Shown here: piece after piece, positions 1 through 64,000 of the stretch
How positions within the stretch are numbered: the stretch's first letter is position 1
Layout: each line of letters opens with the position of its first letter
NCBI GenBank assembly: GCA_000827205.1
Contig: KN832555.1
Span: forward strand, 446,845-510,844
DNA from: Plicaturopsis crispa FD-325 SS-3
Taxonomy: Eukaryota > Basidiomycota > Agaricomycetes > Amylocorticiales > Amylocorticiaceae
Reading direction: 5' to 3'
DNA: 64,000 nucleotides
The notes under the pieces: model-generated
The model's input: only the letters and a program-made list of their open reading frames with translations
What the model was told of the DNA's origin: nothing
Databases searched by the model: none
Position numbers and translations under genes: made by a program

Positions 1-394
<394 letters not shown>

Positions 395-666
395 TTTGGG
401 GGATATAGATAGGTCTGTAGCGGGAGTACAGCGAGAAACAGAGAAAGAAATACAGAAACGAAAGACCGCACTGAAGCCGCAGGTGTTTTGGCAGGAGGAA
501 ACCGGGGCGAGCAAGACGGAGTCATTCGGGCCAGGCCATCAGCCACTTGATTCTCGACGACGAGGCTCGACCGCAAACGCTCCTTGCTCTCGACAACAAC
601 GCGCTCGTCGGTCGACTTTTCACGTACCGGGCCATTGCTAGGCGAAACTCGCGAGAGCAGTCTGGA

Positions 667-674
667 CGCACTTA
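667..674. repeat. target-site duplication, left copy (8 bp) of the KDZ element
   Basis: CGCACTTA directly precedes the first base of the left terminal inverted repeat and is repeated exactly at 11256..11263, just outside the right repeat. An 8-bp duplication fits what is known for Zisupton-type elements. Confidence 0.92.
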
Positions 675-1001
675 CACCTGTGACTCCCATATGATGGGTG
701 TTGTTAGACCTGTTATCGTGGGGGTCTCGCACGGCTAAGTCGGCTCAAATTTGCTGATCTACCGCCTCCTTCAATAAATGCTCGTTATCGATCACCTGGC
801 ACTTGTTAGATTCCCATGAAGTACCACTGTTAGATAGTCTTAGAGCACGTAGCATTCACGCGCCGATCGACAAGGCGCCTAGAGTGTGCGCCGTGGCGTC
901 GCCGTCGCCAAACACGCGAGCTCGCTGTTCCCCACGACGAGCACGCGTTTTTGCTCAGTTTTTCGATTCCCGCCGCCGTACTTATGTGGTTGGAGCTCAA
1001 T
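675..1001 (+). repeat. left terminal inverted repeat of the KDZ element
   Basis: About 325 bp match the reverse complement of about 10936..11255. Over the outermost ~104 bases only three mismatches are seen. Divergence rises further in, with conserved islands such as GAGCTCGCTGTT and CACGACGAGCACGCG near the inner end. The outer block is probably the transposase recognition region. The inner boundary is approximate. Confidence 0.9.
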
Positions 1002-1064
1002 TACTCCGGGGGCTGTTCTTAGAGATAATATACTTTGTTATTAAGTAGAACAATACACAGTGTG

Positions 1065-3048
1065 CTAATGAGGTCCCGACGATTCGTCGCTAGACGAGTC
1101 TGAGTCCACGATAGCTGCGCTTTTGGGAGCCTTCTGCACCCTTCCCTTGCCCTTAGACGCCCTCGCCGTGCCTCCATTGGTCTTTCTCGCCCTCTTCGCC
1201 GATCCCTGAGGCTCAGCTTCAGTGTCTTCAGGACCGAGCGCTGACGCCGACGTGCTCTTCCTCTTGGTACCCTTGTCCGATCGTTGCTTCCGTGGCGGCT
1301 TCTCGATGGTCTCGCCCCGGTCACGGCGTTCCTCCAGGTCGGCGAGATGCGAGGCAAGCTGACCCTTCGTCATCTTCTCCCAACGGCAGGCGCCAGATTT
1401 CCAGGCATCTCGTAGTTTCCGGATGTCACCAACGGCGCCGATGGTAGAAGGGCTGGCGAATTTGACGTCCTTTGGCCATCCTATGATCCGAACGCTGAAT
1501 TTTTCGACGATGTCCTTTTCGTAGTTGCGGTAGCACATAAGTATAGTTCGGATGTGCGTAGTAGACTCTGCACACGACTAGGATTAAGTAATGCATGTCC
1601 GTAGAAAACATAAGGAATAACTCACTGAGTGCTGTCAGGATCATGCGCGTACATTGCCTGCGCACGTTTGCTAGGTTGTCGCGCTCGACAATATCTATTG
1701 CACCGTTACCGCGATTAGAGACAGGGCAGTGAACGAGGCTTGACGGACTCACTCTGGTTAAGGGCACATGCCCACTGCTCGTACTGCCGAACGATCGTGT
1801 CGGGGTCCATCTTCAAAACATCCTCCCAGAAATCCATTGAGTTGTGCGTGCCATAGTACGTTGCCTGGGCAGTGTCGTTGACGTGGCCTCTGGTCAAGAA
1901 GAAGCAAGCATATGCCCCTGTACGACTTGCCAGATTGTCGAGCTACATTGTGTCGAATGCGTACACATCAGCATTTGTATAAGTGATATACCTATGCCAA
2001 AGGATGCTCACCAGCTTGATTATCGCTTCGACGGTGGCCAGTACATCGCGAGCTGCAGCGGCGTTGTTAGCGCGTAATCCGGTGAACTTCGTCTCGCGAT
2101 GCTCTTGAAGCTTCTCAAGATAATGCTGTTTCTCCGCCTTAGTCAGGTTTTTCATGTCGGGATCGTTGGCGACAAGGTCTGTTAGCTCGGCGAGGCTACG
2201 GCGACTGCCCATGGGTAGATCTAATGATAGTCAATGGCCTGTGATAGAAGATAGAATGACCTCGTACCCGCATTCACTTCTTCGGCCTTGGCGTGGATGA
2301 GCGCGTTTTTCAATGTCACTTTGCGAGTGCTCTTCGTGCGCGTATGAATCCCGATGAGTTCCTCCACCTCCTTGGGACGCATGTCAAACCTCGTCGCAAT
2401 CTCCTCGACCCTGGCCTCCATATCCTTGACAACTTCGCGGACCGCATCGTTCAGTCCTTGCGTCCTCGCCGCACGTTGCTCGCGCGCGATGTCCTGCGAG
2501 GCTTTCTGTGCGTCTGTAGGACGTCCGCGTCCAGGCCGAATAGCGAGGATAGGTCGGCCGGGGTTGCGATCCTTCCAAGATGATTCATTGGCCATGTCGT
2601 CAGCTGGAGCCTTGCGCGATGAGCCCACGACTTGCGATTGCACATCGATTAGCTGTGAGTCTGAGATTGCTGATGGTACGTGGATATCGGGGGTGTGCAC
2701 CGGTGGCGATGGTTCAGAATTGTAATGCAGGTTTACATCGCCAACTGAAGCAGTCGGAATGGATGTGAGACCGTCAAAGAGGACAGGGTTGGTGTGGGTA
2801 GACTGCGCTCTGGGGTCCGTCTGGTCATCGTATAGATTATCGAGGTCTAGTGGATCAGCAGGATGGAGAAGCTGGTATAGCGGATCTGGGTGGTAGAGCG
2901 GAGCATTGAGATCAACTGCGCTGGGTATGTTGAATGAAAAACTGTCATATTCCAGTCCGCCGTGAGGATCACTAGAGCCTGGTGGGAGGGGTGGTAAAAA
3001 GTTGAGGCTGTCCAGGAAGCTCCCCGTAAAATTTGGTTGATCGTCCAT
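1065..3048 (-). CDS. KDZ-element passenger protein of unknown function (583 aa)
   Basis: Model: complement of join(1065..1567, 1626..1694, 1753..1942, 2012..2220, 2268..3048), with four introns of 47-69 nt and all phases consistent. A longer in-frame ORF begins upstream at 3117. Three parts can be seen. Residues 1-150 are acidic and Pro/Asp-rich (begins MDDQPNFTGSFLDSLNFLPP), possibly an activation or interaction region. The middle is charged and helical (DMEARVEEIATRFDMRPKEV and following). The C-terminal part contains IIGWPKDVKFASPSTIGAV and ends in a Lys/Ser-rich tail that looks nuclear (KGTKRKSTS, GSAKRARK). The GWP...PSTIG module resembles hypothetical proteins common in mushroom genomes; no function is known to me. 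It is transcribed divergently from the TET/JBP gene with about 0.9 kb between. A DNA- or chromatin-binding role is only an inference. Confidence 0.8.
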
Positions 3049-3958
3049 GCGCGAAGAGTGGGGGTGGAAGGGTGGTGTGCTTTGCGGGCAGGAAAAAGCT
3101 GCAGTGGTGCGCCACATTGACCGTCGACATCACGTGCGATTTGTCGCGTTGAACTTGGGCGGTAACTTTCAGTAAATTGACGCTGGCATATGCACCGTAT
3201 CAGACTCACCTCACACATAGCACAGGTAGATGGGTGGTGCGTAACAGTGCCACGTACTTGCAGATAAATCGCCAAGCGTCAAACCTGCAATAATGAGTTT
3301 ATATTGTCAGTGTGGTGTTGCAGAGCTAGATAGCCGGCGACGCACCTTCATATCTCGAATTATAATAGTCGTTTGAGCGTATGAATGCCTGCATTCGAAG
3401 CCCTGCCATGAGTACGGTCAAAGAGCGCTGTGCTCTGCAAGGCAACGTTGCGAGACCTACCGAGCCAGGCTGTCACTGCTGCAGATGGCGGGTGACTCGG
3501 ACATAGATTCTGTACAGATGATGAGTATTTGAATTGCGCCTACCACGGCTGAGATATGCTAGTAGTTACCCACAAAATTTGCAGCGACTCGCCGTGAGCC
3601 TGAGATTCCGTGTGGGCATGTTTTGTTGTGGAGAAATACCTGCCACTGTCCAGTGGCGCAACTTGTCGTCTGTCGCGGGTGGTAGAGAATCTCGGGTAGA
3701 GTACTGCAAGGGTTTAGAATCACACAGCTGAGAATTCGAGAGCCTCGAGGCATCAGCATGGGCGATCCCTCGCAAGCATTTGTGGATCCTAATCATAACA
3801 CTTTCCTAGTTTGGACGTTGATTTGTTTCCGCGTCGGAGTTGGAAAGTTCAGCTCAGCAGACGGAACCTTCTCCTCAGTGAACACTCGAAGTCATCTCCT
3901 CCCTCTCTTTTCCTTCTCCACATACTACCCCACGCTGGTTCGCACCGTGCTGCTCAAC
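3049..3958. promoter_or_regulatory. divergent intergenic region inside the KDZ element
   Basis: About 0.9 kb separates the start of the minus-strand unknown gene from the inferred first exon of the TET/JBP gene. No convincing ORF is seen here. By position it must hold the promoters of both divergent genes. I could not identify a confident TATA box. Confidence 0.45.
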
Positions 3959-5968
3959 ATGCGCATTGTCCCGAAAGTAGTGAAAGGTCAGCAATATTTT
4001 TTATTGAACTCTCGAGAGAAGCTGTAGGCTGCCTGGACAATATTTCGCTGCTTCATTCCTGGACCTGCGGGTGGACTCCAGCGCTGACTCCAGCTTCTCT
4101 CTCTCTCCGTTCTTGTCCACGGAATTGCTGCTGACCGAATCTCTGTATTTTTGGGTTTTAGAAGTTGTATGCGACGTTCTCGGTAAGCTTCAACATCTGT
4201 ACGCAGGATGCAGGCGCTGACGCGTTTTTCCTCACAGTGTACGCGACAGAACCGTCGTTCAGGCGTGTAAGTTACTCTCCATGTTTGGGAAACACATATA
4301 CTGACGATTTCTTCACGTAGACGCGCACGGGAAAGAAGTTCTCGCCGTGGGCCACGCCGGTCACTGCAGCCAGCGGCGCGAACTTTGACTTCGACCGCCT
4401 ACTTTACGACGCCGTCCAAGCAGAGCGCAGTCTCAAGGATGACGAATGCGAGGGCCAAGAACTTGACTATGCAATTGATTGCAACTCGCCCGCGCCCGCG
4501 CTGCCTGTCAAGTACTTGCACACCCACACGCCGTCCCCATCATCACTGGACCTAGATACACCGGCTCCATGCCAGCAAGCATCAACCAGCAAAGATGCAC
4601 CACAAAATTCGCTCCAATTTGCCACGCAAGTCTTCCATCCACGAAACCGAGAATACCCCGATGGCGAGTTCGAAAAGGCCCATCGCAAGGATGCGCACAA
4701 CAGGCGTCGCGCTGAACGACGTCAACGCCAGCGCGAGAGCGCGCCATACGGCGAGTACAATTTGCGCCCGTCAGTCATCAACAAATATGTCCGGCCGGCT
4801 GTCGCGCTCAAAACTACACTCGACACCCCGAATCTTCCCCATACGATCAACGCGTACACCGGTGGCAGGGACACGGGCGCTCCGCGTAAGGTTTACACCC
4901 TTGAGGAGCTTTTGAAGCTGGGGTTCAAGTACGAGTCTTGGAGTGGCAAGTAGGTCTACAGTTATGTGTACTTCGCGATTCTAACTGACATCCTTCTAGC
5001 GACTCTAGGCCAATTACTGATGATCGTGGTAAGGTCATCGGTGCTCTTTGCTGCCAACCAGAGGATGCGGACTGGCACGAAGGCGCCGCTGATGCAATTG
5101 ACAACGCGCGCTCAAGGATGCGATTCCCGAAAAAGGATTCGAATCACCGTCGCGGGGCCTTCTGCGCACAGGCGGTGGGATCGTCTTTTGGCGGTGGACA
5201 GAAGGTTTGTTTATGCCGTACCGTGTCTTCAGTCAACGCCTCACTCCCTCCTCAGATGCCTGGGAATCTTGTCAACACCGCCGTCAATGCTGCCGTCCTT
5301 GCCAGTCTACTAAGCAATGTTTATATCATCCGCATAGCCGGCTTTGCATCTGGTAGGTCTTCGACATGTTACGCTTTGTTACCGTGGCCCCTGACACCTC
5401 AGTTCTAGCTGCGTTCGCAACCTGGGCCCCGAACCTATATGCCTACTACGTTGATCACCTCAGGCCCCTCCACACTACGTATCCGCGCCTTAAGCGCAAC
5501 TTCGCCAACAGTGTCTTCGCTGCAGCCACCTTCAACTTTGGTCCAGTCACCTGCACCTACCCGCACCGCGACCCAGGAAACCTTCCGTTCGGGTGGTGCG
5601 CAATTACAGCCTTAGGCAAGTTTGATCCGACGCGCGGGGGCCATCTTGTACTCTGGGACATGCGCCTTATCATCGAGTTCCCGCCCGGTGCTACCATCCT
5701 GATCCCTTCCGCAACCATACGACACTCCAATGTGGCAATACAGAAGGGCGAGACTCGCTTCTCGTTTACGCAGTATACAGCTGGCGGCCTCTTTCGCTGG
5801 GTGGATCAGGGATTTCAACCGAGCTCCTCATTTATGGCAGGGCTTTCGAGTCATGAGGTCAAGGAGGAGAAGGATCGCGCAAAGATCCAGGAGCGGTGGC
5901 ACATGGGAGTAAACCTTTTTTCTAACCTCGCCTCTCTGCAGCAGCCTCCTAACTTTGACGCAGTTTAG
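3959..5968 (+). CDS. TET/JBP-family 2-oxoglutarate/Fe(II) dioxygenase (putative 5-methylcytosine oxidase), 522 aa
   Basis: Model: join(3959..3986, 4162..4182, 4238..4266, 4321..4949, 5000..5204, 5256..5352, 5409..5968). The small first three exons are the least certain. TET/JBP enzymes oxidise the methyl group of 5-methylpyrimidines in DNA using Fe(II), O2 and 2-oxoglutarate. The catalytic domain occupies about residues 270-490. It has the glycine-rich AVGSSFGGGQ stretch, the iron ligands H389 and D391 in TYPHRDPGN, GWCAITALGKFDPTRGGHL, the distal ligand H442 in TIRHSN, and R453 in GETRFSFTQY for 2-oxoglutarate. All expected ligands are present, so activity is plausible. The N-terminal 270 residues are charged, with an Arg-rich segment (AHNRRRAERRQRQRE). 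It lies in the same orientation as the KDZ transposase. The TET/JBP-KDZ linkage is established in basidiomycetes; the substrate here is inferred. Confidence 0.9.
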
Positions 5969-6052
5969 CTATCTTGCCTATGTTATACACTTACAGAGTC
6001 AATGACCGTTAGTTTCTTGGCACTCTCAGTCTATTTTCTATGCTCACCGTGT

Positions 6053-6184
6053 GTTCACCATACGTTCGCCAAATGTTCACTATGAATTCGCCATACGTTC
6101 GCTATGCGTTCGCCATATGTTCGCTATGAGTTCGCTATGTGTTCACCATGAGTTCGCCATACGTTCGCTATGTGTTCACTAGGT
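6053..6184. repeat. 11-bp tandem repeat (about 12 copies)
   Basis: Twelve head-to-tail units of consensus GTTCGCYATRN, with variants such as GTTCACCATAC, GTTCGCTATGC and GTTCGCCATAT. The array sits just downstream of the TET/JBP stop codon and upstream of the next gene, inside the KDZ element. It could act in 3'-end formation or protein binding, but only the repetition itself is seen. Confidence 0.9.
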
Positions 6185-6264
6185 TTTTTGACGGTGCACT
6201 GAACTCATTTCTGCCTTGCGCTGTCTAGTATCATTGCGACCACTGGCAGCACCACAAAACTTAG

Positions 6265-7166
6265 ATGGGGAAAGGACAAGGGCACAAACGGACGTCCGAA
6301 AGTGCGAGATTGGCAACCAACCGCTGGATGAATAAAGCTGGGTAATATGTCGATTCCATTCACTGTTCTGTAGCATCTTTACTCATCCAGTTCTGTAACT
6401 TCTAGGGTCCGCGAAAAGCAAAATGAGAAAGCCCGTTTACGCGTAGCGAAAAATCGTGCACGGTAAGTCCTGAATCACATATAGAATACACAATGTGCTG
6501 ATAGATAACATGTATAATAGGAACAAAGCTGCGGCGTCAGTGGGCATGTCTGACCTGCAGTCCGCCGGTACTTCAAAAAGCACCAGTGGACGGGTTGCAT
6601 CGTCATCTGCCATTATCCCACCCGTTTCTCTACGCCAGTACCGACGTTCCGCCAGTCTTGATGATATCAATGGCAGTCAATCCTCGGACGGTCAGTCGGA
6701 CGAAGGCCGCAACCCTTTCGACGAGGGCTCGGACGGTCTTGTTACACTCGAAGAGCCGGATGATATCGCGCACAACCTACGACGCTGCCGCCTTGAGATG
6801 ATGAATTGGCAGTGTAATTGGGGGAGTGATGTCACCTACTGGGAGAAGCATTTCTCGGAGCTACTTGAGGAGGCACGCCAGCTCGGGGACTCGGAGATCA
6901 GTGATGGTGTGGTCAATTTCTTCCAGGAGTTCGAAGCTCACGTTCAGGAGGGAAAGGACATTCTGGAGGACTTGAAGCATGTCGCTGTGTGTACGTGCGA
7001 TTCCACGCCTGATGAGATCCGTGACCTTTTTTTCCAAGGCTTCGAGATGGTCATGGCGGTGTGCTCAGAAGTGAAGTTTTTCGAGACGAAGCTTTCTCAA
7101 TACGCGCCCGCTATACCGTTGTCAAAGGTCACTGATTATAGATCGTACGGGAACTCTAGCACGTAG
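6265..7166 (+). CDS. KDZ-element small protein with basic N-terminal region (259 aa), function unknown
   Basis: Model: join(6265..6341, 6406..6462, 6521..7166), with introns of 64 and 58 nt and consistent phases. Residues 1-55 are strongly basic (MGKGQGHKRTSESARLATNR, then REKQNEKARLRVAKNRARNK) and look like a DNA-binding basic region, although no leucine zipper follows. A Ser-rich linker (residues 60-110) leads to an acidic helical C-terminus with EEPDDIAHNLRRCRLEMMNW and TYWEKHFSELLEEARQLGD. I do not recognise a named family. It lies between the TET/JBP and transposase genes on the same strand, so it may assist transposition or bind element DNA; that is inference. Confidence 0.72.
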
Positions 7167-7315
7167 TTGTACCAAGGCTGATTACCAGTATATACAAGTA
7201 CTTAAAACAGGACAGGCCAAAATATTGACATAGCTCTGCTGAACTTGTCGCCGCCACACGATAACATCAATAACCAGTGTCCCTTGGTCGTCGTGTCTTC
7301 CTCTTGCCTTCAGCT

Positions 7316-10300
7316 ATGGCCAAGGGTCACGGTCGTGTCAGAAACCGTACCAATCTTTCAACTAGAAAGGTCCGGCATCCAGGGCCATCTCGCGATGCAT
7401 CAGGCTGTAGTATACCTCTCACGCACGAGGTCTTGGGACCCACAGCGCTTGCGAAACGGGCAAAGGACATGCACGAAAAACGGAAGATAAGATTACAGGG
7501 TGAGTATTTCAATGCTGCTTGGTACATGTAGACCATCCTTACAGTATATTCATCTGTAGAGATGACTGTCGACGAACGGCGTGCACTCGAGGCACTCCGA
7601 GAGCTTCCCATCGCAAACGACGACAATCGTGATCACACTTTCGAGGACGTCAACATCGAAGATATACTTGATGGCTCCGAACCGTTGAATATCAGCCATG
7701 CTGGCGGGGAGTTCATAGCCCTTACCGAAGAACTCAACAGTGAATTATGGAAAAAGTAAGCCCGAGCCCCAAGTCGACTTGACTGACTGTAACTAACTAT
7801 GTGAAAGTCAGTACCGTCGGATACCTAGGCAAATTGACTACCGGACGCGGCGAGATCGACAAGAGCGCCGGGATCGTGCATTCAACAGGCAGATGGATGC
7901 TCTCGTAGACGCCTATCTGGTCTGGAGCTTAGACCGAGCTGAAAATCACGACGCGGGATTTTTCACGAGGTTAGCTGATTGGACTCGTGATGCCAGTGCA
8001 GATTCAGGATGCACTGAGGTCACAGTTGTTGACATATTCAGTGCATATGTTTTTTTCCTCTATATTGAGCAGCGTACTGAATGCCAGCGTTTGTTTGTAG
8101 CTGTCAAAAAAATATCTCTCCCCATCCTCCCCACTGATCGATACGTCGCATCAGCATTCGTGAGGCAAGGTGTCATGCCTTGCTCTCCTATCGCTCCTAC
8201 TGTGGGGATCACAACAGATGCTCTCGAGCTCTATCGTGTAGCCCATCTGCGTAATCCTCACTTTTCTATCCAGGCCTTTGTGAAGACTCTCTGTGACCTC
8301 CATACCGTACGAGGATCTTCTGTTACTTGCCGAACACTGTGTCCTAATGTATTCTGCAGGTTCCATTCCGCCGACATCTATCTCGGCAGTTTTCGATCGC
8401 CTTCGACCTCTACCTTGCCATCCGAGCGGATGTTGACAAAGCCGTGCATGCCGCATTACATCGCAGTTCACCCGATTGGCGTCTAAAGCATGCCTGTCCT
8501 GCGTGCATGTACAAGCTCAAGGACGAGGACCCGCTGCTTTTCAGTATGCTATACACGCAGGACGGCAACGACTCTTTGCGGCGCGTAGTCAAACGCTCAC
8601 CATCGGACGAGGATGGAAAGCTTGGTCCATCATCCGAGCTCCCGACCGCGCGGCAAGTGAAAGGTGATCGCTATCTTTCACGCGAATACGTCAACAAGTG
8701 GGCCAATAGAGAGCTACAAAATGCTACGGCTGTGGCAGATGATTTGGACAAAGTAAGTGGCAGCTGCATCAAGTATTTACTATGCCCAGTCGCTCATTGA
8801 CTTACCATGGCAGGACCCCGACTCCGATACCCCATGCGGAGGTCGCTGGAAGAATATGAACCAGGCCATTCTCGATAGAATGTGGGGTGTTTTTGATGAA
8901 ACCGGCATATTTTTGGCGCTCTGCCGGCACGGCTTTTCCCTGCTTATTGCAGACATGGTGCGGAGCGGAGAACTGTAAGCTTTCCACACAATATCCAATG
9001 CTCGATGTTGACCAGTTTAACAAGTGCGAAATACCCTCTCGCTATCACCGAAAAACTCCTCGATGCATTCGGTGACAGGCTTGGAGGTGGCTACGACATC
9101 GGTTGCAAATTTAAGACCACGCTCAACAACAGCTCCCTTGGGGCTCGTGCCCGCTTACTTCATCACACGAGTCTGGTGGGTGCGTTCCATGGGCACGCTC
9201 ACCAGCGGTTGTGCCAGCTCTCGCACCTTGCTACATATGTCAAGGGATTGGGCCTCGAAGACCTCGAAGGATGTGAACGGGCCTTCTCCCAGTCAAATGC
9301 TCTTGCCCCCGCTATCCGATACGCCAGTGTCTTCCATCGGCAGCAGGCCATTGCAACGTATTTCGAGCACCATGACAATTTCGAAATCTACGCAAATCTC
9401 AGTGAGCGCAACCCTATAGCGTCTATCCGGCATGATATCTAACTGTATTTGTTCGTGATTACCACAGCTACGTTTCTGTTCAATAACTACAAGCAAGCTC
9501 TCGACATCCTATCTGATGGTGAAGTCGCCCTCCCCCTTGCTATGGCGAACCTGAATATAACCGACCGTCAAGTTTTCGAGCTCTGGCTAGCCGAAGAGAA
9601 AGAATATCTGGTTGGCCTGCAAAAGGAACCAGAGGAGGAGACACTACAGATGGAGTATTGGCAAAAACTTGTCAATCTGCGCGGGAGCGAGTGAGTTCGA
9701 CTTATGCTTTCCGAGTGAACTTGCCCATGGATACTCACATCTATGTCTCTGGTAGGAAGGACCTAGCAAGTGCAACGCCTGCTGTCTGGGATATAACAAC
9801 ACCCGGGACCCATGCACAGGACCACAGGGATACCACTCGTGCTACCGAGACAACACGCCGCCATGCTGTTGAAAACTACGAGAAGGACTTAAAGGCGGTG
9901 CAGGTCCTCGAACTGAGGCTCGATATCCAAGCACGCTGGATGCCAACAGATCTCGAGTGGCAGAATGCAGGCCGGCTCGTGGCGATGCGCAAATATCAGC
10001 GCGCGCTGGACACGCTCGAGGGCCTGATCGTCGCGCGGATGTTTGAGCTGACAAAAATGAACAGATCACAAACTGGTGAGTGGCGCAAGATCACGAACCA
10101 CAGACACTCACCACTCCATCCTTCTAGGCTACGCGCTGCGGAAGCACATTGGTAAGGCACTCCAAGCACGGTCCTCGGCCATCCGCACTGCACTAGAGAA
10201 GTACAATGCATCCGCCGCATCCCTCTCTCCACCTCGTCGTACGCTTGAGTGGAAGGAGGTAGTCGAGTACGCCTTCCTAGCGGACTTTGACCTCCTTCGC

Positions 10301-10903
10301 GACACTCGCCAGGACATCTCGCAACGGCCGTGGGCAACACCAGCTGGACGATTGGCCATGGACATGCACTTCAAGATGCACCGTGCCGAAGAAGAAATTC
10401 AGCGCCTTAACATCGAGATCCGCCGGGTTGCCACATACCTTCGTGACGAGACCAGTTATCTTCATGCATGCGAGGAGCAGGTGCGCCCTTCGAATGCGGC
10501 CCTCGCTTACCAGATATCCGTGCATCGTCTACAACGCGGCCGCTTCAACTCCCAGCATGTCCGACGACTCCAGGATATTGCCAAGCTACGTGGGTTCAAT
10601 GGCACCATCTCCCCTGGCCACAGCGATGCTACAGGTCTCGGCGAAAGTGCGAGCCGACCACTGTCAGTACCCACACCGATGCCCGCGTCCCCGATGACTC
10701 TTGACCCTCCGGAGGACATTGCAGGCGCCTCACGCCCTGGGAACAGTACTGGAGCTTTCACGACCGACGATGCTTCCCCAGACGAGGAGCAGTATGTAAC
10801 AGACACTCTGGAGGAATTGGAGAGGGACGAAGACGAGGATTCATCAGTCGAAGAGGTATCTCAAGCGCTGTACACCATCTTACATGTATCGGGTGACGAG
10901 TAG
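7316..10903 (+). CDS. KDZ transposase with CxC1-type cysteine module (1042 aa)
   Basis: Model of nine exons: 7316..7499, 7560..7755, 7808..8306, 8360..8752, 8814..8974, 9025..9401, 9468..9690, 9756..10075, 10128..10903. KDZ transposases cut and paste DNA through an RNase H-like fold. Recognisable blocks are GVMPCSPIAPTVGIT with RVAHLRNPHFSIQAFVKTLC, a cysteine pair in WRLKHACPACMYKL (C339, C342), YTQDGNDSLRR (D361), the CRHG block FLALCRHGFSLLIADMV, GGGYDIGCKF (D502), GAFHGHAHQRLCQL, and LEGCERAFSQSN (E562). D361, D502 and E562 are my candidates for the catalytic acids; this assignment is inference. The C-terminus (residues 600-1042) is coiled-coil-like, then Ser/Asp/Glu-rich. Introns ending in AAG precede 7808 and 9025. 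The reading frame is intact throughout, so the element may be autonomous. Confidence 0.93.
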
Positions 10904-10935
10904 CTGTATGCACGCTACTAGTATAGCATTAGCTT

Positions 10936-11255
10936 CAAAATCGAACTCAACAATGTAAATACGGCGGTGTTAATCGCAAAACTGAGCAAAAACGCGTGCT
11001 CGTCGTGGCAAACAGCGAGCTCGCATGTTTGGCAACGGCGACGGCATGCGCCACGTGGATTTTGCAGCGCTTACACGTCATGCACTCTAAAGCTATCTAA
11101 CAGTGCGATTTCACGGAAAATTCACGAGTGCCAGGCCAGCGATAATGGGCATTTAATGAAGGAGGCGGTAGATCAGCAAATCTGAGCCGACTTAGCCGTG
11201 CGAGACCCACACGATAACAGGTCTAACAACACCCATCATATGGGAGTCACAGGTG
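10936..11255 (-). repeat. right terminal inverted repeat of the KDZ element
   Basis: Reverse complement of the left repeat at 675..1001. It ends ...GGGAGTCACAGGTG at 11255 and starts about 30 bp after the transposase stop codon. The outer ~104 bases match the left end except at three positions. Confidence 0.9.
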
Positions 11256-11263
11256 CGCACTTA
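11256..11263. repeat. target-site duplication, right copy (8 bp) of the KDZ element
   Basis: CGCACTTA, identical to 667..674, immediately outside the right terminal repeat. Confidence 0.92.
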
Positions 11264-12069
11264 TGTATACGACGCGTTTCCCGACGAAGAATGGTGCCAA
11301 GTGCCGCCAAGACTACCATGTCACATCCTTCACCGCGCGTTCTTTGCTACTGAACGCTCTAGCGTCGAGCCCTATACAGCCGGGGTGTAGTAGTTGCGAC
11401 GTAGGCCAACTATGTGTGTTCTTTCAAAATATCAGACAACCCAGCACTGCGTCGCGATATCCGACTCCTTCACAAGAGCCTGCCAGTGCATCCACCTCCA
11501 TTCTGATATCATGGCCCAGCTTTGTACGGCGCTCAGACCTAAACAGACGGTGAGCAAACCTGGTCAGGAGTCCGTCACCGCAAGCAGTGCACCTAGCTGC
11601 TCAGCTCTCAAGGCTCGATCCTGGCTCGATCGACTGACTTCCAGATAGTCTGTTCGAATTTCTACTGGGAACTCATATGCTGTACTCGAAAGGCATCGAC
11701 ATCCGAGACGTCGGTTGAACATCGACACGACCAACCAACGACCAACGTACGTGCTCCTTGATTCGTACGGCATTTCCAAAGGCTTGTGCAAGCACAACGC
11801 TTCCGAATTTCAATACAAGCCCTCACGATACGGAGCGCTAAGCACAGGATGCACCCACACAAGTAAGCACTGCAAAGTCCTCCGAAAGTTCTATACATCC
11901 CAGAACACAATTGCACATTGTAAGTACACGGAGACATAAAAATGGTATGGAGAAGGTGAAGGTATAATCAGTAAACGAGCCCGGCACAGCACAAGCTGAA
12001 CTTTCGATTGAGCAAAGGACAACAACACATGAAGTAAAAGATACTGAGCTAGCGAGACCGATCGACATG
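11264..12069. other. intergenic stretch, no gene seen
   Basis: About 800 bp between the KDZ insertion and the 3' end of the GPI-protein gene. Both strands show only short unrelated ORFs without coding character. The proximal part is probably the 3' untranslated region of the neighbouring gene. Confidence 0.5.
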
Positions 12070-13340
12070 TCAGACTGAGAAAGTCCACCAGAGCACAGGG
12101 AGCACGGAACCACTTATCAAAGCTGCGAGATAAAGTGTACCAATAACACGGGTCGGTGCGGAGTTAACGGGCACAAATCCAGAGTTATCGACTGGTGAAC
12201 CGCTCATAACGGCAGTAGTCGTTGACAACGATGTGACACTAAACAATGGGTGAGTACTTTTCCGTGAAGCAGGGAATCGGGACATACGTCTTTGTCGTCA
12301 CGCCTCCAGGCGCCGTGGACGTTATGGTCTCCATAGACTCGACGACGACGGTGATCGACACAGGCGGCAGTGTCATCGTGTTCGTTGCAGTGGCGGTGAC
12401 AGTCAGCACGGAGGGCACTGCTAACGGGGGGATGGAGTACAGTGGCCACGGGAGCACGCCTGAGTTAATGGTCACAGTCATAAGGCCCGGGACGGTCGTT
12501 GCCGCCATCCCGGTGCCCGTTACGACAGTGAGAAAACCAGATGACTGCCCTGCAGAGCCGGGGAGGAAGGGGCTCTGCGCAGCGGGCGACGAGTCCTGTG
12601 GCTGGTCCTGGATGGCGTTGACATTGTCCCCGCACGCACCGGACGGATTTGCATTGTTGATCTGTACGGGGACTGGGGAGATAGTGAAGAATGCATTGTT
12701 ATTGATGTGTGACGCCTCGTAGAATGTTAGCTAGACACATAATGAGTCTGATGCTGTGGACGTGATCAGCGCGCGCGAAAACATACGTTGTATTTTCCAG
12801 CAGGTACGCAAGTGGGAATGGCGAAATTTAAGTGCTTGACAGTGCTTCCAGGCTCCTGCATGAGGAGGCCTGTGCCGGAGGAGACGGTCATATTTAATTG
12901 GGTCTGTGAGGACACGAGGTATATCTCGAGGCTATCGTAGCGCGTCGCGAGACCCGACCCAGGCACTGCAGCGTTTTGCGGAAGCTTGCCGTCCCCAGAT
13001 ATCTACGCAGCCTTGTAAAGATTAGCCTCAAAAGCCAAAGGTAGCAGGGTCCTCACGTCGATGGCGATAGGCATGTTTGAACCAGCTGAGAACGAGCTGG
13101 TTGCGCGTGTGAGCTTCGTTAACAGTGAATCTTCTGACGGACGTACCTGCTAGGATTTGGCGCGTCGACGATAGCCAGACCATTCGTGAATGTTTGACCA
13201 TTGACCAGAACCTGCGCTGTGACGCCGCATATCGCAGATAGAACAGACAGCAATGTCACAAGAAATTGAAGAAAGTAGTAGGGCCGGCCGCGGAAGAGGG
13301 GGATTCTATGCCGCCCGTGGTGAGCCTGCACCTGGAGCAT
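12070..13340 (-). CDS. secreted GPI-anchored-type cell-surface protein (353 aa)
   Basis: Model: complement of join(12070..12238, 12288..12730, 12787..13002, 13057..13096, 13147..13340). A hydrophobic signal segment (FLQFLVTLLSVLSAICGVTA) is followed by QVLVNGQTFTNGLAIVDAPN. A beta-rich ectodomain of about 120 residues follows, with LEIYLVSSQT and FAIPTCVPAGKYN, a pattern seen in fungal Ser/Thr-rich GPI proteins (Kre9/Knh1-like N-domain). Then comes a Thr/Ser/Val/Pro-rich stalk with TVTATATNTMTLPPVSITV, and a C-terminal hydrophobic tail (YLAALISGSVLPVLWWTFSV) as expected for GPI attachment. A cell-wall or plasma-membrane location is inferred. The start is the first ATG before the signal segment, which leaves an unusually long basic n-region. 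It is divergent from the cyclin H gene with 208 bp between. Confidence 0.82.
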
Positions 13341-13548
13341 TGGAGACACCGTCAACGAGAGTCTCTGCGCCGCCTGTGCGACTGTCAGAAAAGAAACGAG
13401 CGACACAGACTGAGAGAGCTTTGCCGTGTGGGCGTTGAGTATAGAGAAGCAATTTACCGAGCAGCCCGTGAAAGAGACCGACCCCGCGTCGGCGTCGCGA
13501 CAAAATTGATCGGACTCACGATACCCACGAGATCTGCTATTTCATTTC

Positions 13549-14782
13549 ATGGCTGCCCTTACCACCACAACCACATCCGAGTCAGAGTCCTCGACGTCCA
13601 GCAAAAAACCGCTGTATGAGAACAGCACGCAGTTCAGAAACTGGAGGTTCTCGCCAGAACAGCTTGCCCACACCCGCGCTACATTGAACGTGGCAGCCGT
13701 CGCCGTCATTCGCAACACTTTTGAGGCCGACGAGGTGCGCAATCTACATCAGTCTGGTACATATGGCATGCTGACGGTCGCGCGATGCAGCCAGGATCAT
13801 CCGCAAATGTATCATTCATTGGCGCAGACGAGGAGCACCTCCTCGTGAAACTGTACGCGGGCAAAATTACCCAACTATGCGGGCACTTTCGCTTCCCGGA
13901 GGAGGTCGAAGCGACTGCAGTTAGCTATCTGAAGCGGTTCTACTTGAAGAACACAGTGATGGATTGGCACCCGAAGAATGTCATGTGCGTTTCATGATGT
14001 CTCGCGTCTCCCTCTGATTTACTCCCTGCACGTTCAGGCTAACAGCGCTGTTCCTGGCGACCAAAACAACGAACAACCCAATATCACTGGAGGCGTACAC
14101 GTCCAATATCCCAAAAACATCACCGTCCGATGTCCTCGACTTAGAATTCCTGGTCGCGCAAAGTCTCGGTTTTGAATTTGCCGTATGGCACGCGCACAGA
14201 GCGCTATGGGGCATATGGCTCGACCTTCAGGTGCGGTGGCGTACCTGATTCTATCTGCCGACATTTAATTATAGCGACCAGAGCATTCCCGTGGCTGTGG
14301 AGGATCGGCCACAAGAAATCTACACTACAGCATTGAACCAGCTTCGCGCGTCCCGGCTCACAGACGCCGAGTTGATCTACACGCCGTCCCAAATCGCCCT
14401 CGCATGCCTCTCTCTTGCCTCCCCGTCTCTAGCGTCGCAATGGATCGCCTTCAAGTTACCGTCGCCCAGTAGCTCGAGCACTCTTGAAGCCACGGTAGAT
14501 GCGATAAAAAATATGATATCGACCTCTGGACACGTACCGGACGTCGAGAGTGTACGGGAGGTCGATCGGCGTCTAAAATTGTGCAAGAACCCGGAGAAGG
14601 TGGTGGGCAGCAAGGCATACCTAGCGCGGCGTGCTGCAGAGGAGAAGCAGGCGGAGGAGAAAAGGAATCGGAAGGCACAAGTCGTGCGGCAAGCTATGGA
14701 GGACGATGACCCCTTCGGAGACGAACTAGGCGGGAAACCAGCGGCACTAAAATTACAGGACCTAGACGACGACGACGAATAA
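13549..14782 (+). CDS. cyclin H (TFIIH/CDK-activating kinase cyclin, CCL1-type), 357 aa
   Basis: Model: join(13549..13734, 13791..13984, 14038..14230, 14282..14782). Cyclin H pairs with Cdk7/Kin28 and Tfb3/MAT1 in TFIIH, phosphorylating the RNA polymerase II tail. The N-terminus has the family signature YENSTQFRNWRFSPEQLAHT. Cyclin box 1 includes LVKLYAGKITQLCGHFRFPE, ATAVSYLKRFYLKNTVMDWH and NVMLTALFLATKTTNNPISL. The second fold follows after an intron (YTPSQIALACLSLASPSLAS). The C-terminal 80 residues are charged, ending in an acidic DDDDE tail. Length is typical for fungal Ccl1. Identification rests on recognised motifs. Confidence 0.92.
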
Positions 14783-15041
14783 TTATTAGCAGTGGTGTAC
14801 CGTGCAATTTGTTGTACGATGGTCGCGACGGCCCCCCATTTCCGCCAATTTCCATTCGATTTTGGTCGAGACTTCACGAGTGCGGCTTGAGTGCGGCAAT
14901 ACGGCGTTGGACTGTGGCGTTACCGTGGCGTCGGTACGTAACCATTCTTAGGGTAGATATAAAGGCGCCTTTCCTCTCCGCCGCGTTTTCTTCACTACCA
15001 CCACGACTGGTCTATCTACTAACATACCATCCGCTGAAAAA

Positions 15042-15915
15042 ATGGCACCCAAGCGTAAATCTGATGTCTTGGAGCAACCTTTGGCCCCGCCCATCGCGGT
15101 GCTAGAAGAAGGCGCCCCTACCGACGCCCCAGCGGCCAAAGAAAATGTACCCGTTGCGAAGAAAGCGCGTACCTCTGACGCGTCGGGGGATGCTGCAACC
15201 AAGCCCAAGCCTAAGGGCAAGGGTAAGGCGAAGGACGCGGCACCCGCTGTGCCTGTGAAATGGACGGAGGTCAAGCTCGATGGCGAAGACGAGGTACGTC
15301 GACGCGTTCGACGCGTCGTCAACGTGCAGGATTAATGCTGACGCGTCATATCACTGTAGGATGCGGTGCCGGTCTAGTATGACGCGTCTTGTACAAGGAT
15401 CGACGCGTAACTGACTACTGTATCGCTTTAGCGACGACTGCAACGAGGTTAGGCGCAAGATACGCTTGCTGCAGAAGGAGCCCAACTGGAAGGTATGTTG
15501 GCTCGTGGTAGACATCCAGCAACGACCTTCCTAAGCTCTTCTATGTAGGTCACGCATTGGCTGAAGGAGATCGGCGGTATCAACAACAACTCGTATAGTC
15601 GCTTCAGTGCGTACCTTCCCGCTACCCACGCTCCAGTGCCTTTGCTAATCGTAGACGCGGATGTAAAGTGAAGGAAACGGGTCCCGACGGAGGCGCGAGC
15701 AACGGCACGTACAAAGCAGCGTGCGTGTTCTTACTTCTTACCTGCCGGTGACGCGTTCTGAGGACACATTGTCTTACAGGTACATATACTTCGAAAAGGT
15801 CCGCATCGCAGAGGGGAAGAAGAAGACTGCCAAGCGTTCTCGCAACGAGATAGAGCATCCCAACGGCTTTCCCTTGGAGGCTCGCCGCCGTTACATGTGG
15901 GTTGGACCTGCGTGA
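15042..15915 (+). CDS. DUF7726-like nuclear-type protein (191 aa)
   Basis: Model: join(15042..15293, 15360..15376, 15432..15492, 15549..15606, 15669..15720, 15780..15915); exon 2 is only 17 nt. Residues 1-80 are a basic, Lys/Ala/Pro-rich tail (MAPKRKSDVLEQPLAPPIAV; KPKPKGKGKAKDAAP) that looks nuclear. The C-terminal 100 residues form a compact conserved domain: DDCNEVRRKIRLLQKEPNWK, THWLKEIGGINNNSYSRFM and GTYKAAYIYFEKVR. This pattern is shared by many basidiomycete hypothetical proteins assigned, from memory, to DUF7726, a possible helix-turn-helix-like fold. Function is unknown. The first introns carry an unusual cluster of ACGCGT motifs. Confidence 0.8.
15302..15407. promoter_or_regulatory. 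cluster of ACGCGT (MluI cell-cycle box-like) motifs in introns 1-2 of the DUF7726-like gene
   Basis: ACGCGT occurs at 15302, 15311, 15341, 15382 and 15402, with further copies at 15178 (exon 1) and 15751 (intron 5). ACGCGT is the core bound by MBF (Mbp1-Swi6) in ascomycete yeasts. Whether it acts here as an intronic regulatory element is inference. Confidence 0.4.
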
Positions 15916-16108
15916 CCCACTCAAGTCGTCGACAGTTTCGACAAGATGCGATAGAATGCTCGACTCGAGATCTACAGGGGCGTGGAGAGGAGGAGGTGTA
16001 TGGTGCGGTGTGCTTCTTGCTATTGTGTCTGTACTCGTAATTGCTCGTAATTCGCTTGCTTTGCTTAGATGTTCCATCCCAACGAGAAGACGCCATAAGT
16101 CGATGGTA

Positions 16109-16784
16109 TCAGGAGCTGTCTGTAAGACCTCTATCGCTCCTCCAGGCCTTTATCCATTCGACAATCCGCCCGACATTTGCCTCTAAATCTTCTGTCCCTT
16201 CGCTCTTCAACTCAACCACTATCTCCGGCGCATATGATGACCGCGCCTCGTCCAGAACAACCTCCATGATCTCCGCCTCGTTGTTCTCTTGTATCTTTTT
16301 CAACGCGTAGCCGCTGTGCACGTCCAAACGTTCGTCAAGCGCCGATCTGGACATCTGGAAATGAGATGGCTACGAACCGTTTTTCTAACCGTTCCCAGAG
16401 TTGCGTATGGTCGCAGCGCAGAACGACGACGAGATCTGCCCATCGCTCCGGGAATGCTTCGCAGGTATGCCAATCGAGGATGACCCCGCCCTCGTTCACA
16501 TACGGTTCTAATTCATCGAGGACCTTTCATCACTCCCAGGTAAGCACATTTTTCTTTCCCTTGTTCTCGATCGCACTCACCTTGTCCTCATCTACCGTGT
16601 AGCTCTGCCACTCCTCATCGAACCCTGAGTGCAGCCCCCGCTCTTTTACCCAGTCACCGACATTGATGTGCTTGAGCGGCACCGGGGACTCGTCGACGAG
16701 AAGTTGGGCGTGAGTGGATTTTCCTGTGCCGGGGGTGCCTGTTATAACGATTACGGGCGCTGTTCTTGGTGATGGATCCGACAT
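16109..16784 (-). CDS. FAP7: adenylate kinase isoenzyme 6 / Fap7 homologue (184 aa)
   Basis: Model: complement of join(16109..16313, 16378..16523, 16581..16784). The AK6/Fap7 ATPase acts in late 18S rRNA processing together with Rps14. The P-loop is seen at residues 14-21 (ITGTPGTGKST). It is followed by the family motif HINVGDWVKERGLHSGFDEE with the NMP-binding region, LDELEPYVNEGGVILDWHTC, and the substrate segment VLRCDHTQLWERLEKRGY. It ends with VVELKSEGTEDLEANVGRIV and a short tail; length is normal. The intron before exon 2 ends in AAG. It is divergent from the 7-TM gene. Confidence 0.92.
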
Positions 16785-17426
16785 TGTGGTCAAGCAGCGA
16801 GCTCAATTGTAATCTTTGAGCGATACGATGGAAAATATATCACGTCGATAGTGGGCGCTTGATTAACAAAAAATTTCCTCCTGCTGGTGACACTCAAAGC
16901 TGGCGCGATGGGGTAGACGACTAGATTTTTTTTTATTTTTCAGTCAGCTGCAAGACGGCGAGGGAAAACTCGAGCTGAGTACGGAGAAACGGAGAAATAC
17001 GAGTAGCAACAAGGCCAAGAAAAGGCGGGCGTCGCCAACTGTCGTAAGCGACTGTGAGAAAACCATCCAGCGGTCCGCGAGCGGCTGCAGTTTTAATATG
17101 TCTCCAACATCTCACCCGTCCGACTGCGTCCCCGTAATTGAATGCTGCTGGCCCCGGTGATCCCAGGAGCTGTGTTCTTTCAACGAGAAAGGACAATTTA
17201 TCATCGACCCAGGACTAATGCAACTCTCCTCTTACCTACACATCCATCTTCGTGCTGTTCGAGACAGAGCGCGCCGTAGCGCGAGTTCTTATGGTCCCCG
17301 TATCCTCCTGGAGAGGACTGTTCTGATTCCTCCAGTTCTCTCAGCTCTTTCACTTTCGTTCGGACGCGGTTTGTCACTCGTTTGAACCCGCTTTAGCACC
17401 GAGAGGAGCCTATAGTAGATCCTACT
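16785..17426. other. intergenic divergent promoter region, no gene seen
   Basis: About 640 bp between the divergent AK6/Fap7 and 7-TM genes. An antisense ORF at 16933..17196 lacks coding character. A poly-T/A tract lies near 16925-16940. No confident TATA box was found. Confidence 0.45.
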
Positions 17427-19676
17427 ATGCCGGCCGCTGATACACGGACTGTCCCCACCGCGACAAGACGAGGCACCGGCTGGATTTACGAAAAACGCAC
17501 CAACGATGGCGCTGTGCCAACCGCCCCTACCGCCGCCAGGCATACCGCCAACTCACGAGAGACCACGCATAAAGTGACCTCGCCAACCTCGCTCCCTAAC
17601 CAAGTCGACATTCAGCTCTCGACCACTATCAACATCCCAAATTATACCCGTTACTACCACCAGCCCATAGAATCCTTCCGGCCCACGTATGTTGCTCTCC
17701 AGGATGGCTCCCTGGTCGCCCCGCCGTTTCTCGTCGATATGCGCAATGCAAGCATACATCTTGCCATCACAGGCGCAATGCTCCTGGTCTTTGCTAGAAA
17801 CACCGTCGTTTCGGCCGAGTACATACGCCGAGCCAAAGTGAAGAGAAAGACGCTCTTCTACCTTCTGTTCGTCAGCCAATTTCTGGGTGTGGTCTCGAGC
17901 ATACCTACCATAGTTGGGTATTTCGACCAGTCGACAAACTGTGTATAGTGAGTTCGGCCAGCAATCAGTTCCATGCAGCTCATTTACACATTACTAGCGT
18001 CAATGCCATCACTACCATAGCTGCAGCTTTGTCGCTTGGTATCCTAGTCAGTCTGCAAAGGCTCAAGGCATAGCGATGCTGCTCATAAGCACCTTTATAT
18101 ACAGATCACAGGAATTCTAGGCGTCAAAGCCTACCGATGCCTCAACAACTCTCGAATCGTTCTTGTGATGTTGACACTTTTCCGAACTTCTTCGACTGTC
18201 CTTACTATCCTTGACCTGGTGACCGTGCCTGGGGAGAAAAGACTCACCGGTGACTGGGTCCATATTCTCTCTCTTTCGGGCAGCTAGCTCAATCAGTGTA
18301 CTCTAGGTGATTGCTGCCGTGGAGGTGCCAAAGGATTCCTAGCCGTGTTCGTGATAATTCAGTGCCTCGAATCGGCATTTATATGCGGTTGCTGTAGGTC
18401 CCTTGGTCTTGGTAGTAGGAATCCATCTACATCTAACTTGGAATAGTCGTCGTAGCCCTATGGCGCTCACGAGGAAAACCCTCTGTGCGCGGTCGCATAT
18501 CGATACAACTGTCTATGGCCGACGACAACGACGCTACAGCGGAGGGCGGTGACACTGTAGACCGGCGAGGTTGGTGGGACTACATCCCCAAAGCGAGCGG
18601 CGACGCCGATGCGCGAAGCGTAAACGGGCCTCCTGATGGGATCATATCCCGGATCTCAGAGAAGAGACCCCCTGCAGCTACATTGCACGCACATCAGCCG
18701 TCATTACCGAGCACGCTGCATGAATCCCATCCACCTCGACCGACCACCGTGCGGATATCTGAGGCGACGGACACGCCAAGCGAGCGGCGCAGGGAGTCCA
18801 GTCCAGCCCGTGCCCCGTCTCCAACCTCATCGACTAGGCTCAGCAGGCTCATGCCCCGGATGGTCGTCTTCCGCGAAGTGATGCGAGACGAGGTGGGTCT
18901 CTCGCTGCCGTTGTACACCCTTCCGTCGTAACGCCTGCAATGCACAGCTCTGCTACACGACATTTATCACGGCATGTTTTGTCGTAGCACTCGTGTTAGC
19001 CGTCATCGGTATCAGCATGCTAACCGGATTATCCTCCTGGATAGGTGTAACGTGTTCGTGACGTCTTTGCCCCTCCGCGAACATCCCATTAACGCGGCTT
19101 TCATTAGGGATCATAATCTCCGTGTTCGCTATGCACAGCTTCTCCCGCGTAATCCGCCGACACGAGCACGACGCGTTACTGCAGCACCCATCGGCGTGGA
19201 ATAACGTTCCACCACCCCGACTCAGTGAAAAGGCACACCCACAGGAGGGCAGATTGCGAGGCTTAAGGTCCCCCATGAGCATCGGCTCGTATCCCCACAT
19301 GCGGCGGATCCACCGCCCGGGCCTCTCTGCAGACATTTCAGACGCAGACGACCCGTTCGAGAATCCGTCGCAGCCGGCTACCGCATCATGGTACTCTGGG
19401 GCCTACCCGCGTACCGCAACCTCCATCCCCTGTATACCCTCCTTGCCCGACACAGACACCATTCGCGAAGTACAATCTCCCGTCCCTTCAGTAAGCACGC
19501 TCGGTAGGGGGACGCCGCCGGCCCAGGAGTGTCCTGACATATTGCCATCCCCGAACATGGAGATGTTCCCCACGTCGGGCCGCAATACGCCAATAGCTGA
19601 CGACGAGCGCGCAAGCATCTTTCCACGACGGTTGACGCCGGGTGGTCTGACGCCAGAGAGGTCCGAGGAGGGCTAG
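17427..19676 (+). CDS. seven-transmembrane fungal protein of unknown function (637 aa)
   Basis: Model: join(17427..17947, 17998..18046, 18105..18249, 18307..18393, 18447..18892, 18948..19044, 19108..19676). After a 115-residue N-terminal tail rich in Thr/Ala, seven hydrophobic segments can be read: IHLAITGAMLLVFARN, FYLLFVSQFLGVVSSIPTIV, NAITTIAAALSLGILITGIL, IVLVMLTLFRTSSTVLTILD, GFLAVFVIIQCLESAFICGC, TFITACFVVALVLAVIGISM and SSWIGIIISVFAMHSFSR. A long Ser/Pro/Arg-rich loop separates TM5 and TM6, and a 180-residue Pro/Ser-rich tail follows TM7. The layout is like orphan receptor-type or Pth11-like fungal membrane proteins, but no diagnostic motif was recognised. Function unknown. Confidence 0.78.
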
Positions 19677-20039
19677 GACTGGTGTATTCAACAATACATC
19701 GGGCGGAGTCGTGCACGTGTAGGATGGTGTACCAACCATGTAGTAAAAATGTTCTTGTATATTGCGTTCCTCATTCCCATTCACCATCGCTGTCCAAATG
19801 CTATCACCCGCTTTTCGTAACCGTCGATGCATCGTTTGACGGATACCGATGTGCAAGTACCAAAGACCGAGTGCTTCCAGTAGCAGAACTCACATTGCGA
19901 TGTACGACGAAGTGGATGAATATACAGCATCAATTATATATATGCATTACACTACTACAGGTCCACAAGGCTGAGTGAGTGGGTAGATAGGATTCGAGGA
20001 CAAAGACAAGAAAAGGGCCCAGCACGCCAGACATGAACC
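19677..20039. other. intergenic region between convergent genes
   Basis: About 360 bp separates the stop codons of the 7-TM gene and Spt5, which converge here. It must contain both 3' untranslated regions and polyadenylation sites. Nothing else was recognised. Confidence 0.45.
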
Positions 20040-23000
20040 CTATATGTGGAGCTTAGCCAAAAGATGCACAGGATACATGAATATTTGATGGTCTTCTCCA
20101 CCGACTTCAATGGGTCCATCGGCTTTAGGGTCCCCATAGACGGTGACTTTCTCGCCCCTCCTTTCGCCGTAGATGACGAGACATCTATCCTTCGTCCTGT
20201 CGGGCGGTACTGGCACCAAGTACTTGATTTGGACGGTCGTTGGGCCTTTGGCTTCCAGTGCGGGTGATAGGAACTTGATCGTAGCAGTACTCTGGTCTTG
20301 TTTACCACTATCGAGGACGGAGTCGACGGAACCCTCTTCATTCTCAAGGTCGCCGTCGTACCACCGTGTGACATTCGTCCCTTGAATTTTGACGACCACG
20401 CCTTCGTAGTTGGGCAGGTCAAGGAGCCACCGGGTCGGCAATTCTAACAGCAAGTTAGTTTCGACGGTAGCGGGAATAGCGATGATTCTCACCAAATGCA
20501 TCCTCGTCACGAGTCGCTCCTGGTGTTGGCGCACTGCTATACATTCCAGCTCCGGGAGTAGGAGCTTGCATGACGCGAGCCGGTTGCCTGCTAGAAGCAG
20601 CCGGAGTGTAGCCAGCAGACGGGTTATTGAACCCACCATAAGCTGGCGTCGGGGCCCCACGAAGCCCTGGCGTCTCCGCGGTGGCGGCAGGAGTAGGTGC
20701 TGAATTCTAATGACCAGCTTCAGTCAATAAACTGTGCATCACATGCCAAGGACAACATACCCCCCACGAGTCTGAGGCACCCCAGGAATTGTCGCCGCTA
20801 CCCCATGCATTATCACCACCGCCACCCCAATCATTATTAGAGCTAGCAGGTTTGGGCGTCGCACCCCCGAACGAATCGTGCCTTGGCGTAGCACCGCCAA
20901 AGTTACCTGCGCCGCCGCCGCTACTGTACGGATTGGGTGTTCGAGCAGCGGCATTCCAGGCGGGCGTCCGTCCCCCGTCGGCGTAAGGATTGGGCGTCCG
21001 CGAAGAGGCATTCCATGCCGGCGTTTTGCCGCTGTCATACGGATTCGGCGTGCGAGACGACACGTTCCATGCTGGTGTTTTGCCACCGTCGGCGGCATAG
21101 GGGTTGGGTGTTCGGCCAGTAGCTCCCCATCCAGGAGTACGATTGCCAGGCTGCGCGTAGGGGTTTGGCGTACGAGAGGCGCCGAAGGAGCGAGGGGGAC
21201 CCATTGAACTGTTGCCAAAACCACCACCAAAACCGCCGCCCTCGAGGGGTTCAGTACTGCCGTTTGGACTGTGGAAGAGAACAGTTAAGATACCAGAATC
21301 TCGAAAGAGTAGAGAAAATAAAATGCGTACTTTCTCCGCTTGAGCTTGTCCTTTTCTATCGATATCACCTTGTTGCCTGTGTGCAGCTCGACACGGGCCA
21401 GGGGACCATTCGTATCCTTGATGATACCAACGTAGCCCTTATGCGGGCCTTTCACCACGACGACGGTTACGCCGATTAGACGATCGCGTGGTCCGCGTCC
21501 CATCTTGCCGGAACCAACCATACCTCCCGCAGACGCACCACCGACTGCCGCAGGATTCATTTTTGATAAGTCGGACGCTGCAGGTCTTGCAAGGTTCCCT
21601 TTTGGCGCAAGGGAGGCTAAAGATCGTGCCCGCGTGACGAAGATACCGCCATTCTCAACGATGTCCCGATTGTGCAGGAAGGCAAAGAAGGACTGGTGTA
21701 TGTGAACGACTCGTCCTTTGCGGCCCTGGGTGAAGTTGGTCAGTGGGTGACAGCTCGGGCAAGTGAGAGATGGTTACCTCGCCGTCGATTTCTTTAACGT
21801 TGTCGTCTGGCCTTAGCTCATGCCCTTCTGAGTCCGTCGCGATGGCCCTATCCGAATCCCTGCGCATGGAGATTTGGTGTGGTTGGACAAGGCGAACTTG
21901 ACCGTTCTGGTCAAGCACACGGAACGAATCTCGCTCGGTTTTGAAAATGACACCGACAGTCTGGAGGCTACGGAGAAGTCAGCGAAATTATCGCGGGCAC
22001 TACTAAGCACAAATACTGACTCTAATTGCACAAGGTCGTGTAGCTCATAATTTCCAACGATATTGGTACCCGACCCAACCTCGGCTGCCTCACGAAGGTC
22101 TTTAGAGAACACAGACACCTGGAACAATAATGATTAGCCTCATCAATCACGGGCAAGGTAATGAAAACGCACCTCTTGCATCGACATGTCTGATAAGAAA
22201 GTCACGACGTTGTCGGTCACTGCCACCACGAGACCCGTTTCGTCCGCGTTCTGCCCGGCCATGACTTTGACATGGTCTCCAGGCTTGAATCGCTTGCGCA
22301 CACTGCGGGCGGGAACATCGACTCTCTGTCCGTCAATGTCAACGCCCACAGCACTGAGAGTAACGATATCCTGGTTGATGGTCTGCACAACACCGTGTAC
22401 GCCTGACTGTTCGCCCTCGAAAACCTCGACGTGGTCACCGGGCTGAAGCACGGAGATGGCGGCTTTGCGAGACGCTTCGGCGATTACAGACAGGTCAACG
22501 TTGTTCTCGTTTTCGGCGCCATCCATCCCGCGTGCAAACCGTGTGATCTCGTCCAGAGTAGGGTTGACGTTGTCCAGGATGAGGGAAGTAAGCTTGGCAT
22601 CCTTTTCTATGAAGCCATCCTTGTAGGTGTCCGTTTGGAATACGTAGACCTGATTCCGCTTGGAGACTTGTTTCCGTCCGTAGACTTTGATGACTTCCTC
22701 GTAGTTGAAGAATCGTTGCGGAGGTCGCATAGTTGCAGAACTGCCGGCGCCAGCTTTTTTTCGTTTTCCGTTGACGGTTAACGCGCCTGCGTCATCATTG
22801 GGGTTGAGATCAATGCGTGGAATGAATTTGAGGCCGACGTCTTCGCCATTCTCCGTGATGTCCATGACTTTGGCTAGATCACCCGCATACTTGCCTCGCC
22901 TCATGCGGACCCAGCTGCCTGGCGTCACTGTCAAGTCTTGCTTCTTTATTTGCAGCAGGCTAGCCATTTCGTCGATAGGCACTAGCGCAATGCCACGGCT

Positions 23001-23903
23001 AGGATAGACGCCGACTAGGCCTTGTAGTGCCTGGCTGACTTGTTGGGAACTCCGCGCCTCGACGTAGATCATGCCCTGTAGAGAGTCACGTTGGAATGCT
23101 GACAAGATGGAGAGCGGGCGAGCGGTGTATTCGAGATCGATAGCTTTTCGCATGAGACTGAAGACGATGTCACGTTCTCTGCCGGTCTGAGATTCGCGGT
23201 CAGAAGTCAATACTTCGTTGGGGGTTCTAATTCATGACGCACCTTGACTCTGACTTGCCACAAGTTGGCGTCGTGGACGGAAGGCATCAGCAATCTCTGC
23301 GGAACTTCATTCATGTCTCCGGTGTAGCGGACAGCCGTCCGTCCATGGCGTTTCTTGAGGTCCTGGGCAATCTGCGCGAGGTCCTGCTCGTCCAGCTCTC
23401 GGTCCCGCCTGTCCAGCCGTGCGTGGTTTGCAGCTCTTCGGTTGATATCTTCGTCCTCGCCTTCATGGCCCTCGGCGATGAATTCGTCTAAAGGATAATA
23501 TGTTCAATATAGCGTTTCGAGCCCAAGTTGAAATCTCTACTTGTTTCGTAATCCTCCTCCTCTTCATCTAGGTCTTCGTCGTCGTCTACCTCAGCCTCAA
23601 TATCTAGGAAGCGGTTGGCGTTATGACGCCGCTGCAACAGAGTTCATACATACAATAACAATATAATCACAATTTGGAACTCACCCGTTTGTGCCCTCGA
23701 GCTACACCCGGGTCTTCATCCTCATCTTCGTCCTCTTCATCTTCGTCCATGGCCGCAGCATTGCCCTCTTCCTCTTCCTCTTCTTCCTCCTCCTCGTCCT
23801 CCAAACGACCGCGGCGGACTTCTGTTGACCCCGCAGCCTCGTCAAAAGGGTCCGAGTCCGCGGTGTTTTGTGCGCCGTACTCCATATCGTCTACGTCGGA
23901 CAT
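20040..23903 (-). CDS. SPT5: transcription elongation factor Spt5 (1125 aa)
   Basis: Ten exons: complement of 20040..20443, 20493..20706, 20761..21268, 21331..21725, 21778..21967, 22021..22118, 22173..23186, 23243..23487, 23541..23631 and 23685..23903. Spt5 (with Spt4, DSIF) rides on RNA polymerase II and supports elongation and capping. The N-terminal 100 residues are very acidic (runs of Glu and Asp). The NGN domain follows (NLWQVRVKTGRERDIVFSLM; MIYVEARSSQQVSQALQGLV), then several KOW motifs (VTPGSWVRMRRGKYAGDLAK, LQPGDHVEVFEGEQSG, RFKPGDHVKVMAGQNADETG, VVVKGPHKGYVGIIKDT). The C-terminal repeat region has about five units of the type SRTPNPYADGGKTPAWN, the target of P-TEFb/Cdk9-type kinases. 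A final KOW-like domain ends the protein. Length is normal. Confidence 0.95.
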
Positions 23904-24819
23904 GATGGGAGAAGCAAAGCAAGCAGGGAGATGAAGCGACCGCCCAGACCAAGAGGTTTTGACTCTGAGTAAACTTGAAGTTCGCAGGCGCGCTGAATTC
24001 TGTCACCACTTGTCACGCTGCATATGTGACGGACGGCCTGTGACGATTTGTCAGCAGCTTCTGAGTCTTGTGAGACGCATTTCCTCTTTTGACTTTCGGT
24101 TCAAGAACGTTGAGCACAAGTTCAACAGCCAACTCCCTGCTTGAGTCTCTATCATTCTCCTGGTCTCACTCGTTACGTCTCATGGTCAGCAATAACGCTA
24201 TGTCCTTGTTATATCGTCCTTTCTTCGGAATGATATCGCAATATCGCACTTGATATCGTATACTAGGCCCATTTACATTCAGCCCACCGTGACTCGGCGA
24301 GCAGTCATCATTGGAACCCCTCCGGGCCCTCCCAATCTGCCAATTCAAAGTCGCTCATATTCCTTTCAATATGATTGATGAGGAGCGCTAGTGACCTCTG
24401 ACTTCTACTGATAGTAAGTAAGTGCTGAGTGGACAGTCTATTCGCATAGACGACTCACGCCGCTCGTTAGGACCTACGCTTACGAGCTGGCACTTCCCAG
24501 AGCAGATTAATATCCTACAGTGGCATCGTCCTATAGCAATATCCGCCAGCAAATTTTATCTCCGACCGCCGCTAAACCGACGCCGACAATTTGCTTCCGC
24601 GTGCTATCCGCGTCCACGTCAGGAAATCCGAATTAATGTCGGGCGTGTCCTCCATTCGCATCCGATGTCTGACTCTCCTGAGGCTCCTATTGATATCCGC
24701 TCGTCCTATATATTCTTTATTGCCAATTTCCTCGTCGAAATCGCTCCGACATCAAGCTCATCAACCTCGCATGCGCCCCTGGTTCTCCTACCTGTAACCT
24801 TACACCTCTGCATTTCGCT
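23904..24819. other. intergenic divergent promoter region, no gene seen
   Basis: About 0.9 kb between Spt5 and the O-fucosyltransferase-like gene, transcribed away from each other. Short ORFs on both strands have no recognisable coding character. Both promoters must lie here. Confidence 0.45.
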
Positions 24820-27104
24820 ATGATCACACTACTACAAGAGACGCTGGCTCCACTTCTACCTGGCGGTTCCTCGCGACCCCGGCGGTCATGGAAACTGTTC
24901 ACTTCAAGACTCAGCCGGACCAATGCTCTCGCTATTGTACTGGCCGCCTTCACCTTTATGATCATCGTGTCGGACGTGATCACATGGCACTCTTCAAGCG
25001 GCCAAGGAGACGTGTACTTCGCAAATCCTTACTCGTGGGGCAAAGGCCATCCTGATGCTTTCCTCGAAGAACTCCCTGTACCCGCGGAGCCTGATAACGA
25101 AAGTGTTCCATCCGCAGAGGGGCCAACCGAAGTGGTTGTAGAGCATCCTATCCCCACCGTCGTAAATGTCCCTGCTGGTCCGCGTCCGGTATTCGGGACT
25201 CCCGTCCCTCTCGACGAACTCGCACAACTCCACAAGATGGTCTCAGGAACTAAGGGCTACTACACCCGTGATTTCTCATTGGGACTTGGATTCAATAATG
25301 TAAGCGAAAGGTTCTGAATCTTTGATTCGGCAAATTGATTTCACTTGTTAGGTCCGATACATCATCGAGGCAGCCCTTGCGCACGCGCAGATCCTCAATC
25401 GAACAGCCGTCCTCCCCTCTTTCATTTATGCTCGCGCGTGCGAGTACAACATGTCAGTTGTCTATCCTTCCTGCTGCTGCCAATTTGGTGCTGACTTCAA
25501 CATTCATTAGTTCCGTGTGCGCGCAATACGCAGAAATGGTGAATAAAGGCGACATGGTTGGTTGGAACCAGTGGAGAAATCAACCCATAGAGAAACAGAT
25601 GGGATTCCGCATTCCATTGACGCTCATGCTCAACGTTACCCGTCTGCGTCAGTACCAGCCGGTCCTCCTCGTTTCCGAGTACCTACGTTTGCACGGTCTG
25701 CCTGCGAGTACCGAACGCAACAATGGCGCATGGGACGCGACGGCCTACCACAAGAACGCGAACATTTACGACAAGTCCGGGAGGAAGCCTGAGCTGTATA
25801 AAATCGAGAACAACTGGTTCGACCCAACCAATGTTACCCGAGTAGATCGGCTGCCGCAGGACATGCAAGAACGAGGTCGGTTTGTTTCGGACTACCAGGA
25901 TGCGAGTAAAGGCCAGCGTGGCATCTGGGGCGACATAAAACCAACGCCAGAGTACCTGCTGCTGGAAGCCGGCTTGGTGAAAGGCAAAAGTCGCTTGCCG
26001 TGGGACCAAGCACGGGAAATTCTGGAGAAGGAACGGCAGACCACGATCAACGACGAGGAACTTGAACTGATGCTCCAGGATAACGGATGGGAGGTCATGC
26101 ATACATTCGATGGAGTGTGCGTGCTCGTCTGAATTACCTCCCCGTCCCGCCGCTGACGCACCCCACAGAAACGGCATCGAGTTTGGAAAGACAGTGATCA
26201 ACCCGCTTCGGATGGCCGTCAAGCGGGATAGTATCCGTAGCTTCCAACACGACTGGGATGTGGAAGCTGATGTTGTACACCTTAAGGGTGAAACTCACCT
26301 CAATCGCAAGCCGGTGCGTATATTCGTGTACCACGACGTCTTGTTGTTCTAACATACGAGTCGCAGGGAAACGTGCTTTTCACCACTACAGCAGCACGCG
26401 ACGAATTTACAAGGATCACGCTTCACGGTATGCATGCGCCGGATGTACTACTCAATCTCGCAGAACGCCTCGACAAGCGCATGGCTGCCAAGAACAATGG
26501 TCGCATGTGGATGTCGGCGCATATGCGTCGCGGTGACTGTAAGCCTCTATCCTGGTTTCATGCGTACGCGTGTTTGATTCGATACCTTTAGTCGCAGAGC
26601 TTGGATGGGCCATGGAGAAGACGATACAGGGTCATCTGGGACGGGTCAAACGCCGGCTCGACGGAGGGCGCGCCATCCTTGGATTACTTCCGGAGCTGAA
26701 ACTACGGTCGTACGCAGTGCCAGACGTCGAAGTCGATCGGTCAATCCTCAAACTCAAGCCTCCTAAAGAAGGCGACAAGTACGTTCTCTCTTTTCTGCGC
26801 TCTGTTCGCATGGAACTGACCAGGCGTCCGTAGGTTCTACTGTGCTACAGACGAGCGCCACCCCGAGGATGTCAAGTACCTTGTCGATCATGGCGCCGTG
26901 CTCATTCAAGACCTGCTTACCATCGAGGACCGTCGCGAAGTTGGATGGCCGTTGATGATCTCTGACGTCCTTGCCGTAGTCGAGCAGAACCTCCTGGCGC
27001 GCTCCCGCTACTTCTATGGTCATGCCATGAGCTCTGTGGCAGGAGGAGTCTCCAACATGCGGGCGGCGAGAGGCATGGATCCGCGAACTGAGCTCATTGA
27101 CTAG
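24820..27104 (+). CDS. type II membrane glycosyltransferase, GDP-fucose O-fucosyltransferase-like (493 aa)
   Basis: Model: join(24820..25299, 25352..25452, 25511..26116, 26169..26313, 26367..26538, 26592..26778, 26834..27104). A short cytoplasmic tail is followed by one membrane anchor at about residues 37-55 (ALAIVLAAFTFMIIVSDVIT), a Pro/Glu-rich stem and a lumenal catalytic region. The region around VRYIIEAALAHAQILNRTAV is typical of the N-terminal fold of O-FucT-like enzymes. MWMSAHMRRGDFAELGW carries the HxRRxD-type motif used for GDP-fucose binding. FYCATDERHPEDVKYLVDHG and LLARSRYFYGHAMSSVAGGV are the C-terminal donor-side blocks. A Golgi location and fucosyl donor are inferred from family resemblance; the acceptor is unknown. 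Confidence 0.82.
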
Positions 27105-27450
27105 AAGACAGAGCCGGCTCGTCTTTGGAAATCAATTATGATACGATCAAATACTCACGGACAACTGACAATACGATACTAAATCATGTACAAGTACAAC
27201 ATAGAACGCAATCAATCGAACATGTATGTAGCTTAGGATATAGGATGAAACTCATTACTACCTTCTTTAAAAGGCAAGTCGAGCACTTATCTCGCGAGAA
27301 TCCCGCTCTTCGATGTCTCTCTATCCCTTCTCCGACGACGTCTACTCACTGGATCGCATCTTAGCCCTCCTGTTGGCTTGCGCGTTACCGAATACATCAT
27401 CGTCATCATCATCTACTCACTGGAAATTGCACAGGAATACCATAGAGTTC
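27105..27450. other. intergenic region, no gene seen
   Basis: About 345 bp between two co-oriented genes. An in-frame ORF extends upstream of the chosen F-box start (from 27313), but it is Ser-rich, of low complexity, and lacks conserved sequence. A CATCATCGTCATCATCATCT stretch lies near 27396. Confidence 0.4.
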
Positions 27451-29189
27451 ATGTCTAACTCAGATCTGACCCAATTTCTAGACCTCCCCGTCGAATTGTT
27501 GCCGTTGATTTTCAGACACATTCTCAAATCCCAGCATCTCGCTTCGACATGTTTGGTAAACAAATCATTTCATACCTTTGCAACGCCGTTGTTGTATGAG
27601 CGAGCATACATATTTGCATGGCACAAAAACGGAAAATCCAAGGTATGAGAGCCTTCGTAATCAAGAGATGGAAGCTCATTGCCCGCTTACTAGGTCATAA
27701 AACTGTTCAGGACGCTTTGCAAGTGTCCACAACTAGCTCGCTACATCCGCCGCTTAGGTCAGTCCCTCGCACGATTATGAGGTCTTCCTTATCTTGATTC
27801 TATATCCGCAGTTATACGAGACTTTCCAAAGGCACTAGGTTTTGCATATGTCGACGACACGCAGTCCATGTGCATCGAAGGCATAAAAAATTGTGTCAAT
27901 CTAGAATCATGCACCTGGACGCGGGATGGCTCATTGAACACATCCATTCTCAATGCACTCAAGCAGTGTTCCTCGCTGCGGGATCTCGAAATCAATGGAC
28001 ATAGCGAAGGGTATTACGCGGCTTCTGTCCTTCCCCAATTTGTGCCGTTGCGCAAAATCTCGTTGATAATGCCCAGTCTGGCTGTCATTCGCAGTCTCCC
28101 CAAATGGACGAAAGCTACGGGCCACACATTGAAAAGCCTGACGCTGATATGCAAGGTACATTCATTCCTGCTTTGTTCGGCTGGCTCCTCACGGAGTACG
28201 ATATTATAGGTCTCAGCCATCGTAACAGACGAGCTACTGGAGTCCCTCGCCCCGCACCTGACACAATTAGAGCATCTCTATTTGGCAGGATGCCCCAAGG
28301 CAACCGACAAAGGTGTCTGGTCGATTATTTCCGCCAACGCCAGCGGAATAGTTGGACTCGGTCTCGAGGGCTTGTCCACGAAATTTGTTCGTGCGCATTT
28401 CGATTACAATATAAGCACGAAATCGTGTCTGATTGGCGTTCTCTAGGATATGGCTGAATTCTCTCGACGTTGTTTACGATCTGGCACCCTTTCCCACTTG
28501 CGGTCGATCACGTTGACCGTCCAACCACACACTGCGGTCGGCACCTGGATGCGTCATGTCGTCGATCTCTTGTCCAAGTCGCCGTTAGAGGTGTTCCAAA
28601 TATATTCCTCAGGACCGACCTTCGAGGCGACACTCGCGGATGAGTTCTGGGCCGACATCGTCTCTGTGCACGGACAGCGCCTCGTTCGTTTTTCGGTGCA
28701 TAGATTGCACATCAACATGGCTGCCATCGACGATGTCTGCCGTCGGTGTACCGCACTAGAAGAACTATTCGTCGTCGCCGAGCAAAGCACTCTGGTATTT
28801 TATCTCCGTGATCTACAGCTTGCATGTCACTGATTGCATTTAGGATGCGCTGGGGACCATACTCTCGCGTGCGCCCAAGCTGCGCACTATACACATCAAT
28901 TTCCCGCTCGAAGGCGGCGATCCCGAAGATGGTCCCGTCCTACAGGCAGATGATGCATTGTCCCTGGTGCGGAGATGTGGCCCGACTATCACTCAGTTTG
29001 GGTGTAACAGCAGCGTCTGGAAGGTAGGTCCTGCTGCATTTTTGCTGTCGAGTCCCTTCGCTTAATCATGGCCTTCAGGTCGAACGGGTTCCCCGAGTAG
29101 AGCAGAACGGCGAAATTATACTGGAGGCAAAATTGGCACCCTACGAAAGTCCTAATGTACCTGAGCAATTTACAGTTGTACGAGCGTGA
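27451..29189 (+). CDS. F-box protein with leucine-rich-like repeats (471 aa)
   Basis: Model: join(27451..27642, 27694..27757, 27812..28155, 28210..28386, 28447..28794, 28844..29023, 29079..29189). An N-terminal F-box at about residues 8-50 (FLDLPVELLPLIFRHILKSQ; TCLVNKSFHTFATPLLYER) would bind Skp1 in an SCF ubiquitin ligase. Irregular leucine-rich repeats follow: VNLESCTWTRDGSLNTSI, CSSLRDLEINGHS, LTQLEHLYLAGCPKATDKG, HLRSITLTVQPHTAV and APKLRTIHINFPLEGGDP. This is the common layout of the expanded F-box families of Agaricomycetes. The substrate is unknown. A longer start at 27313 is possible but less likely. Confidence 0.85.
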
Positions 29190-29304
29190 AATGGAGATGC
29201 GTATCCGGGGATTTGAATGTGTTGAGTATGTCCATGAAATGCGAGAGGTCCATGTGGAGACATTAATATCGTAACGAGAGCCTTGCGAAAGAATAATGGT
29301 GCGG

Positions 29305-29883
29305 TCATTGGCGCAACGGACTCGATGATAAGGTCCCAGAATGAACGACCGGAAGCGCGAAACCAGTCAGGTAGGATCCGCCTTTCTTGGCCCGAGAAGT
29401 AGCCAAGGCACGGATGATATCACGAGCAAGTGTAGTGACAGCGGCGTCCGCGGGAGTTCGCAGCGACTTCCCTCCTACGACCGTCACGTCGGAGGTCGGT
29501 TCGCCCTGATCGCGTTGTTGCTCTTTGTTCGACGATTTGCGCGCCTCGGCTTTAGACCGCGCTGCCGCCGTTTTGCTGAGGAACGTCGACAGAGATTGGG
29601 AGACGAGACGGTGGGGCACGTCGCTGTGCACGGTCGTCTTCTTGGGCTTCCCGGATGATTTCTTCGCGAATGTGGGAATGATGCGTTTCCTGCCTTGTAG
29701 TGTTATGACTGGGCGTGATGGAGACTTTGAGGAGCTTGAGACAGCTGTGTTGGGGATGACTTTGGGGACAACTGCAGCGCGCGATAACGAATTCATTCCT
29801 GCAGTACGACGCGTCAAAGTTTGGTGGTCAGTCATATGGGACGCGTCTGTCGCGTCGTACAGACGCACCGTAAGGAGCGGCAT
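29305..29883 (-). CDS. small basic hypothetical protein (192 aa)
   Basis: A single open frame starts at the ATG at 29883. The protein is Lys/Arg/Ser-rich (GRKRIIPTFAKKSSGKPKKT; SKTAAARSKAEARKSSNKEQ), without recognised domains, signal peptide or membrane segment; a nuclear location would fit. It is convergent with the F-box gene with a gap of about 115 bp. ACGCGT motifs occur upstream. It could be a real clade-specific gene or a chance ORF; I cannot decide. Confidence 0.4.
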   Translation of the reverse strand: MPLLTVRLYDATDASHMTDHQTLTRRTAGMNSLSRAAVVPKVIPNTAVSSSSKSPSRPVITLQGRKRIIPTFAKKSSGKPKKTTVHSDVPHRLVSQSLSTFLSKTAAARSKAEARKSSNKEQQRDQGEPTSDVTVVGGKSLRTPADAAVTTLARDIIRALATSRAKKGGSYLTGFALPVVHSGTLSSSPLRQ

Positions 29884-30482
29884 TGTGAGATGCAAGGTGG
29901 GCGATAGCTTTAGGCATAGGTACCAATTAGAACACACTGAAAAAAGAGGGAAGCTAGCGAGCCAACGCACCTTTCGACATTGGCGCGGCGATGTGACTTG
30001 ACATGACGGTGTTCACGGATAATATTTCAACACTGCTAGACCTGCAGGGTCAAATAATGCGCTTCGGGCGGTATATCGGGCAGATGCACACCTGGTCGAC
30101 GCGTCACTTTGGCGACTTTCGGGAGACATCGAATTATCCTCGCTACTTGACGCGTTTGAGATTGTAAGTTCCATGGCTAGGATATTGGCGGGTCCGAGGA
30201 TGAAGCTTGGAAACTGGGGGCAGCTAGCGGTGAAGATAAAAGGGCGTCAGGTGGGCGGGCTACAGCATGAACGGGTAAAACAAAGAAGAAAGTGGCTTGA
30301 GGTCGTGACCGCGACTGTTTCGAACTTCGAAGCATGGCCTGAATAGGATGTGGGCGCCTATGGGCGTCGCAACCTTGCAGGCGACTTTGAAGGAACATGC
30401 CCGACTGGAAATGTGGGTGTTGAATCCATATGATTAGATGCCAAAGGCTGTATGTGTCAATGTACATAGATACCAGTCAAGG
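29884..30482. other. intergenic region with two ACGCGT motifs
   Basis: About 600 bp between the small basic ORF and the lipoyl synthase stop. ACGCGT occurs at 30099 and 30150, and twice more inside the neighbouring ORF (29809, 29841). An antisense ORF at 30177..30467 has no recognisable features. Confidence 0.4.
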
Positions 30483-31991
30483 TCACTGCGAGCTCGATAG
30501 ACCGCCGGTCGATTCTGCCAATTGACCGTCCTCCTGTGCCACGAGCTTCTTTACCTTATTTTCCACCCCCTTGCCTTTGAGGACGTTCTCTATGTAGAAC
30601 TCTCCGGCCTGTCCAAGGTATTCAGCTCTATGATACGCCACGGAGAGGAAACAATTTACCTTATAACTACTCCGCACCAAAGGTCCACTGGCGACATAGA
30701 GGAAGCCCATGTTCTCGGCCACTTCTTTCCATCGGTCAAATTCGGCGGGTTCAACGTAGCGGTCTACCTTCATATGCCGCTTTGTCGGTCGCATGTATTG
30801 ACCGAAGGTGACAACATCAACGTCGACCTTGCGCAGCTCTGAAATGATACACGTGAGTACCACTGTGCGCGCAAGAGATAGTCTCGATATACCTCGTAGT
30901 GCATCCACGATTTGGTCTTCTGTCTCTCCAACACCGAGCATGATGCTGGTCTTCGTTACCCGCACACCTTCTTGCTTGGCACGCTCGAGAACTTTCAGAC
31001 TCTGGCGGAAGGTTGCTCGGCGGTCACGGACAAAGGGTGTCATCGCCTCCGATGTCTCCACGTTGTGGGCGTATACATCGAGGCCAGAGCGCGCAACAAC
31101 CGAAACATGGTCCAGATTTCCCCAGAAGTCTCCGGTCAGCGCTTCTACGAGGATGTGCGGCGCCCTGGAATCATGTCAGGGAATGAAGGCGAGGATGAAG
31201 TCGTGAATGCCCACTTCTGTTTGATCTTCCGGATTGTCTCTGCGAAATGGTGGCAACCTCCATCGGCAAGGTCTATGCATACTTCCTTGAGTATGTGATG
31301 TAACGAATCTGAGACAGAAGCACTGACCATCTCGATCGACGCTAGTCAAGACGATATAACCCAGACCCCATCGACTGATAGCCTCTGCGGTATTCTCTGG
31401 CTCATGGGGGTCGAGGGGTGGAGGGGCACGAGATGTCTTGACAGAGCAGAACCGGCAGCCGCGGGTACATGTATCACCCATTAACTGTAGTTTTGTATTT
31501 ATATCATTTCTCGCGAGGTTGAGAAGGCGGGACTTGACTTACCATTATAGTTGCTGTCGCAGCCCGCCTGCCTTCTTCCTCAGTCGCGCCCTCCTTCCCA
31601 CCCCAGCAGTCCCCGATATTTGGACACCTTGCCTCTTCGCATACTGTGTGCAGACCAAGCCCCTTAATGTCCTTCTTGATCTTGCTGAACGAATCGCCGG
31701 ACGGAATCTTCGTCTTCAGGTATGAGGGCAGGCGAGTGCTAGAGACAACGAGGTTTTCATGAGATGCGGTAAGGTCCTGATGATACTAAGTGCATACGCT
31801 GTCTTGTTGCCGAGGACGATTCGCTCCGGTGTTTCGCCTGAGATGAAGTCATCCAGTGAAGGACCGCTCGCTAGAGTCTGACTAAAGTCTGTCTTTGAAG
31901 ACGATGGTGTGGCTAGACAGCGAACAGACGCGCTCCTCGAGATCAAGGCAGTGCGCAGTCCTGATGTCCTGGCTACCGAGCTGAAAGACAT
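30483..31991 (-). CDS. lipoyl synthase, mitochondrial (393 aa)
   Basis: Model: complement of join(30483..30608, 30660..30838, 30893..31164, 31215..31272, 31328..31484, 31543..31738, 31798..31991). This radical-SAM enzyme inserts two sulfurs into octanoyl chains on lipoate-dependent subunits such as pyruvate dehydrogenase E2. A Ser/Arg-rich presequence ([20 protein letters not shown]) targets mitochondria. The auxiliary cluster cysteines are seen in [13 protein letters not shown] and the radical-SAM CxxxCxxC in CTRGCRFC. Further blocks are [89 protein letters not shown] and [18 protein letters not shown], with the C-terminal R-S-S-Y motif intact. Divergent from eIF3h with about 255 bp between. 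Confidence 0.95.
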
Positions 31992-32246
31992 GGCAAGCAG
32001 ATGTAAGAGACCAAGGCGAGTATGGAAACGCTGAGCACTGAGCGCACTTTGTATCGAGTCTTTCACGGTCGGTCCGGGTCGGAAACGGAAACGGAGACGG
32101 AAGCGGAAGAGGCTGGACGAGTTGTGGCTTGTTTGGCTGCACACGGTCCCCGCGAAAAAAGATAGATCGGCTACAACGTCCAAGACAGCGAGCTCACCAT
32201 CTCCAACGACGTCTAGCAGCAAACTAGACCTAAAATCAAACACAAA

Positions 32247-33591
32247 ATGGCAACATCTATGGCAGCAGCCCTCGCGGCCACTCTACCAGCACCTCAATCG
32301 GCCCCCACACCCGCAGCGCCTACCTATGAAGCCATTCCCGCGTCCATGTCCAAAGTCATCGACATCGAGGCCGATATCCCATTAACAAACGTGCAGCTCG
32401 ATGGACTGGTGAGAATTTTCATTGATTCATGAGCTTGCTGTATATCTCATGGTGATACACGCCGATCCAGGTCGTCACCAAAATCCTGAAACACAGTCGC
32501 GAGGCACCGTCCACAACGGCGCATGGCCTGCTACTTGGGCTTGACTTGGATGGCACTCTCGAAATATCGAATTCGTTCCCTTTGCCTCATCGTGGCGGAG
32601 ACGAGGATGACAAGTCGTCGAAATCTATTGGTGAGCCGACTCCTTGAATGCGACGGCGTAAAGTTAATTGTCAACAGCCCGATACCAGGCGTCTATGCTG
32701 CGATCCTTAAAGGAAGTGCAGGCAGACGACAGTGTCGTAGGATTCTATCAGGCGACGACTCTGGGCGCGTTTTTTAATCAGACACTCGTCGAAACTCAAG
32801 CTATCCACCAAGATAAGTTAAGACATGGAGGCGTCGTCCTTGTGCACGGTACGTGACAGGTCTACTTAGCTTTGTACTCTGGATTTAAATAATTTCCAGA
32901 TCTATCCAAAACCACCCGCGGAAATGCGTCTTTCCGTGCTTTCCGCCTCACTAGCGAGTTTTTGGATGCATGGAAAAGGAGCAGTTTCAGCACGCAAAGG
33001 TGAACGACATTCACTTGAATGAAGTAGTGCCAAACTAACGCGATATACTTCAGCTTGGTCAACCATCGCCTTACGTACTCGTCAATACTAGAGGAAATAC
33101 CTCTCAAAATTCGCACCAACCCTCTCCTCAGCTCATTCCTCGGATCTCTCACGGAGCCATCCGCATCTACATCTGTTCACACGTCCCCAGAACACGCAAC
33201 CACATCTGCGCTCCCGCCATCCTTTGCAAACCTTGACCTTGGCACCTCGGGGCTCACACGTAACCTCGAGCAAATCGTCGAGGCCGTGGACAATTACCGC
33301 ACGGAAGAAGGCAACCTGGCATACCTTTCCCGGCAAATTGCGCGGGAACGAGCCCGCGCAGATGGTTACGTGGCGAGGCGCAAGGAGGAGAATGCAGGGC
33401 GCGTGGCGCAGGGTCTCGCGCCCCTTCCGGAGGAGGATATCAGCAGGCTGTTCAAGATTCCGGCCGAGCCCAACCGGTTGGAGAGCATGTTGCTCCTCGG
33501 CCAGATCGATGCCTATGCGAAGAGTCTCGGGGGCACGGCGAGTACGGGCTTGGTCAAGATGTATGCAGCGAAGGCGAGCTCTGGTATCTGA
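32247..33591 (+). CDS. eukaryotic translation initiation factor 3 subunit H (376 aa)
   Basis: Model: join(32247..32408, 32471..32630, 32678..32848, 32900..32999, 33054..33591). eIF3h is an MPN-domain core subunit of the eIF3 complex that promotes 43S assembly and re-initiation. The MPN fold starts at about residue 47 (NVQLDGLVVTKILKHS; GLLLGLDLDGTLEISNSFPL). QADDSVVGFYQATTLGAFFN follows, where a catalytic JAMM metal site is absent, as expected for eIF3h. The C-terminal half (SLVNHRLTYSSILEEIPLKI; LEQIVEAVDNYRTEEGNLAY) is helical. Loss of subunit h in ascomycete yeasts but presence in basidiomycetes is established. Confidence 0.92.
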
Positions 33592-34052
33592 TTTGCGTGC
33601 TCTATTTCATTTTGAGTTGCGCTTCGGGTGCGTTTGTATGTGTACGTGCGTGTCGACTTGAGCCCATGTCATTTCCAGATGTATAACGCCGTGTAACGCT
33701 GCGACCATGATGCTGCGCAGCGCGGTAATGCATCGCATTTAGGGCTTCGAACATCCGGGGTGCCCACGCAGAGGAGGCCAGGCCGCTCAGGGGCATGCCC
33801 ATAAAAAACATATTGGAGTTCCGAGCAAAATAAAAACGGTTTACGCGTGGATTTTTACGCCTTGTCCTCTCGCCGTTCCGTCTGCGTCGTGCTCTTGCGT
33901 TTTGCCTGCTGTCTGCAGCGTTTGCCTTCCTACCCTCTTTTTTTTCTCGTTTCGTCGCAGTCGTTTCAATCCTTTAAATACGGCCACGTCGAGTCCCTTC
34001 ATTTCCGTCACCCCCCCGCCTCCAATTGCAAACCGCTCTTCACACAAGCATC
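33592..34052. other. intergenic region, no gene seen
   Basis: About 460 bp between eIF3h and the secreted RlpA-like gene, which are co-oriented. Pyrimidine-rich stretches (CCCTCTTTTTTTTCTCG near 33935) precede the downstream start codon, common in fungal promoters of abundant transcripts. Confidence 0.4.
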
Positions 34053-34966
34053 ATGTTCAACGTCAAGTGCATCGTCCTCGCCTCCTTGGCCATCTCGGCT
34101 CTCGCTTCCCCCCACCAGCCCCGTATCTCCCACCGCGAAGTCGCTGCACGCCTCGCGGTCCCGGTCCAGGCAGAGGCCGAGCTCCCTCAGATTCCCGTGG
34201 AGGTGTCCGCACCCCGGGTTTCCAGGAAGCGGTCTCTCAGCAAGCGGTGCAAGCCCAAGTCGCCATCTGCTAGCGTGTCCGTGTCGATCCCGGTAGAGAT
34301 TGCATCCACATCCAGCTCTACCTCCGCCACATCCACAAAGACCACCGCTAAGCCTACCACGACTGCCTCGCCTACTACCACCTCCACCAAAGCCAAGACC
34401 ACCGCCACCAAGACCACCTCTGCCGCGAAGGCGTCCTCTACCTCTTCGGGTAGCACCCCAAGCTTCATGTCTGGCACGCAGACTGGCCAAGGTTTGACAA
34501 TCTGTTCGTTTCCGTCGTCGGCAATCACTCATTGGGATCCACTCCACAGGTACCTTCTACGGCACCGGTCTTGGCTCCTGCGGGATCACCAGCAACGATA
34601 GCCAAGATATCGTCGCTGTGTCGCATTTGCTATACGACACCTTCCCGTACGTTCAACCCAAGTCACGTGCAGGTATCCTGTACTTATATTTCGATGCAGG
34701 GGTTACGTTCTAGGGAACCCAAACAACAACCCTGTCTGCAACCAGAAGATCAAAGCCACCTGTACGTTTACCTTGCACTGCCCTGATTTGCGTCGATTCT
34801 CACACGGATTTCTTTTGCAGACCAAGGCAAATCTGTCACGGTCACCGTCGTTGACCGCTGCACAGGTTGCGCCCTGACTGATCTCGACTTCAGCCCGCAC
34901 GCATTCAACACGATCGCGGACCCTGCTATCGGTCGCATCAGCGGCATGACCTGGGAATGGGTCTGA
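34053..34966 (+). CDS. secreted expansin/RlpA-like double-psi beta-barrel protein (247 aa)
   Basis: Model: join(34053..34491, 34550..34646, 34700..34761, 34821..34966). An N-terminal signal peptide (MFNVKCIVLASLAISALAS) is followed by a dibasic-containing propeptide (VSRKRSLSKRCKPK, a likely Kex2-type site), a Thr/Ser/Ala-rich linker and a C-terminal domain of about 95 residues: GTFYGTGLGSCGITSNDSQD, VAVSHLLYDTFPGY, NPVCNQKIKATYQG, VTVVDRCTGCALTDLDFSPH and FNTIADPAIGRISGMTWEW. The conserved DRCTGC and D-L-D-F-S blocks mark the barwin/expansin-like fold. Such fungal proteins bind cell-wall polymers and are often induced during development or plant contact. No catalytic activity is claimed. Confidence 0.9.
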
Positions 34967-35546
34967 TCCCCTCACCCCCTTCCTCGCCTCCCCCACCCAC
35001 TACATCCGACTGTTGTTTATAATGTCCCATTATTCGCTATCCCCGGCGCCAGGGCGTTTCTCTTCCGTATTACCCCTTTTGCGTGCGAGAGGGCGGGAGA
35101 GCTTGGGGGATTATTGCTGTCTCGTTTATCTGTCTGCTCTTACTTAACGCCTGGATGCTATCGGGTCGCGGGCATGCTTCAGTCACGCTCGCGCTACACA
35201 TACTGCATTGATCTGTGGGTTTTTACTCTGGAAGGAATGGAATTAAAAGTGCTTTGAAACCATCTCTAGACGTGTCGTGTAAATTGTCTGTGTTCAACGA
35301 AGGTCACTCAAATTTCACGCCAAACCTTACCCGAGACTTGGGTTAGGTGTACGTGTGTTAGGTGTACGTGTGAGCATAAACATATTGCAAAAAAGACTAC
35401 CGGCGCTACAAATTGCGAGCGCCGTAAAAATACTGCTGCCGTTCCCGAGTGAATAGTGCTTGCATCGCACGATGAGAAAGACAGCGAAAGCGCGGGATGG
35501 CAGACATGCAATGCAAATACACGATACACATTACACCGAGTCGATC
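34967..35546. other. intergenic region between convergent genes
   Basis: About 580 bp, mostly the 3' regions of the secreted protein gene and Ipi1. A short direct repeat GTTAGGTGTACGTGTG occurs twice in tandem at about 35342-35372. Nothing else was recognised. Confidence 0.45.
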
Positions 35547-38500
35547 CTAGAAAGCCGTCGTCCGAAGTTGCTCCCAATACGGCCCCTCGTCGGTACCCAC
35601 AACCGCCCTACCCACCGCATCGACCAGCTCGTCTGTCCCCTCCATCCTCGACAGGCTCACAACAACGTCTATTGCCAGCCGCCTCACAGGCGACGCCGCT
35701 GGGATTTTCGTGTATGGTCCCGGAAGCGGCCCGCGCACGGGATGTACGATACCGAAAAACGGGGCCAAGCGCGATCGTACAGCAGCGATCGTCTGCAAAA
35801 AAAGAAAAAGGGTGCACCGCGTTAATAAAATAACGCTCTGTGCGCAGCGTAGGCTTTTAGGGTAAAATGAAATACCTCCGCGTGTACGAGGCACGATTTG
35901 CGCTGAAACAGTCGCAACAGAAATCTCAGGATGATCTATTTTTTCGCGGCGAAAGAAAAAACAGGGCGGTCAGGAATGAAAATATTGCCCGAATATGCAC
36001 AGGGGTTGTTGAGTGCTTACCTCCGTAACGGGAACACTTTTGGCCCCTAGCTCCCAGAGCGTCTTGGGGAGATGCTTGACCCACTCCTCGAATTTTTGGA
36101 GGTCGTCGCCGGTCTTGGCGATCTTGAAACTCCCCCGGTACTGTATCTCAGTCTCGAGCTATATCGGAAAAGACACGGATCAGCACACGACTCCGCGGCG
36201 ACAGTCTCGTGTGCGTGCACTCACCAGAGCCAACCTCGAGACGAACTCGATTGTCGGCTTTTTGAGCGCGGAGCTCGATGATACCCGCGTAGCGTGGTCG
36301 ACGGTAGCCTGCAGAACGCTGTGCGACAGTGAACGATTATTGGACGTCGGGTTGTTGAGGAGCGACCAGATTGTGGGAAGCAGCGCCGTGTATGCCGCCG
36401 GCGTTAGGGGGCGTGGAAGCTGGCCAGACGATGCCTCGCCGCGGAGGAGCTGCACGACGTACTCGCTCACGCGCTCCGTTTGCAAGGCCAACGCGGCATC
36501 CGCTTTCGACGCCCCCGCAAGCCGATGTTTCGCGCGCGCTTTCGTTGTCGGGGTGGACCATGACCCGAGCACAAGCAGGGATGTCAATTCGCAGTATATG
36601 AGATTTAGCTCTTGAAATGCTTGTTCGAGCTACGAGAAGCAGTTGTATTAAACCGTACATGAGCATGTCAGGCGGTACACACCTTGATATCCTTGGTTGC
36701 CATGCTGCGGCCATATGGGAAGTAGGTAGACATGTATCCGAGTAGAGTCTTCAGGTCCTCGACCGCAAGATCGTGCCTGCCCTTGATCTACAACTGAAAG
36801 ATTAGATTTTCTGCGGTAAAACAAACTACGGAGACGCACAGCAGTGATTCCTTGGAAGATGGCGCTGTAGAGACTGCGAGCGATCTCTGCAATCGTTATC
36901 ACAAGCTGCACTTCTGTTTCGGGAGGTGCGGTGCTCGGAGAAAATACTTGAGGCGCACAGTCAAGGAAAGTCGATATAAGCGTCGAGTGTAGTGTGCGCG
37001 AAAGATGCTGCCAGCAGCATATACAACATTAGTAAAGAAGAACAGGCCAGATGCTGTAGATACGCACCGCTACAAATGTAGAGTCCACCAGAGTGTCACC
37101 ATCCGTGTCTGCTAAACCTCGTAGCCCGACATCAGACAGATTTTGCAAGCTGCACTCGCTTTCGAAAGGCGGGTTTGCAAGGTCGAAGCTCTGTACGAAA
37201 TCCTCGTGATCCTCGTCAAAGTCGACCGTGGGTATCCACGGGCGGCGGCGAGCAGACGTTGGGGTGTCAGTTGTGGGTTGTACCAAGCGGTCAAAAGCCT
37301 CGTAGGCGTGGGGGTCGTCGAAGGATGGGAGGAGATACCAGGTTGGTATTGGTGTAGCGGATGCTCGGACAGCTGGGTTGGGAGTGGCCGCATGGGGTGA
37401 TGATATAGCGCTCCGGAGAAAATTGGATAGCGATTTCAGTACGACGAGCTTTGACTGTTGTGAATGCGAGGGTAAGCCAACATTTCGATCCTGGGGAGAA
37501 AGGAATTCACTTTCGGGGTCACTACCACACTTGCTGAAGAAGTCGCCTTCATTGGACCTGGCATATCACGATGAGAAACCTCGAGACCTCAGCCGCATGA
37601 TCGAAGAATGTCTAGTGTCTTACCGTCTGATTCACCGAATTTGGTGCCTGCGTTTAGGATTCCGAGGTAGCCCTCCAGCACGCGTCCACCGTGTCCGCCA
37701 CTACCTCCGTCCCATCCTGGGACTACGGTCTGCGGAATGATGTCTAGGAAAAGGTCTAAAAATCGCACGGCGTCAATGCGGATCTCCGGGAATATGTGTG
37801 TTTGAGCAGATGTCGTGAACAGAAGCAGCGACGGGGAGTGGGGGACAAGATTTTCCTATGATAAAGTGACGTTAGTTAGGCTGCAGTAGGATATGCATTT
37901 CCGGTCTGACTGACGGGCGGTATTTGAGGCAGTAGCCATGTTAGAAAAGATAATAATGTTTTCCGAACACTCGCGTCCTAGTCATAGCACATCAATTAAT
38001 GTGGAGCACGTATAATAGATAGCTACTCACCTCGTCACCAATAATTCGTACACACGCGTTGAAAAGAGTTGTTAAAGACGACTCGATGAGCTCTGGGTGG
38101 GCGGCAAATAGTTCGCGTAGCCCCAGAATGGCGTCTTGATCGTATATTGAGCAGTCAATTCGACAATGATGTAAGGCTGTCTCTTACCTTTACGCGCGCC
38201 AGCATTGTAATGTTTCAAGTGAGTGATCAGATCCTCGAACGTGAGTCTCCTCTTCGTTGTAGGCGCGGCATCATCCTTTTCGACCGCGATGCTCTGTGTC
38301 GGTAGAGCAATCGCTATAAAGACGGTTATCAGTGATCTGATGCTACTCGTATAAAGAAAGGCGCTCACAGCGAGCCTTGAAGGACGTGTCTATAGCATTG
38401 CTTGCTAGCTGCTTGCCCTTTCCTAGTTTGAGCTTGGCTTTCTGTGCGCGCCAGACTGTGTCAACAACTTGATGTCCCTTCCGAGATATGAAAACGCACT

Positions 38501-38547
38501 GCAAAATCTGCCGCCTTGCTCCTCCTCGCTTTCCCGCTCTTAGGCAT
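35547..38547 (-). CDS. IPI1: pre-rRNA-processing protein Ipi1/TEX10 homologue (737 aa)
   Basis: Thirteen exons: complement of 35547..35792, 35876..35902, 36021..36158, 36225..36629, 36683..36787, 36840..37007, 37068..37546, 37624..37855, 37915..37977, 38031..38134, 38188..38313, 38369..38441, 38500..38547. Ipi1 belongs to the Rix1-Ipi1-Ipi3 complex, which with Mdn1 matures the 60S pre-ribosome. The start MPKSGKARRSKAADF is followed by KAKLKLGKGKQLASNAIDTS, an Ipi1 hallmark. ARM/HEAT-like repeats follow: DAILGLRELFAAHPELIESS, DASVRKTLLSFLTWLLPQIP and HSPSLLLFTTSAQTHIFPEI with IRIDAVRFLDLFLD. Introns before 38134 and 37546 use AAG acceptors. The protein is longer than yeast Ipi1 and closer to animal TEX10, as is usual outside yeasts. 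Confidence 0.9.
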
Positions 38548-38811
38548 GCGGTATAATGACGATACAGATGAAAATTACAGGAAACCGGCGGTGGTATGGT
38601 GGAGGTTTATTCAGGGGCTATTGGGCAAATTTAGGAACCACGTGGGCGGGGCGCGTCTCGCAGCCGTTGCGCTTTGCACTTTATTACTTACAGTTACTCT
38701 GCAGCAGCTTGCGTTCCACCTGCTAGCGCCATCCACTTTCTCTGCGCACTGGCCCAACAGGAAACCGAAAACATTATAGGATACTCGCTTGACTCCTGCT
38801 AAACGGCCATA

Positions 38812-41800
38812 ATGTTCTCCCAGTTTCGCCACGCAGTCGAGAGCTTCGCACCGCCTGTCTTACCTCGACGAGAGTCGCAGGACGCGTCCGACCAACGCCC
38901 ATCTCGATCGAATTCCCCAGCGTCGTCCGACCCCGCAATCGCGAACTTGCGCAAGTCTCTGGCCGCGCAACGGTCAGGCAGCCCCAGCTCTGCGTCTGCG
39001 CAGCGGAGCAACAGTGTGCCAGGTCAGCAGGAGCCGCGGGTGTACAAGTCCAATCTCGAGGAGCGGCTGCGCGCGAAGTTCGCGATTGGGGAGGCGTCGG
39101 GATCGAGTACGCCAGCTGCGTCAGGCAGGACGTCTCCAGCTCCGGCGCCAACGGGTGGTAGCGCTCAGCACCCGCTGTCACCGTCCTCTACGCCGTTGCC
39201 GGACTCGCCTGCCGGCACCCCTGCTCCGCCAGCAGACGCTGCTCCAGCCACAGACGAACCTCCCGCAGAGTCGTCGTTGGCTCCGTCGACGTTAGAGGCG
39301 CCTCTCATCATACACTCCCCGCAGGCGCGGTCTCCTGTGGTTCATACTATTTCTATACCGGACGAGCCAGAGGAGGAAGACGAGAGGCATCCGGAAGCTG
39401 ATATTCCTCTACCGCCTCAGACCCCCGCCAACCCTCCACCTAAACCTGTTGCCCCGGAGCCTACCACTGTAACCCCAGATGCACCTGAGAAACCATCTGT
39501 CCTGCCAGATACACCCCTTGATACTGTTTCTCCGGAACCCACAACTGTCGCCCCGGATGCACCGGAGAAGCCGTCTCTTCTACCAGCTACGCCCGTGACA
39601 CCGACTGTTGACGGCGACGTCGATGCTCTTCAGCAGAGACTGAAACTTGTCGAACAGCGGTTTACAGGTACGTGCTTTTATCAGTCTTGCTCGCATCACA
39701 CCACAATATGTACTTGCAGATGTTTCGAAATCCTTCAAAAGACTGCAAGCTGAGAAGGTCGCCGCTGACACCGTTCTGCGAGAGCTGACGCCGCTGGAGA
39801 CGATACAAGACGCCGACAGTCTCCGAGACTATCTCCAGAATGCAGCCATGAAAGCTGAGGTGCGTATTTAAAGATTCTCTAATATTATTAACATGCAATA
39901 ACCATGGTATAGATATCGCAAGACGAAATCGTGCGCCTGACCGGGAAACTGACACGTACGGGACCACAACAGTATTCATCTCCCGAAACGTGCCACTGAC
40001 CGCGTGCTACAGGACAAGACGAGCGCATCGAAGAGCTCCGGGACACCCACCGCCTCGAGTCCGCCTCCCGCTCGGAGCAGTTCGAGAAGCTGCGCAGGCA
40101 GCACGAGGAGACCGAGGCGCAACTCCAGACCTCCCGCGGGCTGCTCGCGCAGAGCGACGGCGCGGCAGCTCAGCAGGCGGCGGAGATCGCGCGGCTTCAG
40201 GCGGACGGGGACCGCTTCAAGGCCCTCGCGAAGGAGGAGGAGGAGAAGCGCGTGAAGGCGATCAGCCTGCTCAAGTCCGTGCGGCAGAAGCTCGTGAAGG
40301 CGGAGAAGGAGCGGGACGAGGCGGTCAAGGAGGCGGGGGCGCTGCGGGAGCGGGAGCAGGGTGAGCGGGAGAGGGAGAGGGCGGAGAGGGCGAAGCTGCA
40401 GAAGGAGATCGAGGCGGTGAATGGGGAGAGGGAGAGGGCGCTGGCGGGGCTGCGTGCGCAGTTCGACCGGGAGGTGGCTAATGTAAGGGAACGGTTCGAG
40501 AAGGAGCTGTCTGCGACCAGAGGCCAGTACGAGATGGAGGCCGTGACAACCAAGGTAAGCCTTTCCTGCGCCGACCGTCCGAACGTCACTCATCAGTGCT
40601 GCAGGCCGCGCACACGAAAGAGCTCTCGAGCAAGAACGCCCAGGTCTCGGCCCTCGAAAACTCGGTCACAACGCTCTCGCGGGAGAAGAACGCGATCTTC
40701 GACCAGCTGCAGCTGCGCCAGGCGGAGCTCGAATCGTCGCAATCGCACCTCGACTCCCTGCAGACGCAGAACACGGAGCTGCAGTACCAGCTGCGCGAGA
40801 CGAGCGAGCGGCTCGCGCTGCTGCACGAGGAGATCGCGGACGCGCGGCGCGAGCACGAGCACGACGCGCAGCCACGGACCTCGCCCGAGGACGTCGCGCG
40901 GCTGCTCTCCGCCGCGGAGGCGAAGTACGAGGCACGCATCGCGGAGCTCCGGCGGGACCTCGGGAAGGTGGAGAGGGAGCGCACGGAGAGCGAGGCGGAG
41001 TGGAGCAGGAAGCTGAAGGAGAAGGCGCGGGAGATGGACGAGCTGAGGCGCGCGGCGGAGTCGTCGGTGAAGACGCAGGAGAACAGGGAGGGCGCGCTGG
41101 CTGGGCTCAGGGAGGAGATTGAGCGGCTGCAGAACGAGGTGCGCTTGCAGCGGAAGCGGGAGGTGGAGCTGCAGGCGCAGTCCGACAAAGTCCAAGATGT
41201 CGAGGTAAATTGGCGTCCAGTCTTGCGCGCGCACTAAGGAAACTCATCTCATAACGCGTTTCCAGGACACGTTCAAACTGCAATTGCAGGAGGTCAGTGG
41301 CAAAGTCGCTGCGCTGGAGCACCAGATCGAAGAGTACAAAGGCCGAGAAGCGCATTTGCGGCTCAGCAACAAGGTAGTCATTCATCCCTTCCTACACGTT
41401 AGCTCGAAACTAACCCCGGTCACAGACTCTGCGAGAAGAGTTGCGCAAAGTGCAGTCCTCTGCTGCATTGCTGGAGAAGCAGCGAAACCCGGGCGTCGGC
41501 TATTGGACAGCGCGGCCGGAGGGCAATAGTGCCAACAGCTCGCAGGAGGGGCGCGCGTCGATGTCCTCGTCGAGGTCTGGCTTGGCGTCCCCGCGCCCTG
41601 GGTCTCCGGCAACACCGACCCAGAATGACGAGGAGGTGAATCTCGAGTATCTGAGGAATGTCATCCTGCAGTTCTTGGAGCACAAGGAGATGAGAGTGAG
41701 CAGTTTGTTCTTTGCGTTTCGGCTGTTTGGTCTGACCACTGTCGTAGCCCAACCTCGTACGTGTGTTGTCGATCATCCTGCACTTCACGCCGCAGGAGAC

Positions 41801-41825
41801 GCGGCGGCTGGTCGCAAAAGTATAG
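38812..41825 (+). CDS. GRIP-domain golgin coiled-coil protein (878 aa)
   Basis: Model: join(38812..39667, 39720..39859, 39913..39955, 40013..40554, 40605..41204, 41266..41373, 41426..41695, 41748..41825). Golgins tether vesicles at the trans-Golgi. The N-terminus (MFSQFRHAVESFAPP) leads into a long Ser/Pro-rich disordered region (residues 20-280), then about 450 residues of coiled coil rich in Glu, Arg, Lys and Gln. The C-terminus is a GRIP domain (NLEYLRNVILQFLEHKEMRP, then LVRVLSIILHFTPQE), whose conserved tyrosine (NLEYL) binds the GTPase Arl1. It resembles yeast Imh1 and animal golgin-245. Divergent from Ipi1 with about 260 bp between. Confidence 0.92.
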
Positions 41826-42119
41826 CGCGCCTGTGCATGGCGGCAATCTGTATTTCGAGATACAGTAGTACATTACACCCTGCGCGGAGCCTTCGGCGCC
41901 CATATATAATCTTATTTACTTACCTTGCCCGTACTCCGTCTTCGAAATCTTCGCTTAGATCTCGAGGCGAGCGATATCGATTACTGAGCAAAAGCCGTTT
42001 TGTAAGTCACCGTTATTACCCATGATCCAGTCCTTGATCAACGATCCCCCGGCGCTCGCTTTCAAGCCAACGGACACCGTTTGAACTGCCACAGCTCATA
42101 TAGCGCTCGCCGCCCAGCA

Positions 42120-42130
42120 TATATATAAAA
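42120..42130 (+). promoter_or_regulatory. candidate TATA box for the arrestin-like gene
   Basis: TATATATAAAA lies 56 bp before the chosen start codon at 42186, in the otherwise featureless 41826..42185 interval between the golgin and arrestin-like genes. Confidence 0.5.
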
Positions 42131-42185
42131 CCTTGCTTGGTCTCAAACTCCCATCTACTGCCAGTGGCTAGAGTTCCGTCTGGAT

Positions 42186-44329
42186 ATGAGCACGCCTTCT
42201 GAACATGTGCCTCCTCCTATCTACTCGCAAGAAGACCCCGACGAATCCTGGCGCGCGGAGAGCAATGATCCTGTGCCCGACACGCCTAGTGCGGGGCCCC
42301 AGATATTCATCGTCCCGGCCTCGGACACGATAAACTTCCAGAAAGGATACGTGGGCGCGGATGGCGAACGCGCAGCCATCGAGGGCGAGCTGCAGATCAA
42401 GTGCGCCGACGCTATACAGTGGAATAATGTGTGAGTAGCTTGCTGTCTCTGGGTGGTATGCGCTGACACATTTATCTACATGCTTTCAGGACGATGACAC
42501 TGCGCACGGTAGAGACAGCGTACGGACGTGAAATTGAGCTGGGGTCCTCTACGGTCGAATTGTTCTCATCTTCGGACTCGACCTTCGAAGCGCTTCCGGC
42601 GTCATTCCCCTTCGCAATTCCTCTCACCCAGGACAGCCCGCAATGCGTCCACACCCCACAATCGTCCCTGTCCCACGTCCTCACCGCAACGCTGCGCCCA
42701 TCGGACCCCTCCCGGGCCACGCTTACGAAGAGCCTGACCGTGCACACCCGGCGCTACACCTCGCACAGCAGCAACGTCGTCATCGCGCCAGAAACGCACA
42801 GCCTCGACGCGCCCACCCGCGTCGAAGTCGAAGTCCCGCGCTCGACGTTCCGCGCAGGGGAGCCCGTCCCGATCTACGTCACGGTGCCGCCGCCGAAACG
42901 CGAGGTCGTGGTGGAGCAGGGCCTGAGGCTGCGCAATGTCCGCGCAGAGCTCATACGGGTGGTGAAAGTCAGACGAGACGACGACGGGGACGGGAGCTCT
43001 GACTCGGACATCGACCCGATCCCGGAGGAGCACGAGAGCTTTTTCTTCAACGACGAGGGCCCGTCTACGGCGGCGGCGTCCACGTCGGTGGAAAAGCAGC
43101 CTTCTTCCTCCGTCGCGGGACACTCGCCCATTTTCCAGGGCTCGTCCTATCGCACGGTCGTCTCTAGATCCGGCGCGTCCTGTCGATTCCACTCCTCGCG
43201 CCCCATCCGCCTGCGGTTCGTCCTGCACCAGCCCTCCCCCTCCGGCTCCCCGTCGGACCTGCGCATAGACCTCCCCAACGCCGATCATGGGCACCTCGAC
43301 AACGACACGGAGTGCGCCTCGATCACGCAGTCGACCCTTCTGCACTCCGTCACCTTCCGCATACACATCCACGTCTCGTTCGTCGACATGTCCAGCCGCA
43401 CGGAGCGGTTCCACACGATCTCGATACCGGTCATCGTCATCCCGCCGCCTGCGCCTCTGCCCGAGGTCGAGGGGCAGTTGGACGCGGAGTATCAGAAAAA
43501 ACATGACCGCCCGCCTACGAGGACGGTGCGGCACGACGATTCGGAGGTCTCGGCACCGCATTACGAAGGCGAGGCGGGCCCTAGCAGCGGCGCTCCCCCG
43601 CCGTTCGAGGAGCGCGACGCGCCGCCGCCGTTTTCCTTCGAAGCCGCCGCCGCCGCATCCACGTCCACGCGCCTCCCCACCTTCCTCGAATCCGAGACAG
43701 AAATCTTCGTCCCGCACGACCAGAACGAGGACGACTCCTCTGCCTGCGCAGCCCTGCCCATGGGCCACGGGTTCTCCTCCATAGTCCTAGTAGGCGAGGG
43801 CACGCAATTCGGATTCCGCGCCTCCGCGCAGTTCGACGGGCACACGGAGGACATGACGCGCTCCTCCACGCCGCCGCCGACGCTCGAGATGGCGTCGCGC
43901 GACGCGAACGTGACGGACCTCGCCGAGCTGGGCCAGCCTGCGCGCGCCATGGAAGCACTCGGGCTGGTCCTCGAGCAGCAGCAGCAGCAGCACGATGAGG
44001 CGCACGACGAGATACCGCCGCCGCCGCCGCCCGCGATGGACGACCCGTCCGACCCGCCGCCGTCGATCGACGACTCCGGGTTCCGGTCCACGTCGTCGCG
44101 GAGCGTCTCGCCGCGCCCGTCCGTCCCGTCGTTTGGCCAGGCGATTGACGGGTCGCTGCATGCGGCGCCCTCTCCCGGTCCGCCTTCGACGCGCCAGGAG
44201 CGGCCGCTCTCGCAGGGCCACGCGCCGCCGCCGTACCTCGTACCTGATAACGACGGCGAGAGCGAGGCGCATGTGATACGCCCGCCGCCGTATATCGACT
44301 TGATGCCCTCCCATGGCCACTCGGACTGA
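42186..44329 (+). CDS. arrestin-like (ART-type) trafficking adaptor with PPPY motifs (694 aa)
   Basis: Model: join(42186..42430, 42490..44329), with one intron. Arrestin-like adaptors recruit HECT ubiquitin ligases (Rsp5/NEDD4) to membrane transporters. The N-terminal 330 residues show an arrestin-type layout: FIVPASDTINFQKGYVGADG with AIEGELQIKCA, then FPFAIPLTQDSPQCVHTPQS, VEVEVPRSTFRAGEPVPIYV and LRNVRAELIRVVKV. A serine-rich acidic insertion precedes VTFRIHIHVSFVDMSSRTER and FHTISIPVIVIPPPAPLPEV. The C-terminal 350 residues are Pro/Ser-rich and end with two PPPY motifs (GHAPPPYLVP; VIRPPPYIDL), the classical WW-domain ligands. Length and layout fit fungal ARTs. Cargo is unknown. Confidence 0.85.
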
Positions 44330-44679
44330 CAGTATCGATATCCACACGTACCTACACGAACATGTAACAGCATGTAACACACACTCACATTTATACTGAT
44401 ACTGATACGATATCCATCCGCGCATCGTTTGTCCGACAGTCCGAGGTGGCGAAATACGATAAGGGGTTTACTACAGCTAGCTAGAAAGCGGGACACAGTA
44501 CCATGTAGTCAAGGAAGAGCAGCGCGAGGCGTGGGGTACGAGAGGAGGCAGCAGCAGGGGGTCAGAAAAAATAGGGAGGAGGGCGAGAGCGGAAGAAAGA
44601 TAAGGTGTATAGTATGAACTATGAAGATGCATGCATGAATAGTCGTCATTCGTATAAAGAAAGAAAGAATCCCTGTTAT

Positions 44680-44761
44680 CTACCGAGAGAACGCGATGCG
44701 CTACCGAGAGAACGCGAGCGCTACCGAGGGAACGCGATGCGCTACCGAGAGAACGCGAGCG
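44680..44761. repeat. 20-21-bp tandem repeat, four units
   Basis: Four units of CTACCGAGAGAACGCGAGCG, alternating with the variant ending GATGCG, finish just before the stop codon of the Rab5 gene (44769..44771). They lie in its 3' untranslated region, within the 44330..44768 interval between convergent genes, where nothing else was seen. Confidence 0.85.
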
Positions 44762-44768
44762 CGATTAC

Positions 44769-45904
44769 TCAGCAGTTGCAAGCGTCCTTGCTCTTCGCCT
44801 GGTTCTCCTCGAGGTTGACGCCGCCGGCGTCCTGCCGTGCCGCGCCCGGGCGGCCACCAGCGCCTGGTCGGCCGGTCCCGCCGCGAGTCGACGCCAGGAT
44901 ATGTTCGATCGGGATCTTCTTCGCTGTAGTCGTAGTCGCAGTAGCACCCAAAAGTCAGCTCGAAACACCACAAAGAAACACCCTTATTTATGCCCATGTC
45001 TACTCACCGATTTCCGTGAATATCTCCACCACGCCCTCGCCCGTCTTCGCGCTCGTCTCAAAGAACAGCAACCCCGCCTCGGACGCGTACGCCTGCGCCT
45101 CCTCCCTCGGGACCTGCCTCAATCCCTCGCCCTCGCCCTCGCCCGACCCAGGCGTCTCCCCGGGCGTGGCCGTCGCATCGTCCGCCTCGTCCTCCGACTC
45201 CTGCGTGCTGGAAGACGCGGACGGGGAAGGGGAAGGGGAGGGCTGGACGAGGTCGACCTTGTTCCCCGCGAGCGCGATGACGATGTTCGGGTTCGCTTGG
45301 CGCTGGAGCTCCTTCACCCACGATTTCGCCTTTTCGAGGCTCGTGGCCTTTGTTACGTCGTAGACTACGACCGCTGCTTGCGCGTTGCGGTAGTACATCG
45401 GCTTTTTCCCCAAGTCAGAAACACCGCACCCGCAGAGATAGAGAGAGGGGGAGGGGGACGTACTGCGAGCGAATGGAAGCGCTCCTGACCCGCCGTATCC
45501 CATATCTCATACCGCAGCACGCGGTCCTCGAGCCGGCATTTCTGGGTGAGGAACGCAGCGCCGATCGTAGGCTCCTTATTCGCCTGGAACTCGTTCGAAA
45601 CCTGTGCGCGACAGCGTTAATCAGATGAAACGTGCCCCGCAAAAAGTAGAGCGGATTGGGGGGCGTACGAAGCGTAAGACGACGGATGATTTTCCTACGG
45701 CGGCTTCACCTGCGTGAGTGCAAAAAACCGTCAGTACAGTACTTAACGCAAGAGCAAGATCGTTTGCAACAAGGCGGGTGGGTGGGCGTGGTGTCATGAT
45801 AGACTCCACGCAACGCCCCTGCCACACAGTTAGGAAAGCTCACCAAGTAAGACCAATTTGACTTGAACGGACTTGTCCACTGAACCAGAGGCAGCGTCGG
45901 CCAT
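44769..45904 (-). CDS. Rab5-type endosomal small GTPase (262 aa) with a low-complexity insertion
   Basis: Model: complement of join(44769..44923, 45008..45401, 45464..45601, 45669..45709, 45844..45904). Rab5 (Vps21/Ypt5) controls early-endosome fusion. GTPase motifs are present: P-loop GEAAVGKSS, switch I with [39 protein letters not shown] and ETSAKTG. The C-terminus ends CNC, a geranylgeranylation signal. Odd: between GNKVDL and [20 protein letters not shown] there is an insertion of about 45 residues rich in Ser/Pro, then Glu/Asp ([20 protein letters not shown]), making the protein longer than the usual ~215 residues. The insertion is in frame inside one exon and contains no splice-like boundaries. 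The intron before 45401 ends in AAG. Confidence 0.93.
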
Positions 45905-46640
45905 TTGAGTCACAGTGAGTGAGAGGAAAGTAGAAAGGGATGTAGAGTACGGAGGCTGCGGTCGAGTGGCTTCAAGGACGGTCGCAAGGCTGTTGTCTGT
46001 CAGTGTGATGCTCCCTGTGCAATCCGATGCAATCCAAAGTCACGTGTGCAAACAATTGGCGCGACTCATCCATTAATATTGTGAATTTCGAAACGAATGC
46101 TCCTGAAATGCTCAACGCGGTTTCGTCTGTACCACGACCATGGCGTGCCAAAAACAAGGGCTGCCCCCCTTCCCTGCATGGCTATGCCCATGGCGAAACT
46201 TGTAAGTAAGCAAATCCCCCACTCTTTGGACGTCCAAGGGACTATGTTTGGACGCGAATTATGAATCCGGTGAGTCGTACTCCCCGCTTTTCCTATTCAC
46301 CGCACCGAGCATCGTTACGGCTACCAGACACGCGTCGTTTCTCTGTCAGCGTACAGTGCACACCGAAGCTAGTCCAGCACGAACAGTGTCAGCCCACCAC
46401 ATCGAGCGGTGTCAGCCCAGTGCGAACAGTGTCAGCCCACCACCACTTCGAGAGAACGCGCAGATAGAGAGCCCTCGAGCAAACGCGGGGATGCCAGATG
46501 GAACGCGGGGATGCCAGATGACCCCGCCGCCAAGTGCTTGGTACCAAGGTGCGTACATAATCTCCATCTTCATCTCAGCCGCTATACTGCTATAAAACTC
46601 ACCACCACCACCACCACTACAACCCCAGGTCTACAGTACA

Positions 46641-46722
46641 TCTTACATCGAAAGAGCTACATCGACATCGAAAGCGCTACATCGACATCGAAAGCGCTAC
46701 ATCGACATCGAACGAGCTACAC
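46641..46722. repeat. 20-bp tandem repeat in the leader of epoxide hydrolase copy 1
   Basis: About four units of ATCGACATCGAAAGCGCTAC directly precede the start codon at 46730. The same leader in the inverted copy (around 49590-49605) has a single unit, so the array expanded in copy 1 or contracted in copy 2 after the duplication. Confidence 0.8.
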
Positions 46723-46729
46723 ATCTACA

Positions 46730-47959
46730 ATGGACCACTCGTCATACAAAGACCACACCACCACCCGCGGGCTCACCTACCACTACTTCTCCTCCCCCGC
46801 CACCACCCCCCACCACCCCACCGTCCTCTTCCTCCACGGCTTCCCCTCCACCTCCGCGGACTGGCACCGCATCGTCCCGCATTTCCTGCGTAAGGGGTAC
46901 GGGGTGCTGGCGCCGGACTTGTTGGGCTACGGGAGGACGGATAAGCCGGAGGATGCGCATGCGTTTAGGTGGTCGCTCATGACCAAGGATATCATCGACA
47001 TCCTCGACGCGGAGCACGTCCATAAGGCGATTGCCATTGGACACGGCTGGTACGCGCGCATGTGCTTCTTATTGTGGTGGAATCTCACAAGAGTTTTTAC
47101 AGGGGATCGGCCCTTGCATCTCGTCTCTCGAACTACTTCCCCGAGCGGTTCATTGCGTATGCATTCCTGGCCGTCAGCTACACGCTGCCCGGCCCGGGCA
47201 TTAACGCTGCTGATCTCGACGCCGCCGCGAAAAAGCTTGTCGGACGCGAGCTGTACGGATATTGGTTCTACTTTGCCGCGAAGGGTACAGATGCAGCTAT
47301 TGAGAACAACGTGCGTGATCATTACCGAAATGCCACAACACACACACTGATTGACGGGTGGCACAGTACGGGCGCTTCCAGAGCATACTCTGGCCCGCGG
47401 ACCCGGACGACTGGAAGCGCTCGCTGTGCCCGTCGGGCGCCACCAAGGAGTGGCTCACAGGGGACAGCAAGGAGCATTCGTCCGCGGTAGGCAGCTACCT
47501 CACTCCGGAGGTGTGCCGCGCATTCGCTTTGTATCGTAGGCCGTCATGTGCTGACGCGTTTGAACGGGGTAGGAGGTGGAGGCGCATCGCAGGGTGCTCC
47601 TGAGCGGCGGGTTCGCCTCCCCGCTGAACTGGTACAAGATTACTGTCCTCGATGTCAGCGGCGAGGACGATAAGAGTGCGTTTGAACCCACCTACTATCC
47701 CAGTGTCTGCCTTTACTAACTCAAGATGCAATAATGCGTTCCAGAGATACCGTTGGAGAACTACCACCCCAAGGTACCCGTCTTCTTCGGTGCTGCGGCG
47801 AAGGACTATATCTGCGTGGACTGGGTGGGGAAGGAGAACATTGTGAAGCAGTGCAAGGGCCCGAACACGATCAAGGAGTACGATGCGGACCATTGGCTTG
47901 TGCTGTCGCATGCGGAGCAGTTGAGCAAGGATTTGCTGAGCTGGATTGAGGGGTTCTGA
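46730..47959 (+). CDS. epoxide hydrolase-like alpha/beta hydrolase, copy 1 (329 aa), nucleophile Asp replaced by Gly
   Basis: Model: join(46730..47049, 47103..47310, 47367..47510, 47573..47675, 47745..47959); the four introns sit at the same places in all three copies. Epoxide hydrolases open epoxides with water through an Asp-His-Asp/Glu triad. The oxyanion motif HGFP is seen in VLFLHGFPSTSADWHRIVPH. YGVLAPDLLGYGRTDKP, cap residues GYWFYF, and the C-terminal EYDADHWLVLSHAEQL with the relay histidine are also present. The nucleophile elbow reads GHGW (Gly at residue 106), where copies 2 and 3 read GHDW. The codon is GGC here and GAC in copy 2, so one transition abolishes the nucleophile. The rest of the frame is open. 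It is probably a catalyt­ically dead protein or an early pseudogene, unless it has a new role. Confidence 0.9.
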
Positions 47960-48010
47960 ATACGGGTTGAATTTGTACAAGTAGTTACGGTTGTACGACG
48001 CGTCGATCGA

Positions 48011-48244
48011 GAGACAAAGATGATCCTGTGGAATCCGACGCGACCGGATCACGTGTGCGGGACCAAATGCTACGCACGCACTGAGCAGGTTATAGCTTGG
48101 TGCTAGCCAGCTAGTATGAGCATTGAGTTGGGAGCCAAGAAAAGCGTCCCTTTCTTTGTGAAGAACGCCGCATATGGAGCTCAGTGCTGCGACGGCGTCG
48201 GGCAACATACATCTGCGTAGAAATCTTGAAACCATTCGACTTGT
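48011..48244 (+). repeat. direct repeat segment S1 (unoccupied MITE site)
   Basis: The segment resembles 50526..50858 in the same orientation (GATCCTGTGGAATCCGACGC, then GGATCACGTGT, GTGAAGAACGC and GCGACGGCGTCGGGCA). At 48011-48030 it reads GAGACAAAGATGATCCTGTG, which is the sequence expected before the MITE insertion found at 50116..50525. S2 also contains extra bases absent here. Confidence 0.75.
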
Positions 48245-48296
48245 TTGAGTTTGCAGTCTCTGAAATCTATCGATACGTTCATAATATTCCAGCGCC

Positions 48297-50097
48297 AGTA
48301 ACTACTTGTACAAAATTCAACCCGTATTCAAAACCCCTCAATCCAGCTCAACAAATCCCTACTCAACTCCTCCGCATGCGACAGCACAAGCCAATGGTCC
48401 GAATCATACTCCTTGATCGTGTTCGGGCCCTTACACTGCTTGACGGTGTTCTCCTTCCCCACCCAGTCCACGCAGATATAGTCCTTCGCCGCAGCACCGA
48501 AGAAGACGGGTACCTTGGGGTGGTAGTTCTCCTGCGGTATCTCTGGGACGCAGTGCAGGAATTAGGAAGGTAAAGGCAAACACTGGAGGATGTGGGGGGG
48601 AGGGGACGCACTCTTGTCATCTTCGCCGCTGATATCGAGTACGGTGATCTTGTACCAGTTCAGCGGGGAGGCGAATCCACCGCTGAGGAGCACCCTGCGA
48701 TGCTCCGCGACCTCCTGGCCCCCATGAAAACGCGTCAGCATTCTATACGACGGCCTGCGGTACAAAGAAGAAAGCCCATCCACGGCATACCTCCGGAGTA
48801 AGATAACTGCCCACCGCGGACGAATGTTCCTTGTCCCCCGTGAGCCACTCCTTAGTGGCGCCCGACGGGCACAGCGAGCGCTTCCAGTCCTCCGGGTCCG
48901 CCGGCCACAGGATGCTCTGGAAGCGCCCGTACTGTATTGTATTGTATTACCCATTAACGAGTGAGTCTTGAAAATTCGAGGACGAGACGCACATTATCCT
49001 CAATATCCGCATCCACCCCCTCCTCAGAAAAATAAAACCAATACCCGTACAGCTCGCGTCCAACAAGTTTCTTCGCCGCTGCGTCAAGATCAGCAGCGTT
49101 CACGCCGGGCCCGGGGACGAAGTAGCTGAGGGCGAGGAAGGCGTAGGCGGTGAACCGCTCGGGGAAGTAGTTCGAGAGACGGGATGCAAGCGCCGATCCC
49201 CTGTGCGACCATGGTATAAGTATGAGATTCCGCACAACAAAAGAGAGGCGAGCGTAGTACCAGTCGTGTCCAATAGCGATAGCCTTATGGACGTGCTCCG
49301 CGTCGAGGATGTCGATGATATCCTTGGTCATGAGGGACCATTTGAACGCCCGCGCGTCGGTGGGCTTATCCGTCCCCCCGTACCCCAGCAGGTCCGGCGC
49401 GATGACGCCGTACCCCTTACGCAGGAAATGCGGGATGATAAGGTGCCAGTCCGCGGACGTGGAGGGGAATCCGTGCAGGAAAATGACGGTGGGCTGGGAA
49501 TCCTTGGCGGGGGAGAAATAGTAGTGGTAGGTGAGGCCGCGGGTGGTGGTGTGGTCTTTGTACAATGACTGGTTCATGGTAGACATGTAGTTCTTTCGAT
49601 GTAAAATACAAATCTGCGGGTGTGTTGGTGTGTTTTATAGCAGTACAAGGCTGAGATGAAGATGGAGATTATGTACGCACCTTGGTACTAAGCACTTGGC
49701 GGCGGGGTCATCTGGCATCCCCGCGTTCCATCTAGCATCCCCGCGTTCGCTCGAGGGCTCTCTATCTGCGCGTTCTCTCGATCTGGTGGTGGGCTGACAC
49801 CGCTCGTGCTGCCAGTATCCCAGCTTCGGTGTACGCTGACAGAGAAACGACGCGTGTCTGGTGGCCGCAACGACGTTCGGTGCGGTGAATAGGAAAAACG
49901 GAGAGAACGACTCACCGGATTCATAATACTCTTCCAAACATAGTCCCTGAACCAACCCTTGACTATCGAAAAAGTAGGGGTATTTGCTTACAAGTTTCGC
50001 CATGGGAAGCGCTAAGCCAAGGCGGCAGCCCTTGTTTCTGGCACGCCATGGTCGTGGTTGTGGTACAGACGAAACGTATAGAGCATTCGTTTCGACT
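48297..50097 (-). repeat. right arm of the large inverted duplication containing epoxide hydrolase copy 2
   Basis: Reverse complement of about 46079..47988, separated from the left arm by a spacer of about 310 bp. The similarity covers upstream sequence, TATA box (TTTTATA at 49633, reverse strand) and coding region. Ends are approximate. Small indels distinguish the arms, so the duplication is not brand new. Confidence 0.85.
48328..49586 (-). CDS. epoxide hydrolase, copy 2 (330 aa)
   Basis: Model: complement of join(48328..48542, 48612..48714, 48791..48931, 48993..49200, 49261..49586). Starts MSTMNQSLYKDHTTTRGLTY; a second in-frame ATG lies three codons later. The alpha/beta-hydrolase motifs are complete: HGFP in VIFLHGFPSTSADW, the nucleophile Asp in AIGHDW, WGSALASRLSNYFPERF after intron 1, LVGRELYGYWFYF in the cap, and the relay histidine in EYDSDHWLVLSHAEE. 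The same four introns occur in copies 1 and 3. Cytosolic hydrolysis of epoxides (lipid or xenobiotic) is the family role; the substrate is unknown. It is the intact member of the inverted pair. Confidence 0.92.
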
Positions 50098-50107
50098 GAC
50101 AATGAGA

Positions 50108-50115
50108 CAAAGTTG
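50108..50115. repeat. target-site duplication, left copy (8 bp) of the MITE
   Basis: CAAAGTTG directly before the left terminal repeat, repeated exactly at 50526..50533. Confidence 0.9.
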
Positions 50116-50525
50116 CAGTGTTTGCCCTAAGGCCTTAATAAGGGCACCCTCCGTGTCTTAAGGCTTAATAAGGGTTAAGGCTTAACGTGTTAAGGGCTTA
50201 ATAAGGGCGGGGCAGAAATAATCGAATTAAATATTAATTACTAGGTAGCCTGCGGGAATCTTCGGCATCGACTTCAGTGGCGGTACTTGAGCTTCAACGC
50301 AGTGGTACAGTGAGATTGCTTCACTCGGCCCCGAGGGACACACCTGCCAGCACTGAACCTCAGCTAGGGGTCGCCCAAAACCTAAGAGAGCCTGTAAATG
50401 ATGATTAAATATTCCTTTAAGGCCTTACTTAAGGCCTTAGCGCAAACTCAAAATTTCTTAAGCCTTATCATAAGGCCTTATTAAGCCTTAACATTTTTAA
50501 GGCTTAGCCCTTAGGGCAAACACTG
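50116..50525. mobile_element. non-autonomous hAT-like MITE (410 bp)
   Basis: Starts CAGTGTTTGCCCTAAGG and ends with the reverse complement (CTTAGGGCAAACACTG). It is flanked by the exact 8-bp duplication CAAAGTTG. Terminal CAGTG and an 8-bp duplication fit the hAT superfamily. Both ends are packed with TTAAGGC / GCCTTAA motifs in both orientations, like subterminal transposase-binding repeats. There is no coding capacity. A paralogous site without the insert exists at 48011-48030. Confidence 0.88.
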
Positions 50526-50533
50526 CAAAGTTG
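50526..50533. repeat. target-site duplication, right copy (8 bp) of the MITE
   Basis: CAAAGTTG, identical to 50108..50115. Confidence 0.9.
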
Positions 50534-50858
50534 ATCCTGTGGAATCCGACGCGATCGGATCACGTGTACGGGACCAAATTCTACGCACACTGAGCAGGTT
50601 ATAGCCTGGTTATAGCACTAAGAGCAGGTTAGATCTTGCAGCTGGCCAGCTGTTATGAGCATTAATATTGAGACGCGAGCCAAGGAGAGGGTGCGTTTCG
50701 TTGTGAAGAACGCGGCCGCGTATGTACTATGGATAACTGAGGACTCAGTGCCAGCCCTCGAAATAAACATCCAACTTGCGGAGACATACCCTGCGACGGC
50801 GTCGGGCAGCATACTTACATCTATTGCAAAGAGATCTTGAAACCAGTCGACGTGGAAG
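50526..50858 (+). repeat. direct repeat segment S2, paralogous to 48011..48244
   Basis: Same order of blocks as S1 but with about 100 extra bases, including CGAAATAAACATCCAACTTG near 50758. No ORF of interest. The stretch to 50997 contains only the 3' region of the aspartyl-tRNA synthetase gene. Confidence 0.7.
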
Positions 50859-50997
50859 GACCCCGGAAATGATAAGACGACACGTCTGTCTATAATTCAG
50901 CGCTCGAGGTAGACAGTGAGTACAACATACTATTTATCCAACCGCAAACCCCTCCTACATCACCCCATTCATCTTCTTTCCCCTTCCCCTCCCTCAC

Positions 50998-53104
50998 CTA
51001 AGGCTCCAATCGCTTCGGGTCCCTCGGCCACATCGTCGCCCTTCTAATATTATTCAGCTTCAAAAACAGCATCAGCACGCGCTCGAGGCCGATGCCCCCG
51101 CCCCCGTGCGGCGCGCACCCCATCCTGAACGCGTCCAGGTAGCCCTTCATCGACTCCGGGTCGATCGCCGCGCGCTTCATCTGCTCGATCAGCAGCGCGG
51201 GCTCGTGCACGCGCTGGGCGCCGGAGAGGATCTCTTCGCCGCGCATGAAGAAGTCGTATGAGTTCGTTAGGGTCTGTGGTGGTGGATATATGGGTGAGTC
51301 ACGGTGGAGGGGAGAGAGATGGGGGGGGGACGTACGGGGTCGTTGGCGTCGGGCATGGTGTAGAAGGGCCGCAGCTCCGCGGGGAACTTGTCGATGATGA
51401 AGTAGTCGGTGTGGTACTTCGCCTTAACAATGCGCCCCAGCCTTTTCTCGTTCTCCGTGCTATCATTTCGCGCGATCAGCTCCGCAATCAGCACACACAC
51501 ACGCCCACCACGACTCACTTTATATCATCCAATATGCCCCTGTCAACCCCGTCCTCAACAAGCAAATCCACCGCCTCCTTAAACGTGATCTTCAGCGTCC
51601 CCTCCGGGCCCTCCCGCCACACAAACTCCTCCGCCGGGAACTGCTTCCCAATCACCGCAATCTCCCTCGCATGCCTCTCCCTCAGCCCGCGGAATATACT
51701 GAGGAACAGCCCGTCGAGCAGCTCGAGCACCTCGTGGTAATGCTCCTCGATGGTCATCTCGAGATCGAGCCCGATGAACTCCGTGAGGTGGCGGTGCGTG
51801 AACGAGTTCTCCGCGCGGAAGACGGGCCCGATCTCGTATACGCGCTCGTAGTCCGACGCGATCGCCATCTGCTTCGCGAGCTGCGGGGACTGTGCGAGGT
51901 AGGCGTTGCCTGGGAGGGGCACGGTGAGTGGGTAGGTATGCGCGGTGAGTGGGGAGGTAGGTAGGAGGTGGATGGGGAGGTAGGTAGGAGGTGGATGGGG
52001 GAGGGACAGACCTTTGAAGTAGCTGACTTTGAAGACGGAGGCGCCGGATTCTGTGGCTGCGGCTTGGAGCTTGGGGCTGTGGATCTCCATGAAGCCGTTT
52101 GCGGTCAAGTATTCACGGAACAGGGAGCCGATGGTAGCTTGCACTTGGAAGATCGCTTGGTTCGTCGGTGTCTGGCGTATCAAATGAGCAAGGGCAAATA
52201 GATGGTACGGCGGTTGAGATGCGTACTCGAAGGTCAATGACGCGGTTGTTGAGGCGCGTGTCCAAGAGGACGCGATTCAGCTGCACGTCCTCGCCCGCAT
52301 TTTCATACTCCTCGTCTCCACGCGAGGCGTCCTGTATCGAAAACGGCAACATCCCCTCCAGCCCCGAAACCAACCACAGCTGCCCCATATCCATATCAGC
52401 ACCCCTCCCCCCACTCACACGCGCATCTCACCACTCACCTGCTGGATATGCACCTCCACATCGCCCACACTCGCGCTCTTAATCACCTCCGGCGCCTTCC
52501 TCACCGTCCCCTCCACCAGCACGATGCTCTCGTCCTGCAAGCCCGCGGCCCATTTACACATCTGCTTGCTCACTTTGCCCGGGGAGACGACGAGCAGGGA
52601 CTGCACGGTGTCCGTGCGCTGCCGCAGCATGAGGAAAACCATCTTCGCGCCCTGCGCGCGGGAGGTGTGGATCCGCACACGCAGGAGCACGCGGCTCCCC
52701 TCCTCCAGCCCAGACAATTCGCTGATCGCCGTCCGCGTGCGCCGAGGGCGGGTGGCAGACTGGTTCAAGGGCAGTTTGCCGTAGAATTGGGAGGCGTCGT
52801 CCTGTGCCGATTGGGGTTAGATGAAGTGGACGGGGATGGACGGGGGGTTATTATTGGGGGGAGGGGGGACGCACGACGTCGGCTGCAGCCTGCTGTTTCT
52901 TGAGCTGCTCCTGCTTTGCAGCCTTCTCGGCCGCTTTCTTCTGTTTCTCCTCCTCCTTTGCGCGTTTTTTCAATTCGCTTTTCGTGGGCCCCGCGGGCGG
53001 TTCTCCCGCCCTGTATCCCGATCCCATATATCAGATAAATTTTAGGCGGGTAGAACTGACCGTACGTACTGGGGCTCTTTTGGCGGTTCTGCTGCGTCGG
53101 CCAT
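50998..53104 (-). CDS. DPS1: cytoplasmic aspartyl-tRNA synthetase (548 aa)
   Basis: Model: complement of join(50998..51273, 51336..51459, 51519..51909, 52012..52171, 52227..52379, 52439..52801, 52875..53010, 53061..53104). Class II synthetase charging tRNA-Asp. A Lys/Glu/Ala-rich N-terminal extension ([20 protein letters not shown]), typical of eukaryotic AspRS, leads to an OB-fold anticodon domain ([37 protein letters not shown]). Catalytic motif 1 is [20 protein letters not shown], motif 2 is [20 protein letters not shown] with the ATP arginine, and motif 3 is [34 protein letters not shown] and [17 protein letters not shown] are AspRS-specific. It is intact and ends RDPKRLEP. Confidence 0.95.
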
Positions 53105-53769
53105 GGTGGTGAGGATGTGGGTTGTAGGGAGTGGCGAGTCAGAGTGAGTGAGTGCAGATAAATGACGATCGCTGTGTTATCGACCAGCCCAGTCGCGATC
53201 GAGATCTGCTCAGATTTCGAAGTGAAAGATCTTGCGATTAATATTCCGATTGTAAAACTTTGTACTCATTGCTCAAGTTACATAGCAGAAATTCTACTGC
53301 CTGTTCTATACCGCGACTGCTCTGGCCTATGTGGCATCGGAGAACTTGACCAGAACCATCGACTACACTTGCTTTGCTTCAACGAAGGCGAATTACAGCT
53401 GAAGCAAATTCCGGTCCAATTTCCTGATGTTCCGAGGCACTCGACTTTCCTATGTCTCTCCGCGTCTGCGGCGTGGATAGCTTGCGAGCAATACTATCAC
53501 CCCAAGACGTCCACACGGCAGTGAACACGTCGTGTCCAGGCCTCTGCCAGTGCATCTCAGGTTCAAATCGCACCTTACGCGGCAGTCAATAACTTATGTC
53601 CAACCGGTAAACTTACCCGGGATCAGAACTTTCGGGGGTGAGGGCATGCGCAAGGAATCATGACAAGGTGTGTTCAAAAGCGCCATGTGCATCTAAATCA
53701 GCAGAGTACTAATACCCTCCATCTCACGACAGGTCCTTCGTTGACTCCAGCAAGTACTACCATTGCACC
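53105..53769. other. intergenic divergent promoter region, no gene seen
   Basis: About 665 bp between aspartyl-tRNA synthetase and epoxide hydrolase copy 3. An open frame at 53162..53524 has no recognisable motif and is probably chance. The upstream blocks shared by copies 1 and 2 were not found here. Confidence 0.45.
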
Positions 53770-55017
53770 ATGGACCAGTCCTCATACAAGGACGTTACCA
53801 CCACCCGCGGGCTCAAGTACCACTACTTCTTCTCCCCCGCCACCGCCTCCCTACCCACCCTCCTCTTCCTGCACGGCTTCCCCTCCACCTCCTGGGACTG
53901 GCGCCGCATCGTCCCGTTCTTCGTGACCAAGGGCTACGGCGTCATCGCGCCCGACATGCTGGGCTACGGGGGGACGGACAAGCCGACCGACCCGCACGCG
54001 TTCAAGTGGTCCCTCATGACCAAGGATATCATCGACATCCTCGACGCGGAGAGCGTCCACAAAGCTGTCGTCATCGGACACGATTGGTATGCCCGCCCTT
54101 CCCTCTTCCTGGCGGCACGGTATCTCACGCGTATGCTTACAGGGGGGCGGGTGTGACATCCCGGCTCTCGAACTACTTCCCCGAGCGGTTCACCGCGTAC
54201 GCGTTCCTGGCGGTGAGCTACCTCTCGCCGAGCCCGGGCGTCGATGCCGCCGCCGCCAGTGCATACGTCAAGAGCCTCGTCGGGCGCGAGCTGTACGGGT
54301 ACTGGTTTTTCATGGCCGAGGACGGTGCGGACAAGATCATCGAGGACAATGTGCGCGATCATCTTCGCACACACCGTTGAATTGTCCTAATCTGTCGGCG
54401 AGACAGTACGAGCGCTTCCAGAGCATCATTTACCCCGAAGACCCGGAGGAATGGAAGCTCTCGTTGAACCCGAGCGGTGCCACCAAGGAGTGGCTTTTGA
54501 CGGATAAAAAGCCGTCTCTCACGATAGCCTCTTACATCCCTCCAGAGGTACTATACATATAACGTGGATTTTCTTCATATCGTATGCTAACGACGTCTGC
54601 GCATCAGGAAGCCGCGCAGCATCGCGCCGTACTCCTCAAAGGCGGATTCGCGTCCCCCGTATGCTGGTACAAAGTACTCGTCGCCGGAATAAACGGCGAA
54701 GACGACAAAAGTGCGTGCACACAACCCATCCTCCTAAGTATCCGCCTTTACTCACCCTCTACTCCCAATTCCCAACCTTCACTCGTGACTGCAACCCCAC
54801 AGACATACCACTAGAGAACTACAGCCCCAAAGCGCCTGTATTCTTCGGCGCGTCGACGAAGGACCAAATCTGCCTCGCGGCCGTCGGGAAAGCGAGCATC
54901 GCTATGAAGTGCAAGGGTGTCAATACGATTAAGGAGTATGATGCGGACCACTGGCTTATTCTGTCGCATGCGGAGCAGTTGAGCGCGGATTTGCTGGGAT
55001 GGATTGAGGGGCTTTGA
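53770..55017 (+). CDS. epoxide hydrolase, copy 3 (327 aa)
   Basis: Model: join(53770..54086, 54143..54350, 54407..54547, 54608..54710, 54803..55017), with the same intron positions as copies 1 and 2. The protein starts MDQSSYKDVTTTRGLKYHYF and has HGFP in LLFLHGFPSTSWDW, YGVIAPDMLGYGGTDKP, the nucleophile Asp in VIGHDW, LVGRELYGYWFFM and EYDADHWLILSHAEQL. It is more diverged from copies 1 and 2 than they are from each other, so it is the older duplicate. All catalytic motifs are intact. Confidence 0.92.
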
Positions 55018-55323
55018 ATGCGGGATGTTATGTGGGCTGTGTAAGTATTTACTATCGATTGTTACTCTACTTTTCTAGGGGAATCAAGACTATCAAAGTG
55101 AAAACGCGCTCTGCAGTCGCTCCGTTCGAGCGCCTGAATTACCGTCGCCTGACTCAAAGCCGTAGACTCGAACAGAGGCAACGTTGCGGTAAACAAAAAT
55201 GGTGTTGCAAAAGTCCATCAGTGCAAGTTACAGTCGTAGGTACAGGTACATCCTGGGTACAATTGTTTATAATTTCATGGCAGTTCCGGGAGATTAGGCG
55301 TTCCGTCGCACATGTACAGCCCC

Positions 55324-57048
55324 TCAAATGTCCTGGTACGGCGGCAGATCCTCGCCATCCGGGCCTCTCCGCTCGTCTCCCTGCCCCTGGTTCGCGTGAG
55401 GAGCAGCGCCCGCAGCCAACACGCGCTCGCGCTCCTCCCTCTCCAACCTCTTCTTCTCATCCTCCGCACTCTCATGCTGCGGCGGCTGCCCCCCACCCGT
55501 GCTCAGCACACGCTCCCTATCCTCCCGCTGCAGCCTCTTCTTCTCGTCCTCCGCGCTCTCAAACCTCGCGCCCGACTGTCCGAAGCCCGCATCCTGCGAC
55601 TCGTTCCCAGCGAGCCCGCCGCTACGCGGGCCCGCGGACGGCGCCGCGCCCTTGATGTCGCGCAGCGAGCCGCTCGCGGGTCCGGGGCCACCCGCGCCGG
55701 CGGACACGGGCACACCGGTCTCCGCGACGGTGGGCGTGATGGCGGGTACCTGCGTGGGGTTGATGGGGTCCGGCGCAGCAACGGGTGCCGCGGCTGGTCG
55801 CGTGGCCGGGGAGGTGGACGGCGGCGGGAGGGTCGTGGGCGTGTTGTTGAGGTTCTGCGTGTTGATGGGCGGGGAGCCGCTCGAGGTGCGGCTGTGCGCC
55901 GCGTCCGGCTTGTAGGACGTCGGAGGGTGCTCCGCGCTCGTCTTTGGAGGGGGCGTGACGGGGAGGCCGGGGTGTGCGCTTCCCGTCCCGACGTCCGTGG
56001 AGATCGTGGAGAGCTCGCTCGCGTGCGTCTCGCCGAAGCTGCGCGTGTCCGAGCGGCTCAGATCAGAGGCACCTGTCTGCGACGGGAGGTTAATGTGCCC
56101 GGTCTTGTAGTTGTCCAGTGCGCGCTGAAGGGACGCGCGTGCGGCCGCAGTGGCGGGTGCGCCGGCATACGGCTCCTTGGCGGATGGAGGCACGCTGGGG
56201 AGGGCGGCGATGATCGGCTCGGACGCGTGTGAGAGCAACACCAGCTTCTCGCCGTACTCGCGCAGCGCTTCCCACTTAAGCCGCTCGCTCTCCTTCACGC
56301 CCTTGCGCTTGAGCAACTCGACCTCCTTCTCGGCGTCAACGTCGTCGCTTTCGGCCTTGGCGAGCTGCTCCTTGAGGTCTGCAAGCTTCTTCTCGTTGCC
56401 GCGCGCCCCGTCGTGCTCGGTGCGCGCGATCTGCGTCTGCAGGTTCGCGCGTGCGGTGCGGCGGGGGGCGAGTGCGGTCTCAGCATCGCGCAGCGCTTTC
56501 AGGGGTGTGCGTGCGGCGTCAAGCTTGACCGCGAGAGAGGAAGCGAGCGATCCCTGCACAAAATTGAGGTACGCTAGGCGATCCGTCACTGGTTAGTGGA
56601 ATATGTGTTAGCTTATGTCCAGATTTCATGAAGATCTAGCGCACCATCTTTGAGATCTGCGTTCTCGTTCTGGCCCCAGGTGTATAGCTCCTTGCTCTGC
56701 GATTTCGCGTCGCGGGACACGCTATCGAAGTCAATCGCGACACCTTTCTCGTTTGTGATCAGTTTCTGCACCGGTGTTGTGGAGCTACGGACAATGAGGA
56801 CTGCGATCGTAGCGTTGCAGATATATATGGACTCACGAATATTGCTGGCCAAACGCTCTCAGCTGGTACTGGAGATTCTCCAAGGTATGGTTCTTGGGAC
56901 CAGTTGCCGCCGCCTGGTTGGCAGATGGCTGAGCTGCACTACCTGGCGAGGTTGGACGAGCCCCGGGGATGTGCGATGCGATGGGCGACGAATTTATCGC
57001 ATTCTGCGCCTTGTCCGCGAACGATGACAGAAAACCTGGGACGGGCAT
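55324..57048 (-). CDS. eisosome component Pil1/Lsp1-type BAR protein (538 aa)
   Basis: Model: complement of join(55324..56588, 56645..56784, 56837..57048). Pil1 forms the scaffold of eisosomes, furrow-like plasma-membrane domains. The N-terminus MPVPGFLSSFADKAQNAINS and GPKNHTLENLQYQLRAFGQQ lead into the BAR core (KLITNEKGVAIDFDSVSRDA; LYTWGQNENADLKDVTDRLA; SLASSLAVKLDAARTPLKAL), with GEKLVLLSHASEPIIAALPS near its end. The C-terminal 250 residues are Pro/Ser/Thr/Gly-rich, longer than yeast Pil1, and contain a near-duplicated unit ESAEDEKKRLQREDRERVL / ESAEDEKKRLEREERERVL. Identification by N-terminal conservation is firm; the tail looks lineage-specific. Confidence 0.9.
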
Positions 57049-57363
57049 CGATGTTTAGTGGAGATCGTGGGTTGTGGGAGTGGTAAAGAGGGAAGATAAG
57101 GGACTTGGCAAAAGCAAAGCAGGGTTTAAGTAGGGGAAAGGGCGCAGGGCGCTGTTGCGCAGTGAATTGGGCTATGTCGTCACTGCCTCATATTTTGGGA
57201 TCCGATAGCCGCACTTGCAAAGAAGAACATAGAAAACATAGCATGGTTTGTGCAAAAGTCAGAGGGATATATACCAAGAGCAATATAAAACAGCCAACAC
57301 CTTCTTCCTAAGTACACCCAGAAATTGGTCTATCCAATCAGTTATTTACCACCCGGGCAACTC

Positions 57364-58448
57364 TTATACGACAATCTTCCGTGCCGCCTTTCCTTTCTTT
57401 TCCGAGTCCTTGTGGCTCAGGAACTCGACCTCCGTCGCAAGCGGCCCTGCCAGCTTCGCGTTGTCTGCATAGCCCAGGACACTCCCCTTGAAATGCCGGC
57501 CGACGCCCTCGATGCGCGCGCGCAGCCTCTCGTTCTCCTCCGCGTCCGCGTCCGAGATGCTCGAGGACGTGGGCGACGAGGACGGCTGGCCAGGCGAGGA
57601 TGAGGGCGCGGACGGCGCGAGGCGCGTCCAGATGGACAGCCGGTAGAACTGCGGCCGCGTCGAGACGATGACACCCGTGATGAGCGACTGCGGCGGCGTG
57701 CTTGTCCCCGGCGCTGCTGACGTGAGCAGCGGGTCGAACGTCTCGCCGATCGCCGCGAGCATCTGTTTGAAGGTCAGTACGGGCGCGCGCAGGATGAGCA
57801 GGCGGCGGGACGTACGGTGTAGAGCCACATGCGGTCGACGTTCCCTCGGTTCTTGTCTTTAGGGAGCTGTATGCTCCACTTGCCACCGAGCTTGTTCGCG
57901 TCGTCCTCCCAGGCGGGGATGATGCCCTCCTTGAAGAGATAGTAATTTGCCTTTTGCGGGAGCTGCGACGGGGGGATGATGTTGTTGTAGAGGCCCCAAA
58001 ACTCCTCGACGCTGTCGAAGGATATGACGCGCTTGATATCCTCCATCCAGCCCTGTGCGGCGCCGGCGGACTGCAACACAGGGGTCTGGGGGAAAGCGGT
58101 GACGGGGGTTTGGGGAAGGTTGCGACCTTTTGTCGCGGGCGAGTCGAACCAGAGTGTCCACGGAGAGTAAAGTGGGTGCTGCATTACTAAGTCAGTAGGG
58201 AGGCCCAACGAGTGTGCAACTCTATTGCGCACCTTCACGTTGAAGTTCTTCGGGTCGTTGAACACGGTCTTAATGCCCTCTGCCTGTGCCTCCATGTTGA
58301 CCTCCTGGATCTCGCCGGGCTCCGCCTCGGCGTCGTCTGCGGTCTCAACAGGCTTAGCATCGGGGTTAGCGTCTGCGAGTGCGGCATTCAGGGCAGCACG
58401 AGATGCCTGGAGCGCAGGCGCAGGAAGAGATGAGGATACAGCCGCCAT
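57364..58448 (-). CDS. translation initiation factor eIF4E, cap-binding protein (325 aa)
   Basis: Model: complement of join(57364..57762, 57816..58178, 58233..58448). eIF4E binds the m7G cap of mRNA and recruits eIF4G. The N-terminal 80 residues are acidic and variable. The core starts HPLYSPWTLWFDSPA, then DSVEEFWGLYNNIIPPSQLP, ANYYLFKEGIIPAWEDDANK (the Trp-Glu pair that stacks on and hydrogen-bonds the cap), LGGKWSIQLPKDKNRGNVDR and ITGVIVSTRPQFYRLSIWTR. A low-complexity Ser/Pro/Asp insertion follows, then HFKGSVLGYADNAKLAGPLA. The extra N-terminus and insertion make it longer than canonical eIF4E. Same strand as Pil1 with about 315 bp between, where nothing else is seen. Confidence 0.93.
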
Positions 58449-59071
58449 GATTGTTGGTGTAGATGGCTGAGAAATTATCTAGAGGCGATTTGGGCTTGAT
58501 TTGCGGCGAAAATGAGGCGATGTGCGAGTGATAAATAGCAAGCAATCAAGCAGAGTGAATACGCGGTCTGATCAGAGTGGTCGTAGAGAGATTATTATCG
58601 AAAACGAGATGGCAGAAGGAGAGTTGTACGAGGACGTTAATGTTGTTGGTAAAGTTGTAATGAGGGCAGCCCGCGTCGGTCTCGCGATCTTTTCTCTGCA
58701 AATCCCGAACGCCGAAAACCGTGCACTTCTGCGGTAATAATTCGGTATGCGGGGGAGAGTAGCATATGGCACCAGATGACGCCTCGGTCTGGCATAAGGA
58801 CGGAGGATAGATAGCAGACATGTGGAACTGGAATCAATTGCGGCGGTTACAAAGTGCAGGGTTGCACATTGGCTACGACGGTTACCCGATATCACACTGT
58901 CTGCAGTTCTGCGGCACAAAGCAATCGATATGGTGAGGTGTGAGGTAAATCTACTAATGTACAACTACATGTCCAACATTGTGTACAAATATCAACATCC
59001 AGCGACCAGCAGGCTCCACGGTGTACGATACAGAGATGGTGCTACAATCCAAGTCCAGTGCCAGGCGATCC
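58449..59071. other. intergenic region, no gene seen
   Basis: About 620 bp upstream of eIF4E and downstream of SNF4, which lie on the same strand. ORFs on both strands (for example 58572..58964) show no domain or coding pattern. Confidence 0.45.
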
Positions 59072-60626
59072 TCACGATTCATCCGAAGGTGGTGGCGGGT
59101 CCTCCGCTGCGGGCGCCGCATCGTCCTCAGGTGTTGGCGTGTGCTCCTCAGGCACGTCCTCAGGAGGGGGGCCATCCACGACAGTCTCGTCGAGTTTCGG
59201 CTCGTCCGTCTGCGCCTCGCTCGGCTTCGCCTTCTCCTCGTCAGGCTCGATGCTCTCCCCGATGCCGACGTCGCCAATGACATAGCGGAGGACGTCGCTA
59301 AGCGTTATGATGCCCAGCAGCCGCCCCTTCTTGCCGCCCTTCCTTTCCTCCTCCTGGTAGGCGCGTTAGCCGGGGATGGGGAAAACACGTGATACACTTA
59401 CCTCGCCTTCGACGACGACGAGACGGTGAACGCGGCGCTTCTTGATGAGCTGCAGCAGTGTACCCAGCGAGTCAGAGGCCGTGCATATTACGACGCCCGG
59501 AAAGTCCGGGGAACGCTGGTTTAAAGCCTCGGAAATGGTGAGGTCGAGGGACTGGTAGGCGCCGAGCCGGACGAGCGTCTGTGGAGATTGTAAGTGACGT
59601 CGCATATATACCAGGGGACGGCACTCACTATGACATCCACCGTCTCGTATAAATTAACGACGACGCCGTCCTCGTCTAGAATGGGGACGGCCGAGATCGA
59701 GCGCTCTGAGAACATGTGCACGACGTCAAACACCGGTGTCGTTGGTGTGGCGGTGGCGATAGGGTAATATGGATTGTAGCCCTCGGGCGCGTCGGAAGGA
59801 TGCAGGCCCTGCACGTACGTTCCGATCTTGAGTTTGCGCAGCGACAGATGGAGGAGCTGAACATCCTTGTTGCACTGGTAACGGCGTCGTAAGCAAACAC
59901 TGATGTTATGTGATAAATACGCACGTTGATCGCTATGAACTTTAGGAGGCGGTATTGCGTGAGGACCGACACGATCACCTCGTGGCCTGTCTCCGTGTCG
60001 TTGTCGAGTAGCGGCAGCCGTCGGGCGTGTGTCTGGATAAGCAGCCGCGCGCATTCGTACAGCGTTGCGGATGGGTGCTCTCGCAAAAGCGGAGGCGTTG
60101 CTACTCCGAGGCTCTTTTCGATGTCTGTGCCGGAATAAGCGGTAAGGACAGGCGGAGGCTTCGGAATGCGCACCTCGCAAAGACTCTAGCCGGAACGTCT
60201 CTACATCCGTCGCAGCGCTGTCGTACGAGGCCGTGTGATAGTAGTATTGGATGAGGTGGATTATGTCCAGGACCGTTAACATGCCCGCGAACTTTGATTT
60301 CTCGCTGTTCCATAGCGGCGCGGAGACGACGCCTGTGAGAGCGCACGTTAGCTCGCTGTCTGTTTACATCGGATGCACACCTGTCACACACCATTTAGCA
60401 GGAGGCACTGGAGGGCCTTTTTGACGTTGAGTTTTGTGTCAAGGACGATGAGCCTGAAGCTAACAGGGAAAGCGTCGTACGAGGTGCGGCCCTTGAGGAA
60501 ATTGCGGATGGCGTGCAGCGCAGAGTCGTGCGTTTCCTGCGTCGATGGTGGCAGGTGTGAACCTGCGCGACGACGAGCTGTAGACGGTTTCCGTCTGACT
60601 TTTGGGGACGGAGCAAGAGTCGCCAT
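59072..60626 (-). CDS. SNF4: AMPK/SNF1 complex gamma subunit, SNF4-type CBS protein (432 aa)
   Basis: Model: complement of join(59072..59353, 59402..59578, 59629..59874, 59925..60124, 60174..60332, 60392..60626). The gamma subunit senses AMP/ADP and controls the SNF1 kinase in energy and glucose signalling. Four CBS motifs are seen in order: FRLIVLDTKLNVKKALQCLL with SAPLWNSEKSKFAGMLTVLD; SATLYECARLLIQTHARRLP with RLLKFIAIN; FDVVHMFSERSISAVPILDE; and TASDSLGTLLQLIKKRRVHR with LLGIITLSDVLRYVIG. The N-terminus is basic, and the C-terminal 60 residues are Pro/Glu-rich and acidic. All features are those of fungal Snf4. Confidence 0.94.
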
Positions 60627-61848
60627 GGACGAGATGGAAATGGAAAATGTGGGGTAAAGGAGAGAAAGGTAGGTTAGCGAATCTAAGTAAGCAAAATCTT
60701 TATTTAAAATATCAATTAACACCGACTCCGCGGCCAATATTGAACGCCACAATAACCGACTGTCAAACTTCAAAATCACATAACCGTTTCATATGTCATC
60801 TTTGTTGCCCATATGTACATTGTACAAGCTGTTTTGAGCCTTTTTGAGTTCGTCTATCTTACCTGATACCCGGAACATCAGATACTGCAACATTCATCTG
60901 TTACATCGCGGAGGTCCTCTACACGCAGACTCAAATTACTCACGACGCCGACAATTGGGAGCTCTATACAGCGGCGGTAAATGCGCCTGGAGCAACCACA
61001 TGCAGGGCGTGGTACATCGTTTCCGACTGCGTCGTGGTGACAGAGCTTGCAGTCATGTCCCGAGAATTTCTGTTGAACGGCCGGGGGGACGCAGTCCGTG
61101 GGAGACGCGGCCGAATATCCTCCACATAAACACGTTCTAACCCTGCCATCCCTGCCTATTGCTGTGCATATGCACTTCAGTGGATGCCCTTCGAAATACG
61201 CAAGCCGTACTGACACCTTTATTTCGACCCGGGTTTGAGGTCTTGGGTTCATTGCAGCTACTTGCTCTTTTGAATGCATTTCAAACGCGTTCGGTGCATT
61301 TCCGTGGTCGGGTCTCACGCAACACACCATATGGCGTCGCGTGTCATCAAGCATTTGGAGGCAGCGAAGGCCGGCATGAACCGCAAGGGAACAAAAGTGC
61401 ACTATAGTGGGTGTCCGTCTTCCGGGCGTCAACAGGCGTTGCAGGTGGCAGGCTGAGGGACTCCGAAAAGTATGAAACGTGCGGAATGCTGGTAATATGT
61501 CTACTGGACGTCAACTATGAGCATGAGGATATAAATCCCCGATACGTAGAGACTGGATATAGGTGACTCACGATGTGCTAGTCACATATGTACCGTGCCG
61601 TGCACATCCACATATTTGGTACACTGGCCGGCTTATAATCTCCTCAGAGGGCTTTCAATGCGAATTCAAAGGTGCCGTGAGCCTACGTCGTGTGTAATTC
61701 ACGTTCGTAGCCGTGCGACGGTCACCGGAAGGGGAAACTCTTTCCATGACCTGCCGAGAATCATGCCCCATGGATCGATGAGACAACTCGAGAGCAGCTT
61801 GACAGCATTGGTGGGAACAGTGCAACCATTGTAGTGATATGAGAGTCG
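60627..61848. other. gene-poor stretch, nothing recognised
   Basis: About 1.2 kb upstream of SNF4. The longest ORF (60878..61432, minus strand) is Cys/Arg-rich but resembles no family known to me and overlaps equally long ORFs on the other strand. It is treated as non-coding. Confidence 0.4.
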
Positions 61849-61857
61849 GTAGCAAGT
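61849..61857. repeat. target-site duplication, left copy (9 bp)
   Basis: GTAGCAAGT directly before the left end of the 907-bp element; exact copy at 62765..62773. Confidence 0.85.
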
Positions 61858-62764
61858 TAGGTTCGGAACAAGCCCTCTTGCTCCGCGCCGGCAAGCCGGC
61901 GAACCTTCGCAGAAGGGGCTTGCTCCAAAATCCTCGCTCGAGCGAGGTTTTTCGTCGGCCCTTGCTCGCACAAAAAATGGTCCAATCACCTACCTCTGAG
62001 GGGCAATGTTGCTGCTTATATGTATAGCTAAGATACCTGGTCCTTATTTTGCTGTAATATGCTGTGTAGAATACACCATTTGGCCATCTTCACAAATGTG
62101 GCACCAGGCCTGAAATACCGTATTTGAGCCAACATTGCTGAAATTGCTCCATTTTCCTCAAAGTTTCGAGCTGTCCGGCGTTCTATGCCTATTCGATGGG
62201 CGTCCCAATTTTTTTGGGGGGACTTTCCGATATGTTGTCGCCAGTGAGCGACGAAAGTAGGGTAAAACGGAGTAGGTCACGTGCCCTTATTTGCACGATT
62301 TGAAGTCGTCGCGTCGATTTCGACGTTTAGGACGCCTTGCGGCGGAGCATCTCCTGCGCTCAATTCATGCCCAAAGAACACGATGATAGTGACAGACTTA
62401 CTGTGTCTATATGATAGAACAATCTTGTCATCTCGAATTTTTATTTTGCGATCTTATACGACTGTCTGAGGCAGAACTTGCCGCAACATATTTTCATGTC
62501 ACGAAGCTAGCCTTTTGACCTCGGAGGAACAATGCGATAGCACTCAATAAAAATTCTGAGGAGACAGAACGATTGGAAAAACCGTTCTGAGCATATGGTG
62601 CACCAAGTAAAAGTGGTTTCGAGGAACACAAAATCCACCAGGTGTCGTACAAAAACCTACGATTTTGACGGACCTTGGAACAAGCCCCTCCTCCGATGGG
62701 AGTGCGGAGCTTGCGGAGCACCAACTTTAATCCCAAAAAGGAGGCGGGGCTTGAACCGAACCTA
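61858..62764. mobile_element. non-autonomous DNA transposon with 9-bp target duplication (907 bp)
   Basis: The left end reads TAGGTTCGGAACAAGCCC and the right end is its near-perfect reverse complement (GGGCTTGAACCGAACCTA; two mismatches in 18). Both are bounded by the exact 9-bp repeat GTAGCAAGT. There is no ORF with transposase character. A 9-bp duplication is typical of Mutator-like elements, so it is tentatively a MULE-type non-autonomous element; the assignment to a superfamily is inference. Palindromic islands occur inside, for example CTCGCTCGAGCGAG near 61933. Confidence 0.75.
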
Positions 62765-62773
62765 GTAGCAAGT
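62765..62773. repeat. target-site duplication, right copy (9 bp)
   Basis: GTAGCAAGT, identical to 61849..61857. Confidence 0.85.
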
Positions 62774-63233
62774 CAGTCAAAAGTCAGTAGACTCGTAACC
62801 AGTCCTCTCGCAAGTCACGTGCGCCCTAAGACAAAACGGGAAGGACGGGCGCGAGCTTGCGAGCGGACTGGTGTTACTGGGCACGGTTTTGGCGCGAGGA
62901 TCATTTCCCCGCCCGCCGTGACTGAGGACTCGCGATTTTTCGTCGAAACATGCTCCATATCTCAAATTTTGTTTCCAACTTGTATATACCAAAATGATCT
63001 CCGAGTGCAGGGGATTCGAGAAATACGAGCAAGAAAAAAGTTTTTTTTGGGTCAAACGAGTCGGCTTTTTGACTTGGCCTGAGAGCGATCGATCTACAGC
63101 CACATTGAGGTCGCGCCGCCGACTTCGACGCGTCGACGTCGCGTTCGTATGTGCATGCAATCTCGGAGGTAAATCTACAAGATCATAGCATTCCTGATAC
63201 ACCGCTGACAATGTATATAGCAGAAGGAAAGTC
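62774..63233. other. intergenic stretch with an imperfect inverted repeat
   Basis: GTAACCAGTCCTCTCGCAAG near 62796 faces CTTGCGAGCGGACTGGTGTTAC near 62855, giving a possible hairpin of about 75 bp. No gene was seen up to the stop codon at 63234. Confidence 0.45.
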
Positions 63234-64000
63234 TCAAAGCTTGTACTCCTTGGGTGGCACGATACGGTTAGCCATCCAAGTCTCGGCGTTGAGCGAGAAT
63301 GACATGAACGAGCTCCCACCAGGGCCGACGCGAGCACCACTCTGGTCGTACCCCATAGCACCACCCTGACCAGCTTGGAAGTTCCTTTGCCCTTGAGGCT
63401 CAGGCTGTGAAGCCATCGTCGCCTGAGGATCAGACTCGGAACTTGGTACGTAACTTGGGTTCTTCTCCGCGTTCACGCCTGTCAAGTCCTGAGAGGGAGA
63501 CGCCGTCGTTGCAACAGTCTTTGCCTTTGCTTTCCCCCTTGCCCTCGACGACGCTGGAATGCCTGCTTCATCGGCATCGTCCTGTGGCCCTCGCTTCGTC
63601 CCTCGGGAGGCCTTTGGTTTCATGACCAACGGAGGTATGTCCATACTTACCAAGACCTCAAAAAGCTCGTCCCCATATTTCGCTTCCCAGTCCCATTGCT
63701 GAGCGAGGACCTTTTGCAGCTTCGCGCGGGATTCGAACGGGCCCACTGAAGACAACAGGACGAGTGTTTCGTCTTTCAGGATGGCCTGTCCGGAGAACAG
63801 CGCATAGGGGAAGTCACGGCGACAAACCGACATTCGCCAAGCGTGCAAAGCGGACTGCACCATCAAAGACGGCACTCCTTTCTTCAGCCGTGACTGGCGT
63901 TTTGGAGGAGGGGGTATCCCGGGGCGCGTACGATCGAGTAACGTTGGGTCGCAAAGGTCGCAGCAAGGGACAAGCCGCAACTTGGGATCCGTTTCTATTG
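63234..64000 (-). CDS. C-terminal part of a probable RecQ-type DNA helicase (5' part beyond the window)
   Basis: One long open frame from the window edge to the stop at 63234; an intron may lie beyond the edge. It begins IETDPKLRLVPCCDLCDPTL, followed by LDRTRPGIPPPPKRQSR. The CCDLCDP cysteines resemble the zinc-binding end of RecQ helicases as found in large basidiomycete RecQ-like proteins. Next comes a helical block (VQSALHAWRMSVCRRDFPYA; LSSVGPFESRAKLQKVLAQQ; WDWEAKYGDELFEVLVS), then a basic and Ser/Gln/Gly-rich disordered tail ending PPKEYKL. The helicase core is not in the window, so the assignment rests on memory of related C-termini and is moderate. Confidence 0.6.
   Translation of the reverse strand, partial: IETDPKLRLVPCCDLCDPTLLDRTRPGIPPPPKRQSRLKKGVPSLMVQSALHAWRMSVCRRDFPYALFSGQAILKDETLVLLSSVGPFESRAKLQKVLAQQWDWEAKYGDELFEVLVSMDIPPLVMKPKASRGTKRGPQDDADEAGIPASSRARGKAKAKTVATTASPSQDLTGVNAEKNPSYVPSSESDPQATMASQPEPQGQRNFQAGQGGAMGYDQSGARVGPGGSSFMSFSLNAETWMANRIVPPKEYKL

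Follow-up and report, generated by a model that had tools for sequence, protein, structure and literature searches.

A segment of 10,581 bp in the genome of Plicaturopsis crispa (Amylocorticiales), at 675-11255 of the window (the whole stretch of 64,000 nucleotides that was analysed), is a complete and apparently intact KDZ DNA transposon, here called element A. This had been proposed in an earlier note on the same DNA and was confirmed by the inverted ends, a perfect 8-bp target-site duplication and a match to the KDZ family in the product of gene 4 (Table 1). The boundaries had been claimed to be exact to the base, and this also held: the CGCACTTA duplication flanks the CACCTGTGACTCCC tips. 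The inverted ends of A, aligned over 310 columns, are about 81% identical to each other, and a repeat search resolved them into outer arms (675-845/11085-11255, 171 nt, 89%) and inner arms (894-992/10948-11046, 99 nt, 87%).

Table 1 Features of element A, in window positions
Feature	Positions	Strand	Exons or basis
Left target-site duplication, CGCACTTA	667-674	n/a	from sequence
Left terminal inverted repeat, ~310 bp, imperfect, tip CACCTGTGACTCCC	675-984	+	end alignment and repeat search
Gene 1 (g1), 583 aa	1065-3048	-	3048-2268, 2220-2012, 1942-1753, 1694-1626, 1567-1065
Gene 2, 2OG-Fe(II)-dioxygenase-like (TET/JBP-like), 518 aa, 7 exons	3959-5968	+	3959-3986, 4162-4182, 4250-4266, 4321-4949, 5000-5204, 5256-5352, 5409-5968
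Array of ~11 copies of a GTTCGCCATAC-like 11-bp repeat, between genes 2 and 3	6053-6181	+	sequence
Gene 3 (small), 259 aa, 3 exons	6265-7166	+	6265-6341, 6406-6462, 6521-7166
Gene 4, KDZ transposase, 1022 aa, 10 exons	7316-10903	+	PF18758
Right terminal inverted repeat	10956-11255	-	end alignment and repeat search
Right target-site duplication, CGCACTTA	11256-11263	n/a	from sequence

The four spliced genes of A are all open, with GT-AG introns at intact splice sites (17 introns were checked directly and the four of g1 were placed by the gene model), so the consistent splicing described earlier was borne out. PF18758 matched gene 4 at residues 334-575 with 246.7 bits against a cut-off of 26.6. 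The transposase carries DGNDS, YDIGC and EGCER motifs, which are candidates for the catalytic acidic residues of the KDZ transposase core; among 120 sequences listed from 531 transposase homologs, many of them fragments, YDxGC was present in 86 and ExxERx[FYW]S in 93. A Pfam search of the full transposase found no CxC1 domain.

For g1, whose C-terminus is basic by eye, no convincing Pfam family or other known domain was found, and the named homologs are chiefly from Suillus and other Boletales. The gene 3 model reproduces the public protein P0121 exactly; its N-terminus is basic by eye and domain searches gave nothing convincing.

Copies and relatives of the element

The tip CACCTGTGACTCCC has seven exact matches in the 33.2-Mb genome and its reversed control has none. 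A search for further copies with the same tips, as the earlier note had suggested, yielded a second full-length element, copy B, at a different site and with its own, different 8-bp duplication. A third full-length element, C3b, is a relative of A with its own paired ends and 8-bp duplication but without the dioxygenase, of which no convincing trace was found there. Five other elements have CACCTGTGATTCCC tips. Among the places listed, all eight elements with both ends paired have a perfect 8-bp duplication, judged by eye for A, B and C3b and by script for the other five, none of which has a ninth matching base. Single tips were also seen on C4, C14 and C15, and C17 holds an 11.5-kb element.

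The presence of B and C3b at other sites disfavours an assembly artefact, and this reading was rejected because paired ends, each pair flanked by a duplication of its own, occur at independent sites. The same observation refutes the reading of A as a cluster of host genes or a segmental duplication: copy number is low, as that reading would have it, but the exact ends, inverted repeats, KDZ transposase and different duplications at A and B leave it a negligible probability. A limited literature survey (P. crispa with transposon, Plicaturopsis with methylation) found nothing relevant.

The three full-length elements all contain g1, the small gene and the transposase gene together, and no further full g1 locus was found elsewhere in the genome. 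The description of the other genes as passengers thus fits the dioxygenase, which is present in A and B and missing from C3b, but not g1 and the small gene, which accompany the transposase in all three and so look like core parts.

A and B share 67-85% identity in BLAST blocks. For dN/dS, the codons of A were mapped to B and extra bases in B were ignored. The values were 0.096 (95% bootstrap 0.069-0.132) for the dioxygenase, 0.075 (0.056-0.093) for the KDZ transposase, 0.22 (0.14-0.32) for the small gene and 0.25 (0.19-0.33) for g1, a pattern that shows purifying selection on all four genes. With dS of about 1.1, A and B are, on this estimate, old relative to each other. The CpG observed/expected ratio is 1.04 in A and 1.11 in the remaining window, and the TpG and CpA ratios are 1.13 and 1.14 against 1.03 and 1.03; with CpG a little depleted and TpG and CpA a little enriched in A, a mild past loss of C to T is possible. 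The claim that A is free of marked decay is upheld by dN/dS well below 1 and by this CpG ratio.

It is very unlikely that A is a relic, once functional but now silenced or immobile, whose genes are still open by chance. The divergence of the two copies found, and a 1,766-bp nested element that splits a transposase exon of B, would fit such a history, but A itself has four open genes with intact splice sites. In addition, the ends of three of the CACCTGTGATTCCC-tipped elements are 99.7% identical, which shows that elements with tips similar to those of A have moved recently, whether or not by the transposase of A.

The gene 2 enzyme

For gene 2, confirmation extends only to a 2OG-Fe(II)-dioxygenase-like product whose family is loosely related to Tet_JBP. 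The HxD...H...R layout of these dioxygenases is complete in A. The HxD and second His are present in all ten aligned members of the family and the following Arg in nine (it is Cys in C25). The whole protein of A matched no Pfam family at E up to 10, Tet_JBP included, and its last exon alone matched 2OG-FeII_Oxy_3 at E 0.17. Five of the ten members weakly matched Tet_JBP (PF12851); the matches shown all fall short of the cut-off of 34.9 bits (the highest scores 18.4), and the three shown begin two residues ahead of HxD. The TET/JBP label given to the gene thus survives in part: the layout and the weak matches of relatives speak for it, but A's enzyme is atypical by every profile test. Five other loci of the genome do score above the Tet_JBP cut-off, neither A nor B being among them.

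A's dioxygenase had no match among PDB chains, and the family profiles gave only chance-like PDB matches (best E 0.02), with CcTet absent from a search that had no CcTet positive control. Phage or viral relatives were rejected: none of A's last dioxygenase exon was found in phages at E 0.01, a phage search with a relative gave only hits at E 8 or worse, and IMG/VR held no relatives of the dioxygenase family or of a piece of the transposase. The PE type of TET (HxE) was rejected as all 12 loci read have HxD. The AG type, with Gly/Ser at H+5 and Asp at H+11 (Gly331 and Asp337 in CcTet), was also rejected: in ungapped numbering these positions are Asn and Cys in all ten members, and B and C13, read by eye, have the same two residues.

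Of the 15 dioxygenase-family loci, ten are no more than 10 kb away from a KDZ locus, a distance that takes in about 2% of the genome, which indicates that the dioxygenase goes with KDZ transposons. This association argues against the enzyme being a hitchhiker, captured by chance and useless to the element today. Variable gene content and the lack of a convincing trace in C3b would be expected of a hitchhiker, but the dN/dS of 0.096, at a dS of about 1.2 for this gene, is too strong for a useless passenger carried that long, and we consider this explanation unlikely.

Proposed role of the dioxygenase

The explanation that we favour, with somewhat better than even confidence, is that A is an autonomous cut-and-paste transposon whose dioxygenase cargo oxidises the element's own methylated DNA and weakens silencing. 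The transposase would bind the CACCTGTG tips, excise the element and insert it with an 8-bp stagger. Because each of the three full-length elements combines this transposase lineage with g1 and the small protein, these two may be accessory transposition or regulatory proteins. The dioxygenase, as extra cargo, would act on a methylated base of the element, most likely 5mC, and host silencing would be weakened as a result. The host has matches above cut-off to the cytosine methyltransferase family PF00145 (four stretches at three places), which makes it possible that the element demethylates or marks its own DNA, and anti-silencing by A's putative demethylase is plausible. The persistence of C3b without a dioxygenase was counted against this explanation, as were the atypical profile of the enzyme, the slight CpG deficit of A and, with regard to present activity, the age of A relative to B and the roughly 81% identity between A's own ends.

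It is possible, but rather doubtful, that the enzyme of the same transposon acts on 6mA, thymine, RNA or protein (in the manner of a prolyl hydroxylase) and aids transposition or expression other than by removal of 5mC. 2OG-FeII_Oxy_3 equals or beats Tet_JBP in three members, outscoring it in C19 and being the sole match in C9 and C24; phrog_24024, which has no stated function, matches all ten members (best 2.9e-7); and the five clear Tet_JBP loci form a separate set. These points would suit another substrate. Against it, the linkage to KDZ is as published for TET/JBP genes (PMC12730594, in the part available), and the Asn at H+5, given ungapped numbering, corresponds to the TET2 residue that holds 5mC and hinders 6mA, according to the available part of PMC11040006.

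Comparison with described elements

KDZ transposons that carry TET and have defined ends have been in print since December 2025 (Kojima 2025, PMC12730594; the comparisons below rest on the part of the paper available), so the completeness of A, which had been offered as its value, is not in itself novel. By that account the function of TET genes on transposons has not been validated experimentally, although assays have been made on the related CcTet. The TET-carrying Kyakuja elements of Agaricomycetes resemble A in having a KDZ transposase, a TET/JBP-like gene, a mushroom host and CA..TG tips. Two Laccaria families of Kyakuja are, however, stated to have 7-bp duplications and no inverted repeats, whereas A has an 8-bp duplication and inverted repeats of about 310 bp, and a Kyakuja assignment of A was rejected on this basis. 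Moreover, the Kyakuja enzyme is of the AG type and close to CcTet, whereas A lacks the AG residue pair, gave no detected CcTet match and has two extra genes. TET-carrying Zisupton and Dileera share with A a TET/JBP gene and the 8-bp duplication (stated for Zisupton and also for the Dileera element Zisupton-1_PGr), but their stated hosts are Auriculariales and Agaricales for Zisupton and rusts for Dileera. Neither Amylocorticiales nor Plicaturopsis is mentioned in the available main text. The enzyme type and layout of A look different from those of the TET-carrying KDZ elements described.

KDZ1-KDZ3 of Cryptococcus neoformans, which have been shown to move, are similar to A in size (~9-11 kb) and have inverted repeats (139-241 bp) and duplications of 8 bp (KDZ1) or 4-8 bp; their transposases have the CxC1 domain not found in A, and the available part of the source mentions no TET-like gene (PMC12810828). 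With its 8-bp duplication and inverted ends, A agrees with what is stated for Zisupton and KDZ1. VANC of the Arabidopsis VANDAL transposons is a transposon-encoded anti-silencing protein whose targets are often tandem repeats (PMC5735166, in part). The likeness to A is in idea only, as both transposon and proteins differ.

Transposons with DNA-oxidation enzymes may represent a eukaryotic counter to silencing by methylation. A single genome here contains the backbone both with the enzyme, in A and B, and lacking it, in C3b, and elsewhere has a second set of Tet_JBP loci that is typical. A, B and C3b thus offer a natural comparison, within one strain, of methylation, expression and oxidised bases. 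The divergence of the enzyme also raises the question of whether dioxygenases of more than one kind were taken up by KDZ transposons.

The 11-bp repeat array

The most interesting unexplained part of A is its 11-bp repeat array. Copy B has an array of the same repeat, so that full array and dioxygenase occur together in A and B; elsewhere the repeat was not found in array form. An improbable proposal is that the phased array, just upstream of the small gene, is bound by the basic product of that gene (or by g1), which recruits the dioxygenase; the latter would be a transposon TET-like enzyme of an undescribed fourth type, such that methylated bases are oxidised only on the element itself. C3b has no array; three TTCGCYAT sites are clustered at its positions 5172-5212, in the opposite orientation and directly upstream of its small gene. 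As these sites lie beside the small gene in an element that has no dioxygenase, the motif appears to be tied more to the small gene than to the enzyme.

Results and discussion

Element A, the KDZ transposon of the window, is 10,581 bp long between both copies of CGCACTTA, and its inverted ends align over 310 columns, with arms of 171 and 99 nt in a repeat search; the base-exact ends and 8-bp duplication claimed in an earlier note on this DNA were thus borne out. Its four genes were found to be open and consistently spliced, as also claimed, with 21 introns in total, all GT-AG. The spliced gene 3 is identical to a public protein filed under Plicaturopsis crispa FD-325 SS-3 (order Amylocorticiales). 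The KDZ assignment was confirmed by gene 4, whose 1022-aa transposase matches PF18758 at 246.7 bits. A is a real, intact-looking, low-copy KDZ transposon. A presumed mitochondrial aspartate aminotransferase gene starts roughly 300 bp from A, with A upstream; Pfam gave no match to its short first piece.

Coordinates of features in the window and the host genome
Feature	Position	Remark
Target-site duplication of A, left	window 667-674	CGCACTTA
Target-site duplication of A, right	window 11256-11263	CGCACTTA
11-bp tandem array, A	window 6053-6181	between genes 2 and 3
Array of same 11-bp repeat, copy B	L025 8062-8219	
Aspartate aminotransferase	window 6-360 (-); L036 8902-9492	presumed, by eye
SPT5 elongation factor	window 22146-23228 (-)	ordinary host gene
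Pil1 eisosome protein	window 55327-56589 (-)	ordinary host gene
Copy B	C3:525678-538277	12,600 bp
C3b	C3:197770-209799	12,030 bp
CACCTGTGATTCCC-tipped elements	C1:3074982, C8:411429, C17:256845, C19:13566, C28:28399	
Clear Tet_JBP loci	C1:3185061, C28:22529, C28:82369, C31:73867, C5:3040	above cut-off

Further copies with the same termini were sought in the host genome (33.2 Mb, 49 contigs). Exact CACCTGTGACTCCC gave seven matches and its reversed control none. Four mark the termini of A and of copy B, a second element flanked on both sides by a duplication of its own, GGATTATG; three are single tips on contigs C4, C14 and C15. At up to 2 mismatches the pattern was no commoner than the control (201 against 266 among the matches listed), so paired ends alone were used. 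Among the matches listed, these gave six end pairs beyond A and B, and a perfect 8-bp duplication was present in all eight pairs. One of the six is C3b, a relative of A whose inverted ends match over 131 columns with zero mismatches. The other five, tipped with CACCTGTGATTCCC, have inverted ends of about 330-342 bp that are 91-99.7% identical, and 8-bp duplications; that on C17 is 11.5 kb long. They gave no DNA or protein match with A or C3b in the parts read (those on C1, C8 and C17 at the ends only, the middle of that on C8 being N), and none of the KDZ matches of a genome-wide search lies inside them.

All four genes of A align to B in the same order, the transposase exon of B being interrupted by a 1,766-bp insert (L026 about 2350-4118) with an AT duplication and CATCA..TGATG tips, which resemble those given for PlavakaB in PMC12730594. 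Between A and B, dN/dS was 0.096 for gene 2, 0.22 for gene 3, 0.075 for gene 4 and 0.25 for g1, the minus-strand gene, after removal of codons with gaps or stops, final stop included (1/519, 1/260, 3/1023 and 7/584, respectively); dS ranged over 1.05-1.16 in genes 2-4, with g1 at 0.45. The left 1.5 kb (window 675-2174) is 91-97% identical and the remainder 40-88%; being far more alike than the rest, the left end shows a possible sign of gene conversion or recombination.

The product of gene 2 is a dioxygenase-like protein of 518 aa. Its family has 15 loci in the host genome (merged from 31 rows; 12 were read), ten of which lie within 10 kb of a KDZ locus, compared with about 2% of the genome (A and B counted, independence assumed; 31 KDZ loci, merged from 43 rows, one row below cut-off). 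The TET/JBP claim stood in part: HxD is found in all ten aligned members, and Tet_JBP matches five of them weakly (best E 0.0014), but A's own enzyme has no Pfam Tet_JBP match. The three Tet_JBP matches displayed are below cut-off and begin two residues ahead of HxD; 2OG-FeII_Oxy_3 matches three of the ten (best E 0.00064), the Pfam rescan covering seven members. The phage family phrog_24024, of unstated function, matches all ten (best E 2.9e-7; A itself 0.00078).

Counted from the His of HxD, the ten members also share Asn at position H+5 and Cys at position H+11; B and C13 have HxD and both residues by eye. CcTet, an AG-type TET, has Gly and Asp there, and TET2 has Asn in place of the CcTet Gly (PMC11040006). 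Judged by residues, A's enzyme is of neither the AG nor the PE type. In PDB sequence searches with this enzyme and two profiles CcTet was never among the matches, its presence in the set having no positive control. A quick last-exon tree of 12 rows clustered A and B with C25, C12, C10a and C19 (SH-aLRT 95). A's enzyme is a divergent 2OG-Fe(II) dioxygenase, one belonging to KDZ transposons and probably TET/JBP-like. Besides this family, the genome carries a second set that is typical of TET: the five clear Tet_JBP loci, of which three lie within 10 kb of a KDZ locus. A sixth locus, which scores below cut-off, has no KDZ locus nearby.

The protein of g1 (583 aa) has 27 homologues among the best 7,999 candidates scored, including copy B's own; those with names are mostly from Suillus and other Boletales, with one from Favolaschia. 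A family search gave nothing convincing. The genome holds at least three full copies of g1, those of A, B and C3b, along with at least one weak partial match, on C6. The small protein of gene 3 (259 aa) had three matches among 5.8 billion proteins, two being the P. crispa copies themselves; its loci are A, B and C3b, with a weak match at C2:8112-8747. There, near the start of contig C2, it stands beside a dioxygenase relative (C2:5532), and no KDZ match was found within 10 kb of this pair (C2:5532-8747).

The transposases of C3b and A share 59% identity over 523 aa, yet no convincing dioxygenase was found in C3b (top profile score 3.8 bits, E 0.81); its best tblastn match (E 0.009, 24% over 94 aa), at 6646-6888 within the transposase gene, was taken for chance. 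Conversely, comparison of A's dioxygenase with the one at C10:1245586 gave 51% identity over 183 aa, whereas the KDZ piece 2.4 kb from the C10 gene shows only 27% identity over 82 aa to A's transposase; these two are treated as neighbours, not presumed to form one element. The dioxygenase thus appears not simply to follow the transposase.

TET+ KDZ transposons with described ends are already known (PMC12730594), and A is a variant among them. According to that paper, Kyakuja of Laccaria has 7-bp duplications and no inverted repeats, in contrast to A, while Zisupton and one Dileera have 8-bp duplications, as A does. Plicaturopsis and Amylocorticiales are absent from its main text, and a literature search on this species with transposon or methylation found nothing on point. 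Escape from silencing has been proposed for TET+ transposons in PMC12730594, and is the leading candidate for a putative function of A. The CpG observed/expected ratio of A, 1.04, shows no marked depletion: the remainder of the window has 1.11, its ten 5-kb parts ranging from 1.04 to 1.22. TpG (1.13) and CpA (1.14) in A stand slightly above the 1.03 of that remainder.

All 11 matches to the 11-bp pattern in the window, against 0.5 expected in shuffles, fall in A's array. A 20-base version at up to 2 mismatches had 27 genome matches, against 3 for the reversed control; 21 of the 27 are in the arrays of A and B, both of which lie between genes 2 and 3. The array may be a binding site for a protein of the element. 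Tandem Repeats Finder gave no array of this kind in C3b; three TTCGCYAT sites (background 1.4 per 10 kb) cluster there at 5172-5212, in opposite orientation, directly upstream of the small gene.
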